A program made the translations under genes and the position numbers. Under the pieces are notes generated by a model. That model did no database searches. It was not told the DNA's origin and worked only from the letters and a program-made list of their open reading frames with translations. Below, one piece after another: positions 1 through 64,000 of a stretch of DNA of 64,000 nucleotides. Position 1 is the stretch's first letter; each line of letters starts with the position of its first letter. The DNA comes from SAR116 cluster bacterium AG-447-C21. GTDB taxonomy: Bacteria > Pseudomonadota > Alphaproteobacteria > Thalassobaculales > Thalassobaculaceae. The DNA lies in the NCBI GenBank assembly GCA_003212315.1, contig QCQB01000003.1, positions 1-64,000 of the forward strand. Reading direction: 5' to 3'.

Positions 1-96
1 GGCTGCAATGCCTCCTGGAGCGATGGAAGGAATGGACGCGGATATGATGGCTGCAATGCCTCCTGGAGCGATGGAAGGGATGGATCCGGCTATGGG
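1..96 (+). repeat. 48-bp tandem in-frame repeat
   Basis: Two consecutive 48-bp units (1-48 and 49-96) begin with the same roughly 30 bases, starting GGCTGCAATGCCTCCTGGAG. They then diverge slightly while keeping the encoded MPPGAMEGMD motif. More units may lie upstream of the window. Confidence 0.8.
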
Positions 97-493
97 TGGC
101 GGAAATATGGCGGAGACAGCGGCCAATCCGGGTATGGATAGTGGAATGGATGCGTTGGGTGCTGCGTTTGGCGCTCAAGGTGTTGAGCCGATGGCAGCGC
201 CTGACCCGATGGGAACAGCTCCACCGCCAGGAATGGAGGGTGATCCCATGGCTAATATGGCAGCGCCTGATCCAATGGGGACAGCCCCACCACCCGGAGC
301 GGAAACAGACCCAATGGCCGGACTAGATGCGGCGCTCGGCGGCGCAATGGATCAGGCTATGGATCAAGGCGCTGGGGCTGGGGCGCCAGATATGGGAGTT
401 CCGCCTGATGCGGGTACTGAGGCTCCAATGGATGCTCCAGATGTAGCGGAGCCCGACATGCCTCCTCCTCCGGACGAACCAATTGTTGGATGA
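2..493 (+). CDS. Met/Gly/Pro/Ala/Asp-rich repetitive protein, 3' part only
   Basis: The reading frame is open from the first bases of the window, so the gene starts upstream and only its C-terminal part (about 160 residues) is seen. The protein is low complexity, built from short repeats such as MPPGAMEGMD and APDPMGTAPPPG, and it ends in an acidic, proline-rich tail (PDMPPPPDEPIVG). I see no catalytic motif, zinc ligands or membrane segment. A strong hairpin terminator follows, so it is probably transcribed separately from the secretion genes that start at 772. It could be a flexible tail of a larger protein or a secreted polypeptide. I do not recognise a family. Confidence 0.6.
   Translation, partial: AAMPPGAMEGMDADMMAAMPPGAMEGMDPAMGGGNMAETAANPGMDSGMDALGAAFGAQGVEPMAAPDPMGTAPPPGMEGDPMANMAAPDPMGTAPPPGAETDPMAGLDAALGGAMDQAMDQGAGAGAPDMGVPPDAGTEAPMDAPDVAEPDMPPPPDEPIVG
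191..299 (+). repeat. 66-bp spaced direct repeat in the same gene
   Basis: Copies start at 191 and 257 and each encodes MAAPDPMGTAPPPG. The copies differ mainly at third codon positions, so the peptide repeat is better kept than the DNA. That points to selection on the protein rather than a very recent duplication. Confidence 0.75.
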
Positions 494-530
494 TACAATA
501 GTCACGTAACTTCGGAATAAATTTTTATGA

Positions 531-565
531 GGGGTTATGACTAGAAAGTCATAACCCCTTTATTT
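531..565 (+). terminator. Rho-independent terminator
   Basis: A perfect 12-bp stem (531-542 with 547-558, GGGGTTATGACT / AGTCATAACCCC) closes a 4-base AGAA loop and is followed by TTTATTTC. It ends the repetitive-protein transcript. Confidence 0.85.
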
Positions 566-771
566 CGTGCTGACGTATTCTTTTCTATATCACTTGAGTA
601 TTTCGATAAAATTTTTTTGGCTCGGTTCCCTACCCGTGTTTAATTCATGATGTATTATATTAGTTGTGAACAAATCAATTAACTGACGTGCGAACTGGAC
701 ATATCTGCTTATTGTCTTTAAGTTTTTGATCTAGTTTTGACTATTATCGCCTGCCAGAGGGTTTTATTCCA

Positions 772-2910
772 ATGGATACAAGATCACTTCGATCCTTATC
801 ACTGAGCACCATAGCGCTGGCGCGTCAATTTGGGGTCCGGATAACAGCGGAGCAATTAGAAGAAAAAATAGCCCGGGGACAGGTTTCGTCGACACGCGAG
901 CTGTCAAAGACATTTAACGAACAGGGTATAAAACTTCAGCTTTTGAAGCCAAATTTAAAAACGTTAACAAGTCGTTCCTATTACTTCCCATGTGTGGCAC
1001 TTCTCAGAGATGGAACGTCTAAAATACTGATTAATTGCTCGCAGAATGCAGAGGGCGGTTATGAATTTCAATCAATAGACCCGTTAGATCCAAGTAACAA
1101 AGTCGTCGTGGAAAAGGAAGATGAGTTTAAGAAAACCTGGAACGGATCGGTATATTTGGTCAGCAGAGAGACAGGCGTTTCGTCGCAGGACCGTATATTT
1201 GACTGGACTTGGTTCATTCCTGAACTTTATAGGTTTAAAGGCTTATTGGGTCTCACCTTCATAGCAGCGATACTGACCCATTTGTTAGGTTTAGCGCCCA
1301 TTGTTTTTATCCAGATATCGCTTGATAAGGTTTTGAATTATGGAGCTGTATCGACCTTGACTATTTTGGTCATGGGCGTCACAGCTGCCCTAATTTTCAA
1401 TGGTATATTGGGGTTCGTGCGCGATTACGTGATAAATTTTATTTCTACATCGATAGAGGCGCGCCTATCTGGCGATATTTTCGATAAAGTTATGGCCATG
1501 CCCGCATCAACCTTTCAAACGGGTTCACCTTCAGAGTTTGAAGGAGTGCTTCACTCTTCGGGAATTATAAAAAACTTCATATCACGACAAGTCCTTACAA
1601 CAATTTTCGATGCCACAGGGATCCTGGTTTTTCTTCCGGTTCTGTTTGGTTACAGCCCTTTTTTAGCCCTGATTGTAACTGTCTTTTCTATGATTATTGG
1701 CGCCATATCGCTATTTGGAAGGTGGCGCCAGAAAGAAGCTGGCAAAATAACTGGCCCAATAGAGCAATCGAAACGCAGAGCCGTTCAGTCGAGCGTTGCC
1801 GGTATTGAGACTATAAAAGCGTTTTCTCTGGAGGCTTCCCAAAGGAGAGAGTGGAGAAAAGTTTCATCAAGCAGTATTCGCCAAAGTATCCACGGCCAAG
1901 TCTCAAATATGATTATTACCAATGTCAATGCAACACTCACTCAACTTATGACTGTTGCCCTGGTTACAACGGGTGTTCTATTAGTACTTGGCAGTGGCCT
2001 TTCAGCGGGTGCTATCATTTCTTGTAATATGCTGGGGGGTAAACTTGTTTCACCAGTGACAGCTCTTTTCACTTTCTTTGCAGATCTCAACGGTTTTAAG
2101 TCAACGCTTGACTCAGTCGGTGCGAGTTGGAATGGACCAACGGAAAGAGTGGGGACAGGAAACGAAATTGTGATAAAGGGCGAGGTAGTCTGCAAAGATG
2201 TAGTCGTAAAGTTCGAAAATACCAATGCACTTGATGGCTTGACGCTAAACGTACCGGCTAGATCTAAAGTAGCAGTTGTGGGACCTTCAGGATCAGGCAA
2301 GACAACATTTTTGCGTTTATGCCAGGGATTCTTGAGACCCAATACGGGCTCGATGGAGATTGATGGTCAGAATATACGATATTTGAGCCTTGATAACTAT
2401 CGCAGTCAAAATACGCTTATCGACGCCAAACCAGTTTTTTTTGGTGCGACGATTGAAGAGAATTTAAGAAAAGTACAACCAAATATAAGCGAACGTGAGT
2501 TTACGGAGATTCTTGAAATTTCTGGTTTGCAAAAAGTATTGGACGAGCTACCCGAAGGAATTTCAACAGAAATTAATCAGTTTGGTATGCCATTATCGCA
2601 GGGGAACCGAGTGACGTTGGCTTTGGCTCGTGGGCTAATGGCGAGGCCGCGTCTTCTTTTAATTGATGAGGCACTTGCAAATTTTGACAAATCTACCCAG
2701 ATCGCGTTTTTTGAGAATTTTCCAAAAATATCAGAAATGAAGACCGTATTAATGGCTACACACGACATGCGATTAACGGCAGAGTTTGAGCAAATTATCG
2801 TATTGGATAAAGGTGTAGTTGTTGGGCAAGGCACTCATGATGAATTATTAAAGTCTTGCCCATTATACAAAGATCTTTGGACTATGGATCAAAAACTTTC
2901 GGGGATATAG
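772..2910 (+). CDS. Type I secretion ABC transporter (ATPase/permease) with degenerate C39-like domain
   Basis: A 712-residue exporter half-transporter of the inner membrane. Residues about 1-140 resemble a C39 peptidase fold, but the catalytic Cys and His are absent, as in the C39-like domains of RTX-type exporters that bind rather than cut substrate. The membrane domain spans about residues 150-440. The ATPase domain follows, with Walker A GPSGSGKTT (504-512), Walker B LLLIDEA with catalytic Glu633, and H-loop His664. Two loops are unusual: the signature reads LSQGN instead of LSGGQ, and the Q-loop glutamine position (before PVFFGATI) appears to be Ala. The membrane-fusion gene follows after 30 bp in an evident operon. 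The substrate is unknown and no outer-membrane TolC-type partner is nearby. Confidence 0.9.
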   Translation: MDTRSLRSLSLSTIALARQFGVRITAEQLEEKIARGQVSSTRELSKTFNEQGIKLQLLKPNLKTLTSRSYYFPCVALLRDGTSKILINCSQNAEGGYEFQSIDPLDPSNKVVVEKEDEFKKTWNGSVYLVSRETGVSSQDRIFDWTWFIPELYRFKGLLGLTFIAAILTHLLGLAPIVFIQISLDKVLNYGAVSTLTILVMGVTAALIFNGILGFVRDYVINFISTSIEARLSGDIFDKVMAMPASTFQTGSPSEFEGVLHSSGIIKNFISRQVLTTIFDATGILVFLPVLFGYSPFLALIVTVFSMIIGAISLFGRWRQKEAGKITGPIEQSKRRAVQSSVAGIETIKAFSLEASQRREWRKVSSSSIRQSIHGQVSNMIITNVNATLTQLMTVALVTTGVLLVLGSGLSAGAIISCNMLGGKLVSPVTALFTFFADLNGFKSTLDSVGASWNGPTERVGTGNEIVIKGEVVCKDVVVKFENTNALDGLTLNVPARSKVAVVGPSGSGKTTFLRLCQGFLRPNTGSMEIDGQNIRYLSLDNYRSQNTLIDAKPVFFGATIEENLRKVQPNISEREFTEILEISGLQKVLDELPEGISTEINQFGMPLSQGNRVTLALARGLMARPRLLLIDEALANFDKSTQIAFFENFPKISEMKTVLMATHDMRLTAEFEQIIVLDKGVVVGQGTHDELLKSCPLYKDLWTMDQKLSGI

Positions 2911-2940
2911 TAAACCCGCTGACTGAAAAAGAGAGACGGC

Positions 2941-4734
2941 ATGGCTGGTGATCAATCCTTTACTGACGGTGAGTATATCTTCCGAGAGGGAGAAAGTGCA
3001 GTTTATGCATATATTGTTAAATCTGGAGTTGTGGAAATTACAAAACACAGTGCCTCTGGTGTACAGGTTTTAGCAGGTTTAGCTCCCCCCACCATCTTTG
3101 GGGAGATGGCTTTAATCGATGGAAATCCCAGAAGTGCAGGGGCGAGAGCTAAGGGTGATACTGTTGTAACAGAAGTTACAGAAGAAGCATTTTTAGGGTA
3201 CTTGCGTCAAAATCCAGAGGCAGCTGTCCGCATAATGAAGACTATCTCGGAAAATTTACGTGCTTCAAATCAATTGGTTGCAAAATATGAGCAGTCTGGG
3301 TCAGCTGGTAACGACCCTTTACGAGACGCAAACCCCAGCGCATTCGATTCAGGAGAGCTACAACCTGATGAGGATTTTGAGATAGATGACACTGATGCAA
3401 TCTATGAACAGGGCCCATCAAAACCACTTTTAATTACTGTCGTATCTTTACTGACATTCTTTATTGGTAGTGTGGTGTTTGCTTCTTTGAGCCAGGTCGA
3501 TACATCAGTGTCGGCTAGAGGAGAGTTTTTAACTGCAACGCCTAATGTGGTTGTTGAAGCAAGTGCGAGTTCGGTGGTAAAAAGTGTGGAAGTAGAGCGC
3601 GGGGACAAAGTCGAAAAAGGCCAGATTATAGCCTATTTGGATGACACTGTTGTTAAAGTCAATCTGAGGCAGAATCAGGAAAAGATCGATAACATCTACC
3701 AGTCGTTAATAAGATTTAACATGGAACAAGCTCTGGTGGATGATATCCAAAAATTTAAATTAAATGTTCAACTCGATAACTTATATCAGAAAACGGTGGA
3801 AAAATTAGGGTTGAAAAACACGCCTCCAAAGCTCAGCGATCTATATAAGACTACTTTAATAAAGAAGGTGTCGGAATATTCTGAGAAAATGAAGTCTTTT
3901 GACTCTAAGCTAAATAAAACTCGAAATGAATATGTATCGTCGAAAGAGCTTCTTGAAATTTCTAAAAAACAGACTGAAATAAAATCCAAACTGACAAAAG
4001 TACAGAAGGATCTCTATGATAGAAAGATAGGCTCATTACTAAAATATCTCTCTGCAAAAGACGCGCTTTTAAATGCAGAGAAATCTCAATTTAATGCTGA
4101 GACAGCTATCACAAAGCTTGCATCGGAGATAACCACTCAAACAGCAGATAAACAGGCGTTTATAGCCAGTTGGGCTTCAAAATTAACAAGCGATATAACC
4201 GCTAAAAATGAGGAGCTAATGCAGCTTGAGCAAGAAAAAATTAAACTTTCGCGCCTTGTAGATAATATAATAGTGAAGTCGCCAGCTGAAGGAATTGTCC
4301 TCGACATACCGGCTGTTTCCAGCGGTGGTAATATCAGAGAAGGCGAACCCATCGTCACATTGGTCCAGTCTGATCAACCCTTGTTTCTCGAAGTTGATAT
4401 AGACCCTAAAAAAATTACCGATATGAAGCTGGGAATGGATGTCTCCGTGAAACTGGATGCGATGCCTTTTCAGGAATTTGGCGGTTTAGATGGCGAGTTA
4501 ATATATATCTCTAATGATACCTTTAATGAGTCTGTATCAGGCGATAAAGGAGTTTTTTACAGAGGAAGAGTGAAGGTAGAGAATGTTAAAGATTCTCAAA
4601 TGCCTAGAGATTTTGTGTTGTCTCAGGGGATGTTGGCTTCAGCGGATATAATGGTTGGGAAACGGCCTCTAATTTCTTATTTCACATACCCTATTATGAA
4701 AGCATTTGATGAATCATTTAATGAACCGGAGTAA
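2941..4734 (+). CDS. HlyD-family membrane fusion protein with N-terminal cyclic-nucleotide-binding domain
   Basis: A 597-residue adaptor. Residues about 5-125 form a Crp/PKA-type cyclic-nucleotide-binding domain. Its phosphate-binding cassette is intact (FGEMALIDGNPRSAG, residues 53-67, with the conserved Gly-Glu and Arg-Ser-Ala). After an acidic linker comes one membrane helix (about 161-185), then a lipoyl-like half (about 190-235), a long periplasmic coiled coil (about 235-440) and the second lipoyl half (from IIVKSPAEG at 441), as in HlyD/LapC adaptors. Ordinary HlyD proteins have only a short cytoplasmic N terminus. The fusion therefore puts a ligand sensor on the cytoplasmic side of the exporter encoded just upstream. 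Whether it binds cAMP, cGMP or c-di-GMP, or is only structural, is inference. Confidence 0.9.
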   Translation: MAGDQSFTDGEYIFREGESAVYAYIVKSGVVEITKHSASGVQVLAGLAPPTIFGEMALIDGNPRSAGARAKGDTVVTEVTEEAFLGYLRQNPEAAVRIMKTISENLRASNQLVAKYEQSGSAGNDPLRDANPSAFDSGELQPDEDFEIDDTDAIYEQGPSKPLLITVVSLLTFFIGSVVFASLSQVDTSVSARGEFLTATPNVVVEASASSVVKSVEVERGDKVEKGQIIAYLDDTVVKVNLRQNQEKIDNIYQSLIRFNMEQALVDDIQKFKLNVQLDNLYQKTVEKLGLKNTPPKLSDLYKTTLIKKVSEYSEKMKSFDSKLNKTRNEYVSSKELLEISKKQTEIKSKLTKVQKDLYDRKIGSLLKYLSAKDALLNAEKSQFNAETAITKLASEITTQTADKQAFIASWASKLTSDITAKNEELMQLEQEKIKLSRLVDNIIVKSPAEGIVLDIPAVSSGGNIREGEPIVTLVQSDQPLFLEVDIDPKKITDMKLGMDVSVKLDAMPFQEFGGLDGELIYISNDTFNESVSGDKGVFYRGRVKVENVKDSQMPRDFVLSQGMLASADIMVGKRPLISYFTYPIMKAFDESFNEPE

Positions 4735-4744
4735 ATTATATATA

Positions 4745-4765
4745 AAAGAGTAGCAGTTACTCTGA
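4745..4765. terminator. Weak hairpin between convergent genes
   Basis: A 6-bp stem (AGAGTA 4747-4752 with TACTCT 4758-4763) around a 5-base loop lies just after the membrane-fusion gene, in the short gap to the convergent hydrolase gene. There is no clean U-run, so terminator activity is uncertain. Confidence 0.35.
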
Positions 4766-4789
4766 TATTGTTATTTTACCCTGAAAATA

Positions 4790-5662
4790 TTAATGAAGGT
4801 TCTTTATAAATTTGAATATTTCTTGTTTAACACCGGTATCAAAAAGCTTATTCCCTGTTATGGACAGAAGTATTTCGATGTGCCCAACGCCGTCGATGTT
4901 TTTAAAAGTTATGTGACCTCTTTCATTTTCTATTGCGTTGGCCAGTAGGACTGAATGTTTTGCGTACACTACTTTGTCGTTTTTTCCATGCAATAGCAGT
5001 CCAGGAGGCGCATCTGATCTCGCAAAAGTAGTAGGCTTGGTTTGTTCTATAGTGGGCGCAAAATTATTGAAAATGGGTTTGGTTGATGCAGTTTTTAATG
5101 GATTAAAAGCATGTGGGCCGGCTAATGAGACCCAGCCACTTATAATTTTTGTGGATGCTCCAGCTCTCTTTAAATAACGATTATCCAGAGCTAAAAGAGC
5201 TACTATATGTGCGCCCGCTGAATGACCAACAAGAATAATTTTGGGTGGATTATTTTTTTGTTCATAACGACGATGGGTCCAAACTATAGCTTTAGCAATA
5301 TCGTCAACAAATGCCGGGAATTGAATCTCAGGATAAAGGCGGTAGTCTGGAACTATCGTTGTATAGCCTTGTGATACAAATCGTTGCGCAATAAACCGAT
5401 AGTTGGAACGCTCTCCCGAACGCCAAGAGCCGCCATATATAAACATTATGATAATTTCTTCGTTTTCTTCTATGAGGGGTTCATAGATATCGAGCTTTTG
5501 CCTTCTATGAATGCCGTAGGCAACGTCTGGTTCTAGTTTATAACCATCATAGGGGGATAGAGGGTCCGCAAGTATTAAAGGAGAGCAACTTGCAGAGCAT
5601 AATGCTCCGAAGGCAACAATTAGAGTTAAAAGACGATGTACCTTAGAATTTCTGTAAATCAT
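4790..5662 (-). CDS. Exported alpha/beta hydrolase (esterase/lipase-like)
   Basis: A 290-residue protein with an N-terminal hydrophobic signal segment that ends near a cysteine (SASC), possibly a lipoprotein site though not a textbook lipobox. The alpha/beta-hydrolase core shows an oxyanion-type YGGSW, the nucleophile elbow GHSAGAH, an acid in HGKNDKVV, and a late GHIE histidine. This matches the BD-FAE/carboxylesterase group that cleaves small esters. The gene is convergent with the secretion operon and stands alone. The substrate is unknown, and its role could be envelope lipid or exogenous ester hydrolysis. Confidence 0.8.
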   Translation of the reverse strand: MIYRNSKVHRLLTLIVAFGALCSASCSPLILADPLSPYDGYKLEPDVAYGIHRRQKLDIYEPLIEENEEIIIMFIYGGSWRSGERSNYRFIAQRFVSQGYTTIVPDYRLYPEIQFPAFVDDIAKAIVWTHRRYEQKNNPPKIILVGHSAGAHIVALLALDNRYLKRAGASTKIISGWVSLAGPHAFNPLKTASTKPIFNNFAPTIEQTKPTTFARSDAPPGLLLHGKNDKVVYAKHSVLLANAIENERGHITFKNIDGVGHIEILLSITGNKLFDTGVKQEIFKFIKNLH

Positions 5663-5804
5663 TCAGTAAACGGCCAACTTGTACATATTTAATCATAGAT
5701 TGTATCAGTAGAGAATTAGTAAGCAGTTAGGCAAGGCACTTCTATTTGGGGATAATTATTTTCCTTAAGGATGAATTAAATTCAATTAGAATTATTTCTA
5801 AGTG

Positions 5805-5879
5805 TGGTGCTGCCGGACAGATTTGAACTGTCGACCTCGCCATTACCAATGGAGTGCTCTACCCCTGAGCTACGGCAGC
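5805..5879 (-). tRNA. tRNA-Thr (anticodon GGT)
   Basis: Reading the minus strand, the acceptor stem GCTGCCG pairs with CGGCAGC. The anticodon arm is CTCCA-TTGGTAA-TGG(C)GAG, giving anticodon GGT. The T-arm carries GTTCAAATC, and CCA is encoded at the 3' end (5805-5807). It is a complete cloverleaf. Confidence 0.95.
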
Positions 5880-6032
5880 TTTTTCTTTCTAAAAAGTTGA
5901 ACATCGAACAACTGCACGGGACCATGCCACATGAATTACTATCTAATCAAGAGGGTTTGCTGTAATCAACGAAAACAATTAGTTTTAAAAATATGACGTT
6001 TGTGAAATGGGTTATTATTTGTGGAATAAGAC

Positions 6033-6173
6033 ATGTCAAAAGAAGATAAAAAGAATGTAGAATATTTTTCAAAACAAAAAGAGAAAGATGAGAGACGTGC
6101 TCTTGCATTGAGACTCAATTTAAAACGCAGAAAGAGTCAGCTCCGCAAAAGAGTAGGAAAAGAAGATGGTTAA
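6033..6173 (+). CDS. Small very basic/charged protein (46 aa) upstream of murA
   Basis: A 46-codon frame starting MSKEDKKNVEY and ending RKRVGKEDG. About half the residues are Lys, Arg, Glu or Asp, and a predicted helix contains LRLNLKRRKSQLRKR. A weak GGAATAAG lies just before the ATG. It lies in the same direction as murA, which begins 113 bp later. I do not recognise a named family. The strong charge bias with no hydrophobic core fits a nucleic-acid or ribosome-associated small protein, but that is inference. Confidence 0.55.
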   Translation: MSKEDKKNVEYFSKQKEKDERRALALRLNLKRRKSQLRKRVGKEDG

Positions 6174-6286
6174 ATCAGATTTTTCCTAATACTTAATTCA
6201 CAATATATATGGCAGTACATCTATATTGAGCTAAAAATTTATATTTTGATGTAAAACTTCACCCAGCGTATTAATTGGAAAAAGTA

Positions 6287-7561
6287 ATGGAATATATTGT
6301 AATTCGAGGTGGGAAAAGCCTATCGGGAAAAATACCAATTAGTGGTGCAAAAAATGCAGCGTTACCGCTAATGGCAGCAACATTGCTGACCAAACAAGAG
6401 ATGGTTTTGCAAAATGTTCCAGCGCTTGATGATATTGTATCAATGGAAAATCTGCTGAGAGGATTAGGTACGGAAATTTCGGGAAAGTTGAGAATAGGTG
6501 GTTCTACCCTCAAACTCATTAGTGATGATATTACAGATACAGAGGCCCCTTACGAATTAGTGCGGAAAATGAGAGCTTCAGTCTTAGTACTAGGGCCATT
6601 ATTAGCTCGCTTCGGAAATGCTAGAGTATCTCTTCCTGGGGGCTGCGCAATTGGAAACCGCCCCGTGGATATTCATCTATCAGGCTTAGAGCAAATGGGG
6701 GCCACTATTGAGTTAAAAGATGGATATATCGACGCAAAAGTTTTAAGACATAAAAAACTACAAGGGACCCATATAGCATTTCCCACCGTATCTGTAGGCG
6801 CCACAGAAAACCTTATGATGGCGGCTACCTTAGCAGAAGGTGAAACTGAATTGACTAATGCCGCCCGGGAACCAGAAATAATAGATCTTGCAAATTGTTT
6901 AATATCAATGGGGGCCAAAATTAAAGGTCATGGGACAGATACTATTAATATTGAGGGAGTGGAGAAATTAAATGGAGTTGATCATCGAGTAGTTTCAGAC
7001 CGTATTGAGATTGGTACATATGCGATAGCTGCCTGTATTACTGGCGGCAGTATTGATTTGACAGGATGTGATGGATCATTTTTGAAATCATTGATTGATG
7101 CTTTGAGAGGGTCTGGGGCGTTGATAGATCAGTATGATTGGGGGCTTAGGGTTAAAGGGCCCACCCGCCCCAAAGCCATTGATATAATGACTGACCCTTA
7201 TCCAGGTTTCCCGACTGATTTGCAAGCTCAAATGATGGCCTATATGACGGGTGTAAATGGTGCATCAATGATTACGGAAACAATATTTGAGAATAGATTT
7301 ATGCACGTGCCTGAGCTCAATAGGATGGGTGCTGATATTAATGTCCATAATTCCACTGCCCTTGTGAGGGGAGTCTCAAAACTCAAAGGGGCTCCGGTTA
7401 TGGCTACAGACCTCAGAGCCTCTGTTTCACTGGTTTTGGCAGGCCTAGCTGCTGAGGGAGAAACCATCGTAAGCAGGATTTATCATTTAGATAGAGGGTA
7501 CGAAAATTTGGTGGGAAAATTGAACGAATGTGGTGCCGATATCAAAAGGGTTCGGAGTTGA
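6287..7561 (+). CDS. murA: UDP-N-acetylglucosamine 1-carboxyvinyltransferase
   Basis: The first committed step of peptidoglycan synthesis: transfer of enolpyruvate from PEP to UDP-GlcNAc in the cytoplasm. The protein has 424 residues, the usual length, and starts [12 protein letters not shown] with the substrate-binding [10 protein letters not shown] soon after. The PEP-reactive cysteine is present at Cys120 in the [13 protein letters not shown] loop, so fosfomycin-type alkylation of this residue would be expected. I chose the ATG at 6287 rather than the in-frame TTG at 6275, because family members begin at the MxxIVIRGG motif. The downstream 380-bp gap starts with a compound stem-loop. Confidence 0.97.
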
Positions 7562-7584
7562 AATATTTATACTCACCAGAGAAT

Positions 7585-7660
7585 TTAATCTCGAAAATAT
7601 AAAGACAGGGTCTAAAATGGAGCATCGATTCTGTCTCGTTACGGAAGAGATTAATTTTTT
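7585..7660 (+). terminator. Compound stem-loop with U-run after murA
   Basis: The outer stem TTAATCTC/GAGATTAA (7585-7592 with 7647-7654) and inner stem GACAG/CTGTC (7604-7608 with 7631-7635) are separated by exactly 11 unpaired bases on each side. TTTTTT follows at once (7655-7660). It is probably the murA terminator, although the symmetric internal loop is unusual. The rest of the 7562-7940 gap is AT-rich. It holds only a 32-codon frame (7854-7952) that runs into hisG and looks incidental. Confidence 0.55.
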
Positions 7661-7940
7661 AAACTATTATTTAGGACACAAGATTTGATAATTCCATTTT
7701 TTAATATCAAATAGCAAACCAATATCTAGCATTTTTTAGTGTAAAATTGTAAAATTCGAGGCTATCAAACTTGAACGGATGCTTAAAATTTTAACACCCA
7801 ATTCAATAAATAGTATTTAGATCTTTTATTTTTGGGAGATGAAACTATAAGAATGGGTGTTAAGCAGTTGTTTGTTTTTTCTAGACATATTGGTTCCTCT
7901 TGCTTAATTGCTCAGGGACTAAAGCGCTTGGACAATAAAT

Positions 7941-8603
7941 ATGCCTATTGATGAACCATTAATTTTAGCTATCCCAAAAGGTAGAATATTGGAGGATGTA
8001 GGTCAAATAATGGCCCATGCTGGGGTTGAACCTGAGGACGACTTTTATAATGAGAATTGCCGACGCTTGCAGTTTAGGACTACCGACCCGGACTTGGAAA
8101 TCATAAGAGTGAGAAGCTTTGATACCGCGACATTTCTAGCGTTTGGCGCTGCCCATATAGCAATTTGTGGGAGCGATGTCTTAATGGAATTTGATCATTC
8201 CGAGATATATTCGCCAGTTGATTTGAAAGTAGGGGCTTGTCGACTTGCCGTAGCAGAGCCCAAAGAATTGGCGGAAAAAGAGGACCCTATGCAATGGAGC
8301 CATTTAAGGGTAGCTACTAAATACCCAAATGTAACTAGAAATTATTTTGCTTCTCGCGGGGTTCAAGCAGAATGCATAAAGCTAAATGGAGCGATGGAGC
8401 TTGCGCCTCGTCTCGGGCTTTGTCGAAGGATTGTTGATTTGGTTTCTTCGGGTGAAACGTTGAGAGCCAATGGATTAGTTGAGATTGAGCAAATTGCGGA
8501 AGTAACCTCCCGTCTAGCGGTGAATAGGGCGTCTTTAAAAACGCGCCCTAGAGCGATTAATAAATGGCTTGATCGATTCAGGGAGGCGTCTCTTGCCAGT
8601 TAA
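7941..8603 (+). CDS. hisG: ATP phosphoribosyltransferase, short form
   Basis: The first step of histidine synthesis, condensing ATP and PRPP. At 220 residues it is the short HisG form, which lacks the C-terminal regulatory domain and works as a hetero-octamer with HisZ. No hisZ lies in this window. The start matches the family (LILAIPKGRILED), and the phosphate-binding loop appears as VSSGETLRANGL near residue 170. The 3' end overlaps the next gene, hisD, by 11 bp, which implies translational coupling. Confidence 0.95.
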   Translation: MPIDEPLILAIPKGRILEDVGQIMAHAGVEPEDDFYNENCRRLQFRTTDPDLEIIRVRSFDTATFLAFGAAHIAICGSDVLMEFDHSEIYSPVDLKVGACRLAVAEPKELAEKEDPMQWSHLRVATKYPNVTRNYFASRGVQAECIKLNGAMELAPRLGLCRRIVDLVSSGETLRANGLVEIEQIAEVTSRLAVNRASLKTRPRAINKWLDRFREASLAS

Positions 8604-9882
8604 ATTATGTGCCACAGACAAGCATTATGCTGAAAAATTGGACCAGTTACTGAAAAAGGAACGTGCCAAAGCAACAGATGTCGCTGACGTTGTTTCTAAA
8701 ATCATAGAAGATGTTCGCCATAATGGAGATGCAGCTCTTATAGCTCTGACAAAAAAATTCGACTCAATTGACTTATCCGAAAAAGGTTTCCGTGTTTCTC
8801 TTGAGGAAATACGAGATGCTAGAGGTAGTGTGTCTAAAGAAGAATTCACGGCTTTAACTCTAGCTGCTGACCGTATCGAGTCTTTTCATGCAAATCAAAA
8901 ACCCAAAGACTTATCATATACCGATGAACAAGGGGTAGGTTTGGGATTGCGTTGGAGTGCTCTAGATGCAGTGGGTCTTTATGTGCCTGGCGGAACGGCC
9001 TCATATCCAAGTTCTGTTCTCATGAATGCAATACCGTCTAAAGTTGCCGGTGTAAAACGTCGTGTGATAACCGTTCCTTCTTTAAATGGGGAAATAAATC
9101 CGATGGTATTGGCAGCTGCTGATATATCAGGTGTTACCGAGGTATACCGGATCGGAGGAGCTCAAGCGATTGCGGCTTTGGCTTATGGGACGAGCTCAAT
9201 AGCTCCCGTAGATAAAATAGTTGGTCCTGGGAATGCTTATGTGGCTACTGCAAAAAAAATGGTTTATGGGAAAGTAGGGATAGATTCAATCGCCGGTCCC
9301 TCTGAGGTTGTGATCGTAGCCGATCAAAAAAATAACCCTGAATGGATAGCGTATGATTTATTAGCCCAAGCAGAGCATGATACAGCAGCCCAATCAATTT
9401 TAATAACAGATAATCATTCCTTTGCCGATCTTGTGGTCTCAGCAATTGATAATTTGTTGAGGGATCTACCACGATCAGAAATTGCAGAAAAAAGCTGGAA
9501 TGATCATGGGGCGACAATAGTATTGAATTCATTAAATGAAGCACCGAGCTTGATAGACATGTTAGCCCCAGAACATTTACAACTCGCTACTGATAATCCT
9601 GAGAAATTATCTAAAAAAGTATCTCATGCAGGCGCTATCTTTTTAGGACGATACACTCCAGAGGCGATTGGCGACTACGTTGCGGGACCGAACCATGTTC
9701 TTCCCACAAATAAAACAGCACGTTTTTCGTCCGGACTTTCAGTTTTTGATTTTCTTAAGCGAACAACGATAGTTGATTGCAATCGTGACAGCCTAAGAAA
9801 AATAGCGTCGCCAGCAATAAGTTTAGCCAAAGCGGAAGGATTGGATGCTCACGCTAGATCAATCGCCATTCGGATGAAATAA
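8593..9882 (+). CDS. hisD: Histidinol dehydrogenase
   Basis: Catalyses the last two NAD-dependent oxidations from histidinol to histidine and needs zinc. The protein has 429 residues. Zinc- and substrate-binding motifs are present: QAEHDTAAQS, APEHLQL and YTPEAIGDYVAGPNHVLPT. I place the start at a TTG (8593) preceded by GGGAGG at 8581-8586 and followed by PVKLCATD. An in-frame ATG at 8569 would add eight residues and lie deeper in hisG. The gene is coupled to hisG by overlap. Confidence 0.95.
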   Translation: MPVKLCATDKHYAEKLDQLLKKERAKATDVADVVSKIIEDVRHNGDAALIALTKKFDSIDLSEKGFRVSLEEIRDARGSVSKEEFTALTLAADRIESFHANQKPKDLSYTDEQGVGLGLRWSALDAVGLYVPGGTASYPSSVLMNAIPSKVAGVKRRVITVPSLNGEINPMVLAAADISGVTEVYRIGGAQAIAALAYGTSSIAPVDKIVGPGNAYVATAKKMVYGKVGIDSIAGPSEVVIVADQKNNPEWIAYDLLAQAEHDTAAQSILITDNHSFADLVVSAIDNLLRDLPRSEIAEKSWNDHGATIVLNSLNEAPSLIDMLAPEHLQLATDNPEKLSKKVSHAGAIFLGRYTPEAIGDYVAGPNHVLPTNKTARFSSGLSVFDFLKRTTIVDCNRDSLRKIASPAISLAKAEGLDAHARSIAIRMK

Positions 9883-10039
9883 GATCAATGGTGTTATTAA
9901 AGAACTAAAGATAAAATAATATAATTGTCATTTTAGCTGGATTGCGACTATCTTTATCGTGAATTAGAAAAAAGGTAGATATTAGAGTTCCATAGAACCA
10001 TAATTTTTGTTCGTTTTTTAAACAGTCAAAGGAGTAATA

Positions 10040-10258
10040 ATGGCAAAAGAAGATTTATTAGAAGTAGCAGGAACAATTTCTGAACTATTACCAAATGCCA
10101 TGTTCAGGGTTAAATTAGATAATGAGCACGAGGTTTTAGCTCATACGAGTGGGAAAATGCGTAAAAACCGAATCCGAGTGTTGGCAGGGGATCGTGTTAA
10201 TGTTGAAATGACGCCCTATGATTTGACAAAAGGACGTATTACCTTCCGCTTCAAATGA
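10040..10258 (+). CDS. infA: Translation initiation factor IF-1
   Basis: A 72-residue S1-like OB-fold protein that binds the ribosomal A site during initiation. The start [15 protein letters not shown] and end KGRITFRFK are standard. A good ribosome-binding site, AAAGGAG, lies a few bases upstream. It begins a run infA-maf-rng-yacG with gaps under 20 bp, a common alphaproteobacterial arrangement. The 157-bp gap after hisD probably holds its promoter. Confidence 0.97.
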
Positions 10259-10277
10259 TGGGGGCATAGCTTTTATT

Positions 10278-10895
10278 GTGATAGAAGAAAAGGCTGTTTT
10301 TAGTCCGCCTGACGGAGCTGATCTAGTTTTAGCTTCATCGTCACCCCGCCGGAGGGAATTATTTAAACAAATTGGTATCAACGACTTTAGTATACAAGCA
10401 GCAGATATAGACGAACGGGCTCTAGCTAGGGAGCTTCCACCTGCCTACGCCTTAAGAATTGCCAAAAAAAAGGCGGAAAAGGTGAGCAAACAAAATGAAA
10501 ACTCTTTTGTGCTTGCCGCAGATACCGTCGTGGCCTGCGGAAGAAGGATTATGGCTAAAGCAGAAACTGAAGCCGAAGCTAATAGTTGTTTGAATTTATT
10601 ATCCGGTCGTCGTCATAAGGTTTTGGGTGCGATTGTGATTTATTCTCCCAACGGAACCCAAATATATAGAGTGGTGACAAGTGTAGTAACATTCAAAAAG
10701 TTAAATCAGGAAGAAATTAATTTCTATTTGAAGACTAGAGAATGGGAAGGGAAAGCAGGAGGATATGCTATCCAAGGTTTGGCCGCAACCTACATTCGGG
10801 CTCTAAATGGATCATATAGTAACGTTGTAGGACTTCCTCTTTATGAAACCTATCAAATGTTGAAAGGTATGGGATTTAACCACAAAGTAACTTAG
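10278..10895 (+). CDS. maf: Maf-like nucleoside triphosphate pyrophosphatase
   Basis: A 205-residue Maf/YhdE family house-cleaning enzyme that hydrolyses non-canonical or excess pyrimidine nucleotides (dTTP/UTP and analogues) to monophosphates. It shows the family signature LASSSPRRRELF near the N terminus, VLAADTVV in the middle and GKAGGYAIQG later. The start is a GTG at 10278, 19 bp after infA. In-frame ATGs occur only deep inside the protein. Confidence 0.92.
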   Translation: MIEEKAVFSPPDGADLVLASSSPRRRELFKQIGINDFSIQAADIDERALARELPPAYALRIAKKKAEKVSKQNENSFVLAADTVVACGRRIMAKAETEAEANSCLNLLSGRRHKVLGAIVIYSPNGTQIYRVVTSVVTFKKLNQEEINFYLKTREWEGKAGGYAIQGLAATYIRALNGSYSNVVGLPLYETYQMLKGMGFNHKVT

Positions 10896-10905
10896 ATTAT
10901 TTTTT

Positions 10906-12210
10906 ATGGAGCAGGGACTTTCAAAACATATTCTCATTGATGAATCACCAGGCGAGACGCGTGTAGCTATCTTGAAAGAGGGAAAGCTCTCTGATGTTTT
11001 TGTGGAAAGGCAGCATAGACCTGCATTAAAAGGTTCTTTGATACTGGGGAAAGTTCAAGCGGTAAAAAAAGAATTAAATGCCATTTTTCTCGATCTTGGA
11101 GGAGTCACAGGTTATTTGGAAGGCATCCCGAAACCTTCACCTATAGAAGGTGGAGCATTATTGGTAGAAGTTTTATCGGAGCCAATAGATAAAAAGGGTG
11201 CTCGTGTAACGGCTAATTTCTCGCTTCTGGGAAGAATGGCTGATATCACTCCAAATCAAACAGGATATTCTATATCTCGCGATATAAAAGCAAAAGGGCG
11301 ACGAGCTTCCATTAGAGATTTATTATCTAATGTTGTACCAAAAGATATTGGAGTTTTTATAAAATCAAATGCTAATAAGTGCGAATTAGCAGAATTGGAG
11401 GAAGAACTTCGAACTTCATTGGTTGATTGGGAGAGAATGCAATTGGTTATAGGAAGTGGAGGGCAACCGAAAACAGTAAAACCTTCTACTAGCCTTTTGG
11501 AGTTAAGAGGTGATTGGAAGAAGAACGCCATTGTTAGTGAAGGTAAGGATGGTGTGCTATTCAAAAAATTTAATATAGATGCCCAAATAAGCGGTGCGCT
11601 AGAATCAGTAGTAGAAACCCAAACTGGTGTTGTTTTAACTATTGAAGAGATGGAAGCTCTCACAGCAATTGATATAGATTTGGCCAGCCATAAAACAGCC
11701 CAGTCTCATCCTTTGAAATTGGCAGAGGCTTTAGCTGAGGAAATTTTTTGGCAAATTCGTTTGCGCAAATTATCTGGCATTATTCTAATAGATTACCCGA
11801 GAGCGAAAAATTTAGGAGCACGAGATCATTTCCATTCAGAAATAAAAAGAATAGCTTTACAAGATGAATATAAACTAGTTGTTCATGGCTGGACTCGCAC
11901 TGGTTTATTAGAGCTAACAAAAGATAGATTGGGCCCTTCGTTGAGGGATATGTTTCTTTGTAAAAACTCTGCATCACAATTCTTAATTGAGGTGATTGCG
12001 ATTGAAGCATGTAGGACGCTAATTACAGGGAGTGATGGGATAGCAATTCCACAATTGGTTTGTTCTAAGGCTTTAAAGTCAGCTTTGTTGGGGCCTTTAA
12101 GAAAAACATTTGATAAGGTAAATAAGCGGCTTGGACTTGAGGTGGATTTAAACGTTGATCTGTATCTAGCCCATGACGAGTTTTATATACAAGCAAAGAA
12201 AATAACTTAG
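10906..12210 (+). CDS. rng: Ribonuclease G (RNase E/G family)
   Basis: A 434-residue endoribonuclease of the RNase E/G family, cutting AU-rich single-stranded RNA in rRNA maturation and mRNA decay. An S1-like region is near the N terminus (GSLILGKVQAVKKELNAIFL). The metal-binding aspartates lie in ALTAIDIDLAS and GIILIDYPRA. The protein is shorter than enterobacterial RNase G, with no RNase E-like scaffold tail, and I see no clear zinc-link CPxC motif. It stands 10 bp after maf and 2 bp before yacG. Confidence 0.9.
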   Translation: MEQGLSKHILIDESPGETRVAILKEGKLSDVFVERQHRPALKGSLILGKVQAVKKELNAIFLDLGGVTGYLEGIPKPSPIEGGALLVEVLSEPIDKKGARVTANFSLLGRMADITPNQTGYSISRDIKAKGRRASIRDLLSNVVPKDIGVFIKSNANKCELAELEEELRTSLVDWERMQLVIGSGGQPKTVKPSTSLLELRGDWKKNAIVSEGKDGVLFKKFNIDAQISGALESVVETQTGVVLTIEEMEALTAIDIDLASHKTAQSHPLKLAEALAEEIFWQIRLRKLSGIILIDYPRAKNLGARDHFHSEIKRIALQDEYKLVVHGWTRTGLLELTKDRLGPSLRDMFLCKNSASQFLIEVIAIEACRTLITGSDGIAIPQLVCSKALKSALLGPLRKTFDKVNKRLGLEVDLNVDLYLAHDEFYIQAKKIT

Positions 12211-12212
12211 TT

Positions 12213-12410
12213 GTGAAAAGTGCGTCTACTTCCAAATGCCCGGTTTGCAATAAGATAACGGATCAAAAATACCGTCCATTTTGTTCGTCTAGATGCAAGT
12301 TAATAGATCTTGGAAATTGGATCGATGGTTCTTATCGGTTGCCAACGGAGGATGTCCCCGAAGAAGCTCACATTATTGATCTCGAGTCACTTCTCAACAA
12401 AAATAAATAA
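12213..12410 (+). CDS. yacG: YacG zinc protein (DNA gyrase inhibitor family)
   Basis: A 65-residue zinc-binding protein with ligands CPVC near residue 9 and CSSRC near residue 24, followed by the conserved IDLGNWIDGSYRLP. In E. coli YacG binds GyrB and inhibits gyrase. The start is a GTG at 12213, two bases after the rng stop, as expected for the conserved rng-yacG pair. Confidence 0.92.
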   Translation: MKSASTSKCPVCNKITDQKYRPFCSSRCKLIDLGNWIDGSYRLPTEDVPEEAHIIDLESLLNKNK

Positions 12411-12415
12411 TTTTT

Positions 12416-13372
12416 CTACTGAGTTATATTTTGGTCTGTGAGGCTTTGGCTAAAGGGGTGTGTTTTTATCCAATGTTTGGCTATATCCAATCTATTGCAA
12501 ACCCAGATATCTTCGAAACCTCCGATGTAATCAAGAAGCCGTTTTAAACCCATTGCCCTTGCCGGATGACCAATGAGCCTTTGGTGTAATCCTATGGACA
12601 TCATTTTTGGAGCGTATGCGCCTTCTTCGTGAAGCATATCGAAGGCATCTTTAGTGAATTGAAAAAAATCTTCTCCTGTGCTGAACCAACCACGCCCAAA
12701 TTTAGAATCATTGGTTGTGAGGGAGTAAGGTACCACTAAATGCGGTTTGTTATTTACCGTTTGCCAGTATGGGAGTTCGTCATTATAGGCATCGGAATCA
12801 TATAAAAAACCACCTGCCTCGACTAATAAACGGCGTGTATTAACGCTTGGACCTGTTCGGCAATACCAGCCAAGGGGTCGTTCGCCAAACATTTTTGTTA
12901 GAGATTCAATCGCTAAGCGTATGTGCTCCCGCTCTTCATCTTCTGTCAATTTGTAATGTTCTATCCAACGCCATCCGTGGCAACAGATGTCTAAGTTGGA
13001 TGCTTTTACAGCTTCTACGACTTTTGGATTACGTTCTAAAGCAAGCGCGCATGCGAAAAGAGTAACTGGCAAATCCCGTTCCTGAAACAACCTCAATAAT
13101 CGCCAGAAACCGACGCGGGATCCGTATTCAAATAATGTCTCGGCAGCAAGGTCGCGGGTACCATGTGGGATAGTTGATGAAGGGGATTCCGTCAGACTGG
13201 CTTCAGAAAACCCATCTCCATCTGGTATTGAGTACTCTGATCCTTCTTCATAATTAATAACAAAATTAACTGCTAGACGCGCATTGTTTGGCCATTTTGG
13301 ATCAGGTGGATTATTGGCATAACCAATTAAATCCCTGGGGTAGTCAGGCAAATTAGATTCTCCTTGATACAT
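12416..13372 (-). CDS. puuE: Polysaccharide-deacetylase-fold allantoinase (PuuE type)
   Basis: A 318-residue member of the NodB-like deacetylase fold, in the branch acting as metal-independent allantoinase, which opens allantoin to allantoate in purine breakdown. Typical PuuE features are the start DYPRDLIGYANNPPDPKWP, the EEGSEY segment, HGWRWIEH and GWYCRTGPSVNTRRL. It is convergent with yacG with a 5-bp gap. A small uncharacterised gene lies upstream on the same strand. The urate-oxidation partner may be the PuuD-like membrane protein at 40607, but it is far away. Confidence 0.85.
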   Translation of the reverse strand: MYQGESNLPDYPRDLIGYANNPPDPKWPNNARLAVNFVINYEEGSEYSIPDGDGFSEASLTESPSSTIPHGTRDLAAETLFEYGSRVGFWRLLRLFQERDLPVTLFACALALERNPKVVEAVKASNLDICCHGWRWIEHYKLTEDEEREHIRLAIESLTKMFGERPLGWYCRTGPSVNTRRLLVEAGGFLYDSDAYNDELPYWQTVNNKPHLVVPYSLTTNDSKFGRGWFSTGEDFFQFTKDAFDMLHEEGAYAPKMMSIGLHQRLIGHPARAMGLKRLLDYIGGFEDIWVCNRLDIAKHWIKTHPFSQSLTDQNITQ

Positions 13373-13406
13373 TAATGAAAGTAGGGGAAGTTAAGTAATA
13401 TAAAGT

Positions 13407-13748
13407 TTAATCCATCCGAGCATCAAATACATTATTCATTTCAATACACTCCGTTGTGAAAAACACATTCATTTCGCCAAGTTTCTCTATTATCGCGTCG
13501 CTATCCAAAGCTTCCCACCAACAGAACATTTTCATGGAATCTATTCCGTTGTTGAAATTCATTAAAAAATGCGCTTTTCCATCCTTTACAGAGCTTACAG
13601 TCTTATCTTCAAAATACCGTATCGCTTCAAAATACCTTTCTTGAAGAGATACGGATTTAAATTCATGCACGCAAATAAAATTCTTCAAGACTAAATTCCC
13701 TGATAGTTCAACGTAGTCATAAAGCCACGTCCTCAAATCGTTCCCCAA
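13407..13748 (-). CDS. Uncharacterised 113-aa protein upstream of puuE
   Basis: A soluble-looking protein with no signal peptide or membrane segment. It has two similar-looking halves of alternating strand and helix, with FICVHEFKS and later WWEALDSDAIIEKL followed by VFFTTECIEM. The layout resembles small dimeric alpha/beta-barrel proteins, but I cannot assign a family. The frame has no in-frame ATG, and a stop lies just upstream, so TTG at 13748 is the best start. It ends 34 bp before puuE on the same strand, so co-transcription is likely. A gene remnant remains possible. Confidence 0.45.
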   Translation of the reverse strand: MGNDLRTWLYDYVELSGNLVLKNFICVHEFKSVSLQERYFEAIRYFEDKTVSSVKDGKAHFLMNFNNGIDSMKMFCWWEALDSDAIIEKLGEMNVFFTTECIEMNNVFDARMD

Positions 13749-14033
13749 CGCAATCTATGTGTCTTTTCTGTTACATAAGACTACATTGGGGAGTTTAGTC
13801 CAAGGTTTCATTGAGATACAAATTAATTTCATGGAAATAAAGAGTAAATTCTTAAATTCGCATCAAAACTAACGAGTTATCATGGTAGTTGCGCCCTGAT
13901 ATTTTAGATTTTCCGGCCATGCGTTTTTTGCATTCCAGATAGTCGCTTTTTGCATTTGTGAATCAGTAATTTTTGCAACATATAACCGCGTGCTTTTTGA
14001 TTCCAATTAGAGTCAGAACAAAGAAATCTTTAC

Positions 14034-14480
14034 ATGAAATCAATAGTTTATGCGTTTCTAAATTTGAATCGTATGAGCGTGAACCAACTGGTGCGCGAAA
14101 GAACTCTTATGCCGATAAAAATACTCCAACGTCGCATCGAAGACGTGGTCCTTGATTGTCGAATATTACGTTACCCGAAGTGGATGAATACTGATCGTGC
14201 AATGGTAGCTGCCGATATAAAACATGCCATTAAAATAGGTTGTTTTTTAGCGCCTGATGAATCTAGAGATCCCAATAGTTATATGACGGCTCAGAACCAT
14301 GCCGCTAGAGTTGCATGGTTGATAAAATTTGCCAACTTAGAAAAAGTCACAATCACGATAGCTGAAAATAAGGTGGTGGATGGGAACCACAGACTGTCTG
14401 CTTGTATTTACAGCAAAATCAAAGTTATCAACTGCGTTGTTATTCCAACTATTTCGAAGGTCTCCGTGATTGCGGCGTAA
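14034..14480 (+). CDS. Small ParB/sulfiredoxin-like domain protein
   Basis: A 148-residue frame. The C-terminal part has VVDGNHRLSACIYSKIKVINCVVI, split here as VVDGNHRLSA and IKVINCVVI, the glycine-asparagine-His-Arg core of ParB/Srx-like nucleotide-binding folds. No DNA-binding helix-turn-helix region follows, so it is not a chromosome-partition ParB. The start is uncertain: ATG 14034 has no good ribosome site, and ATG 14109 gives a 123-residue protein MPIKILQRRIED. Its 3' end overlaps the convergent GNAT gene by 32 bp. Function unknown. Confidence 0.55.
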   Translation: MKSIVYAFLNLNRMSVNQLVRERTLMPIKILQRRIEDVVLDCRILRYPKWMNTDRAMVAADIKHAIKIGCFLAPDESRDPNSYMTAQNHAARVAWLIKFANLEKVTITIAENKVVDGNHRLSACIYSKIKVINCVVIPTISKVSVIAA

Positions 14481-14928
14481 CGTTAGCACGAGTAAGTTTT
14501 AACCAAGCGGTTTTTCCGCCGTTAAAACGCTCTAGCCAGCAATTCGATACTTTAAAACCACGACCGAGATACCAGAGAACAGCTCTCTCATTAATACATA
14601 AAACATTTACACTGATGGCATCCTTTATTTGCTCTTGTGCTAAGTTTAATAACTTGGCGCCAATACCTTTTCTTTGGTATTTAGGGTGAACGAAAAGATA
14701 TTTTATATGCTGTTTTGCAATCACATAATCTACGAAAGCTACGTCTTTTCTATCGATGCTGGCTATAAGTCTACGACCCCCAAGTTTTGGTAATCGAAAT
14801 CGGTTTTGATGTTCTATTGATGACTGGGTCTCCGGATCGGTAATAGCTGGATCATCCAATGCCAGATCCATGATACCCTGGCAAATAATATCATCGAAAC
14901 TGCTACCGTGGCGTAGGTTCATTTTCAT
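14449..14928 (-). CDS. GNAT-family N-acetyltransferase
   Basis: A 159-residue acetyl-CoA-dependent acetyltransferase. The acetyl-CoA-binding motif A is clear (FVHPKYQRKGIGAKLL, near residue 75), followed by the C-terminal N-x-x-A-x-x-x-Y pattern (NERAVLWYLGRGF). It overlaps the upstream DUF1045 gene by the ATGA quartet, so the two are translationally coupled. Because that gene and the divergent phnM are linked to phosphonate metabolism, a PhnO-like aminoalkylphosphonate acetyltransferase role is possible, but the substrate cannot be read from sequence. Confidence 0.8.
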   Translation of the reverse strand: MKMNLRHGSSFDDIICQGIMDLALDDPAITDPETQSSIEHQNRFRLPKLGGRRLIASIDRKDVAFVDYVIAKQHIKYLFVHPKYQRKGIGAKLLNLAQEQIKDAISVNVLCINERAVLWYLGRGFKVSNCWLERFNGGKTAWLKLTRANVTPQSRRPSK

Positions 14929-15644
14929 TTCTGGAGCGCGAATTGTTGGATTTGCAGAAAATCAGCTTCTGAACTTTCTTGAACAAAAAGTGAAATAGAA
15001 TTTACCTTTGTGGCACGATCTAAATCCTCAGAAAAATGTGAAGACGCTGCGTTTACCATAAACTCTTGGTCTGATCTACATGGAATCGTTTCTGTTAATG
15101 TCATATGAAAACGGAAATCATCAAAGACGTAAGGATAACCCCATTGAAGCAAATTTTTATCCTCGCTAGCGGTTAGATTCGACATTCGGCGTTTATCTAT
15201 TTCCTTTTGATGGAGAGGAGCTCTGAACTGATCTAAGTTTTCAACTAACTGTGAGGCTAAATTTTGCATTTTTTGTTCGTTTGGGTTCATCATCAAAGCG
15301 ATAAAGTTTCCAAGTTTCTGCACCTTTAAATTTATAGAAAAAGGTTTACTAAGAGCGGATAATCTATGAATTTGCGAACAAAGATCCTTTAATGTGAATT
15401 TCGTATTCAGTCGAAATGGGGCTTTTAAAGTTGCATGAAAACCGTATCGTCGCGGCGTTTTTGTCACACTATAGAAATAGCTTGACGATACCCCTTTTAT
15501 GTTTGGTTGTTTTATAGATTTACCGGAGCTTGAATCTCGTCCTAACCACTGACTTCCAGTACTGTGAAGATTTGAGTCAATTTCAGGTGAAAAATAAATG
15601 GCAAATCTTTGGGAGTCATTCGCAGATTTTGGTAAAGTTTTCAT
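14925..15644 (-). CDS. DUF1045 family protein (2H phosphoesterase fold)
   Basis: About 240 residues with two H-x-T motifs, FHATLKAPF near residue 80 and FHMTLTET near residue 190, the hallmark of 2H phosphoesterases. The N-terminal FAIYFSPE and WLGRDSSSG fit DUF1045, a family often found with phnM in C-P lyase operons and thought to act on phosphorylated ribose intermediates. I chose the ATG at 15644. The frame extends to 15725, but the added 27 residues are not family-like, and it would then overlap the divergent phnM start. Downstream it couples to a GNAT gene. Confidence 0.8.
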   Translation of the reverse strand: MKTLPKSANDSQRFAIYFSPEIDSNLHSTGSQWLGRDSSSGKSIKQPNIKGVSSSYFYSVTKTPRRYGFHATLKAPFRLNTKFTLKDLCSQIHRLSALSKPFSINLKVQKLGNFIALMMNPNEQKMQNLASQLVENLDQFRAPLHQKEIDKRRMSNLTASEDKNLLQWGYPYVFDDFRFHMTLTETIPCRSDQEFMVNAASSHFSEDLDRATKVNSISLFVQESSEADFLQIQQFALQK

Positions 15645-15723
15645 TCGTTTTAAATAGAACTCCTGTAATTTCGAATTATAGTGACTATCAGTATTAACAT
15701 CAAATTTATTAGGAAAGCATAGC

Positions 15724-16890
15724 ATGCTTCAGAAAAGGGATAGCTTTATCATCAAGGGAGGTAGTGTTTTAATGCCTGATGCTACCTTTATGGAGACAGA
15801 CTTAAAAATAAGTAACGGTTTTATAGACACTATTGGTGATTTATCAGCTTCAAAATTACGAAACATAAATGCTTCGGGATTGATGGTGCTTCCCGGCGCT
15901 GTAGACCTTCACGGAGATGCCTTTGAACGTCAAATTATGCCTCGCCCTGGTGTTTCGTTTCCATTGGATATGGCCCTTTTTGAAACTGACCGACAGCTTG
16001 TAAGTAATGGAATTACTACAGCCTTTCATGGGATAACATATTCATGGGAGCCGGGTTTAAGAGGTCGAGATATTACTATTGAGCTTATAGAATGCTTGGA
16101 ACGACTACGAAGTAACTTTTTTTGTTCCACAAAATTCCATCTAAGATTTGAGACCTATAATCTCGAAGCCGTTGAAGAAATAGAGAGCTGGCTCGACACA
16201 AAGCGAATAGATTTCTTAGCCTTTAATGACCATATGCCGTCCATTTTAAGGAAAATTAAAACGGGTCAGTCGCTCGCTCGGTTTGTTGAAAGAACAGGTC
16301 TGAATGAAAAACAATTCATAGCATTAACAAAAAAGTTAAAAGATCGAAAATGTGAAGTTAAACCTGTGATAGAGCGATTATCAAGGACAGCCTTAGATAG
16401 TCGGGTTCCTTTGGCTAGCCACGACGATGAGACTTCTGAACAAAGGCAGTTTTTTGATAAAATTGGATGTAAAATCGCTGAATTCCCAGAAACTGAGGAG
16501 GCTATCAATGAAGCTGGAAGGTTACAAAATAATATTGTTTTAGGAGCGCCAAATATTATCCGGGGAGGTAGCCATATGGGCGCATCTGGTTTATCGGCAG
16601 CTGATAATATCGGGCAAGGCTTGGGTAACATATTATGCTCTGATTATTATTATCCGTCACTTATCAATGCTCCAGCTGAATTGGTAAGGAAACAAATAAT
16701 GGATTTTCCATCCGCATGGAATATGATCTCGAAAAACGCGGCATCTGCAGCTAATCTTTTCGACCGTGGAGAGATAGTTGAGGGTAAAAGGGCCGACCTG
16801 GTTTTATTGGACGCAACAGTTCCAAGATATTCTCAGTTAGCGGCAACAATTGTTGCCGGAAATTTAGTTTATCAATCTCGATACGTTTAA
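15724..16890 (+). CDS. phnM: Alpha-D-ribose 1-methylphosphonate 5-triphosphate diphosphatase
   Basis: A 388-residue amidohydrolase-fold enzyme that, in the C-P lyase pathway, removes pyrophosphate from ribose-1-alkylphosphonate 5-triphosphate. It shows the metal-binding VDLHGDAFERQ motif near residue 60 with the typical MPRPGV after it. It also shows SHDDET near residue 235 and NIIRGGSHMG later. It is divergent from the DUF1045-GNAT pair. The C-P lyase core genes (phnGHIJKL) are not in the window, so phnM either works with genes elsewhere or has been left behind. Confidence 0.93.
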   Translation: MLQKRDSFIIKGGSVLMPDATFMETDLKISNGFIDTIGDLSASKLRNINASGLMVLPGAVDLHGDAFERQIMPRPGVSFPLDMALFETDRQLVSNGITTAFHGITYSWEPGLRGRDITIELIECLERLRSNFFCSTKFHLRFETYNLEAVEEIESWLDTKRIDFLAFNDHMPSILRKIKTGQSLARFVERTGLNEKQFIALTKKLKDRKCEVKPVIERLSRTALDSRVPLASHDDETSEQRQFFDKIGCKIAEFPETEEAINEAGRLQNNIVLGAPNIIRGGSHMGASGLSAADNIGQGLGNILCSDYYYPSLINAPAELVRKQIMDFPSAWNMISKNAASAANLFDRGEIVEGKRADLVLLDATVPRYSQLAATIVAGNLVYQSRYV

Positions 16891-17012
16891 ATCGTTTACT
16901 GCACAGTTGACTCGCATTTTGCCTTTTATTCAGTCATACTAGGTATTTTTCAGATCATACTCTCTTATCGCAATTGGGTTCTAATCAGAAATTAGAGGAT
17001 AGTCGCTGTTAG

Positions 17013-18860
17013 ATGAATTTCGCCCCTGAATTTTTGGATGAGATAAGATCGCGGATTCGCGTTTCTGAAATAGTTGGGAAGCGAATTAAATTACTTAAGC
17101 GGGGCAATGAATTTTTGGCCGTTTGTCCATTTCATAACGATACTAAGCCATCTTTATCAATAGTAGACGAAAAGAATTTTTATCATTGTTTCTCATGTGG
17201 AGCACATGGAGATATTATTAAATTTACGATGGAAACAGAAGGTTTAAATTTCCCAGAAACTATTGAAAAGCTTGCTGCAATAGCCGGTCTGGAAATGCCC
17301 TCACAAACGCCTGAAATGCGCTTGCGGGAAAAACGTCGAAAAACCTTAAAGGACGTCAACGAGGAAGCATGTAGATTTTATGAAAAACTGCTTTGGAGTA
17401 CTGCGGGACAGGATGGTCTTTTCTATCTCAAAAATAGGGGTCTCTCCGACAATGTGATAAAGAAATACCGGCTTGGATTTAGTTTAGGAGGAAGACATAG
17501 CCTAAAAGGTGCTATGAGCCAAAAAGGTATTGACCTTGGTCTATTAACTGAAGCCGGTTTAGTTCGTGTCTCGGAGCAAAATGGAGATCACTACGACTAC
17601 TTCCGTAACCGGGTAATGTTTCCAATAAGTGATAGAAGAGGCCAGGTGATAGCATTTGGAGCTAGAACAATTGGTGAAAGTCAGCCCAAATATCTTAACT
17701 CTCCTGAAACACCTCTATTTCAGAAGGGTCGAATTTTATATGGAATAAGTCAGGCTAGAGAAAGTTCATCCCGACAAAAGGAAATAATTGTAACAGAAGG
17801 TTACATGGATGTAATTGCCCTCGCCGAAGCGGGCATTACAAATGCTGTGGCACCTTTGGGAACGGCCCTTACAGAGGATCAAATAAATGAATTATGGAGA
17901 CTCGGTAAAGAACCATTTATTTGTTTTGACGGCGACGAAGCCGGCTTACAAGCCGCAGTGAGGGCGGCTGATAGAGCCCTGCCGATTTTAAAACCGGGCC
18001 ATTCGTTGTGTTTTTCAATGTTACCTCCCGGGGAAGATCCAGATGATTTGATAAAAAGATTGGGAATAGAGGCTTTTAAAGATGTGTTAACACGCTCCGT
18101 TAGCTTAGCAGGTTTTATATGGGACCAAGAATTTAGAAAACGTCAGACCAATACGCCAGAACGATTAGCAGACTTCTTCAAACGAATTCGGGGTAAGGTT
18201 AAAGAGATATCAGACCGGGGAGTTCAAGAGGCCTATAGAGATAGTATAGAACAAAAAATTAGACAATTAAGAGAACATTTGAACGGATTTAAAAAAACAA
18301 AATGGGGAAACAAGAGTAATTATGGCAGTAAGAAATGGAATAGACTGGATCCATTTGATGCTGGATCTTCAAAGATAAACACATCAAATGTTATGGCTAC
18401 ACGGCAGAAGCAGATAATTTTGGCTGCTTTCATAAATCACCCTGGGCTTATTGAGGATTTTGGGGAAGCATTAGGTTATTTAGATTTCGTCGATCCGTTT
18501 CTTGACAAACTCCGTCTAGACATCCTAGACATCACAACAATGGAACAAGGTCTTGAAGTGAGTGAGATACAGAACCATCTTATCGGACGGGGGTACGATA
18601 AAGAGGTTGGAGGAATTCTGAACTCTCGTGTACTACGGCACGCTGCATTTGCCCGTAGTAATGCTTCGGAGGCGCTGGCTAAATCAGGTGTCCGAGAACT
18701 TTTGTCTAGGATTGGCAAATATCAACTCGAGGAACAACTTTCCGCAGCACAAAAAGTTGTAGAGCAGGACTTCAATGAAATTAATTGGAATAGGTTAACT
18801 TCATTGAGAGCTGCGCTGGTGGCAGTTAATGATAGCTCAAACGTAGAAGATGTTCTTTGA
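17013..18860 (+). CDS. dnaG: DNA primase
   Basis: A 615-residue primase that makes RNA primers at the replication fork. The N-terminal zinc domain is CPFHNDTKPSLSI followed by YHCFSCGAHGD. The Toprim centre has the TEGYMDVIAL glutamate motif and FDGDEAG. A C-terminal region of about 150 residues is the expected helicase-binding part. It is followed by rpoD after 45 bp, a conserved dnaG-rpoD pairing. Confidence 0.97.
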   Translation: MNFAPEFLDEIRSRIRVSEIVGKRIKLLKRGNEFLAVCPFHNDTKPSLSIVDEKNFYHCFSCGAHGDIIKFTMETEGLNFPETIEKLAAIAGLEMPSQTPEMRLREKRRKTLKDVNEEACRFYEKLLWSTAGQDGLFYLKNRGLSDNVIKKYRLGFSLGGRHSLKGAMSQKGIDLGLLTEAGLVRVSEQNGDHYDYFRNRVMFPISDRRGQVIAFGARTIGESQPKYLNSPETPLFQKGRILYGISQARESSSRQKEIIVTEGYMDVIALAEAGITNAVAPLGTALTEDQINELWRLGKEPFICFDGDEAGLQAAVRAADRALPILKPGHSLCFSMLPPGEDPDDLIKRLGIEAFKDVLTRSVSLAGFIWDQEFRKRQTNTPERLADFFKRIRGKVKEISDRGVQEAYRDSIEQKIRQLREHLNGFKKTKWGNKSNYGSKKWNRLDPFDAGSSKINTSNVMATRQKQIILAAFINHPGLIEDFGEALGYLDFVDPFLDKLRLDILDITTMEQGLEVSEIQNHLIGRGYDKEVGGILNSRVLRHAAFARSNASEALAKSGVRELLSRIGKYQLEEQLSAAQKVVEQDFNEINWNRLTSLRAALVAVNDSSNVEDVL

Positions 18861-18905
18861 TGTTTCTTAAAAAAGCGGTTAAAATACTAACGGCGAGCAA
18901 TATGG

Positions 18906-20876
18906 ATGGGAAGTATGGCAAAAACAGCGCTGGCAACCACTGATCAAGATAATAGGCAGACCGAGGAAGGTAGTTCAGATGGTCCTTTAATGGATACAAC
19001 TAATCTTGCCGTGAAAAACCTTATAAAAAAGGGCAAAGAACGAGGGTTTTTGACCCATGATGAGGTTAACTCTGCCCTGCCACCTATACAATTCACTTCA
19101 GAACAAATTGAAGACGTGATGTCATCACTAAGTGAGATGGGTGTTAACGTTATTGAAAATGAGGAATCGGAAGATACCAACACTGTTCAGAAAGATGAAC
19201 AGGATGGCGCTGTTCCAGGAAATGTAGCTGAAGATGATGTGGGACGAACGGATGACCCCGTCAGAATGTATCTACGTGAAATGGGTGGGGTCGAGTTATT
19301 GTCGCGGGAAGGCGAGATAGCGATAGCAAAGAGAATAGAAGCTGGTCGTGAATTGATGATTGGTGGAATAGCAGAAAGTCCCCTTACAATTAAGGCTGTA
19401 GTGCAGTGGCGAGATATGCTTAAGGCGGAAGAGGTGCTTCTTCGTGATGTGATCGACCTTGACTCGACGTATGCGGCCACTCCTGAGGCGCAAGCATTGG
19501 CTGCGAAGTCTGCAGCTGCGGCTTCAAATGCTGCTGCAAGGTTGAGTGATGGTACGGTCGAGGATGCCTCCGATGAAGAAGAGGAAGAGGAAGATTTAGA
19601 AGAGAATAATATGTCTTTAGCAGCCCTGGAAGCTTCATTGATGCCTCAGGTTATGGAAAACCTTGATGCTATAAAAATAGTTTTTGGTAAACTTCAAAAG
19701 GTTCAAGACAGGCGGCTATCAAGAATGTTTAAGGGGGAAGCACTGACGGCTCAAAGTGAGCAGCGTTACGCCAAACTTAAGGATGAGTTGGTAGAGCTGA
19801 TGGATGGCGTGCGACTAAATAATAGTAGACTAGAAGCTCTACTAGAGCAGCTTTATAAACTGAATAAACATTTGGTTAACTTGGATATGAACTTAATGAA
19901 ATCAGCGGAGAAATACAAAGTTAAACGCAAAGATTTTATGATCCAGCATTTCGGTAGGGAGATGGAGCCAAATTGGTTGGAGATGGTGTCGGCCCTTCCT
20001 GGTGGTAATTGGAAGAGGTTCGCAGAATCAAAAGCTGATGAAATATTAACTACACGAGAAAGTTTGATAGCAATATCAGAAAACTCTGGTCTGCCAATTA
20101 GTGAATTTCGTCGTGTTGTTAAGACTGTTCAAAAAGGTGAACGGGAGGCAGGCCGTGCAAAAAAAGAAATGGTAGAAGCTAATCTTAGACTCGTTATTTC
20201 CATAGCTAAAAAGTATACAAATCGCGGCCTGCAATTCTTAGACTTAATTCAAGAAGGTAATATTGGCCTTATGAAGGCAGTTGATAAATTTGAATATCGC
20301 AGAGGATATAAATTCTCAACTTATGCTACATGGTGGATCCGGCAGGCGATTACGAGATCCATTGCTGATCAGGCTAGAACTATACGTATTCCTGTTCACA
20401 TGATTGAGACTATAAATAAGTTAGTTAGAACTTCGCGTCAGATGTTGCATGAAATTGGTCGTGAACCTACGCCTGAAGAATTAGCAGAAAAATTAGTGAT
20501 GCCTTTAGATAAGGTAAGAAAGGTCCTTAAGATTGCCAAGGAGCCCATCAGTTTGGAAACACCAATAGGTGATGAGGAAGATAGTCATTTAGGTGATTTC
20601 ATTGAGGATAAAAATGCGGTTCAACCACTTGATGCTGCTATCCAAGCCAATTTAAGGGAGACTACAACCCGTGTTCTTGCCAGTTTGACCGCAAGAGAGG
20701 AGCGGGTTCTTCGAATGCGCTTTGGAATAGGTATGAATACCGATCATACATTGGAAGAAGTAGGACAGCAATTTTCTGTAACACGCGAGCGCATAAGGCA
20801 AATCGAGGCAAAAGCTCTCAGAAAACTCAAACATCCATCACGTTCAAGAAAATTAAGAAGCTTTCTTGATTACTAA
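18906..20876 (+). CDS. rpoD: RNA polymerase primary sigma factor (sigma-70)
   Basis: A 656-residue housekeeping sigma factor. Region 1.1 is near the start, and [12 protein letters not shown] marks region 1.2. A non-conserved insert with an acidic run ([11 protein letters not shown]) follows. Region 2 has [17 protein letters not shown], which contacts the -10 element, and region 4.2 has [17 protein letters not shown], which contacts the -35 element. Its ATG at 18906 has a second in-frame ATG nine bases on, with GATGGGA before it. Either could be used. Confidence 0.97.
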
Positions 20877-20901
20877 TTAAGGGATGGTATTGATCGCGTG
20901 T

Positions 20902-22062
20902 TTATGAGCTGAATGACTGATGATCCAAAATATATTCTTTTAAATTTTTCAGAGGGTTTTCAGTGCCAATACCTGGCTTTGTACCAAGTAAAAGATGCGA
21001 ATCTTCCAGATCTTGAAGATGCTCAGTAATCACTGTTCTGAGGGGGTTTGGATTACTGTCAACTTCTAATAAGCCCTTTCCCCCAGCTGCTGACAGCACG
21101 TGTGCGGAATGCAATAAACCAATACCGCCAGATAACCAGTGAGGACAATAGACTTTCCCCGCCGCGATAGCTTTTTTTGCTATGTCAAAGCATCCATCGA
21201 CGCCGCCCCACTTGCCTATGTCAGGTTGAATATAGTCAAGCCATCCAAAAGCCTCTGTGAGCAACCGATCGGATAATAAATTTTCTCCCCCAGCTAATGG
21301 AATAGAACAAGCGGCCTTAAATTTTTCCCATTCAGAGGAGTTGGCTGTTGCGATAAATGGTTCCTCGAACCAATCTACACCATTATCAACTAACATCTCT
21401 ATTTGATCGGCTGCCGAACCAGGACTGAAACCTTGATTCGCATCTACAAAGAGTTTTTCACCAGTTGTCATTTTAGAACGAATTGCTTTTAAATTCCGTT
21501 CGTCTACCTCCTTTCCAAAACCTATTTTCAATTTGAAAGCCCTAAAACCTTCATCTCTTGTTCTATCTATTACCTCGATACAATCATTCGGGTTTAAGCC
21601 GCTCGCGTAAGCTGGTATTTTAGCTGCTGCGTTTTTGTTTAATAGCAGTCGCAGTGGAAGCCCTGCTCTACGAGCCCGAAGATCCCAAAGAGCCTGATTG
21701 ACAGCAGCAATTATAGAATTGATTGGTCCAATTTCTCCAGCCTGTACGCACAAGATATTCAGTCTTTTTTGTAATTGAATGGTGAATATCTTAGGATGTT
21801 CTATCTCTGCGTTTAATAAATATTGGGGTAGGACCCAAGCAGCTAATTTTGCTCGATAGTCTGCTGTCATTATTGGAAAATTACTCCAAACCTCGCCCCA
21901 TCCGCAGATCCCATCGTGATCTTCAATACAAATGAACACAGTGCGACGACTCGGCATGCTCCCAAAAGATGTCACTACAGGGTCCGGTATTTTTGCACAA
22001 CAAGCGTAAATATTAATTTTGTTTACAGTAAAGTTTATATCCATTCCGTTTCTCAATTCCAT
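20902..22062 (-). CDS. Enolase-superfamily (mandelate racemase/muconate lactonizing) enzyme
   Basis: A 386-residue barrel enzyme that abstracts a proton next to a carboxylate, as in sugar-acid dehydratases or racemases. Seen are the KLKIG lysine motif near residue 185, and metal ligands in VDANQ, WFEEP and AGGEN. A later YIQPDIGKWGG and CPHWLSGGIG histidine region complete the active site. The substrate is unknown. It is convergent with rpoD, with a 25-bp gap between the stops, and divergent from an SDR, which hints at a sugar-acid pathway. An internal ATG at 22044 (MDINFTVNK) has a better ribosome-like GAGAAACGG before it. Confidence 0.88.
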   Translation of the reverse strand: MELRNGMDINFTVNKINIYACCAKIPDPVVTSFGSMPSRRTVFICIEDHDGICGWGEVWSNFPIMTADYRAKLAAWVLPQYLLNAEIEHPKIFTIQLQKRLNILCVQAGEIGPINSIIAAVNQALWDLRARRAGLPLRLLLNKNAAAKIPAYASGLNPNDCIEVIDRTRDEGFRAFKLKIGFGKEVDERNLKAIRSKMTTGEKLFVDANQGFSPGSAADQIEMLVDNGVDWFEEPFIATANSSEWEKFKAACSIPLAGGENLLSDRLLTEAFGWLDYIQPDIGKWGGVDGCFDIAKKAIAAGKVYCPHWLSGGIGLLHSAHVLSAAGGKGLLEVDSNPNPLRTVITEHLQDLEDSHLLLGTKPGIGTENPLKNLKEYILDHQSFSS

Positions 22063-22210
22063 ATTAACTTTGCGCTTAGAAATTTATTGTCTGATGAAGT
22101 TAATCCATATTGGAAAAGAACAATTTATGAATTCGCTTTTTGCCTTTTATTTATAGTTCTAAAATAAAGCTCGAATGCAAAAATATCGGCTCCAGTTTTG
22201 GAAACGTAAA

Positions 22211-22223
22211 GGCAAAATTTGCC
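22211..22223. promoter_or_regulatory. Perfect 13-bp palindrome in divergent promoter region
   Basis: GGCAAAATTTGCC reads the same on both strands around a single central base. It sits between the divergent enolase-superfamily and SDR genes. It could be an operator for a shared regulator, but no regulator gene is adjacent. Inference only. Confidence 0.35.
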
Positions 22224-22298
22224 GAAAAATAATACCCTGATTATAGTTTAGCTCAAAAATATATCATTGAGAAACACCTTTGATGAATGGGGTATAAT

Positions 22299-23045
22299 AT
22301 GAAAATCCAAGAAAGTGATCTCGATCTGAAGGGTAAACGCGTATTAATTACAGGGGCCGCCAGTGGTATTGGTGCAGCAATGGCAAAGACTTTCTTTGAG
22401 CACAATGCAACAACTATTTTGGCAGATAGAGACTCCATACAATTAGAGAGAATTGCCAAGGAAGTGTCGGGCTCTGAAACTATCGTTTTTGACCAAGGTG
22501 AAAAAGCATCTATCGAAAATATGTGCTCTGAAGCACAAAATTCAGATATTCTTTTAAATAATGCAGGAATACTTTGGGCGGGTCCATTTGATGAGATGCC
22601 TTCAGATGAAATTACAAAAATAGTGAATGTCAATTTGCTTGGCCCAATGCAAATAGCTCACAATATTGGAAAACAAATGTTGAAGCGAGGCTCAGGTATA
22701 ATTGTCAATACATCTTCGCAATTAGCGTTTCATGGGGCGGCCGAACGTGCTGTTTATGCCAGTACAAAAGCGGGAATTGCACAATTCACCAAATCGCTGG
22801 CTGCCGAATGGGCGCCTAAAGGAGTTCGAGTAGTGGCTATTGCTCCTGGCCGAACTTTGACAAATATAAATTTAGGGCTCTTAAATTCCGAAGAAAAGCG
22901 ACGGACAGCACTTAAAGATATCCCAGCAGGAAGATTGGCCGAAGCTCATGAGATGGCTCGACTTGCTTTGCTTCTTTCATCGGATGTTTTGAGTTATGTA
23001 GTGGGCGAAACTGTTATTTCAGATGGTGGATATGTTCTTCTTTAA
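22299..23045 (+). CDS. Short-chain dehydrogenase/reductase
   Basis: A 248-residue NAD(P)-dependent SDR. The Rossmann glycine motif is TGAASGIGAAM, with NNAG near residue 90. The catalytic Ser is in NTSS, and the Tyr and Lys are in YASTKAG. The C-terminal SDGGYVLL is typical. I chose the ATG at 22299, which has GGGG nine bases upstream, over the ATG at 22287. It is divergent from the enolase-superfamily gene and may oxidise a related hydroxy acid or polyol. The substrate is not predictable. Confidence 0.9.
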   Translation: MKIQESDLDLKGKRVLITGAASGIGAAMAKTFFEHNATTILADRDSIQLERIAKEVSGSETIVFDQGEKASIENMCSEAQNSDILLNNAGILWAGPFDEMPSDEITKIVNVNLLGPMQIAHNIGKQMLKRGSGIIVNTSSQLAFHGAAERAVYASTKAGIAQFTKSLAAEWAPKGVRVVAIAPGRTLTNINLGLLNSEEKRRTALKDIPAGRLAEAHEMARLALLLSSDVLSYVVGETVISDGGYVLL

Positions 23046-23076
23046 GCTCTTTTGTTTGCAACGAGCCCTGCCTTGC

Positions 23077-23628
23077 TCAAGCATTCGAAAATTGATATTT
23101 GGTTTTTAGCACCATCCTCTCAATAGAAGCGGTGTTATTGAATTGTTTGACTTCATCAAATGGGACAAATCGTACCTTATATGATTCATCGTTGCCCGGT
23201 AAATTAATTTCAGGTACCTGAAAAATATATCTAATGTCATAATGCGTGTGTGCTGGTTCAGTGCCGCGTTTTGGAATTTCATGAACGTCTATATCAAATA
23301 TTAAATTAGTGACTGGTATGAATATGGATAGGTCAAGTCCTGTTTCCTCGGATGCCTCATCAAGAGCTACTTGAAATAAATTTCCGTTACCATCCGCGTG
23401 GCCACCCGGTTGTAACCATCGATTAAGCTTTTTATGGTGAATTAGAACTGTTGATCTACGGTCTGGTGCCACCAACCATGCTGAACCAGTAAAATGTCCA
23501 GGTAGACAACTTCTTTCTAGGCTGTTGGGATGGGACTCGATAAATCTCAAGGTCTGACGTTTCGCAATCTCTTCGGTATGATCAAACGATTTATGTGCAT
23601 TAATTCGTTGGTATATTTCTGTTAGCAT
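23077..23628 (-). CDS. NUDIX hydrolase
   Basis: A 183-residue NUDIX protein that should cleave a nucleoside diphosphate linked to another group. The box reads PGGHADGNGNLFQV then ALDEASEETGL. The metal-binding EE pair is present, but the first canonical Glu (GE in the usual consensus) is Gly and the Arg of RE is Asp. It therefore may have reduced or altered activity. It is convergent with the SDR gene (stop codons 31 bp apart) and lies downstream of an EamA transporter on the same strand. Substrate unknown. Confidence 0.85.
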   Translation of the reverse strand: MLTEIYQRINAHKSFDHTEEIAKRQTLRFIESHPNSLERSCLPGHFTGSAWLVAPDRRSTVLIHHKKLNRWLQPGGHADGNGNLFQVALDEASEETGLDLSIFIPVTNLIFDIDVHEIPKRGTEPAHTHYDIRYIFQVPEINLPGNDESYKVRFVPFDEVKQFNNTASIERMVLKTKYQFSNA

Positions 23629-23715
23629 TCAGTTTTTTCGGGATAAATGTTAGCTCTACCCGTCATCCAATTTATTGTGAAAGCGTTTGGTTTCAATATT
23701 TAGTCTTTCCAAGTC

Positions 23716-24627
23716 TTACTCACAATTCCCGTTCTTTCTCTGTTCCCGACTAAATGTATAACACCCAGAACTTACGATAATGAAGATCCCCAGCCAAGCT
23801 AAGGCATCAGGAAAATCGTCAAAAAGCCAAAGCCCGTAGAATGTAGCGGCTACAATTTCAAGATACTGAAATGGAGCCAATGTGCTTGCTTCAATATACT
23901 TTATCGCAAAAGCAATCATAAAGTGACCAACAGTGGCGATGAGCCCAAGCAACAAAAGTAATAGACACTGATCTTGACTTGGCATAGTGACTTTTAAAAC
24001 AGGAAATTCCAAAAAATAACCTAAAGCTAACACAATACTCATGAATAATAAGCCAGAGAAACCAGAACTAAATTGCATTGCCGTTGGGTTTATCGTGTGG
24101 GCTAATTTGCGTGTAAGAATAATATAAAAAGCAAAACACAAGGCGGCAGCAAATGGAAGAATTGCGAATAAGCCAAATATTTTATAACTCGGTTGTACTA
24201 CTATCAATGCTCCGGAAAATCCAATTATTGTGGCAGATAACCTTCTCCATCCAATTTTTTCTCCCAAAAAAATTGTTGAAAGCAGCGCAACAATGAGCGG
24301 TTCGATGAAAAATATAGAGATAACCTCGGCAAGTGGCATCAGTTTTACAGCAGCAAATATCAGTACGGTTGTAGCAGCTATTAAGATACCACGCAGAGCT
24401 TGTGGGAAGAGGGAGTGGATTTTTTCAAGACGCATTGTATTCAAAAAAAATGGCAACATGATTAGAGTTTGGATTAGAAACCTCGTCCATGCAATTTGTC
24501 CCGCGGAGATATCGGTGGACATAAATTTTGCAATGGCATCTATGGCAGGTAAAACAAGGAATGCTATCACCACTAGGCTTATGGCAGTGTGATGGGTGGA
24601 AAATTTCAAGCTGTTAAAATAGGACAT
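23716..24627 (-). CDS. EamA/DMT-family transporter
   Basis: About 300 residues with roughly ten hydrophobic helices in two similar halves, each an EamA repeat, as in RhaT/YdcZ-type drug and metabolite exporters. The first half has AWTRFLIQTLIMLP and the second has ASTLAPFQYLEIV. I place the start at ATG 24627 (MSYFNSLKF), because the longer frame to 24714 adds a poorly hydrophobic, non-family 29 residues. The transported compound is unknown. Confidence 0.85.
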   Translation of the reverse strand: MSYFNSLKFSTHHTAISLVVIAFLVLPAIDAIAKFMSTDISAGQIAWTRFLIQTLIMLPFFLNTMRLEKIHSLFPQALRGILIAATTVLIFAAVKLMPLAEVISIFFIEPLIVALLSTIFLGEKIGWRRLSATIIGFSGALIVVQPSYKIFGLFAILPFAAALCFAFYIILTRKLAHTINPTAMQFSSGFSGLLFMSIVLALGYFLEFPVLKVTMPSQDQCLLLLLLGLIATVGHFMIAFAIKYIEASTLAPFQYLEIVAATFYGLWLFDDFPDALAWLGIFIIVSSGCYTFSREQRKNGNCE

Positions 24628-24763
24628 AAGGAGAATTTTGACGATTATATTAGAATTAAACAAGGTTCCTTGATGATTTATGTTCACTCTTGAATAGTTG
24701 ATATTTTGTATCAATACTTAGCCAAGTTATAAGTACGAGTTTAAATATATAAAAGGATCTAAA

Positions 24764-25225
24764 ATGACCGATCTATCTGTTTATTTATCAGGTGAGATTC
24801 ATAGCGATTGGCGGGAAGAGATTTACAAAGGTTCTAGTTCCGCGGGTTTATCCATTACATTCAACACACCGGTTACTGACCATGATAATAGCGATGATTG
24901 TGGCGTGACTATTCTAGGAGGTGAGGATAACCCTTTTTGGAAGGACCATAAAGGGGCCAAGCTCAATGCTATTCGAACAAAAACATTGATAGAGAGATCT
25001 GACGTGGTCGTGGTTCGTTTTGGTGATAAATACAAACAGTGGAATGCAGCTTTTGACGCCGGGTTTGCCGCAGCACTTGGTAAACCTTTGATAGTGATGC
25101 ATGATAAATCATTAACGCATCCGCTTAAAGAAGTAGATGCTGCTGCGTTAGCAGTCGCTGAAACGCCAGAACAAATTGTCGCGGTTTTGAACTATGTGAT
25201 AAACGGGGAGCTTAGTGTTAAATAA
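24764..25225 (+). CDS. YtoQ family protein (nucleoside deoxyribosyltransferase-like)
   Basis: A 153-residue protein beginning MTDLSVYLSGEIHSDWREEI and containing NTPVTDHDNSDD and NAAFDAGFAAALGKPLI, all typical of the YtoQ family. The fold is related to nucleoside 2-deoxyribosyltransferases, but the family's biological role is not established. It is a single-gene unit, divergent from the EamA gene. A ribosome-like AAAGGAT lies before the ATG. Confidence 0.88.
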   Translation: MTDLSVYLSGEIHSDWREEIYKGSSSAGLSITFNTPVTDHDNSDDCGVTILGGEDNPFWKDHKGAKLNAIRTKTLIERSDVVVVRFGDKYKQWNAAFDAGFAAALGKPLIVMHDKSLTHPLKEVDAAALAVAETPEQIVAVLNYVINGELSVK

Positions 25226-25241
25226 CACTCCACTGATAAGG

Positions 25242-26072
25242 TTAATCTTTTAAATCAATCCCGTGTGCTTGGTCTGCTATACTTGATAGTTTACTCATTA
25301 ACGGCGCTATGTCAGGTGAAAACTCTCGACGGTCGCAAAGATTATCAAAGTGCCGCATAGCATGCTCGAAGGACGCATTCAAAAGTTTTCGGTCATAGAT
25401 AAACGCAAGATTCAATTTGTTTAATTTTTCTATATGGGCACGCTCTCGGGATATCTGACAAATTTCGCATACAAAGCAAATATCAGCAATGCTTAGCTTA
25501 TTGTTTACTAGCCCATCACTACTATCTGACAGTGCCCGGTTCATGCCTGTCAGATAGTTATTTAATGCATCACTTGTCTCTTTGTGAACGACTTCGTTAC
25601 ATTTATTTTGAGATAAAGCGAGGAGGTAAACTTGACTCTGTCGGGCAAATATCAGTGATACATCCAAAAAACTATCGATCCGTGAAGACTCATAGGGATC
25701 TTCCCCATATAAATTACACTTCTCTTTTCCAGCCCTGGCAACAGCTCTGAGTATACTATTTGATTCGAATATTCCAGTTTCCCCAGATGGGTTAAAAGCT
25801 GCTGGAACAGTTCCAAAAGGATGTGCTCTCAAAAAGTTCTCGGTTTTATGCAGAGTTTTATTAAAACCAGTGTGAGATGGTTTTGCTACAACGTCGACCC
25901 TTTTTCTGTCGTTTTTAGATAGTTTGTGAGCTTCAAAATCCCATAGCCAATCAACCAGATTTTTTGGCTTGTCTCCTCTTATTTCTAAATCTATTCCGCA
26001 AATCCGAGCGGCAATTGTTGCTTTCATTATTCTAGGATTAGGTAGGTATGAAAAAATTCGCAATGCAGTCAT
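25242..26072 (-). CDS. Glutathione S-transferase family protein
   Basis: A 276-residue protein. The first 100 residues form a thioredoxin-like domain starting LRIFSYLPNPRIMKATIAAR, with a cis-proline-like VPAAF and ES in FESNSILR, which is the glutathione gamma-glutamyl site. An all-alpha C-terminal domain follows. The start resembles the GST domain of elongation factor 1B-gamma more than classic detoxifying GSTs. A charged insert (KLSKNDRKRVDVVAK) lengthens the N-domain. It is 2 bp downstream of the MFS gene and probably co-transcribed with it. Confidence 0.8.
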   Translation of the reverse strand: MTALRIFSYLPNPRIMKATIAARICGIDLEIRGDKPKNLVDWLWDFEAHKLSKNDRKRVDVVAKPSHTGFNKTLHKTENFLRAHPFGTVPAAFNPSGETGIFESNSILRAVARAGKEKCNLYGEDPYESSRIDSFLDVSLIFARQSQVYLLALSQNKCNEVVHKETSDALNNYLTGMNRALSDSSDGLVNNKLSIADICFVCEICQISRERAHIEKLNKLNLAFIYDRKLLNASFEHAMRHFDNLCDRREFSPDIAPLMSKLSSIADQAHGIDLKD

Positions 26073-26074
26073 GC

Positions 26075-27244
26075 TTAATGCCTCGGTTCAAGCTTTGGGG
26101 GTTGTTTGCTGAGTGTAGCACAAATCAATGCGGCGAATGCCATAGATGCACCACCAACCAGAAAAATAAAAGTATAGCTATTCGTCCTATTAAAAAGTTC
26201 TACCAAAAATACACCACCAATAACTTGAGCGGCCCCTACCGATAGGACCATATAACGCCATAAACTTATCATGGAAGATTCCCCGATTGCTTGTTGTGCT
26301 CTTCCCGCTACAATAGCTGCAGATCCGGGCTGAGAGCCAAAAATAAAGGAGGATAAAACTATTATGCTGAAGTCATCAAAATAAAAAGGCGCGATGGCCG
26401 CACTTGCCAATGCTGCAAATACGATGACGAGTGAAATGTTCAGGCCTATAAAATCTGCAATTCTACCCCAAAAAATTGTTCCAATGATTCCTCCGATACC
26501 AACCAGCATCCATTGGAATGCTCCTTGTTCAATTGATAGCTGCAACTCTCTAACAATGTAGTCGACCCAGTATATAGAATGGGGAATCAATCCTATTGAA
26601 AATAAACCTTGAACAATAATAAGTTTTTTTCCATCTAGACACAGTTTGGTCTCCCTCTTCGCATATCCGGTCTTCGATGTATCTAGAGGTGGAGCCTCGT
26701 GCCACGCCCAGCATCCAATACAAAATGCTATAACTCCAATAACGGCGCTGCATACCCAGCCCCAAATTATACCATGGGCTAGGAAAGTTGGTAAAATGGC
26801 AGAAGAAAAGAAAATCCCTAGTCCGACGCCCATGAATCCCATGGATGTTGCTAATGCTATTCGATGTTTAGGTGCAAACCGTGTCACATAGGCTATGCTC
26901 AATATCATTATAATCGCAACGATTATCCCAATAGTGAGACGCCAAAGCCCCAACCACAAAAAACCAAAAGGGAAAATACTTGCAATTAGGCAAATAATTG
27001 CAAGAAAAAGAGAGAATTTGATCAACCTGGCCTCATGAAAATGGCGACTAAGCCAGGGTGTAAATATCGCACCTATAACATATCCACCGAGATTTAAAGC
27101 TCCAATGTACCCAGCTTCTGATTCGCTTAGATAACCGACTTCAATCAATACAGGAACCATCGGCGTATAACTAAAGCGTCCAAGACCCATTCCAATAAGC
27201 AAGCCTACTTGTGCTCCAATAGAATATCTGAGCCAGAGTTGCAT
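26075..27244 (-). CDS. YbfB/YjiJ-type major facilitator superfamily transporter
   Basis: A 389-residue inner-membrane transporter with about twelve helices. The N-terminal GLLIGMGLGRFSYTPMVPVL and SEAGYIGALNLGGYVIGA are characteristic of the YbfB/YjiJ MFS group. The substrate is unknown. The downstream GST gene starts 2 bp after its stop, so the pair may deal with a conjugated or toxic compound, but that is inference. Confidence 0.88.
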   Translation of the reverse strand: MQLWLRYSIGAQVGLLIGMGLGRFSYTPMVPVLIEVGYLSESEAGYIGALNLGGYVIGAIFTPWLSRHFHEARLIKFSLFLAIICLIASIFPFGFLWLGLWRLTIGIIVAIIMILSIAYVTRFAPKHRIALATSMGFMGVGLGIFFSSAILPTFLAHGIIWGWVCSAVIGVIAFCIGCWAWHEAPPLDTSKTGYAKRETKLCLDGKKLIIVQGLFSIGLIPHSIYWVDYIVRELQLSIEQGAFQWMLVGIGGIIGTIFWGRIADFIGLNISLVIVFAALASAAIAPFYFDDFSIIVLSSFIFGSQPGSAAIVAGRAQQAIGESSMISLWRYMVLSVGAAQVIGGVFLVELFNRTNSYTFIFLVGGASMAFAALICATLSKQPPKLEPRH

Positions 27245-27259
27245 TCTACAATTTTTTGA

Positions 27260-28816
27260 TCATCGAATTAACATTCCAATTAATATTCCAACAGTTATTG
27301 AAAAAAGAATTGCAGGCCAACGAAGTATCGACCTTTTCCCCCTATTGAATTCAATGTATCTTTCTATGGTGTCCGTATGGAGTTGTAGTCCTCCATGTGA
27401 TGCTTGGTTTATAATCAACTCAGAATTCTGGATAATTTTTGGTATTCTTTCGGCTAACGTCAATAACTCGGCACTAATCTTTTGTATGCGGGCTGGTGGA
27501 GAACGGTATGTTATCATCCATTCCTCTATTAACGGACGGGCCAGTTCCCAAATATTTACTCGGTCATCGATTTGTCGTCCAACACCTTCAGCAACTAGCA
27601 TAGTTTTTTGTAATAGAAGAAGTTGGGGTTGAGTTTCCATTTCAAATTTCTCAGTAATACTAAAAAGTTGAGATAGCAGTTTTGCTAAAGATATTTCAGA
27701 AAGCGGGAGACCCAATATAGGTTCTCCAATCGATCGACAAGCTTGAGAAAAAACTTCTAGCGATTGATCAGGAGGCACATAACCCGCTCTAAAATGAACC
27801 TCCGCAACTTTCTTGTAATCACGTGTTAAAAAGCCAGTTAGCATATCAGCTAGAAAAAAACGGGTTTCGAGATCAAGTCGTCCCATAATTCCAAAATCTA
27901 CTGGAGCTATCTTTCCATCTTCAGTAACGAAAACATTCCCGGGATGCATATCCGCGTGAAAAAAGCCATCTCTGAAAACCTGATTGAAAAAAATACAAGC
28001 AGATTTTTGGAGAATTTTGGATGGGTCATGGCCGGCCTTTTCCAATGAAACTATGTCATCTGGTCTGCAACCACTAAGTCTTTCTATCGTTAATACCCGT
28101 TTTGTAGTGGTTTCCCAAAATATTTGCGGCACTTTAAAATCGGGATCGCCTTCGAAATTTTTTGCCAGTTCTGCAGCAGCGGCGGCTTCCATTCGCATAT
28201 CCATTTCTAATCCAATGGTATTTGCGAATATTTGTACGACTTTTACGGGCTGAAGACGTTTGGTTCTTGAAATATAATTTTCTAAAATTTTAGCAACCCA
28301 CTTGAATAAGGATAGATCCGAGGCGAAGGCGTTTTCTATTTGCGGCCGCAGTATCTTAACGGCCACATCCTCGCCGTTCATTGTGGTCGCATAATGTACC
28401 TGGGCTATCGAAGCTGCAGCTGCTGGTTTTTCATCAAAGGAAGAAAATAACTCATTAATTGGCATCCCAGTTTCATTTTCTATTATGTTTTTTGATTCCT
28501 TAAAAGAGAATGGGTCGAGTCTGTCTTGTAATAGCGTCAGATCCGTTGCTACATCATCTCCTATCAAATCGGATCTAGTCGCTAGAGTTTGCCCAAATTT
28601 TATGAAACTTGGACCGAGTTTTACGAGAGCTAGCGCTATCCGTTGCCCCCAACGTAAACTATCGTACTTTCTGTTACGGAAATAGCGGGCTAATTTTAGA
28701 GAGAAATAGACAAACTTGAATCCTTTCGTCCAAGTCGCTGGGTAAAGAACATCGTATCTTATGAACTGCCATAAAATATAAATAAGTCTGAAAAAATTTG
28801 TTATGTTGCGCAGCAT
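27260..28816 (-). CDS. ubiB: Ubiquinone biosynthesis protein kinase-like UbiB
   Basis: A 518-residue UbiB/ABC1 atypical kinase-like ATPase that supports the membrane steps of ubiquinone synthesis. It shows the K-x-G-Q motif (FIKFGQTLATRSDL), the AAASIAQVH alanine-rich loop, a VAVKIL lysine, the HADMHPGN catalytic loop and the VDFG metal motif. Two C-terminal hydrophobic stretches anchor it in the membrane. I start it at ATG 28816, two bases after the ubiE stop. A TTG at 28831 would add five residues and overlap ubiE. The ubiE-ubiB operon is standard. Confidence 0.95.
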   Translation of the reverse strand: MLRNITNFFRLIYILWQFIRYDVLYPATWTKGFKFVYFSLKLARYFRNRKYDSLRWGQRIALALVKLGPSFIKFGQTLATRSDLIGDDVATDLTLLQDRLDPFSFKESKNIIENETGMPINELFSSFDEKPAAAASIAQVHYATTMNGEDVAVKILRPQIENAFASDLSLFKWVAKILENYISRTKRLQPVKVVQIFANTIGLEMDMRMEAAAAAELAKNFEGDPDFKVPQIFWETTTKRVLTIERLSGCRPDDIVSLEKAGHDPSKILQKSACIFFNQVFRDGFFHADMHPGNVFVTEDGKIAPVDFGIMGRLDLETRFFLADMLTGFLTRDYKKVAEVHFRAGYVPPDQSLEVFSQACRSIGEPILGLPLSEISLAKLLSQLFSITEKFEMETQPQLLLLQKTMLVAEGVGRQIDDRVNIWELARPLIEEWMITYRSPPARIQKISAELLTLAERIPKIIQNSELIINQASHGGLQLHTDTIERYIEFNRGKRSILRWPAILFSITVGILIGMLIR

Positions 28817-28818
28817 GT

Positions 28819-29562
28819 CTATAGGCGCCAAGCAGAGTGAATTGCGGCGATTCCTCCGGATAAATTCCTATAGCTACTTTTCTCTAACCCGACACTATTG
28901 ATGTGTTGTTCTAAATCAATCTGATCTGGAAATTTTCGGATACTTTCAACCAGATATTTATAGGCATTCCGATCGTTTGCTACAAAAGCTCCAATTTCTG
29001 GCAATATTTTAAATGAGTAGGCGTCATATATTGGGTTGATGAAAGCGATCGCAGGTTTACTAAATTCCAAGCAGAGAAACCGTCCGCCTGGACGCAATAC
29101 CCGTCTGGCCTCACGTAACGCATTAGGTATTGATGTTACATTTCTTAGACCAAAAGCAATCGTGTAGGCATCGACAGATCGATCTGAAACAGGCAGGGAT
29201 TCAGCATCTCCACAGATCCACTCTATATCCTCAGGGCCTGATTTCTTTTCAATTTTTGCTTTTCCAGCTTCAAGCATAGACTGGTTGATGTCACAAACAA
29301 ATACTTTACCACCTCCACGCGATCTGTAGCGTGCTGCAATATCACCTGTGCCCCCAGCAACATCTAATAACACTTTTTTTGGATGTGGGCCTAGCCAATC
29401 GAGCAGAGATGATTTCCACAATCGGTGGATTCCAAAGCTCATGAGATCATTCATCAGATCATAATTAGGTGCTACCGAATTAAAAACGTCGCGGACTAAA
29501 GCATTTTTCCTTTCAATAGGCACGTTTTGGAAACCAAAATTGGTGGTTCGATCCGAACTCAT
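28819..29562 (-). CDS. ubiE: Ubiquinone/menaquinone biosynthesis C-methyltransferase
   Basis: A 247-residue SAM-dependent methyltransferase acting on the demethylated quinone ring. It shows YDLMNDLMSFGIHRLWK, the SAM-binding LDVAGGTGDIA, and FGLRNV with the later RPGGRFLCLEFS. A GAGGAAA ribosome site lies just before the ATG at 29562. It is first in an operon with ubiB, divergent from mutM as in many Alphaproteobacteria. Confidence 0.96.
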   Translation of the reverse strand: MSSDRTTNFGFQNVPIERKNALVRDVFNSVAPNYDLMNDLMSFGIHRLWKSSLLDWLGPHPKKVLLDVAGGTGDIAARYRSRGGGKVFVCDINQSMLEAGKAKIEKKSGPEDIEWICGDAESLPVSDRSVDAYTIAFGLRNVTSIPNALREARRVLRPGGRFLCLEFSKPAIAFINPIYDAYSFKILPEIGAFVANDRNAYKYLVESIRKFPDQIDLEQHINSVGLEKSSYRNLSGGIAAIHSAWRL

Positions 29563-29736
29563 AATATTTTCCTCGATAAATAAAACTGTACATTAAGGAT
29601 TATCGTCAGTGCACTGTATAAGTAACTCAAACTTTGCGATCCTCCAAGTTGCTCTTAGCAATTTATATTTTTCTATAGTAGTTTTGAATAGTGCCTGAGA
29701 CTAGCAGGTATGTAGAACATTTAAGGGATACTATTT

Positions 29737-30567
29737 ATGCCAGAGCTTCCTGAGGTTGAGACGGTTGTGCGCGGTATGCGGCCAGTTCTCGAAGGAAAAA
29801 CATTAATAGATATTGAAACACGTTGTAATACGCTTCGATGGCCTATTCCTGACAATTTTGTCGACCGTTTAAAGGGACGCCGGGTTATTGATATTTTGCG
29901 GAGGGCAAAATATATCCTTTGGTATTTGGATGATGAAACTGTGATGATCCTGCATTTGGGGATGTCTGGTCGTGTTTCGATCACAACCAAACGACCCTCA
30001 AAACTCGAGAAGCACGACCATCTAATTTTTACAACTGACGAAGGAACAGTAATTAGATTTAATGATGCACGCCGTTTTGGAATGGTAGACCTCAGCACCT
30101 CTCGTAGTATTTTTCAACATAAGCTTTTGAGACAAATCGGTCCAGAACCTCTTGGTAATGACTTCAATGAACTTAGTCTGAAAGAGATCTTGAGAGGTAA
30201 AAAGACAACTATTAAAAATGCATTACTTGATCAAAGGGTAGTAGCGGGACTTGGGAATATTTATGTTTGCGAATCTCTTTTTCGCTCAAACATTTCTCCA
30301 AAACGTCTAGCTTTGAACGTAAAAGGTAAAAAACTTAAAACTTTATCTCTCAACATAAGAGAAGTTTTGAACGAAGCTATTCTTGCAGGAGGATCATCCC
30401 TTCGGGATCACGCTCAGACAAACGGAGACATTGGTTACTTTCAACACAACTTTATGGTCTACGGAAGAGAAGGACAGGCATGTAAGAAAAATGGGTGTGG
30501 TAATAAAGTGAAAAGAATAATTCAATCCGGCAGGTCGACTTTTTATTGCGCTAAATGCCAAAGTTAA
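29737..30567 (+). CDS. mutM: Formamidopyrimidine-DNA glycosylase
   Basis: A 276-residue base-excision repair enzyme removing 8-oxoguanine and formamidopyrimidines with AP-lyase activity. The N-terminal PELPEVETV supplies the catalytic proline (after Met removal) and glutamate. The C-terminal zinc finger has Cys pairs in CKKNGCG and YCAKCQ, with GRSTF before the last pair. The 174-bp gap to ubiE probably holds divergent promoters. A perfect 10-bp palindrome, CAGTGCACTG, is there at 29607-29616. Confidence 0.96.
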   Translation: MPELPEVETVVRGMRPVLEGKTLIDIETRCNTLRWPIPDNFVDRLKGRRVIDILRRAKYILWYLDDETVMILHLGMSGRVSITTKRPSKLEKHDHLIFTTDEGTVIRFNDARRFGMVDLSTSRSIFQHKLLRQIGPEPLGNDFNELSLKEILRGKKTTIKNALLDQRVVAGLGNIYVCESLFRSNISPKRLALNVKGKKLKTLSLNIREVLNEAILAGGSSLRDHAQTNGDIGYFQHNFMVYGREGQACKKNGCGNKVKRIIQSGRSTFYCAKCQS

Positions 30568-30584
30568 TGTAGACAAGGGGCCAT

Positions 30585-30962
30585 ATGAAAAAATATTTTT
30601 TTAGATCTCAGACCATTCATCTTTTAGTCTTTGCACTCATAAATTTCTCGAGCGTTGCGCTTGTTTGGTCGTCAGAAAAATTTATAACCGGTTTTTCGGA
30701 TCTCCCTATTATGCCTGGAATGCAAGAGCTGCCAGATGCTAATATCTCATTTGATACAGCGTCTGGCCGGATCGTTGAAGCCTTCGCAAAGACCGAACAA
30801 AATGTCGAGAAGATTTTATCCTTTTACAAAAATGTATTACCTCAACTTGGCTGGAGAGTTAAAAAGGATACAATGTTTGTTAGAGATACAGAAATATTAA
30901 ATCTTGATCTCAGAAGAGAGAGAGATTCAGTTATTGTCCAGTTCTCGTTAAAGCCTCAATAA
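30585..30962 (+). CDS. Small exported protein downstream of mutM
   Basis: A 125-residue protein with an N-terminal signal peptide (hydrophobic run from about residue 10 to 28, likely cut after VWSS). The mature part has MPGMQEL and a helix EQNVEKILSFYKNVLPQLGW, then a beta-rich end. This layout is seen in a small uncharacterised protein that often follows mutM in Alphaproteobacteria, as far as I recall. Function unknown, envelope location likely. Confidence 0.75.
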   Translation: MKKYFFRSQTIHLLVFALINFSSVALVWSSEKFITGFSDLPIMPGMQELPDANISFDTASGRIVEAFAKTEQNVEKILSFYKNVLPQLGWRVKKDTMFVRDTEILNLDLRRERDSVIVQFSLKPQ

Positions 30963-31019
30963 GAATTGGGCGAAGTTTGAAACTAATCATGGAAATTCCA
31001 ATAGAAAAGGGGACCGAGA

Positions 31020-31796
31020 ATGGGTTTTGAGAATATAATCGTAGAAAAGAGAGATGCTGTTGGAATAATTACATTGAATCGTCCGAAGGCATTAAATGCA
31101 CTGTCTGCTGCGTTAACGGAGGAATTAGAGACGGCCTTGATCGAGCTTGACGGAGATAACTCAATAGGATGTATGGTCATTACGGGATCGGAAAAGGCGT
31201 TTGCCGCCGGAGCAGACATAAAAGAAATGCAACCTAAGTCCTACATGGATGCCTATTTAGACGATTTCATCACGGTTGCTTGGGAACATATTGCCAAAAT
31301 TCGAAAGCCCATCATAGCGGCAGTTTCAGGATATGCATTGGGCGGAGGGTGCGAGATTGCGATGATGTGTGATTTCATAATTGCGGCCGATAACGCTAAA
31401 TTTGGACAACCGGAAATTACCATTGGGACTATTCCCGGTGCTGGGGGGACACAACGGTTAACTCGTTTTGTTGGTAAATCTAAGGCTATGGAGATGTGCC
31501 TTACCGGTCGTATGATGGACGCTGAAGAGGCGGAGAGATCTGGATTAGTAAGCAGAGTAGTACCATTTGAGGAACTTATGGACGAATGTCTTAAAACAGC
31601 AGCTCAAATCGCAGCTTTATCGAGGCCATCAGTTATGATGGCTAAGGAGTCTGTGAACAAGGCCTATGAGATGACCCTTTCCGAGGGGATAAAGTTTGAA
31701 AGAAGGTTATTTCATTCTACTTTTGCCACTGAAGATCAGAAGGAAGGGATGTCTGCGTTTGCTGAAAAACGCAAAGCAAATTTTAAAAACCGTTAA
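31020..31796 (+). CDS. Enoyl-CoA hydratase
   Basis: A 258-residue crotonase-fold enzyme adding water to trans-2-enoyl-CoA in fatty-acid or amino-acid breakdown. It shows [11 protein letters not shown], the oxyanion [11 protein letters not shown] and [15 protein letters not shown]. The catalytic glutamate pair is visible in [18 protein letters not shown] (both Glu and Gly contexts). It is close to short-chain enoyl-CoA hydratases such as mitochondrial ECHS1. It sits between mutM and rpsT, 57 bp after the small exported protein. Confidence 0.93.
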
Positions 31797-31882
31797 AATT
31801 TAAGCATCAATGACATTGACGAAAGTGTCAGGCCTGTCTATAACCCTTTTCCAATAAATAAGAAAATTGGTGGAGTTTGTTG

Positions 31883-32149
31883 ATGGCTCAACATAAATCG
31901 GCAAAGAAACGAATAGTCCGAAATGAAAAACGTCGTGTAATTAATCACGCGCGAATATCGAGGATACGAACTTTTGTAAAAAAAGTCGAAACCGCAATAG
32001 CTGCGGGCAACAAGGAACTTGCAGCGGAGGCTTTTAAACTCGCACAACCAGAACTGCATCGTGGGGTAACCCGTGGAGTGCTACTGAAAAATACTGTTGC
32101 ACGCAAGTTATCGCGTCTATCGAAAGGGATCAAGGCGCTCTCAGTCTAA
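31883..32149 (+). CDS. rpsT: 30S ribosomal protein S20
   Basis: An 88-residue basic protein of the small subunit that starts [18 protein letters not shown] choose ATG 31883. Two upstream TTG codons at 31877 and 31880 extend the frame but are not family-like. It is followed by a strong terminator and then the long gap before dnaA, which matches the conserved alphaproteobacterial rpsT-dnaA neighbourhood. Confidence 0.97.
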
Positions 32150-32177
32150 CCTTTAAGACCATAATAACAACTGGAAC

Positions 32178-32208
32178 AAGCCGTGTCATTTTGTGCACGG
32201 CTTTTTTT
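32178..32208 (+). terminator. Rho-independent terminator after rpsT
   Basis: An 8-bp stem AAGCCGTG/CACGGCTT (32178-32185 with 32196-32203) closes a 10-base loop. Together with the stem end, it runs into seven or more Ts (32202-32208). Confidence 0.9.
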
Positions 32209-32624
32209 ATTTATAAAGTTTTGGAAGCCAGCCGTTTGTGATGGCTGTATTATGAGTTGACATGGAGAATATCAATAAAATCCAAATAAGAAACGGTAAT
32301 AGCTTGTCCTAATTATTCAAATATCTCGCCAAAGTGTTGATTCTCCTAAATAAGAATCATTATCAAAAAAAAAGATCGTTTTAATGAGTTTTTTTTTGCT
32401 ATCAATGGTTGCCACGATGTCTATTTTTAGCATAACTTATGCCCTTGTTTTTTTATTCAATTAAGGCTGGTTTCTATATGTGTCTAGAATAAGGCATTTA
32501 GTTCGATTGATGTGATTTAATGAATGTAGGGTGACCCGCAGACCGTAGTCTTTCCTCCTGAGCTTATGGGGAAAAAATTTTAATAAAGCCATAGACTGGC
32601 CAAAGCCCATGGGAGGCGTGCAAG
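32209..32624. other. AT-rich gap between rpsT and dnaA
   Basis: A 416-bp non-coding stretch, the expected dnaA promoter region. I looked for 9-mer DnaA boxes (TTATCCACA and close variants) on both strands and saw none, so there is no visible sign of oriC here. It contains a hairpin-forming CAGCC/GGCTG (32228-32246), a Fur-like site and long A and T tracts. Confidence 0.6.
32346..32364. promoter_or_regulatory. Fur-box-like sequence upstream of dnaA
   Basis: CTAAATAAGAATCATTATC matches the classic 19-bp Fur consensus at 14 of 19 positions by eye, with the right half AATCATTATC exact. It overlaps an inverted repeat TGATTCT/AGAATCA. It lies about 260 bp before dnaA, so regulation of dnaA is only a guess. 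Confidence 0.3.
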
Positions 32625-34019
32625 ATGACTGATGAACGCCTAATCTCAATTGATAGAATTTGGGCACGAGTAAGAGGTCGTTTAAGGCAAGAATTTGGTG
32701 AGTCGACATATCGTAGTTGGATCAGATCGTTAGTTCTCGAAGAGGTTATCGGTGAGAGAGTAACTCTAGCAGCGCCAACCTTATTCATGAGGGATCGAAT
32801 TGTTTCTCAATATGGTGATCGTATCACATTGGCTTGGGCTGCTGAGAGTGCAGATACAGTAAATGATTGTTTAATAACGGTTAGATCATCCGATGAGCCA
32901 GTTATAGAGGCGGTAACCGGAGATTCAAAGGTAGCAAAGAATTCTCTGCCGTTGGAACCAAAAGTGATAGGGACAAAGGCCAAAAAGGAGAATTCGTTAG
33001 AGGGATCATTAGATTCTCGCTTCACATTCGATAATTTTGTTGTTGGTAAGCCAAATGAATTGGCTTATGCGGCGGCCCAGCGAGTATCAGGCAGTGACGA
33101 AGTTCTTTTTAATCCGCTTTTTTTGTACGGTGCAGTTGGGTTGGGTAAAACCCATTTAATGCACTCTATCGCTTGGGATATTCGGCGAAGAGACCCATCA
33201 AGGCGGGTACTTTATTTGTCTGCGGAAAAATTTATGTATCAATTTATTCGTGCATTACGCTTCAAAGATACTATGGCATTTAAAGATCAATTTAGATCAG
33301 TTGATGTTTTGATGATTGACGATGTGCAGTTTATTGGAGGAAAAGATTCAACTCAAGAAGAGTTTTTTCATACGTTTAACGCATTAGTGGATCAAAATAG
33401 GCAAGTTATAATATCGGCAGATAAATCGCCAACAGATTTAGAGGGGCTTGAGGAACGCTTAAGGTCACGTCTTGGCTGGGGACTCGTCGCAGATATTCAC
33501 CCCACGACTTATGAACTTCGTTTGGGGATTCTGCAATCAAAAGTAGAAAAACTTGGAGTAGCTGTTCCAACAAAAGTCCTAGAGTTTCTGGCTCATAAGA
33601 TCACATCTAATGTCAGAGAACTAGAGGGGGCTATGAATAGAATTGCTGCCCATGCAACACTTGTTGGTAGGGATATAACGTTGGAAGCCACCCAGGAAGT
33701 ATTGCATGATTTGCTGCGGTCTTATGAGCGGCGAGTCACAATAGAAGAAATTCAAAGGCAGGTAGCAAGTCATTACCAGATAAGGGTTGGTGATATGCAT
33801 TCTGCTCGTCGATCTAGATCAATTGCTAGACCCCGACAGATAGCAATGTTTCTTGCTAAACAATTAACTCAGCACTCGCTTCCAGACATTGGTAGAAGAT
33901 TCGGTGGGCGTGACCATACGACTGTGTTGCATGCAGTTAAAAAAGTAGATGAACTCTGTATTATTGATAAGCAATTCCAAGATGATGTAGAGTTTTTGCG
34001 CCGGATGCTGGAAACTTAG
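32625..34019 (+). CDS. dnaA: Chromosomal replication initiator DnaA
   Basis: A 464-residue AAA+ initiator that binds DnaA boxes and melts oriC. Domain III has Walker A GAVGLGKTHL near residue 170 and Walker B VLMIDDVQF. Domain IV ends with GGRDHTTVLHAVKK, the DNA-binding signature. The ATG at 32625 is preceded by GGGAGG 9 bases upstream. It begins a dnaA-dnaN-recF-gyrB run, though a weak hairpin separates it from dnaN. Confidence 0.98.
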   Translation: MTDERLISIDRIWARVRGRLRQEFGESTYRSWIRSLVLEEVIGERVTLAAPTLFMRDRIVSQYGDRITLAWAAESADTVNDCLITVRSSDEPVIEAVTGDSKVAKNSLPLEPKVIGTKAKKENSLEGSLDSRFTFDNFVVGKPNELAYAAAQRVSGSDEVLFNPLFLYGAVGLGKTHLMHSIAWDIRRRDPSRRVLYLSAEKFMYQFIRALRFKDTMAFKDQFRSVDVLMIDDVQFIGGKDSTQEEFFHTFNALVDQNRQVIISADKSPTDLEGLEERLRSRLGWGLVADIHPTTYELRLGILQSKVEKLGVAVPTKVLEFLAHKITSNVRELEGAMNRIAAHATLVGRDITLEATQEVLHDLLRSYERRVTIEEIQRQVASHYQIRVGDMHSARRSRSIARPRQIAMFLAKQLTQHSLPDIGRRFGGRDHTTVLHAVKKVDELCIIDKQFQDDVEFLRRMLET

Positions 34020-34099
34020 TCAAATAATTCACCCATTTTACATAATTATTATGTTATAATCTGATTCTGTTGGATGGTATTGTGTATTGAATCGATTTG

Positions 34100-34123
34100 A
34101 TGGCATGTGAAAGCCATTTTTTT
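34100..34123 (+). terminator. Weak terminator between dnaA and dnaN
   Basis: A 5-bp ATGGC/GCCAT stem with an 8-base loop runs into seven Ts (34117-34123). It may end or attenuate dnaA transcription ahead of dnaN. Confidence 0.5.
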
Positions 34124-34158
34124 GTGATGTTACAACCTAACTGGATGGCTATAAGGCA

Positions 34159-35277
34159 ATGAAATCAATAATAAATCGTGCTTCTTTGTTAAAACCTCTT
34201 GGTCATGTTCAGAGCGTCGTTGAGCGCCGTAATACAATTCCAATTTTATCAAATGTTCTATTGAACGGATCTAATGGCCGCCTTAGTCTGACGGCTACAG
34301 ATATGGATATGGATATAATTGAGACTGTTGATTGTAATGTGCTCCGAGAGGGTACGGTCACCATCCCTGCACACACTCTATATGATATTGTGCGAAAACT
34401 GCCCGATGGGTGCGATATTTCAATAGAATCTGATAATGAAGGTAGATTTATATCCGTGGAGGCTGGTAGATCTAATTTCACGCTTCCGGTGCTTCCGGCA
34501 GACGAATTTCCCACCATGTCGGGTAATGAATTATCGTGTAGTTTTAATATGCCCGCCGCCGATGTAAGGGCTTTAATCGACCGGACGCGGTTTGCTATCT
34601 CGAGTGAAGAAACAAGATACTATTTAAACGGAATTTATATTCACTCTACGGAATCAAATGGCGCCCCAGTCCTCCGCGCCGTCGCGACAGATGGACATCG
34701 TTTGGCAAGGGTCGAGATGCCCTTGCCTGAGGGCGCTGGTCAAATGCCCTCCGTTATAGTTCCTCGGAAGGCCGTGGTTGAAATTAGAAAACTTATTGAA
34801 GATAACGAATCTGATGTCTCAATTTCATTGTCAGAGTCGAAATTATGTTGCAAAATTGGGGACACAGTTTTGACGACTAAATTGATAGATGGAACGTTTC
34901 CTGACTACGAGCGGGTTATCCCAACCGGGAATGATAAATTAATGAATGTCAACTGTCGTGAACTTGCTGAGGTTGTCGATAGAGTAGCGACGATTTCCAC
35001 TGAAAAATCCAGATCTGTCAAGCTGCAGGTTAAGACAAGGACACTAGTTTTGAGCGCCAATAGCCCGGAAAGTGGAACCGCTAGAGAAGAGCTTGAAGTT
35101 CAATATGACTCAGAGGATTTGGAGATTGGTTTTAATTCTCGTTATTTGTTAGATATAACAAATCAAATAGAAGGGGAGAATATTGAATTCTCCCTCGCTG
35201 ACCCAGGTTCACCAACCATAGTTAGAGATCAAGACGACAATACCTCCCTTTACGTATTAATGCCGATGCGAGTTTGA
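34159..35277 (+). CDS. dnaN: DNA polymerase III beta subunit (sliding clamp)
   Basis: A 372-residue clamp that tethers the polymerase to DNA. It starts MKSIINRASLLKPLGHVQSVVERRNTIPILSN, written here in its short form MKSIINRAS. Three repeated clamp domains of about 120 residues follow, ending YVLMPMRV, the usual C terminus. It lies in the expected position between dnaA and recF. Confidence 0.97.
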   Translation: MKSIINRASLLKPLGHVQSVVERRNTIPILSNVLLNGSNGRLSLTATDMDMDIIETVDCNVLREGTVTIPAHTLYDIVRKLPDGCDISIESDNEGRFISVEAGRSNFTLPVLPADEFPTMSGNELSCSFNMPAADVRALIDRTRFAISSEETRYYLNGIYIHSTESNGAPVLRAVATDGHRLARVEMPLPEGAGQMPSVIVPRKAVVEIRKLIEDNESDVSISLSESKLCCKIGDTVLTTKLIDGTFPDYERVIPTGNDKLMNVNCRELAEVVDRVATISTEKSRSVKLQVKTRTLVLSANSPESGTAREELEVQYDSEDLEIGFNSRYLLDITNQIEGENIEFSLADPGSPTIVRDQDDNTSLYVLMPMRV

Positions 35278-35326
35278 TTAATCATGAGGAAGAGCGTTAA
35301 ACAATTTGATTAAGCTGTGAAAATCG

Positions 35327-39009
<3,683 letters not shown>

Positions 39010-39032
39010 GCTAAAGCAATGAAGGCCATGTA

Positions 39033-39905
39033 TTAGTCGCTCCAAGGGAAGACGCTCTCGTCTTTCCCAATGAAAACATAGCCTCCAATACTTTTGGGAA
39101 ATTGTAAGGCGAGCAGGTCATCATTGATTTGTATGAACTCTATCTTATTGTCAGAAAAAAACTTCGCTGTGGCAGGTATGTCGTTTGAAAGAACCGTGTA
39201 GCCAGCTATTCCGTGTGATTCGGTCAATATTTCACTTCTTATTAGGGACGAAAGTGCTTCGCTTTTACATATAGCCAGATTTCCGCGATCGAGCGGTATC
39301 TTCCAGCCTAACTCATCAATCTTCTTGATTGAACCTTTATTTGAAAACCAGCTGTAGCGAGCGGTCGCTTCATCAGGGTCTTTGACGCTAATTATCACGT
39401 CGCGCAGGGCAACTATACCATTATTATGAGATGGAATTGGATTACTCCAGATGTGTTTTTCTGGTTCATGGCAAATAAACTCCGCGTAAGCTTCGCTCAT
39501 ATCGGATTTGCGAAGCCTGCAGAGACGAGCTTCTGCGTCAACTAAGTTCCCATTAAGATCGATTGTTGATAGTTTTTGATGATTTAGAGGCATAGGATGA
39601 AAACCATTAAGTGTAAGGCGCCCCTGTACATCTTCTATTTTGGCGGTTTCTAGCGCGAGAGCTGCAATGGCTGAAATTTTATTATTATCAAAAATATAAT
39701 CGGGTATGTCAGTGATCTTAATAAAGCCTTCATTAAAAATGATTTGGATATAAGAGCTTTTATTTTGACCCGTTTCAATTTTGGTTGATGTGAGAAAACC
39801 AAATCGTAAAAGGTCTCTATTCGCAACATTGATATCTTCCACAATATGCGTGATGTGATCTATGAATACTTCATCAGAGGTTGGAGGTCGTCTTTTAGAG
39901 CTCAT
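39033..39905 (-). CDS. VOC-fold (glyoxalase/dioxygenase superfamily) protein
   Basis: A 290-residue protein with an N-terminal VOC module starting FIDHITHIVEDINVANRDLLRFGF (shortened here to IDHITHIVEDI). A second, more diverged module follows from about residue 165 (ALRDVIISVKDPDEATARYSWF). It resembles the Glyoxalase_3-like group. The canonical metal His/Glu set is only partly visible, so activity is uncertain. It overlaps the upstream small membrane-protein gene by an ATGA quartet, so the two are coupled. Confidence 0.8.
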   Translation of the reverse strand: MSSKRRPPTSDEVFIDHITHIVEDINVANRDLLRFGFLTSTKIETGQNKSSYIQIIFNEGFIKITDIPDYIFDNNKISAIAALALETAKIEDVQGRLTLNGFHPMPLNHQKLSTIDLNGNLVDAEARLCRLRKSDMSEAYAEFICHEPEKHIWSNPIPSHNNGIVALRDVIISVKDPDEATARYSWFSNKGSIKKIDELGWKIPLDRGNLAICKSEALSSLIRSEILTESHGIAGYTVLSNDIPATAKFFSDNKIEFIQINDDLLALQFPKSIGGYVFIGKDESVFPWSD

Positions 39906-40309
39906 TCTTCTTTTCTTTTTTTCTCTTCTATTGCTTCGTCGATAGCCTCGTTTATTTCCTTGAAGCTTAATGGTTTTAATACTTTTTGAGGTTTACGGTA
40001 GGCTTCTGGGATGATTAATCTCCAGATCTTTAATATTAAAAAGATAAGCGGTTCTAATATGAACTTAAAGGGCCACCATAGAGGTGAAAATATCCTATAA
40101 TATTGTGGTGCAGTCTCACCTGTGGCCAAGATAAACACTGCTGGTATCACCCAGTAGGCGCCATCTTGATACCCATTCCACCACCACCAAGCCCAGCAAA
40201 ACATCAGAATTGCGGCAACGGTTCGTGTTAATTTTGTAGCATCGCAGATTATTTTTGGTTGTGATGGGTCGTGTTCTGGTTCTGGAGTTGGCGAAAACAT
40301 CTCTGCCAT
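39902..40309 (-). CDS. Small membrane protein coupled to VOC gene
   Basis: A 135-residue protein with a proline-rich cytoplasmic start and about three hydrophobic stretches. Unusual tryptophan-rich runs include FCWAWWWWNGYQDGAYW and FSPLWWPFKFILEPLIF. A charged lysine/glutamate tail (IDEAIEEKKRKEE) ends it. I do not recognise a family. The ATGA overlap with the next gene suggests a shared role. Confidence 0.65.
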   Translation of the reverse strand: MAEMFSPTPEPEHDPSQPKIICDATKLTRTVAAILMFCWAWWWWNGYQDGAYWVIPAVFILATGETAPQYYRIFSPLWWPFKFILEPLIFLILKIWRLIIPEAYRKPQKVLKPLSFKEINEAIDEAIEEKKRKEE

Positions 40310-40606
40310 AACGCAATTACCTGACGTTCTTTTAAAAATAATCTACTGTTTGGTAGGAGTTTTTAAATCATTCAGTAACTCAATACGAATATAAACAAAA
40401 TCTGTAGAAAGTTTCTATATAAATAAACAAATATTAATTTATTACCTTCATTTTCCAAAACTCAAATGTTCTCCTTTTAATTTTTGAAAGACTCATCTAA
40501 TAACATAAAAGTTTTTTAAGCATGGGTGGTATTCATACTTCTGCAGTGTTTGATTGATTGTATGTAATAGTATAAAATATCGCTAGGTAAAAAAGGGGAG
40601 AAAACT

Positions 40607-41212
40607 ATGGCGGCAATTCTTACAAGCCTGCGCAATACTGTTATTGCGGGTGTTATTCTGACAGTTATAATGATCTTGCTGGTAACACAAGTTACTGATG
40701 CGGATTTCGCAATTGATCAATCTTATCAAGCTTTCTTTGTTAGATGGCTGCACGTTTTAAGTGGCATAATGTGGATTGGGCTATTGTGGTATTTAAATTT
40801 TGTACAGATACCAAATATGCCAAATATTCCCGATGAACAAAAGCCGGCAATTGGTAAGGTTATTGCCCCAGCAGTTCTATTTTGGTTTCGTTGGGCTGCT
40901 CTGGCTACAATCGTGACTGGGCTTCTATTGGCGCATTTACAAGGTTATCTTTTGGAAGCAATACAGCTTGGTTTGGCTGATGGAGTAGCGAAGCATACGG
41001 CAATTGGTATTGGTATGTGGCTCGGTGCGATTATGGCATTCAATGTTTGGTTTGTTATTTGGCCAAATCAGAAAAAAGCATTAGGTATTGTAGATGCGGA
41101 TGCAGACACCAAGGCTGCTTCGGCACGAACGGCAATGCTTTTCTCTAGAACCAATACGTTGCTATCCATTCCGATGCTTTACGCAATGGTAGCGGCTCAG
41201 AATATCTACTAA
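40607..41212 (+). CDS. PuuD-like urate hydroxylase membrane domain protein
   Basis: A 201-residue membrane protein with about four helices. The start resembles the N-terminal domain of PuuD urate hydroxylase: YQAFFVRWLHVLSGIMWIGLLWYLNF (shortened to FFVRWLHVLSGIMWIG), with a conserved histidine in that helix. Full PuuD carries a longer membrane part and a C-terminal cytochrome c domain. Both extra parts are absent here, so it may be a paralogue with another job. A good AGGGGAGAAAAC ribosome site precedes the ATG. A TATAAAAT-like -10 lies upstream. Confidence 0.75.
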   Translation: MAAILTSLRNTVIAGVILTVIMILLVTQVTDADFAIDQSYQAFFVRWLHVLSGIMWIGLLWYLNFVQIPNMPNIPDEQKPAIGKVIAPAVLFWFRWAALATIVTGLLLAHLQGYLLEAIQLGLADGVAKHTAIGIGMWLGAIMAFNVWFVIWPNQKKALGIVDADADTKAASARTAMLFSRTNTLLSIPMLYAMVAAQNIY

Positions 41213-41249
41213 ACTGACTATAAAAATCATAAAAACTGACACTATTTTG

Positions 41250-41284
41250 GAAACCGGCCGTCAAATGGCCGGTTTCTTTTTTTG
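41250..41284 (+). terminator. Strong Rho-independent terminator
   Basis: A perfect 10-bp stem GAAACCGGCC/GGCCGGTTTC (41250-41259 with 41267-41276) around a 7-base loop, followed by T7. Confidence 0.93.
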
Positions 41285-41315
41285 GACATGAAAGAAGCAT
41301 ATACTTTAGGTTTTT

Positions 41316-41392
41316 TGGCGCGCCCGGAGAGACTCGAACTCCCAACCTCCTGATTCGTAGTCAGGTGCTCTATCCAATTGAGCTACGGGCAC
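41316..41392 (-). tRNA. tRNA-Arg (anticodon ACG)
   Basis: On the minus strand, the acceptor GTGCCCG pairs with CGGGCGC (one G-U pair). The anticodon arm is CCTGA-CTACGAA-TCAGG with anticodon ACG. The T-loop is GTTCGAGTC and CCA is encoded (41316-41318). ACG is normally edited to ICG by TadA. Confidence 0.95.
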
Positions 41393-41716
41393 CAATAAGT
41401 TTACCGTTCATAAGCAAGTGACTTAATGTTGTCAAATAACAACTGAATGCCAACAAGCATAATAAAATATTGTTTTTCCAAAACAACTTGTAGCGAACGC
41501 AGTGTTTCTGTAGTATGTGAGAAATTTTTTGTGTTTCGTATATTAAATTGCAACCGTTTGCTATTAGGACTTTTTCGTTTATTCTCTGTAAGAAAATTTT
41601 TTTGAGACTTATGCCGTAAAATTTGTTAAATAAAACAGTGGTTGATACTGCTGTACCATTAGATGGTGAATAGAATGGCCGATAACGTCCACAGAATAAG
41701 AGGTTGATGGCGTACA
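41393..41716. other. Gap between tRNA-Arg and lipoprotein gene
   Basis: A 324-bp AT-rich stretch with no gene I can support. A minus-strand frame (41370-41717) covers it but overlaps the tRNA and has no family-like features. Nothing structural stands out. Confidence 0.5.
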
Positions 41717-42886
41717 ATGCTTGAGAAACGAATTGCTATCACTTTGTTGAGTTGCACCTTGCTAACTGGTGGGTGTTCTTTCTCAGCTGACTCGCTTTGG
41801 CCGTCGCTCTCCAGTCCTTCTTCGAAGAGTGTTAAGCAGATAAACAAAAACATAACAATAAGACCATCGAACGAAGAGAAAGCAAACCAGTCACTAGTTA
41901 ACTTGAATGGTGGTTTAAAGCCACCAAAACTTGGAGCGACGAATTTCAAGGTTAAAGCACCTAAAGGTGGTAAGCCCACGGGTACGCTTGTTGGCAATAA
42001 AATCAGCACCTTGAGAGATGATTTGAAACGATTGCAGGCATCGATTGATATTGAAAATAACGATTTACAAGCCGTGCGCTCAAAGTCTAACTCGAACTCT
42101 AAAACATATCACGACAGAGTGGCCGTTATGCGGTCAAAATTACAATTGGGTACAACTCCGGGGAACCCAATGATGGTGGAGGCCTGGAATGCGGCCCAAG
42201 AACAATTAGAAAAAGTCAACGACGACATAGGTGAGATGAATTCATTATCGAGCAGAGTAGCGGCCGATGCATCCATGTCGGCTTACTTATTAGATGCCAC
42301 GCGTGCTTCGTTTGGGATATCAGGTGCTGTCGATGAAGATCATCAACAACTAGAAGTATTGGAAGACGAGGTAAGTCAGACAGTCGTCCTAATCGAGCGC
42401 CTTTTGACGGAACTCAGTGATGATATTAGACGGCAATCAAACTATGTCGCAAACGAGCGTAATCAACTGAATACGCTGGCCTTAGCAATTAAAAATGGTG
42501 AATTTTTTGGGCCCAGTCTTGCTTCAACAGCTTATAATGTTAGCTCGGTGAAATCTCCAAATGTGACGTCAAGTAAAACCGGGTTAAATAGAGGGCGACC
42601 CCTAGTGATTATTAGGTTCAACCAGCCAAATGTTAATTATGAGCAAGCGCTTTACACAGCTGTAAATAAAGTGTTGCAGAATCAACCTAACGCAACATTT
42701 GACCTAGTTGCAGTAAGCTCGGTAAACGGTGGCACAGCCAAAGCTGCACTAAACGCGAATGAGACGCGTCGCAACGCTCAAAATGTTCTCAGGTCACTTG
42801 TAGATATGGGATTGCCCCCGGGTCGCGTTTCATTGTCCGCCACCTCGTCTTCTAGCGGAAACGAAGTTCGTCTGTATCTGCGCTAG
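41717..42886 (+). CDS. Putative lipoprotein with coiled-coil core and C-terminal OmpA-like module
   Basis: A 389-residue exported protein. The N-terminal signal segment ends at LLTGGC, consistent with lipid attachment at Cys20. A low-complexity Ser/Lys/Asn linker follows, then long helices likely to form coiled coils (about residues 95-260). The last 90 residues (PLVIIRFNQPNVNYEQALY to the end) alternate like an OmpA-type peptidoglycan-binding domain, though the classic NxxLSxxRA core is only hinted at by NANETRRNAQNV. It stands alone before a DUF4864 gene. I do not know its function. Confidence 0.6.
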   Translation: MLEKRIAITLLSCTLLTGGCSFSADSLWPSLSSPSSKSVKQINKNITIRPSNEEKANQSLVNLNGGLKPPKLGATNFKVKAPKGGKPTGTLVGNKISTLRDDLKRLQASIDIENNDLQAVRSKSNSNSKTYHDRVAVMRSKLQLGTTPGNPMMVEAWNAAQEQLEKVNDDIGEMNSLSSRVAADASMSAYLLDATRASFGISGAVDEDHQQLEVLEDEVSQTVVLIERLLTELSDDIRRQSNYVANERNQLNTLALAIKNGEFFGPSLASTAYNVSSVKSPNVTSSKTGLNRGRPLVIIRFNQPNVNYEQALYTAVNKVLQNQPNATFDLVAVSSVNGGTAKAALNANETRRNAQNVLRSLVDMGLPPGRVSLSATSSSSGNEVRLYLR

Positions 42887-42963
42887 TTGATATCTAAAAT
42901 AATCCAAACTATATCAAACTCTCTCAGAGTAGTGATGATTGTGTTCCAAGAGTTAGATTTCTA

Positions 42964-43410
42964 ATGATGTATATTAGGAAATTATTCTGTCAGCTATCGC
43001 TGGTATTAATTTGTCTATCACTTTTAACTCTCTATGATAGTCCGGCAGTATCTCAGAGCAAACAAGATATTTTAAATATTAAAAAAATAATCCGTCTGCA
43101 GATAGAAGCAATGAGGCGCGATGACTGGGACGAGGCTTTTAAATATGCATCGCGAGATATTCAGCTTTCTTTTGGAAATCCAAAAATCTTCCGAAAAATG
43201 GTGCTTGCTAAATATCGGATCGTTTATCAACCTCGTCTATTATCCTTCAAGAAAATAAAACTAGTCAATGGGATCCCCGCGCAAGGGGTCTACATGGTTG
43301 ACGATAGAGGCAAGTCAGCCATGGTTGTTTACTTTATGCGTCAAGATGAGAATAGAAATTGGAGAATAAACGGTGTTCAACTGTTTCCAGCAAAAAAGTT
43401 AGCCATTTAA
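42964..43410 (+). CDS. DUF4864 family exported protein
   Basis: A 148-residue protein with a signal peptide (hydrophobic residues about 8-26, ending near AVS). The mature domain has IIRLQIEAMRRDDWDEAFKYAS and FRKMVLAKYRIVYQPRLLSF, the pattern of DUF4864. The family's fold suggests an NTF2-like binding pocket, but its function is unknown. It precedes gpt closely and is probably in the same transcript. Confidence 0.8.
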   Translation: MMYIRKLFCQLSLVLICLSLLTLYDSPAVSQSKQDILNIKKIIRLQIEAMRRDDWDEAFKYASRDIQLSFGNPKIFRKMVLAKYRIVYQPRLLSFKKIKLVNGIPAQGVYMVDDRGKSAMVVYFMRQDENRNWRINGVQLFPAKKLAI

Positions 43411-43488
43411 TTATTGAAAAGCTCTCGAAGATGGTTCTTATTGCTAGAACGATCAAAAATTGAATTTTTAAATACTTTTGAGGAATTT

Positions 43489-43998
43489 ATGGAAGACGTT
43501 TCGTATACTAAAGGCTTCCCGGTTAGTTGGGAGGAATTACATCGAACAGCGAAGGCATTGGCGTGGCGCCTCTTTGAACTGCCACAATTTGTTGGTGTTA
43601 TTGCCATTACACGGGGTGGAATGGTTCCAGCTGCGATAGTTGCCAGAGAACTTGAGATAAGAGTGTTGGATACTATAAGCGCTGTGAGTTATCACGATAA
43701 TGCAGCAGATAAATTGGAGCAGCGTGAGCGGCAAGCAGTTAAACTTCTAAAAATACCAAGTCAGACTAAAGATGGCGCCGGGTGGCTAATAGTTGACGAT
43801 TTGGTTGACACAGGAGAAACAGCAAAATCGGTCAGGGCATTACTACCAAAAGCACATTTTGCAACGGTTTATGCGAAGCCGGCAGGCAGGCCTTTAGTGG
43901 ATACTTTTGTGACTGAGGTCAGTCAAGATACCTGGATTTACTTTCCGTGGGATCTAGAACCCCGCCCGGTAGACCCCATAATTATTTCTAGGCGTTGA
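43489..43998 (+). CDS. gpt: Xanthine(-guanine) phosphoribosyltransferase
   Basis: A 169-residue purine salvage enzyme that joins PRPP to xanthine or guanine. It shows the PRPP motif [13 protein letters not shown] and [13 protein letters not shown] near residue 37. I chose the ATG at 43489 with GAGG six bases upstream. The frame extends back to a TTG at 43414, but those 25 residues are not family-like. The C-terminal WIYFPWD is typical of Gpt. Confidence 0.93.
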
Positions 43999-44055
43999 CT
44001 ATTGACTCTTTTATTATTTGAAAAAGCTGGTGCATACGTATTAAATTGCTTAACA

Positions 44056-44084
44056 TTGACTTGCAGTAGACAAGCAGATATATA
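44056..44084 (+). promoter_or_regulatory. Sigma-70 promoter for rpmH-rnpA
   Basis: TTGACT (44056-44061) and TATATA (44079-44084) are separated by 17 bases, close to the sigma-70 consensus. They lie about 50 bp before the rpmH start, where a promoter for this ribosomal and RNase P operon is expected. Confidence 0.75.
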
Positions 44085-44132
44085 CCGCTTCCTATATAAA
44101 TACAGCGGTTTTTCACCAATGGAGTAAGCATC

Positions 44133-44267
44133 GTGAAACGTACATTTCAACCGAGCGTATTGGTACGCAAACGTCGCCACGGCTTTAGGTCACGTATGGC
44201 CACTGTTGGTGGTCGCCGCGTCTTGAGAGCAAGACGCGCTAAGGGCCGCGCCAAACTGTCGGCTTAG
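44133..44267 (+). CDS. rpmH: 50S ribosomal protein L34
   Basis: A 44-residue, highly basic protein: [18 protein letters not shown], then [21 protein letters not shown]. The start is GTG at 44133 with GGAG 8 bases upstream, and the TAG stop is at 44265. It heads the conserved rpmH-rnpA-yidD-yidC operon. Confidence 0.97.
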
Positions 44268-44276
44268 AAAACATAT

Positions 44277-44693
44277 ATGAGCGTTCTTGGGGGTGAAATG
44301 CGCAAAGCTCAAAACGACCCCGTGGAACGAATGGTTAAACGTTCACAATATTTAAGGGTAGCGCGCGCGCGAAAATATGTTGCTTCAAAAGGTCTAATTC
44401 TACAGTTTGAAATTAAAGATCCAAACGAGGGCGGAAATAGACACCGGGTCGGGTTCACAGTAAGTAAGAAAGTTGGTAATGCTGTGGTCCGTAATAGGGC
44501 TCGACGCCGGTTGAAATCTGTCGTAAATGATGTTTTAACTTCAAGCGAAGAACGGCCGCTGGATCTCGTGCTTATTGGAAGAGTAAGCACACTAAAACGA
44601 TCTTATGATGAACTTCTTGGCGATTTTAGATTTGCATTAAAAAGTGCAAGAACAAGGCAGGAAAAGATTATTGGAAGGGCGAAAGATGAGTAG
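44277..44693 (+). CDS. rnpA: Ribonuclease P protein component
   Basis: A 138-residue basic protein that helps the RNase P RNA process tRNA 5' ends. It shows HRVGFTVSKKVGNAVVRNRARRRLK, shortened here to VGNAVVRNRARRRLK, the RNR signature. The N-terminal extension of about 20 residues is longer than in E. coli and may be partly untranslated. Its end overlaps yidD by 8 bp. Confidence 0.95.
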   Translation: MSVLGGEMRKAQNDPVERMVKRSQYLRVARARKYVASKGLILQFEIKDPNEGGNRHRVGFTVSKKVGNAVVRNRARRRLKSVVNDVLTSSEERPLDLVLIGRVSTLKRSYDELLGDFRFALKSARTRQEKIIGRAKDE

Positions 44694-44967
44694 TTCCAAA
44701 AAATCTCATGTCCTAATTCATAAACTATTACTGCAGGTGTTAGTAGTTAGTATAAAGTTACCAATAATTATCTATAGATTAACACTTTCTTCTATTGTTG
44801 GGCATAATTGTAGGTACTATCCTACCTGTTCGTCTTATTCTCTGGAGGCGATTAATATACACGGACCCTTTAAGGGGATAGTTTTATCGGTCAAGCGCTT
44901 GGCTCGCTGCCATCCTTGGAATAATCATTCTGGTGTAGATCCCGTACCTTCATCTCACCGTAAGTAA
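44686..44967 (+). CDS. yidD: YidD family membrane protein insertion factor
   Basis: A 93-residue protein. The conserved core is CRYYPTCSSYSLEAI, then HGPFKG and RCHPW with a final GVDPVP. It is thought to assist YidC in membrane insertion. I chose ATG 44686, with GGAAGGG upstream. The longer frame from 44644 lies inside rnpA. It overlaps rnpA by 8 bp and is followed by yidC after 17 bp. Confidence 0.94.
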   Translation: MSSSKKSHVLIHKLLLQVLVVSIKLPIIIYRLTLSSIVGHNCRYYPTCSSYSLEAINIHGPFKGIVLSVKRLARCHPWNNHSGVDPVPSSHRK

Positions 44968-44984
44968 AATAGGCAGTTAAGGTC

Positions 44985-46736
44985 ATGAGTGATCAAAAGA
45001 ATATGTTAATAGCCATAGGTTTGTCTCTCGCGATTTTATTGGGTTTCCAATTCTTTTATGAGTTTCCCAAAATGGAGAAAGAGCGGGAGAGGCAGGCAGA
45101 AATAGCTGCTCAAGAGGCAGCAGACAACCCCGTTCCTAAAACACAATCTAATCAAAATACTGACATTCAGGCCCCTGGCGGAGGTGCCAGCGCACCGAGT
45201 GTACAGGCGAGTGTTGCCACCGCTGCCCAAAGGGCGGAAGCGTTAGCATCATCACCCCGCATTAACATTGATACCCCTACAGTATATGGATCTATTTCTC
45301 TTGAGGGAGGGCGTATTGACGATCTAGTTCTTAAAAATTACGGGCAGGACGTCGGTGAGGATGCTGAACGTATTCACCTCCTGCATCCAGTGGGGGCTCC
45401 CAAATCATATTATGCAGAGTTTGGCTGGGTGGGTTCCTCCAATGATTTGAAACTACCTGGCCCTAATACAAGATGGAAATCAAATCAAACTGAACTAGCG
45501 CCCGGTAAACCAGTAACCTTGAGCTGGGATAATCAGGCTGGACTGCTCTTTGAACGAACGTATGAAATTGATGATCACTACATGATCACAACCATTCAAC
45601 GGGTTACTAACTCAAAGAAAAAGTCAGTAGGTTTATTCCCTTATGGTCTGGTGGCACGGTCCGGAACCCCAAGGACACTTGGTTTTTATATCCTGCATGA
45701 AGGTCCGTTAGGTGTTTTTGACGGAACATTACGAGAATATGACTACGACGACCTTCAAGAAACTCGAAAGGTAGAATTGTCATCAACAGGTGGCTGGATA
45801 GGTATAACAGATAAATATTGGTTGGCCGCATTAATTCCGGATCAGAATATAGGTTCAACGTATCGATTTGTTCACTCTTTGAAAAATAAAGATGACCGAT
45901 ATCAAGTGGACTACTTAGGTCAAGAAACAAGGATAGAGCCGGGCCAAACGACCGAGACGGTTAACCGACTGTTTGCGGGTGCCAAAGAAGTTAAGTTACT
46001 AGACGCTTATAGTGAACAATATAAAATTAGTAACTTTGATTTAGCAGTTGATTTTGGTTGGTTTTATTTCTTAACAAAACCATTTTTCTACGCAATTTCA
46101 TGGCTTTTCAGTTATCTTGGCAATTTTGGTTTGGCCATCCTGGCTTTTACCGTGTTTGTAAAAATAGTATTTTTTCCTCTCGCCAATAAATCCTATAAAT
46201 CAATGGCGAAAATGCGAGAATTAACGCCAAAATTGATGGCTATGCGAGAGCAATTTGGTGATGATAAAATGCGGCTTAATCAGGAAATGATGGCTCTTTA
46301 CAAGCAGGAAAAGGTGAACCCTGCTTCAGGGTGCCTGCCTATCCTTGTTCAGATCCCTGTGTTTTTTGCCTTGTACAAAGTTCTTTTTGTTAATATTGAA
46401 ATGAGGCATGCGCCATTCTATGGCTGGATAAAAGATTTATCGGTTGCCGACCCAACCTCGATTTTTAATTTCTTTGGTCTGATACCATGGACCCCTCCCG
46501 ATTTCATGATCATTGGTGCTTGGCCGGTTTTGATGGGTTTAACAATGTGGTTACAACAGAGGCTTAACCCACAACCAACTGATCCAGTACAAGCTAAAGT
46601 ATTTATGTTTCTGCCCTTGTTTTTTACGTTTTTACTTGGAACGTTCCCAGCTGGATTGGTTATTTATTGGACTTGGAACAACCTATTATCGATTGCTCAG
46701 CAAAAGTTAATAATGTTCCGAATGGGCGTAAAATAG
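44985..46736 (+). CDS. yidC: Membrane protein insertase YidC
   Basis: A 583-residue inner-membrane insertase. The first helix (about residues 5-22) is followed by a Pro/Gln/Ala-rich linker and the large periplasmic domain typical of Gram-negative YidC. Five C-terminal helices contain the FPLANKSYKSMAKMRELTPK hydrophilic groove region and NPASGCLPILVQIPVFFALY. It is central to the rpmH-engB cluster. Confidence 0.97.
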   Translation: MSDQKNMLIAIGLSLAILLGFQFFYEFPKMEKERERQAEIAAQEAADNPVPKTQSNQNTDIQAPGGGASAPSVQASVATAAQRAEALASSPRINIDTPTVYGSISLEGGRIDDLVLKNYGQDVGEDAERIHLLHPVGAPKSYYAEFGWVGSSNDLKLPGPNTRWKSNQTELAPGKPVTLSWDNQAGLLFERTYEIDDHYMITTIQRVTNSKKKSVGLFPYGLVARSGTPRTLGFYILHEGPLGVFDGTLREYDYDDLQETRKVELSSTGGWIGITDKYWLAALIPDQNIGSTYRFVHSLKNKDDRYQVDYLGQETRIEPGQTTETVNRLFAGAKEVKLLDAYSEQYKISNFDLAVDFGWFYFLTKPFFYAISWLFSYLGNFGLAILAFTVFVKIVFFPLANKSYKSMAKMRELTPKLMAMREQFGDDKMRLNQEMMALYKQEKVNPASGCLPILVQIPVFFALYKVLFVNIEMRHAPFYGWIKDLSVADPTSIFNFFGLIPWTPPDFMIIGAWPVLMGLTMWLQQRLNPQPTDPVQAKVFMFLPLFFTFLLGTFPAGLVIYWTWNNLLSIAQQKLIMFRMGVK

Positions 46737-46765
46737 ACCTCTAGTATTTTTAAGTGGAGGCGAGC

Positions 46766-47410
46766 GTGGATGATGCGAAAATATTATATTCCGACTTTGA
46801 AATAGAACAAGGACGACGACTTTTTGCCCAAGAATGCAATTTTTTATTAGGAATAGACAAGCTTTCCCAACTCCCTGTTTGTTCGCTTCCTGAAGTAGCA
46901 TTTGCAGGCCGGTCTAATGTTGGTAAATCAAGCCTAATCAATGCACTTACAGGTAGAAAGGCACTTGCTCGTACGTCGAATACCCCAGGTAGAACGCAGC
47001 AACTGAATTTCTTTAACTTGGGAAAAAGACTAATATTGGTTGATTTGCCAGGTTATGGATATGCTAAAGTTTCTAAGACACAAGTTGCCGCGTGGACAAG
47101 AACGTTAAAATCGTTTTTGAAGGGACGTGTTGCACTTCGCAGAGTTTGTCTATTAATAGATTCTCGGATTGGGCTTAAAGATTTAGATAGAGAGATGATG
47201 GATATGCTCGATTCGGCCGCGGTTGTTTACCAGGTGGTTTTCACAAAAGTAGATAAATTAAAAAGTAATGATCTGATGATTTTGACCAAAAAGACTACTG
47301 ATGAATTAAATAAGAGATCGGCGGCTTTTCCTGCGTTAGCATTTACGAGTTCTAATAAGTTGATAGGTATCGGAGAACTAAGGGCGGGTTTAGCAAGTTT
47401 ATCTGATTAA
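46766..47410 (+). CDS. engB: Ribosome biogenesis GTPase YihA/EngB
   Basis: A 214-residue GTPase needed for 50S assembly. G1 is GRSNVGKSSL, G2 is centred on NTPGRTQQLNFF, G3 is DLPGYGYA and G4 is TKVDKL. I place the start at GTG 46766 with GGAGG about six bases upstream. The frame also opens at GTG 46754, within that ribosome site. It lies between yidC and argB as in other Alphaproteobacteria. Confidence 0.95.
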   Translation: MDDAKILYSDFEIEQGRRLFAQECNFLLGIDKLSQLPVCSLPEVAFAGRSNVGKSSLINALTGRKALARTSNTPGRTQQLNFFNLGKRLILVDLPGYGYAKVSKTQVAAWTRTLKSFLKGRVALRRVCLLIDSRIGLKDLDREMMDMLDSAAVVYQVVFTKVDKLKSNDLMILTKKTTDELNKRSAAFPALAFTSSNKLIGIGELRAGLASLSD

Positions 47411-47500
47411 AAGCAAGTTGCTGATTAGGTTGTGGGATAAGATTATAAGCATGAAACAGTGCCAATAAATTTTAACTAATTAAATTTTGGGGGTATAGTA

Positions 47501-48409
47501 ATGGGCCAAACAGATACAGAGGCTCGAAAAGATTGGTTAGCTAAAGCAGGAATTTTAACTGATGCTCTGCCGTTCATGCGTCAGTATGCGGGTTGCACGG
47601 TTGTGGTGAAGTTTGGTGGGCATGCAATGGGTGATAAGGGCTTATTTAAGACATTTGCATCAGATATGGTTCTACTTAAACAAGTTGGCACTAATCCACT
47701 TGTTGTACATGGAGGAGGGCCACAAATAGGTGAAATGCTAGAACGCATGGCCATAAAAAGTGAGTTCGTCGATGGTCTTCGTATAACTGACAAATCGACA
47801 GTCGAGATCGTGGAAATGGTGTTAGCTGGATCGATAAACAAGTCTATTGTCGCGGCAATTAATGAGGCTGGTGGGAGTGCTGTTGGCGTCTCCGGAAAAG
47901 ATGCTAATTTAATCACCGTCAAAAAATTAATAAGATCAAAGAATGATCCAGATAGTAATATTGAAAAAGTAGTCGATTTAGGGTTTGTTGGAGAACCGAC
48001 TAAAATGAATGCTGCATTGATAGATACTCTAATAGTTGGTGGACTTATCCCGGTGGTTGCTCCGGTCGGATTGGGGGAAGATGGCGAAACCTATAATATA
48101 AACGCTGACACAGCAGCAGGCGCATTGGCTGGTGCAACTGATGCTCAAAGAATGTTGATGCTTACAGATGTAGAAGGCGTTATGGACACGTCCGGAAAAT
48201 TAATCCCTGAGTTAACGATAAAGGAGGCATATCAGCTAAAAAAAGAAGGGGTCATTTCTGGTGGAATGATTCCAAAAGTCGAAACTTGTATTGAAGCGGT
48301 TAGGAACGGGGCAGAGGCCGCTGTTATATTAGATGGAAGGGTGCCTCACGCAGTTCTGTTGGAATTATTTACATCTCAGGGGCATGGAACAATAATCAGG
48401 CAAGAGTGA
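47501..48409 (+). CDS. argB: N-acetylglutamate kinase
   Basis: A 302-residue enzyme of arginine synthesis that phosphorylates N-acetylglutamate. It shows [11 protein letters not shown] (nucleotide site), HGGGPQI with [12 protein letters not shown] (substrate site), and GGMIPKV near the C terminus. The N-terminal helix before the core suggests the arginine-sensitive hexameric type. It is convergent with the GGDEF gene. Confidence 0.96.
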
Positions 48410-48428
48410 TAACATTGTTCGGATAGTA

Positions 48429-50096
48429 TTAAAGTTTTTTGACGCTTTTATTTTTGTACATCGCCCGGTCGGCCTCGGCCATTATCTGCGCTAAGTCCTT
48501 ACTCTTGTACCCGTCGATTTCTATGACCCCAATGGATGCTCCAAATGGCCGACTGCGGTCACTGGTAAATTTGGAGAAGAAAGGCTCATCTTCAATAAAC
48601 GAGCTTAAAATGGACTTAGCATTCCTGTTTCCTTTTGCATCAAACCAAATAGCGAATTCATCTCCGCCTAATCGTGCTACCAAATCGTTCTCTTGGGCTA
48701 AATGGGTTAATTTTTTCGACAGTTCCGTTAGCACTTCATCGCCAGCTTGATGACCCAGTCGATCATTAATAAGTTTAAAATTATCAAGGTCTATATATGC
48801 TAAGCTACCTATTGTAGTTTGAGTTTTGGGTTGGTGTAATAGCTTTTTTTCGAGAGTTTCGGAGAAAGTTCGGCGATTTAGCAACCCCGTAAGCGGATCT
48901 GTGGTGGATAGTCTTTCTAAGCTTTTCTGAATATGAAGATGTTGCAGTTCAACGCCAACAAGATGGGTTGCCTGTTCAAATAAAGAAAAATCTTCTCCAT
49001 CCCACTGCTTGCTTTCTCCAATTCCCCAAAAAATTAGGATTCCGTTTGTTTTATTTTTATATTTTGTAACGTAGGCTGCAAACCGATTATCTAATTTATC
49101 AAAAACGAGGGGAGTATCTTTATTGATACCGTCTTTTAGTGCGTCTTCAATTGAAAATGGCAAGTTTCCATCCATTATGATTTGCGGTTTGTCTTCATCG
49201 TTTTCAAATTTGAATATTTGGCAACCATCTGCGGCTAGGGTTTTTGTAATCGCTTGCACAGCCGATTCCAGGGAGCTGAGTTGCTCATCCGGTTCTCTGA
49301 TTTGGTTATTTATATATTGAAGTATGCGTTCTTTGTTTTGGGCTCTGGATAATTCAGCATCCCGTTGTCTGTCATTCGTAACATCTCGTCCAATACCCCT
49401 CGCCCCTATCCAATATCCATCTTTCCCAAATAATGGAAGGGCCGATGTGAGTAGGATGCCGGTCGTCCCGTCTGCTTTCAGAATATTCACTTCTACGCTG
49501 CTGATTTCAGTTCTTGTGGTGAATGGAGAGCTAAGCCCATCATTTTTGTCGGGAACCAATATTTCATCGGAGCAGGTCCCTAATATCATTTTGGGTTGAT
49601 AACCAAATTTACTTGCACCTGATATAAATGAGAAAATTCCCGTGTTATCAGTCTCCCATAAAAAATTGTTTGACGTCATGACAAGATTTTCTACTCGGTC
49701 TACCGATTTTAAGAATTCGCATGTGAATTGTGGATTAAACAACTTTTCTTTTTGTGTAAGGTAACGGTAGCGGCCCCCATCTAACTGCGTTGCAGTGAAT
49801 TCTAAATAAGAATTTTTAGAGGGGTCCCAAAGTGTGATGTGTTCCGAATTACCCTTAATATTTAAAACATCAGAAGCAAGTCGTGTTAAAAGTTCTGGTT
49901 TATCCAGTATTAATGACTCAATTAGTTTTCTAGCTAGGAAATTGGCCGCCACAACATTTTTTTGGGAATCAAAAACGAGATGGAACGTATTTTGGTGATA
50001 TAAGGCACAATCTTTCTCAATAAGAGAAGATAACGCAAGTGCTTCATGTGCCGTCTTGTCTATAATAAATCTATTTTTTGCAGCCGATGGATCCAT
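48429..50096 (-). CDS. PAS/GAF-type sensor diguanylate cyclase
   Basis: A 555-residue signalling protein with no clear membrane helix. A PAS-like region (about 140-245, with NNFLWETDNTGIFSFISG) is followed by a GAF-like region (about 260-385). A C-terminal GGDEF domain carries LTGLLNRRTF and the active LGGDEFAIWF motif, so it should make c-di-GMP. The inhibitory RxxD site five residues upstream reads QEND, lacking the Arg, which suggests no product feedback. It lies alone, with no EAL domain. The ligand of the sensor domains is unknown. Confidence 0.9.
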   Translation of the reverse strand: MDPSAAKNRFIIDKTAHEALALSSLIEKDCALYHQNTFHLVFDSQKNVVAANFLARKLIESLILDKPELLTRLASDVLNIKGNSEHITLWDPSKNSYLEFTATQLDGGRYRYLTQKEKLFNPQFTCEFLKSVDRVENLVMTSNNFLWETDNTGIFSFISGASKFGYQPKMILGTCSDEILVPDKNDGLSSPFTTRTEISSVEVNILKADGTTGILLTSALPLFGKDGYWIGARGIGRDVTNDRQRDAELSRAQNKERILQYINNQIREPDEQLSSLESAVQAITKTLAADGCQIFKFENDEDKPQIIMDGNLPFSIEDALKDGINKDTPLVFDKLDNRFAAYVTKYKNKTNGILIFWGIGESKQWDGEDFSLFEQATHLVGVELQHLHIQKSLERLSTTDPLTGLLNRRTFSETLEKKLLHQPKTQTTIGSLAYIDLDNFKLINDRLGHQAGDEVLTELSKKLTHLAQENDLVARLGGDEFAIWFDAKGNRNAKSILSSFIEDEPFFSKFTSDRSRPFGASIGVIEIDGYKSKDLAQIMAEADRAMYKNKSVKKL

Positions 50097-50238
50097 GATT
50101 ATTCTAATTCGTATTATTTAGTATTGAACTCTCAAAAGCCTAACATGTAATGTTGCGGAGTTGGAAAAATTTGTCAGGTTTCTTTAGGGGAATAAAAAAT
50201 ATTGTCTCACCGTTAAATTTGGATTGTTGGATTTTAGA

Positions 50239-50901
50239 ATGGTTTTAGCATTAGGTGACGTTGATAATTGGATATTCGATTTGGATAATACGCTTTATCC
50301 TGAGAGCTCGAATCTTTTTGCAAAAGTGTCCAAAAGAATGACGTGTTTCATTCAAAAGGAGTTTCAGTTAGAGGAAGAAACTGCTCGAGATTTACAGCGC
50401 AGAATGTTTAGAAAATATGGAACAACAATGCGTGGTTTGATGACGGAGCATAACATGGATCCTGACGAGTTCCTGCATTTTGTGCATGATATTGATGTTA
50501 GTGATATGAGTAAAGATATTGAACTGGCTAAACTTTTAAGTAAGCTACCAGGGCGGCGTCTAATTTATACTAATGGATCAGTAGCGCATGCTAAGAGAAT
50601 TACGGGGCAGTTAGGAATTGAGCACCTTTTTGATGATGTTTTTGATATAGTCGCAAGTAAGTATATCCCCAAACCAGCTCCTGAACCATATGATGAAATG
50701 ATTAAAACGTTTAATATAGACCCCAAAAGATCTTTAATGGTGGAAGATATGGCGAAAAATTTAAGACCGGCGGCTAATCTTGGTATGATTACTGTTTGGC
50801 TAAGGCATAATAAAGATTGGTCATCGGAGGACTCAGATGGCGAGCATATTCACCATGAAATAGATGATCTTAAATTATGGTTAAAGAGAATTATCGACTA
50901 A
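50239..50901 (+). CDS. HAD-family pyrimidine 5'-nucleotidase-like phosphatase
   Basis: A 220-residue HAD hydrolase of the Sdt1/YjjG-like pyrimidine 5'-nucleotidase group. The nucleophile motif is IFDLDNTLYP. Motif II is YTNGS, and motif III/IV are KPAPEPYDEM and MVEDMAKNL. I prefer the ATG at 50239 over a TTG at 50224. Neither has a clear ribosome site. The position just before dapD is a common alphaproteobacterial arrangement. Confidence 0.87.
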   Translation: MVLALGDVDNWIFDLDNTLYPESSNLFAKVSKRMTCFIQKEFQLEEETARDLQRRMFRKYGTTMRGLMTEHNMDPDEFLHFVHDIDVSDMSKDIELAKLLSKLPGRRLIYTNGSVAHAKRITGQLGIEHLFDDVFDIVASKYIPKPAPEPYDEMIKTFNIDPKRSLMVEDMAKNLRPAANLGMITVWLRHNKDWSSEDSDGEHIHHEIDDLKLWLKRIID

Positions 50902-50988
50902 AATTATAGCTGTAATTGATAGCAGAAATGGCTAGCCGAATTTTGTTGGCCTTAAGTTGCTAAATTAAACGAAGAGAAAGTGGATAAC

Positions 50989-51849
50989 ATGACCGATAAC
51001 CAACTTGAGAATCTAATAGAACGAGCTTGGGAAGAACGAGACTCAATAAATACCAATACTAAGGGCGAATTTAGAGAAAGTGTAGAAGAGGCACTGAGCT
51101 TGATGGACTCAGGGGCTGAGAGAGTAGCTTCGCCTATGGGAGGGCATAAATGGCAGGTTAATCAGTGGTTAAAAAAAGCTGTCTTACTTTCATTCAGGCT
51201 AAACGACATGGGTGTAATACCGGGTGGACCAGAAGATGTTGAGCGTGGGATGTCTAGTTGGTGGGATAAAGTACCATCTAAGTTTTCAGGCTGGACTGAA
51301 CATCAGTTTAGAGATTCTGGGCTGCGGGCAGTGCCGAATTGTGTGGTTCGGAGATCGGCTTACATTGCCTCCGGGGTTGTTTTGATGCCAAGTTTTGTCA
51401 ACATAGGTGCATATGTTGACAGCGGTACCATGGTTGACACCTGGGCAACAATTGGTTCTTGTGCTCAAGTCGGTAAAAACTGTCATATCTCTGGAGGTGC
51501 GGGGATCGCAGGAGTGTTAGAACCTATGCAGGCGGATCCTGTCATTATCGAGGATAATTGCTTTATTGGAGCTCGCTCAGAAGTCGCTGAAGGGGTAATA
51601 GTCGAAACCGGTTCAGTTTTAAGCATGGGCGTCTACATCGGAGCTTCAACTAAGATTATAAATCGGGATTCTGGAGAAGTAATTACAGGGAGAGTGCCCG
51701 CGTATTCTGTGGTCGTGCCTGGTGCAATGCCTGGCAAGGCATTACCGGATGGATCCCCGGGGCCATCGCTGTACTGTGCTGTTATTGTTAAGCAGGTTGA
51801 TGAACAAACGCGATCTAAAACATCGATTAATGAACTGCTTCGCGATTAA
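50989..51849 (+). CDS. dapD: Tetrahydrodipicolinate N-succinyltransferase
   Basis: A 286-residue left-handed beta-helix enzyme of the succinylase lysine/DAP pathway. It shows [14 protein letters not shown] early and repeated hexapeptides in the middle, such as [19 protein letters not shown] (shortened to IGAYVDSG). I chose the ATG at 50989. A GTG nine bases earlier (50980) is an alternative. The stop overlaps the dapE start by one base (TAATG). Confidence 0.95.
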
Positions 51850-53024
51850 TGGAGCTCAATAAAAGTGACTTGATCGATCCGATCGAACTCAGTCAAAGAC
51901 TTATTCGCTGTCCCAGTGTTACGCCCATAGAGGGTGGAGCTCTCGATGAGTTGCAGGCGGTACTGGAAGGAATAGGGTTTAAGTGCACTCGGCTGGTTTT
52001 TTCCGAATCCGGAACTCCAGATGTTGACAATTTATACGCTAGAATAGGGGACGACGGTCCTAATTTCTGTTTTGCCGGTCATTCAGATGTTGTTCCACCG
52101 GGACTGTCATCTGAATGGAGCGGGGACCCTTTTTCAGGAATGATAGCGGATGGAAAACTTTTTGGCCGCGGGTCTTCGGATATGAAATCGGCAATTGCAG
52201 CCTTCGTTGCCGCTGCTGAGCGATTCATAAAAGAAAAATTTGATAAAGGAAGATTTTCAATCAGTTTATTGATTACAGGTGATGAAGAAGGGCCGGCGAT
52301 CAACGGGACAGTTAAGGTTTTGGATTGGATGGAAGAAAATAACGAGAAGATTAATTGTTGTATCGTTGGAGAACCAACTAATCCAGATTTTCTTGGAGGG
52401 ATGGCAAAAATTGGTAGACGTGGAAGTTTGACAGGGTGGTTGACGGTTTTTGGAACCCAAGGCCATACTGCCTACCCTCATTTAGCGGACAACCCACTTT
52501 CGCGATTAGTCAAAATGCTAGCACCTTTATCGGAAGAAACACTTGATGAAGGAACCAAATATTTTCCTCCTACAACGGTTGCAATTGCTTCCATCGATAC
52601 TGGAAATTCGGCCAGTAATGTGATCCCCAATAAAGCAACAGCAACGTTCAATATCAGATTTAATGACAGTAGAACGTCTGAGGAAATAGAAAATTGGTTG
52701 AGAAATATATTTGAAGAGGTTGGTGGAAAGTTTGAGCTTGAAACGGCTTGTTCATCAAATGCTTTTATTACGCAGCCCGGTGCTTTGAGCGAAGATCTAG
52801 TAGACGCTGTGAAGGAGATTACCGGGCTATCTCCTGAACTAAGCACTACGGGGGGAACCTCAGATGCTAGATTTATAAGAAAATACTGTCCAGTTATAGA
52901 ATTTGGTGGTGTTGGAAAAACTATGCATAAAATCAACGAGCATGTTGAGGTAGAAGATATTCGCGTTTTATCGGATATCTACTTCGCTCTGCTAAGGCGT
53001 TTCTTCTCCCGTTTCTCTGGATAA
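51849..53024 (+). CDS. dapE: Succinyl-diaminopimelate desuccinylase
   Basis: A 391-residue M20 metallo-hydrolase that removes succinate from N-succinyl-LL-DAP. It shows the metal/active-site run FAGHSDVVPPG and GRGSSDMKSAIAAFV. The catalytic glutamates are in TGDEEGPAINGT, and the later GTSDARF and GKTMHKINEH are typical. Start-stop overlap with dapD implies translational coupling. Confidence 0.96.
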   Translation: MELNKSDLIDPIELSQRLIRCPSVTPIEGGALDELQAVLEGIGFKCTRLVFSESGTPDVDNLYARIGDDGPNFCFAGHSDVVPPGLSSEWSGDPFSGMIADGKLFGRGSSDMKSAIAAFVAAAERFIKEKFDKGRFSISLLITGDEEGPAINGTVKVLDWMEENNEKINCCIVGEPTNPDFLGGMAKIGRRGSLTGWLTVFGTQGHTAYPHLADNPLSRLVKMLAPLSEETLDEGTKYFPPTTVAIASIDTGNSASNVIPNKATATFNIRFNDSRTSEEIENWLRNIFEEVGGKFELETACSSNAFITQPGALSEDLVDAVKEITGLSPELSTTGGTSDARFIRKYCPVIEFGGVGKTMHKINEHVEVEDIRVLSDIYFALLRRFFSRFSG

Positions 53025-53028
53025 TATT

Positions 53029-53601
53029 ATGCTTCCAACGATATCTCAGATTGCCATGGCGTTACATGGTGTTTGGTTAATTGCTTGTCGAAAACCCATA
53101 TCGGAAGTGCATTTTGACATTTCGAAAGAGGGGTTTTGGAAATCGTTGTTTGCCGCAGTGCTGGTTTTACCAGCCAATATTTTGATAACTTTTTTTAGCC
53201 GTATTAGCTTGTCTGAAACTGATTATGGCTTGCATCAGGCACTTCAAGACCTATTGATCTACAGCATAACATGGTTAGTATATCCTTTATTGATCATCAA
53301 TGGGTGCATTTTTTTTGATAAGCGTGAAAGAGCGCTGGCCTATTTAGTCCCTTATAATTGGGCCTCTGTCCCGCTTGGTTACATACTTGCTGCGGTAACA
53401 ATAGCGAGTGGTCATGCCTCTAATTCTTCGTCACTGATGTCGTTTTTATTAACTATTGTCTACGCTGTAGCGATATTCCTATTTTTTGAGGTGGCGCGCC
53501 AAGGTCTAAAGATTTCAAAACTTGCAGCCATTGGTGTTGTTACATTCGATTTTATCTTGAGTATTTTTCTAATGTCGATGTTGGAGAGTTTGAAACTTTA
53601 G
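53029..53601 (+). CDS. Uncharacterised integral membrane protein downstream of dapE
   Basis: A 190-residue protein with about five membrane helices (for example FAAVLVLPANILITFF and YLVPYNWASVPLGYILAAV) and only short loops. I see no transporter signature or conserved polar motif. It follows dapE after 4 bp, so it is probably in the same transcript, and it is convergent with truA. Function unknown. Confidence 0.75.
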   Translation: MLPTISQIAMALHGVWLIACRKPISEVHFDISKEGFWKSLFAAVLVLPANILITFFSRISLSETDYGLHQALQDLLIYSITWLVYPLLIINGCIFFDKRERALAYLVPYNWASVPLGYILAAVTIASGHASNSSSLMSFLLTIVYAVAIFLFFEVARQGLKISKLAAIGVVTFDFILSIFLMSMLESLKL

Positions 53602-53613
53602 ATGTAGTTATGG

Positions 53614-54366
53614 CTAGTAATTGTCATCATAATCAGCTCCAGCAAAATATAGTCCAGCCGCTGGTGCCGTTGGGCCTGCAATTGACCGATCTTTAGCTTT
53701 CAGGATTCTGATAACGTCTTGCTCCGTCCATCTTCCTTCTCCAACTAGTTTGAGGGTTCCAACAATGTTTCGGACCTGATGATGCAAAAACGATTTAGCT
53801 TCTGCAAATATTTGGATTTCATCTTCAATCCTATTTACGGTTATGTCTCCAATTGTTTTTTCTGGTGATAAGGCTTGGCAGTGTTTCGCTCTAAAGCTTG
53901 TGAAGTCATGTTTTCCTATCAATACAGCGGCTGCCTTTTGCATAGCAATTTCATTCAACCGACGGGGAACAAACCAAACTCGTCCAATGTCCAAAGCGGG
54001 CGGTGTTGCACGATTGAGAATTCTATATAAATATTTGCGATTTATCGCAGAAAAACGGGCATGAAAGTTTTGATCGATAGGCATTACCTCAAGAACAGTA
54101 ATGGGTTGTTTGCCAAGATGATAATTCATAGCTTTCTTTATTGTTTCTATGGAAAATTGTTCTGACCCAAGCTCAAAATGTGCCGCCATCGATAACGCGT
54201 GCACCCCCGAGTCAGTTCGCCCTGCGCCGATCACTTCGGTTTTCATTCCGGAAAAAGATTCCAATGCGTCTTCTAATGATTCTTGAATGGAAGGCCCATT
54301 ATTCTGCTTTTGCCAACCAACGTAATTACCGCCATCATATTCTATGCTAACTTTATATTTTGGCAT
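53614..54366 (-). CDS. truA: tRNA pseudouridine synthase A
   Basis: A 250-residue enzyme making pseudouridine at positions 38-40 of the anticodon arm. The catalytic aspartate lies in GAGRTDSGVHALS near residue 50. YKVSIEYDGGNYVGWQ at the N terminus and SFLHHQVRNIVGTL later are typical. It is convergent with the dapE membrane-protein gene. Confidence 0.96.
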   Translation of the reverse strand: MPKYKVSIEYDGGNYVGWQKQNNGPSIQESLEDALESFSGMKTEVIGAGRTDSGVHALSMAAHFELGSEQFSIETIKKAMNYHLGKQPITVLEVMPIDQNFHARFSAINRKYLYRILNRATPPALDIGRVWFVPRRLNEIAMQKAAAVLIGKHDFTSFRAKHCQALSPEKTIGDITVNRIEDEIQIFAEAKSFLHHQVRNIVGTLKLVGEGRWTEQDVIRILKAKDRSIAGPTAPAAGLYFAGADYDDNY

Positions 54367-54465
54367 TTATCACAGAGCTCTTTGGTTATTTCTATATTGT
54401 CTTATTACATGATTAAGGTCTTTGGTAAATTCATAAAAAACAATACATAAGCATATGTTTATATG

Positions 54466-54494
54466 TTGACAAAAAAAGTTGTGCTTATTATATT
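54466..54494 (+). promoter_or_regulatory. Sigma-70 promoter for the metY leader
   Basis: TTGACA (54466-54471) and TATATT (54489-54494) lie 17 bases apart. The predicted transcript would start near 54501, exactly where the SAM-II aptamer begins. Confidence 0.7.
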
Positions 54495-54500
54495 ATAATT

Positions 54501-54559
54501 GGCGCCGATTTGAGCTTCAGCTTGCGGGCGCGAGAAAAATGCAGCTAAAGCGTGGGAGG
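54501..54559 (+). ncRNA. SAM-II-type riboswitch upstream of metY
   Basis: The sequence matches the SAM-II pattern: P1 GCGCC/GGCGC (54502-54506 with 54527-54531), a GATTTGA loop segment, a pseudoknot pairing TTGC/GCAG (54522-54525 with 54541-54544), and the conserved AAATGCAGCTAAA stretch. GGGAGG (54554-54559) follows. SAM-II elements act on methionine genes in Alphaproteobacteria, and metY lies 100 bp downstream. A hairpin GTGGGA/TCCCAC (54552-54557 with 54563-54568) covers the GGGAGG. Low SAM should favour expression. Confidence 0.85.
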
Positions 54560-54573
54560 TTATCCCACAAAAA

Positions 54574-54609
54574 ATGGGGGCCTCGGTTATGTTCTCCTCT
54601 TTATATTAG
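54574..54609 (+). CDS. Possible 11-residue leader ORF between riboswitch and metY
   Basis: ATG at 54574 opens a frame MGASVMFSSLY and stops at TAG 54607. The GGGAGG beneath the riboswitch hairpin is 14 bases upstream of it. It may be a translated leader that helps couple SAM sensing to metY, or simply chance. Nothing else in the interval to 54660 is coding. Confidence 0.25.
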   Translation: MGASVMFSSLY

Positions 54610-54659
54610 CGGCATCGATGAAAGTCATTTTGCTAATTCATTAGTCATAGGAGAAATAG

Positions 54660-55955
54660 ATGTCATTGAATTCTAAAAACCCAGAGACCCAGGTCCTTCA
54701 TGCGGGATATCGTGCTGATCCAGCTACAGGTTCTGTTGCAGTTCCAATCTACCAAACAACTTCCTATCAATTCCAAAGTACAGAGCATGCAGCTAATCTT
54801 TTTTCTTTAAAGGAACTTGGCAACATTTACACCCGCATAATGAACCCAACGTGTGATGTTCTTGAACAGAGAATCACGGCTTTAGAAGGTGGTGCTGCGG
54901 GCTTAGCTGTCAGTTCTGGTCAAGCTGCATCAGCGTTATCCATTCAAAATCTTGCGAAAGCCGGTGACAACATAGTGAGTTCGACCGATTTATATGGTGG
55001 AACTTGGAATTTATTCAATAATACATTAAGGGATCAGGGAATAGAGGTGCGATTTGTCGATCCATCGGATCCCCAAAACTTCCTCAAAGCAACGGATGAG
55101 CGTACGCGTGCTTATTATGCAGAAACTTTACCTAATCCAAAACTTCAGGTGTTTCCGATAGAGGAGGTCGCATCAATAGGTAAAGAACTTGGTATTCCAT
55201 TGATTGTTGATAATACGGCAGCACCTATTTTATGCCGTCCATTTGATCATGGTGCTGCAGTCATAGTCTATTCCACAACCAAATATATAGGGGGTCATGG
55301 AACGTCGATAGGAGGCATGATTATCGATAGTGGCACATTCCCTTGGGAGAAATACCCAGAACGGCAACCTGCGTTGAATCAGCCAGACCCCTCTTACCAT
55401 GGAGCTGTTTGGGTAGAAGCGGTTAAGCCCATTGGCCCGGTAGCCTTCATAATAAAGGCAAGGACTACATTGTTGCGCGATTTAGGGGCGGCCTTCTCAC
55501 CCTTCAATGCCTTTCAAACTATCCAGGGTTTAGAGACGTTGCCCTTGAGAATGCGAGCGCATAGCCAAAATGCGGCCGCTGTTGTCGAATTTTTAGCTGG
55601 TCATTCGTCGGTATCTAAAGTGATTTATCCAACTCAACAAAAGGGCGAAGAGCTAAAAAGAGCAAAAAAATATCTTAATGGGGGATATGGGGGCCTTGTT
55701 GGCTTTGAGCTGAAAGGTGGTAAAGAGTCGGGGGAAAAGTTTATAAATTCTTTGAAGCTTTTCTATCATGTTGCCAACATAGGTGACGCGCGTTCTTTAG
55801 CTATTCATCCCGCGACTACGACACATAGCCAGCTTTCACCAGAGGATCAGAAAAGTACCGGTGTTTCGGAAAGTTATGTACGTCTCTCCATTGGTATTGA
55901 GCATATTGATGACATCATAAACGATCTGGAACTGGCATTAGCTGAGTCCGTATAA
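54660..55955 (+). CDS. metY: O-acetylhomoserine aminocarboxypropyltransferase (sulfhydrylase)
   Basis: A 431-residue PLP enzyme that makes homocysteine from O-acetylhomoserine and sulfide in methionine synthesis. It shows TTSYQF early, SSGQAASALS for the cofactor, the PLP-binding Lys in YSTTKYIGGHGTS, and VRLSIGIEHIDDI at the end. The length and the YGGTWNLF motif fit MetY better than the shorter MetZ/MetB. It is regulated by a SAM-II-type element. A local ribosome site AGGAGAAA lies 9 bases before the ATG. Confidence 0.93.
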   Translation: MSLNSKNPETQVLHAGYRADPATGSVAVPIYQTTSYQFQSTEHAANLFSLKELGNIYTRIMNPTCDVLEQRITALEGGAAGLAVSSGQAASALSIQNLAKAGDNIVSSTDLYGGTWNLFNNTLRDQGIEVRFVDPSDPQNFLKATDERTRAYYAETLPNPKLQVFPIEEVASIGKELGIPLIVDNTAAPILCRPFDHGAAVIVYSTTKYIGGHGTSIGGMIIDSGTFPWEKYPERQPALNQPDPSYHGAVWVEAVKPIGPVAFIIKARTTLLRDLGAAFSPFNAFQTIQGLETLPLRMRAHSQNAAAVVEFLAGHSSVSKVIYPTQQKGEELKRAKKYLNGGYGGLVGFELKGGKESGEKFINSLKLFYHVANIGDARSLAIHPATTTHSQLSPEDQKSTGVSESYVRLSIGIEHIDDIINDLELALAESV

Positions 55956-55968
55956 TCTTGCATTTTTG

Positions 55969-56006
55969 CTTAAGGTGATTTTATAGAACTTTAACATCAC
56001 CTTAAG
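55969..56006. terminator. Bidirectional hairpin between metY and trmL
   Basis: An 11-bp perfect stem CTTAAGGTGAT/ATCACCTTAAG (55969-55979 with 55996-56006) with a 16-base loop, placed between converging genes. The flanking T-runs are modest in both directions. Confidence 0.6.
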
Positions 56007-56009
56007 TTC

Positions 56010-56477
56010 TCAATTATTGGAACTTTGGCTTGGTAGGGTTTCCGTTTGGCGTAAAGCTTCCCACAACACCATACTTGCGCATACAGCAACATTCAGAGAT
56101 CTTGTGCTTGGACCAATAGGTACTCTTACTTTATTTGGTATTTTCCGATGAATTGTTTCAGGCACTCCGCTCGATTCGCTTCCCATTATTAGCGTATCAA
56201 TAGACGAAAATTTAAATGCATCGAGATTATTACTACCTTTTGTTGTCAATAAAACCAACCTGTTTGAAGTGTTATCGATTTCAAAGTCCGTCCAAGATTT
56301 GTGTCGATTTATAATCGCCCTCTGTTCATAATCCATATGCGCTCTTCGAAGTTTGGCGTCTGAAAAGATAAAACCGCATGGTTCAATAATATCGAGTGGG
56401 ATATTAAAACAGGCACAAAGTCGAATGATTGTTCCTGCATTTTGAGGGATATCTGGTTGAAAGAGCGCTAATCTCAT
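56010..56477 (-). CDS. trmL: tRNA (cytidine/uridine-2'-O-)-methyltransferase TrmL
   Basis: A 155-residue SPOUT-fold enzyme that 2'-O-methylates the wobble base of tRNA-Leu. It begins LALFQPDIPQNAGTIIRLCA and has MGSESSGVPE and the C-terminal knot region PIGPSTRSLNVAVCAS. It is divergent from the petABC operon, an arrangement common in Alphaproteobacteria. Confidence 0.94.
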   Translation of the reverse strand: MRLALFQPDIPQNAGTIIRLCACFNIPLDIIEPCGFIFSDAKLRRAHMDYEQRAIINRHKSWTDFEIDNTSNRLVLLTTKGSNNLDAFKFSSIDTLIMGSESSGVPETIHRKIPNKVRVPIGPSTRSLNVAVCASMVLWEALRQTETLPSQSSNN

Positions 56478-56691
56478 CTACTCTTCTCTCATAAACAAAT
56501 TTTTACAGCTTAAATTGCACATTTTTGTTCCAGTTTCTTTGCTTTTTCTTTTACTCTGCATTATATATTTCATAAAGGTTTAAAAATTATGTATCGGAAT
56601 TTGCGGTCGTAAAATACCTCGTTTTACTACTTCAGGTGAATATCACGATACGCGCAATATATAGCTGGGTTTTGGGGAGAAGCTGGTTCTA

Positions 56692-57222
56692 ATGGCTGAT
56701 GACAATGATGGTACCACTAGACGAGATTTTATTCATGTAGCAAGCGTGACAGCAGGAGCTTTGGGTGCCGCCTGTGTTGCGTGGCCTTTCATAGATCAAA
56801 TGAATCCAGCAGCTGACACACTGGCCCTATCTTCCACGGAATTCGATGTTTCTGGTGTAGAGGAGGGGATGGCTGTCTCCATCGTTTGGCGGGGAAAGCC
56901 AGTCTTTATTCGACATAGAACCAAAAAAGAAATTCAAGAGGCAAGCGAGGTCCAGCTGGACGACCTACCCGACCCACAGGCGGACTCGGATAGAACCTCA
57001 CGTCCAGAAATGCTGGTGCTATTGGGAGTGTGTACGCACTTAGGCTGCGTTCCGCTTGGGCAAAGCGCAACTGACCCGAAAGGGGAATGGGGGGGATGGT
57101 TTTGTCCCTGCCATGGTTCACATTACGATACCTCAGGAAGAATCCGTAAGGGGCCAGCCCCAACAAACCTTGCCGTGCCGCCGTACAAATATATATCTGA
57201 TAGTGTTATTAAGATCGGCTGA
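56692..57222 (+). CDS. petA: Ubiquinol-cytochrome c reductase Rieske iron-sulfur subunit
   Basis: A 176-residue subunit of the bc1 complex. A twin-arginine signal ([11 protein letters not shown]) and one membrane helix anchor it. The 2Fe-2S ligands are CTHLGC and CPCHGSHYD. It heads the petABC operon. The next gene starts 11 bp after its stop. Confidence 0.96.
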
Positions 57223-57233
57223 GGAACAGGATA

Positions 57234-58499
57234 ATGAGTGAACCAAAATTTAATAATTCACTAGTGCGATGGATTGACCATCGGCTTCCGATTTTTACAT
57301 TTATGCATCATGAAATGCATGAGTATCCAACGCCAAAAAACCTCAATTATTGGTGGAATTTTGGTTCCTTAGCCGGTATCGTGCTCGTTATCATGATAAT
57401 GAGTGGTATTGTCCTTGCAATGCATTACACAGCACATGTTGATCATGCCTTCCAGTCCGTAGAACGAATTATGCGAGATGTAAATTATGGCTGGCTAGTG
57501 AGGTATATCCATGCGAATGGAGCTAGTTTCTTTTTCATCGTTGTCTATATTCATATTTTTCGTGGACTTTATTACGGCTCCTACAAAGCGCCCAGAGAAT
57601 TATTATGGATGCTAGGCGTCGTCATCCTCATTTTAATGATGGCAACCGCTTTCATGGGTTATGTCTTGCCTTGGGGCCAAATGAGCTTTTGGGGCGCTAC
57701 TGTTATAACCAATCTTTTTTCTGCAATTCCCCTTGTTGGCGAATCTATTGTTACATTGCTTTGGGGTGGGTTTTCAGTAGATAATCCAACGTTGAATCGC
57801 TTTTACGCACTCCATTATTTATTACCTTTTGTCATTGTTGGTGTTGTGGTGTTACATATAGTTGCTTTGCATCGATTTGGCTCGAATAATCCACTTGGGA
57901 TAGACGTTCGCGGTAATCAGGATACGATTTCTTTCCATCCGTACTACACCGTAAAAGATGCTTTTGGACTCGGTGTATTTCTTATACTTCTATCGGCGGT
58001 TGTATTTTTCTTGCCTAATTCAATGGGCCATCCCGATAATTATATTCCCGCTAACCCAATGGTAACGCCCGCGCACATTGTGCCAGAATGGTATTTTTTA
58101 CCCTTTTACGCGATTTTGCGTGCAGTCCCAGACAAATTATTTGGTGTGCTAGCAATGTTTGCTGCAATAGGCGTTTTGTTTATTCTTCCATGGTTAGATA
58201 GATCCCCAGTTCGTAGTGCAACCTTTCGTCCTATTTACAAGATAATGTTTTGGGTTTTTCTCGTGGACTGTGTAGCTTTGACATGGTTAGGAGCTAAGCC
58301 TGCAGAAGGCATCTATGTTGTTCTGTCCCGCCTATGCACGGCTTATTATTTCTTCCATTTTATTATATTATTGCCAGCGTTATCTATATTCGAAACGCCG
58401 AAATCACTCCCAAAAAGTATCAGTAAACCTGTGCTCGACCCTGACGGAGGGGGAGGTGGAATGATAGCCGTGCCTGCTGCCCCTCGGGAGAAAGCTTGA
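57234..58499 (+). CDS. petB: Cytochrome b of the bc1 complex
   Basis: A 421-residue cytochrome b with eight or so membrane helices. Heme-ligand histidine helices are visible in [21 protein letters not shown] (shortened to [13 protein letters not shown]) and in [20 protein letters not shown] (shortened to [13 protein letters not shown]). The ubiquinol-site PEW motif appears as [14 protein letters not shown]. It is translationally coupled to petC by a one-base TGATG overlap. Confidence 0.97.
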
Positions 58500-59269
58500 T
58501 GGTATCTGCAAAGGTTATTCGAGGCTTCCTCTTTGCAAGCGTTTGCTTTTTAGTATCGAACGGTGCGGTGAAGGCCGCTGGCGGTGTGCCTGTACCTCAA
58601 CAGGACTGGACTTTCAGTGGTGTTTTCGGAACTTTTGATAGAGGGGAATTACAGCGCGGTTTTCAAGTTTATAAAGAGGTATGTGCAGGTTGTCATTCGC
58701 TTAACTATATCTCCTTCAGAAATCTGACAGATTTAGGTTTTAAGGAGGAAGAAATTAAAGTTATAGCTAAAGAGTATGAAGTGGAGGATGGTCCAAATAA
58801 CGATGGAGACATGTTTACGAGGACTGCGATACCCTCAGACACCTGGCCAGCGCCCTATCCAAATGATAACGCAGCGCGCGCAGGTAATAACGGGGCTTTG
58901 CCGCCCGATCTTTCATTGATGGTCGACGCTAGAGTGGGTGGGGCTGATTACTTGTATGCTTTATTGAGCGGTTACCACGAGGCGCCTGAAGGTCAGGAAG
59001 TGGCAGAGGGTATGTATTACAATGCCTACTATCCGGGTCATCAAATTGCTATGCCATCCCCACTTGTTGATGATGGGGTTGAGTATGGAGATGGAACTAA
59101 GGCAACTATAAATCAGCAAGCAAGAGATGTCTCGGCATTCTTAGCTTGGGCTACAGAGCCAAACATGGAGCAACGCAAACGTATGGGGGTTAAAGTCCTC
59201 ATATTTCTAATTGTAATGACCGGCTTATTTTATGTCAGTAAGCGCAGGATCTGGGCAGATGTCCATTAG
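58499..59269 (+). CDS. petC: Cytochrome c1
   Basis: A 256-residue heme protein of the bc1 complex. It shows a signal peptide, the CAGCH covalent heme site near residue 63, a Met ligand region near GHQIAMPSPL, and a C-terminal membrane anchor (VLIFLIVMTGLFYV). I choose ATG 58499 with GGGAG upstream. A TTG three bases earlier is the only alternative. It ends the operon at a strong terminator. Confidence 0.96.
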   Translation: MVSAKVIRGFLFASVCFLVSNGAVKAAGGVPVPQQDWTFSGVFGTFDRGELQRGFQVYKEVCAGCHSLNYISFRNLTDLGFKEEEIKVIAKEYEVEDGPNNDGDMFTRTAIPSDTWPAPYPNDNAARAGNNGALPPDLSLMVDARVGGADYLYALLSGYHEAPEGQEVAEGMYYNAYYPGHQIAMPSPLVDDGVEYGDGTKATINQQARDVSAFLAWATEPNMEQRKRMGVKVLIFLIVMTGLFYVSKRRIWADVH

Positions 59270-59290
59270 GTTTAAGTGATTATAGAAAAA

Positions 59291-59319
59291 GGGGCTGTAT
59301 ATTATACGGCCCTTTTTTT
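59291..59319 (+). terminator. Rho-independent terminator after petC
   Basis: A 9-bp stem GGGCTGTAT/ATACGGCCC (59292-59300 with 59304-59312, including one G-U) and a 3-base loop, followed by T7. Confidence 0.88.
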
Positions 59320-59339
59320 ATGAAAAGAGCAGAAAACAA

Positions 59340-60215
59340 ATGGCGGAAGCATTAGTTGGTATAATAGGTGGGAGTGGTGTAGACCAGATTGAAGGTCTTA
59401 TTAATCAAGAGTGGCGAGAGGTTAATTCTCCTTTTGGTTGCCCCTCCGATAAATTATTATTTGGGCAGATTGCGGACAATCCCATTGTTTTTCTGCCACG
59501 ACACGGTCGCGGGCATCGCTTGTCGCCCAGTTCAATCAATTACCGAGCGAACATAGATGCTCTGAAGCGTTCTGGCGTGACAGATATAGTATCGCTGAGT
59601 GCAGTCGGATCTTTAAAAGAGGAATACCAACCGGGCCATTTCGTTCTGGTTGATCAGTTCATAGATAGAACATTTGCTAGAGAGAAGACATTTTTTGAGG
59701 CAGGATGTGTGGCACATGTGAATTTTGCCCAGCCTATATCTAATCGGTTAAAAGACGCGCTTTACGATTCATGTAAAAAATTAAATATTCCTTCCCATAA
59801 AAACGGAACATACATTTGTATGGAAGGTCCACAGTTTTCTACAGTTGCCGAGAGTAATCTTTATAGGTCTTGGGATTGTGATGTGATTGGTATGACAAAT
59901 ATGCCGGAGGCGAAACTTGCCAGAGAGGCCGAACTGCCATACGCGACAGTTGCCATGGTAACCGACTTTGATTGCTGGCACCCTGAGCACGAAAGTGTAA
60001 CTGTTGAGAGCGTAATTAAAGTTATGGGAAAAAATACTCAGAATGCTTGTAATTTATTGCGTGATGTACTTCCAAATATTGGGAATCGCCCAGAAGTAGA
60101 TATTCAAGGGGGCGACCGAGCGTTAGACGTTGCACTGATTACACAGCCCAGCCTGAGGGACCCTTTGGTTGTCGGAAAACTGGATGCTGTTGCGGGGAGA
60201 GTTTTAAATAATTGA
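59340..60215 (+). CDS. mtnP: S-methyl-5'-thioadenosine phosphorylase
   Basis: A 291-residue enzyme that splits methylthioadenosine, the by-product of polyamine and homoserine-lactone synthesis, into adenine and methylthioribose-1-phosphate. It shows VGIIGGSGVDQIEGL and the phosphate-site FLPRHGRGHRLSPSSINYRANI (shortened to FLPRHGRGHRLSP). MEGPQFSTVAESNLYRSW and VIGMTNMPEAKLAREAE also fit the family. It links to methionine salvage and is a single-gene unit after the petC terminator. Confidence 0.94.
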   Translation: MAEALVGIIGGSGVDQIEGLINQEWREVNSPFGCPSDKLLFGQIADNPIVFLPRHGRGHRLSPSSINYRANIDALKRSGVTDIVSLSAVGSLKEEYQPGHFVLVDQFIDRTFAREKTFFEAGCVAHVNFAQPISNRLKDALYDSCKKLNIPSHKNGTYICMEGPQFSTVAESNLYRSWDCDVIGMTNMPEAKLAREAELPYATVAMVTDFDCWHPEHESVTVESVIKVMGKNTQNACNLLRDVLPNIGNRPEVDIQGGDRALDVALITQPSLRDPLVVGKLDAVAGRVLNN

Positions 60216-60279
60216 TACCGATGAAAACGGGCATTGTTCTCTAGTTGAATGAATTGCTGTGTTGGTCAGCTGTCCTTAC

Positions 60280-60945
60280 TTAAATATATTTGTCTATATG
60301 CTGTATAGTTCGTTCGAACGCTATTGTACTGCTGGCTAAGTGAAAACTATCCCGCTGTTCGCAGTTGAATCCATGACCTGCTGGATAAATGTAGATTGGG
60401 CAGTCAGGGTGGGCCTGCTTTAGAGAGTTAATCTCTGTAATGGGGATGCCATGGTCTTGTTCTCCAAAATGAAAAATGGATGGACAATTCGGTTGCATTG
60501 AACTTAATTGACCTACACCCCCTCCATAATAGGAAACCGCTGAATTAAATCCATCAACTTGACATGCGCTCAACCATGCCAATGTGCCTCCCCAGCAGTA
60601 TCCAACAACGGCAACATTACCTGCAGACCTAACAATACTCAGCGTTGCCTCTATATCTATTAGCGGGCTTTCATTACCTAAATTTTCTTTAAGTTCTTTG
60701 CCGCGGGTGACATCTTCGATGGTGTAACCAAGCTGGATATCGGGTTTTACTCGATCAAAAAGTGATGGTGCTCCAACCAAATATCCATTAGAAGCAAATT
60801 TTTCAGCAACACTTTTTATATGATTATTTACCCCAAAAATTTCCTGTATTAAAACGATTCCTCCTCGCGGCGACCCTTTTGACTGCGCAAGGTAAATATC
60901 AAACTCATGTCCATCTGATCCGGTTGCCCTAATGCTCTCGCCCAT
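60280..60945 (-). CDS. Dienelactone hydrolase family protein
   Basis: A 221-residue alpha/beta hydrolase with the Cys-Asp-His triad of dienelactone hydrolases. The nucleophile is in VVGYCWGG, the acid in HFGEQDHGI, the histidine in YPAGHGFNC, and QEIFGVN carries the partner glutamate. I chose ATG 60945, preceded by GAGAGG. The longer frame to 60969 adds eight residues without support. It is convergent with mtnP. Aromatic ring degradation genes are not nearby, so the substrate is open. Confidence 0.88.
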   Translation of the reverse strand: MGESIRATGSDGHEFDIYLAQSKGSPRGGIVLIQEIFGVNNHIKSVAEKFASNGYLVGAPSLFDRVKPDIQLGYTIEDVTRGKELKENLGNESPLIDIEATLSIVRSAGNVAVVGYCWGGTLAWLSACQVDGFNSAVSYYGGGVGQLSSMQPNCPSIFHFGEQDHGIPITEINSLKQAHPDCPIYIYPAGHGFNCEQRDSFHLASSTIAFERTIQHIDKYI

Positions 60946-61011
60946 TACAACCTCTCGTATAAAATCCATACTCGGTTATAGCTATTTGTGTTTTTATAAT
61001 CATTAGCGTTG

Positions 61012-62115
61012 TCAAACATTAAAGCGAAAATGGAGTATATCGCCGTCTTGAACCCGATAATCTGCTCCTTCAACTCTCATTTTTCCGGCTTCTTTCGCTC
61101 CCTGTTCCCCATTGGTTGCGATATAATCAGTATAACTGATGGTTTCTGCTCGGATAAATCCTTTTTCAAAGTCAGTATGAATGACGCCTGCCGCTTTCGG
61201 TGCCTTAACACCGAAGGGAGCGGTCCAGGCCCGAGCTTCCTTTGGGCCTGCGGTAAAGAATGTTAGTAAATCCAGTAGTCGGTAGCCTGATTGTATTAGT
61301 TTATCCAACCCAGAAGTTTCCAGCCCCAGTGTATCAAGAAACTCTTGTCTTTCCTCTATTGATGTCAGTTGTGAAATCTCAGCTTCTATAGCAGCCGATA
61401 TGACTACGCATTCAGCATTATTATTCTTAGCATATTCTACAACGTCTTTACTGAGTAAATTCCCTTTAGAAGCGGACTCCTCTTCAACATTACACACAAA
61501 TAGTAACGGCTTTGCAGATAGTAGGTTGAGCATTTTGTATCTTGGAAACTCTGTGCTGTCCCACTCTAATATTTTTCGGGATGGGATACCTTGTTGAAGA
61601 GTATCGAGGACTTTATTCATGACCAAGAGGTCCGACTTGATCTCTTTATCTCCACTGCGTGCTTTTTTTTCAGTTGATAGAATACGTCGCTCCAAGCTTT
61701 CAAGATCAGCAAGCATGAGCTCTGTTTCTACAGTTTCTATATCGCGTAATGGCTGAACATTGCCATCAACATGGGTAATGTTTTCATCTTCAAAACATCG
61801 GAGAACATGGATTATCGCATCCGTCTCCCGGATATTTGCCAAAAATTGATTTCCCAGACCTTCTCCTTTACTTGCCCCTTTGACGAGGCCTGCTATATCG
61901 ACAAATTCAAGTTGTGTTGGAATAATTTTAGATGAGTTCGCTAGCGCAGCAATTTTTTCTAAACGTGTGTCTGGAACACTCACGCGACCTGTATTGGGCT
62001 CGATTGTACAGAAGGGATAGTTTGCTGCTTCCGCTGCAGCAGTTGATGTCAGAGCATTGAATAAGGTTGATTTTCCAACGTTTGGTAACCCTACAATACC
62101 GCAGTTAAAACCCAT
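61012..62115 (-). CDS. ychF: Redox-regulated ribosome-binding ATPase YchF
   Basis: A 367-residue Obg-like P-loop protein that binds the ribosome and prefers ATP. It shows G1 GLPNVGKSTLFNA, switch region DIAGLVKGASKGEGLGNQF, and a C-terminal TGS-like domain (TFFTAGPKEARAW). It lies 7 bp downstream of pth in the conserved prs-rplY-pth-ychF run. Confidence 0.96.
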   Translation of the reverse strand: MGFNCGIVGLPNVGKSTLFNALTSTAAAEAANYPFCTIEPNTGRVSVPDTRLEKIAALANSSKIIPTQLEFVDIAGLVKGASKGEGLGNQFLANIRETDAIIHVLRCFEDENITHVDGNVQPLRDIETVETELMLADLESLERRILSTEKKARSGDKEIKSDLLVMNKVLDTLQQGIPSRKILEWDSTEFPRYKMLNLLSAKPLLFVCNVEEESASKGNLLSKDVVEYAKNNNAECVVISAAIEAEISQLTSIEERQEFLDTLGLETSGLDKLIQSGYRLLDLLTFFTAGPKEARAWTAPFGVKAPKAAGVIHTDFEKGFIRAETISYTDYIATNGEQGAKEAGKMRVEGADYRVQDGDILHFRFNV

Positions 62116-62122
62116 TTGTTAG

Positions 62123-62761
62123 TCACTCCAAATTATTTTGGTCTGTTGGTTCATTTTCTGGAATGTTTTTCGATAAAACCTTTTCATCTCCAGGAAATAC
62201 AGCGAGCGCTAATTTACTCATCAGCGTATTCTCATTACTCTCGATCAGAAGTTGGATATTGTCCGCTAAGCTTTCAAGCAGAATAGTAAGCCATGTATTC
62301 CGCTCCTTTTTTGCGAAGTCTTGAAGAACATATCGTAGCACTCTGTCTTTGTGTCCTGGGTGCCCGATGCCGAGACGAACTCTCCAATATTCGTTCCCTA
62401 TTTGATTATCTAGACTCTTCAGACCATTGTGCCCCCCGGCTCCACCCCCCAATTTGATGCGGCATTTCCCCGGAACGAGATCAAGGTCGTCATAAAAGAC
62501 AAAAACCTTATCGCTTGAAAGCTTAAAGAATTTTATCGTTTCGCCTACTGATCGTCCTGACTCATTCATAAAGGTTGTTGGTTTGAGTATCCTGACAGAA
62601 TTGTTGCCTATTTTTCCTTCGCTTATTAAACCTTGAAAACGGCGGCGATAGGGAGAAAAGTCATATGTCTCCCTTATCTTGTCCGCAGCCATGAACCCTA
62701 TATTGTGCCGGTTATTATGATGTTTTTCCCCTGGGTTTCCTAGGCCAACTAAAAGGCGCAT
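62123..62761 (-). CDS. pth: Peptidyl-tRNA hydrolase
   Basis: A 212-residue enzyme that recycles peptidyl-tRNA. It shows LLVGLGNPGEKHHNNRHNIGF (shortened to LVGLGNPG and NRHNIGF, with the catalytic His), TFMNESGRSVGE and GGAGGHNGLKSL. I chose the ATG at 62761 over a TTG two codons earlier. The C-terminal tail is acidic and longer than in E. coli Pth. Confidence 0.95.
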   Translation of the reverse strand: MRLLVGLGNPGEKHHNNRHNIGFMAADKIRETYDFSPYRRRFQGLISEGKIGNNSVRILKPTTFMNESGRSVGETIKFFKLSSDKVFVFYDDLDLVPGKCRIKLGGGAGGHNGLKSLDNQIGNEYWRVRLGIGHPGHKDRVLRYVLQDFAKKERNTWLTILLESLADNIQLLIESNENTLMSKLALAVFPGDEKVLSKNIPENEPTDQNNLE

Positions 62762-62807
62762 AATCAATTTCCCAATTCTTATTCAGATAAGGAAAGATCT
62801 AAAAAAG

Positions 62808-63482
62808 CTACTCTTCGGAACCGGCCTCACTATTTTCTTCAGTGCTTTCGGCTGTAGCTTCTGTCTCAGTATCTTCATTATCACTTTCATCATCGCTAGT
62901 TGCCTCATCGCGAACGACGGTTGGAGCTACTATGGTAGCAATAGTAAAATCACGATCACTTATTGTTGGTGTTACACCCTCTGGAAGGTTCACGGCACTA
63001 ATATGCAAGCTATCGCCAATTTCCGCACTGCTTAAGTCTAACAATAGAGTATTCGGTATTAAATCAGGTGTGCATGAAACCTCAACAGTATATCTCACAA
63101 CGTTCAACACTCCACCGCTCTTAATTCCAGGTGATACATCATCGCCAATAAATTCTACTGGGACCTCAACGGATACTTTTGTAGTTTCGCTTACTCGTAA
63201 AAAATCAACATGCTCTGGAACATCGGTTACAGGATGCAACTGCACATCTCTAGGAAGAACGCGATTTAATTCTCCATTAACATCTATATCAAAAAGCGTG
63301 TTAAAAAATCCACCAGTACCTAAGTGCCTCACCAATATTTTTTGTTCCACAACGATTGGAATAGGTGATTTTTTATCACCATAAATGACTGCTGGGATGT
63401 TTCCCTGACGCCTAGCCTCGCGGGCGGACCCCTTACCTACCTTTTCGCGAGCGTTGGCGGTTAAAACTGTTATATCGGCCAT
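62808..63482 (-). CDS. rplY: 50S ribosomal protein L25 (general stress protein Ctc form)
   Basis: A 224-residue L25/Ctc protein. The N-terminal 5S-rRNA-binding domain (AREKVGKGSAREARRQGNIPAVIYG, shortened to GKGSAREARRQGNIP) is followed by the TL5/CTC beta domain. An acidic Glu/Asp/Ser/Thr tail (about residues 190-224) closes the protein. This long form with an acidic tail is usual in Alphaproteobacteria. It lies between prs and pth. Confidence 0.95.
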   Translation of the reverse strand: MADITVLTANAREKVGKGSAREARRQGNIPAVIYGDKKSPIPIVVEQKILVRHLGTGGFFNTLFDIDVNGELNRVLPRDVQLHPVTDVPEHVDFLRVSETTKVSVEVPVEFIGDDVSPGIKSGGVLNVVRYTVEVSCTPDLIPNTLLLDLSSAEIGDSLHISAVNLPEGVTPTISDRDFTIATIVAPTVVRDEATSDDESDNEDTETEATAESTEENSEAGSEE

Positions 63483-63636
63483 CGATATCTCCTTGTTTCA
63501 AAAATCCAGTTTGTTAAAAGACCGACCTCCAGGGGTGCCAGAAATTTCTATCTTTTAACTCTAACAGGCAGGTTCTAGTGGTTTTTTGGACTAATAGCCA
63601 GTCAAAAATTTTTATCATTTAGAATGGAATGTAGCT

Positions 63637-64000
63637 TTAATCAGAATTGTTATAATTAAACAAACTTGATACCGATCTAGATTCAGCGATTCTTAATATC
63701 GCTTCTCCTAATAAGGGAGCTATGCTTATCTGGCGCATATTTTTTGCTTCAAGCATAGCTTCAGTGGCTTTTATGCTATCTGTGGTTACCAGCTCTTTTA
63801 GTGGAGAGTTCTTTACTCTTGCTACGGCTCCCCCAGAAAGCACCCCGTGACTTATATAAGCAGATACGGATAGACCTCCTGCGGCCATTAACGCTTCTGC
63901 CGCATTACAGAGTGTTCCACCCGAATCAACTATATCGTCGACGAGTATGCAGTGCCGGTTACTCACATCCCCTATAATATTCATAACTTCAGATACTCCA
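63637..64000 (-). CDS. prs: Ribose-phosphate pyrophosphokinase, 3' part only
   Basis: The minus-strand frame runs through the window edge, so the gene is cut and its N terminus lies beyond 64000. The visible 121 residues include [29 protein letters not shown], shortened here to [13 protein letters not shown], the PRPP/ribose-phosphate site, and [10 protein letters not shown]. It makes PRPP, used by hisG and gpt also present here. It heads the prs-rplY-pth-ychF cluster. Confidence 0.93.

Follow-up and report, generated by a model that had tools for sequence, protein, structure and literature searches.

Type I secretion is usually described as being controlled by gene expression and by recognition of the cargo. 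The locus described here lies near the start of a 64,000-nucleotide stretch of DNA from SAR116 cluster bacterium AG-447-C21 (referred to as the window) and raises the question of whether a type I secretion adaptor can itself be the receptor of a second messenger and, if so, of which one and to what effect. An earlier note, made from the sequence alone, had described a HlyD-type adaptor with one membrane helix carrying a cyclic-nucleotide-binding (CNB) domain, and this architecture was borne out (Table 1). The open reading frame at 2941..4734 starts with ATG and translates with zero internal stops. Its N-terminal part, for which the note had proposed a domain search, matched PF00027 significantly, with 73.4 bits against a cut-off of 27.5 and covering profile positions 2–89 of 89, and its remainder matched TIGR01843 (type_I_hlyD) with 233.4 bits against a cut-off of 208.65 over model positions 4–421 of 422, along with PF13437 (E 5.2e-12). 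Exactly one hydropathy peak was found in the adaptor, indicating one N-terminal membrane anchor between the CNB and HlyD parts. As HlyD adaptors have an N-in topology, it follows by analogy that the CNB domain should sit in the cytosol.

Table 1. Features of the CNB-HlyD locus in the window and related neighbours at other fused loci (L handles, with positions within each locus).
Feature	Position	Strand	Basis or remark
Met/Pro/Gly/Asp repeat protein, 3' end, ending PDEPIVG; candidate cargo	2..493	+	cut by contig edge
Terminator-like hairpin, 14-pair stem then T-rich tail	529..560	+	consensus match; between candidate cargo and exporter genes
HlyB/LssB-like ABC exporter, 712 aa, N-terminal C39-like domain without catalytic Cys	772..2910	+	PF00664, PF00005, PF03412
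CNB-HlyD fusion gene, 597 aa	2941..4734	+	intact ORF; PF00027 and HlyD matches
CNB domain, residues 5-91	2953..3213	+	PF00027, E 1.4e-20
Phosphate-binding cassette, residues 52-68	3094..3144	+	G54, E55, R64, S65, A66 invariant in 19/19 fusions
C-helix after beta roll, residues 92-117	3214..3291	+	secondary structure of two models
Conserved acidic juxtamembrane segment, residues 147-161	3379..3423	+	mean pairwise identity 0.46 vs 0.18 in the preceding linker
Single membrane helix, residues 162-184	3424..3492	+	hydropathy peak 163-181
Periplasmic HlyD part: lipoyl halves, coiled coil, beta barrel	3493..4731	+	TIGR01843, residues 163-595; PF13437, PF16576
Further candidate cargo loci	L037:439-1335; L039:2954-4531, 4702-5658; L045:325-2649; L059:4726-5598; L161:4856-5410
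M10/RTX neighbours	L164:12494-14356; L165:1225-3249; L167:7423-9426
DUF1538/PII-like neighbours	L043:1-2322; L059:12920-14074; L126:2684-5057; L135:2534-4906

The first 145 residues of the adaptor matched, among PDB sequences, PKG, PKA regulatory subunits and CRP-family proteins (best E 9.4e-16). An AlphaFold model of the CNB domain alone was of moderate confidence (pLDDT 76, pTM 0.62; 1 good model of five), and in a Foldseek search it retrieved cAMP-binding CRP/GlxR structures with E down to 1.7e-8 and a TM score of ~0.6; the full-length model of the adaptor was poor and unfit for describing the geometry between sensor and membrane. The cassette of the fusion reads FGEMALIDGNPRSAGARA over residues 53–70, and the Gly-Glu and Arg-Ser-Ala contacts that the note had pointed out proved invariant across the fusions compared (Table 1). 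Among 19 diverse members, mean pairwise identity was higher in the cassette (0.825) than in any other region, with 0.55 for the whole CNB domain or the barrel and 0.18 for the linker. Many CNB-fold domains have roles that do not involve a ligand, and the domain might likewise have stopped signalling and serve as a structural or docking module for assembly, hexamerisation or cargo capture, in keeping with the fact that SAR116 and most other fused lineages have no linked cyclase. However, an invariant ligand cassette, here the most conserved stretch of the protein, would be superfluous in such a module, and it would remain unexplained why cyclases were gained beside the adaptor in two lineages (see below), so that this alternative is judged quite improbable.

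The survey across genomes suggested in the note showed that the fusion is widespread and kept next to an exporter. It was found full-length in eight further SAR116 genomes (74–99% aa identity) and, at 31% aa identity, in one distant alphaproteobacterial family, while scanning GTDB-species contigs yielded 22 loci of full length, overlapping the eight SAR116 genomes, with members in SAR116, in Planktomarina/Rhodobacteraceae (66–69%) and in Gammaproteobacteria including the OM182 clade (49–54%). In sampled surveys the fusion occurred in ~10 of 385 alphaproteobacterial genomes and, beyond Alphaproteobacteria but within the phylum, in 13 more. The total came to ~45 genomes, spread over SAR116, Rhodobacteraceae, OM182-type Gammaproteobacteria, further alphaproteobacterial families and another class. 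The same stop-free architecture thus recurs in single-cell, metagenome and distant-family assemblies. This refutes the possibility that a frameshift (as considered in the note), a chimeric assembly or a mis-annotation had fused two genes; no observation spoke for it, although the genome is a draft of 120 contigs, and we give it virtually no weight.

In a tree of the adaptor with 29 fused and 17 unfused rows, of which the unfused L025 and L119 look mis-extracted, the fusion cost 1–2 state changes, and it may therefore have had a single origin. Between the window and a Rhodobacteraceae locus, the exporter and adaptor were 82% and 68% identical, respectively, above the 55–56% identity of alanyl-tRNA synthetase between that Rhodobacteraceae locus and two SAR116 genomes; these values suggest that the secretion module probably moved between orders. 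A plasmid- or virus-borne origin was rejected, as the plasmid matches listed reach the adaptor part only (query start at residue 99 or later) and the viral contigs searched for the fusion gave zero matches. The Rhodobacteraceae adaptors of loci L043–L052 and L057 also carry ~50 extra coiled-coil residues (alignment A1, columns about 384–450), a block that resembles an internal duplication and may reflect a longer periplasmic hairpin.

The exporter gene stops 30 bp upstream of the adaptor gene. Its product comprises C39-like, membrane and ATPase domains only, with no CNB domain on the exporter chain, and the ATPase motifs GPSGSGKT, LSQG, LLIDEA and THD can be read in its sequence. Its first Cys is residue 74, and in the absence of any earlier one the C39-like domain can be likened to that of HlyB. 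No TolC gene was found next to the adaptor in the window; one adjoins the fused system in relatives L059, L126, L128 and L129. Terminator-like matches were about as frequent as in shuffles (4 observed versus 3.8 expected), the one listed in Table 1 having by far the longest stem. Elsewhere in the window, a GGDEF-domain protein is encoded at 48429–50096 on the minus strand (E 5.9e-36), 44 kb from the adaptor, and consecutive GNAT-like, DUF1045 and amidohydrolase genes at 14449–16890 resemble a phosphonate-use cluster (PhnM-like). Two unrelated lineages, the Planktomarina-type UBA4588 and family f9, have genes for a DUF1538 membrane protein and for PII-like proteins next to the fused system.

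Going beyond the earlier note, a putative cargo gene was recognized at the contig edge. The window begins at base 1 of its contig, so the gene is incomplete there; its intact relatives encode proteins of roughly 180–770 aa. Met, Pro, Gly, Ala and Asp are highly abundant in the candidate cargo proteins, with 0–2 Lys/Arg in 130–774 residues, and in 21 such neighbours, some cut by contig ends, the Lys+Arg count of 0–2 compares with 23–154 Asp+Glu. Repeats with a 16-residue period occur in some, including the longest, most finish with a short acidic/proline tail and a hydrophobic end (DEPIVG, DDPIV or DVV), and none of the candidate cargo proteins matched a Pfam family above cut-off. In ten SAR116 genomes the pattern D-[DE]-P-[IVM]-V-G-stop gave 8 matches, 7 of them at genes beside this exporter and the eighth at a contig edge (G027 C4, not placed), compared with 0 matches for the reversed control pattern. 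Because the C-terminal motif clusters at genes beside the exporter, the repeat protein is the best candidate for its cargo. One subclade of the fusion instead has a serralysin-like M10 metallopeptidase with RTX repeats as its neighbour, and since serralysin-like M10/RTX proteins are a classical type I substrate class, this supports a role of the system in protein export.

The second addition to the note concerns cyclase genes that adjoin the operon in relatives. Upstream DNA could be read in seven Rhodobacteraceae loci (L043, L045, L046, L048, L050, L051 and L052), and each of them encodes a class III cyclase protein of 294–296 aa beside the exporter (PF00211, E 6.5e-16 in L045 and 8.4e-16 in L043). 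The gene runs in the same direction as that of the exporter, which it immediately precedes in six of the seven; in L043 a repeat gene lies between the two, and the linkage has therefore survived rearrangement. Residues D11, K51, D55, D104, N111 and R115 are invariant in these proteins (alignment A2), a set comprising two metal-binding Asp, a Lys/Asp adenine pair and Asn/Arg that in class III cyclases marks the adenylate type. In family f9 (G043, G176 and G274) the genes run in the order TolC, repeat protein, exporter, CNB-HlyD, CHASE2-cyclase, CNB, CNB, DUF1538 (pieced together from two contig ends for G274), with the CHASE2-cyclase start overlapping the adaptor stop by 4 bp and its catalytic residues likewise canonical. 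On these residues the linked cyclases are predicted to be class III adenylate cyclases. Altogether, a cyclase occurred in 12 of 47 fused loci (601 kb), near the system yet outside the operon in two of them (L047 and L049), and in none of 21 unfused HlyD control loci (294 kb); the fused loci are mutually related, so that no p-value is given and the fair count is two independent cyclase associations. Weak cyclase matches in L160/L161 were not counted, the two checked being TPR/glycosyltransferase-41 proteins by Pfam. No linked cyclase was found in the SAR116 loci, including that of the window, or in most other fused lineages. SAR116 would consequently need a cyclase acting in trans, and the genome of the window encodes five class III cyclase domains.

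The linked cyclase might signal elsewhere, for example to CRP or to extra CNB proteins, its position being incidental or reflecting common transcription only, and the two stand-alone CNB proteins in the family f9 gene run would be possible receptors. We consider this highly improbable, given that two different cyclase types accompany the same fused adaptor and none the 21 controls, and that the linkage is kept despite the changed gene order in L043. A more serious alternative, although still an unlikely one, is that the CNB domain is a true sensor that gates export but responds to a different ligand (cGMP, ppGpp/GTP or a cyclic dinucleotide, for instance), as was found for HetC. The CNB domain of HetC binds ppGpp (Kd 59 µM) and not cAMP (PMC10986499), cGMP-dependent kinases are among the best PDB sequence matches of the domain studied here, and the window also contains the gene for the GGDEF protein. 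In contrast, the canonical Glu and Arg-Ser-Ala contacts occur in the cassette of every member, the residue that follows Arg is, as in CRP, a Ser, and the adenylate-type Lys/Asp are present in the linked cyclases.

Because cyclases are linked to fused adaptors and absent from the 21 unfused controls, cAMP-gated export is the best explanation of the locus. Judged from domains, residues and gene neighbourhoods, it is on balance somewhat probable that the type I secretion adaptor binds a cyclic nucleotide directly, cAMP being the likeliest one, and thereby gates export. The second-messenger control suggested in the note has thus gained adenylate-cyclase-type genes linked in two lineages, the ligand and the gating staying predictions. 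Counting against cAMP, the linkage spans those two lineages, not many, and is missing from SAR116 and most other fused lineages, and the nearest characterized CNB exporter, HetC, binds ppGpp instead (PMC10986499).

In the proposed mechanism, the HlyB-like exporter, the HlyD-type adaptor and a TolC partner encoded elsewhere would export the acidic repeat protein encoded next to them, and every adaptor subunit would hold one CNB domain in the cytosol. Occupation of the conserved cassette by cAMP would move the CNB C-helix and the acidic juxtamembrane segment, the latter being the positional counterpart of the HlyD cytosolic segment for cargo engagement and TolC recruitment, and this movement would license one or the other of these steps, so that export would be permitted or, less likely, blocked. 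The 58 cytosolic residues of HlyD in the haemolysin system are dispensable for assembly and critical for HlyA secretion, and a charged segment within them appears to control TolC recruitment (PMC8953716). The cytosolic regions of adaptors are described as essential for substrate recognition and complex assembly, and very little is known of their structure (PMC8277102). The fuller scheme, that of a widespread, laterally transferred module in which cAMP from a neighbouring cyclase (in some lineages) binds the adaptor CNB domains and post-translationally opens the type I channel for a Lys/Arg-free acidic repeat protein, is advanced more tentatively and may fall slightly short of an even chance.

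If true, an adaptor-fused receptor with a neighbouring cyclase in some operons would allow protein export to be controlled quickly and post-translationally, and it would place a measurable switch on the cytosolic segment of the adaptor, a region of little-known structure. The fusion is present in abundant ocean bacteria (SAR116 and Planktomarina-type Rhodobacteraceae) and is accompanied by a candidate cargo family for which there is no Pfam model. Within the open-access literature searched, no paper on a CNB domain on a type I adaptor was found, in agreement with the note, which knew of no characterized case; the parts are known, and the combination, its spread and the linked cyclases appear to be new within that literature.

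With the haemolysin-type HlyBD-TolC system, the locus shares an HlyB-like exporter with a Cys-less C39-like domain, a type I HlyD adaptor and an adjoining gene for the candidate cargo, and in family f9 the operon also includes TolC. It differs in that the adaptor has ~160 residues with a CNB domain in place of the short cytosolic segment of HlyD (58 residues) and in that a repeat protein free of Lys and Arg, and not an RTX toxin, is the usual candidate cargo. The closest published precedent is HetC of Nostoc PCC 7120, a CNB-peptidase-ABC exporter whose CNB domain can be essential, with ppGpp as ligand (PMC10986499). Both are C39-family export systems with a cytosolic CNB domain; in HetC, however, this domain is on the exporter and not on the adaptor, the peptidase Cys is active whereas the C39 domain here is Cys-less, there is no adaptor gene nearby, and the ligand found is ppGpp (PMC10986499). 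Membership of the HetC type (PCAT) was rejected, as two of its defining features, a CNB domain on the exporter chain and a catalytic Cys, are lacking. With CRP/PKA-type CNB domains, the adaptor domain has in common the beta roll, the cassette FGExAL...RSA with its Glu and Arg-Ser contacts and the C-helix after the roll, whereas their output is DNA binding or kinase inhibition and that of the present protein would be a secretion adaptor reached through a membrane helix. In the LapA/LapD/LapG system, c-di-GMP acts through a periplasmic protease to control the surface release of a type I adhesin. The two would have in common that a second messenger decides what happens to a type I cargo at the post-translational level, whereas in the present system the secretion adaptor would itself be the receptor.
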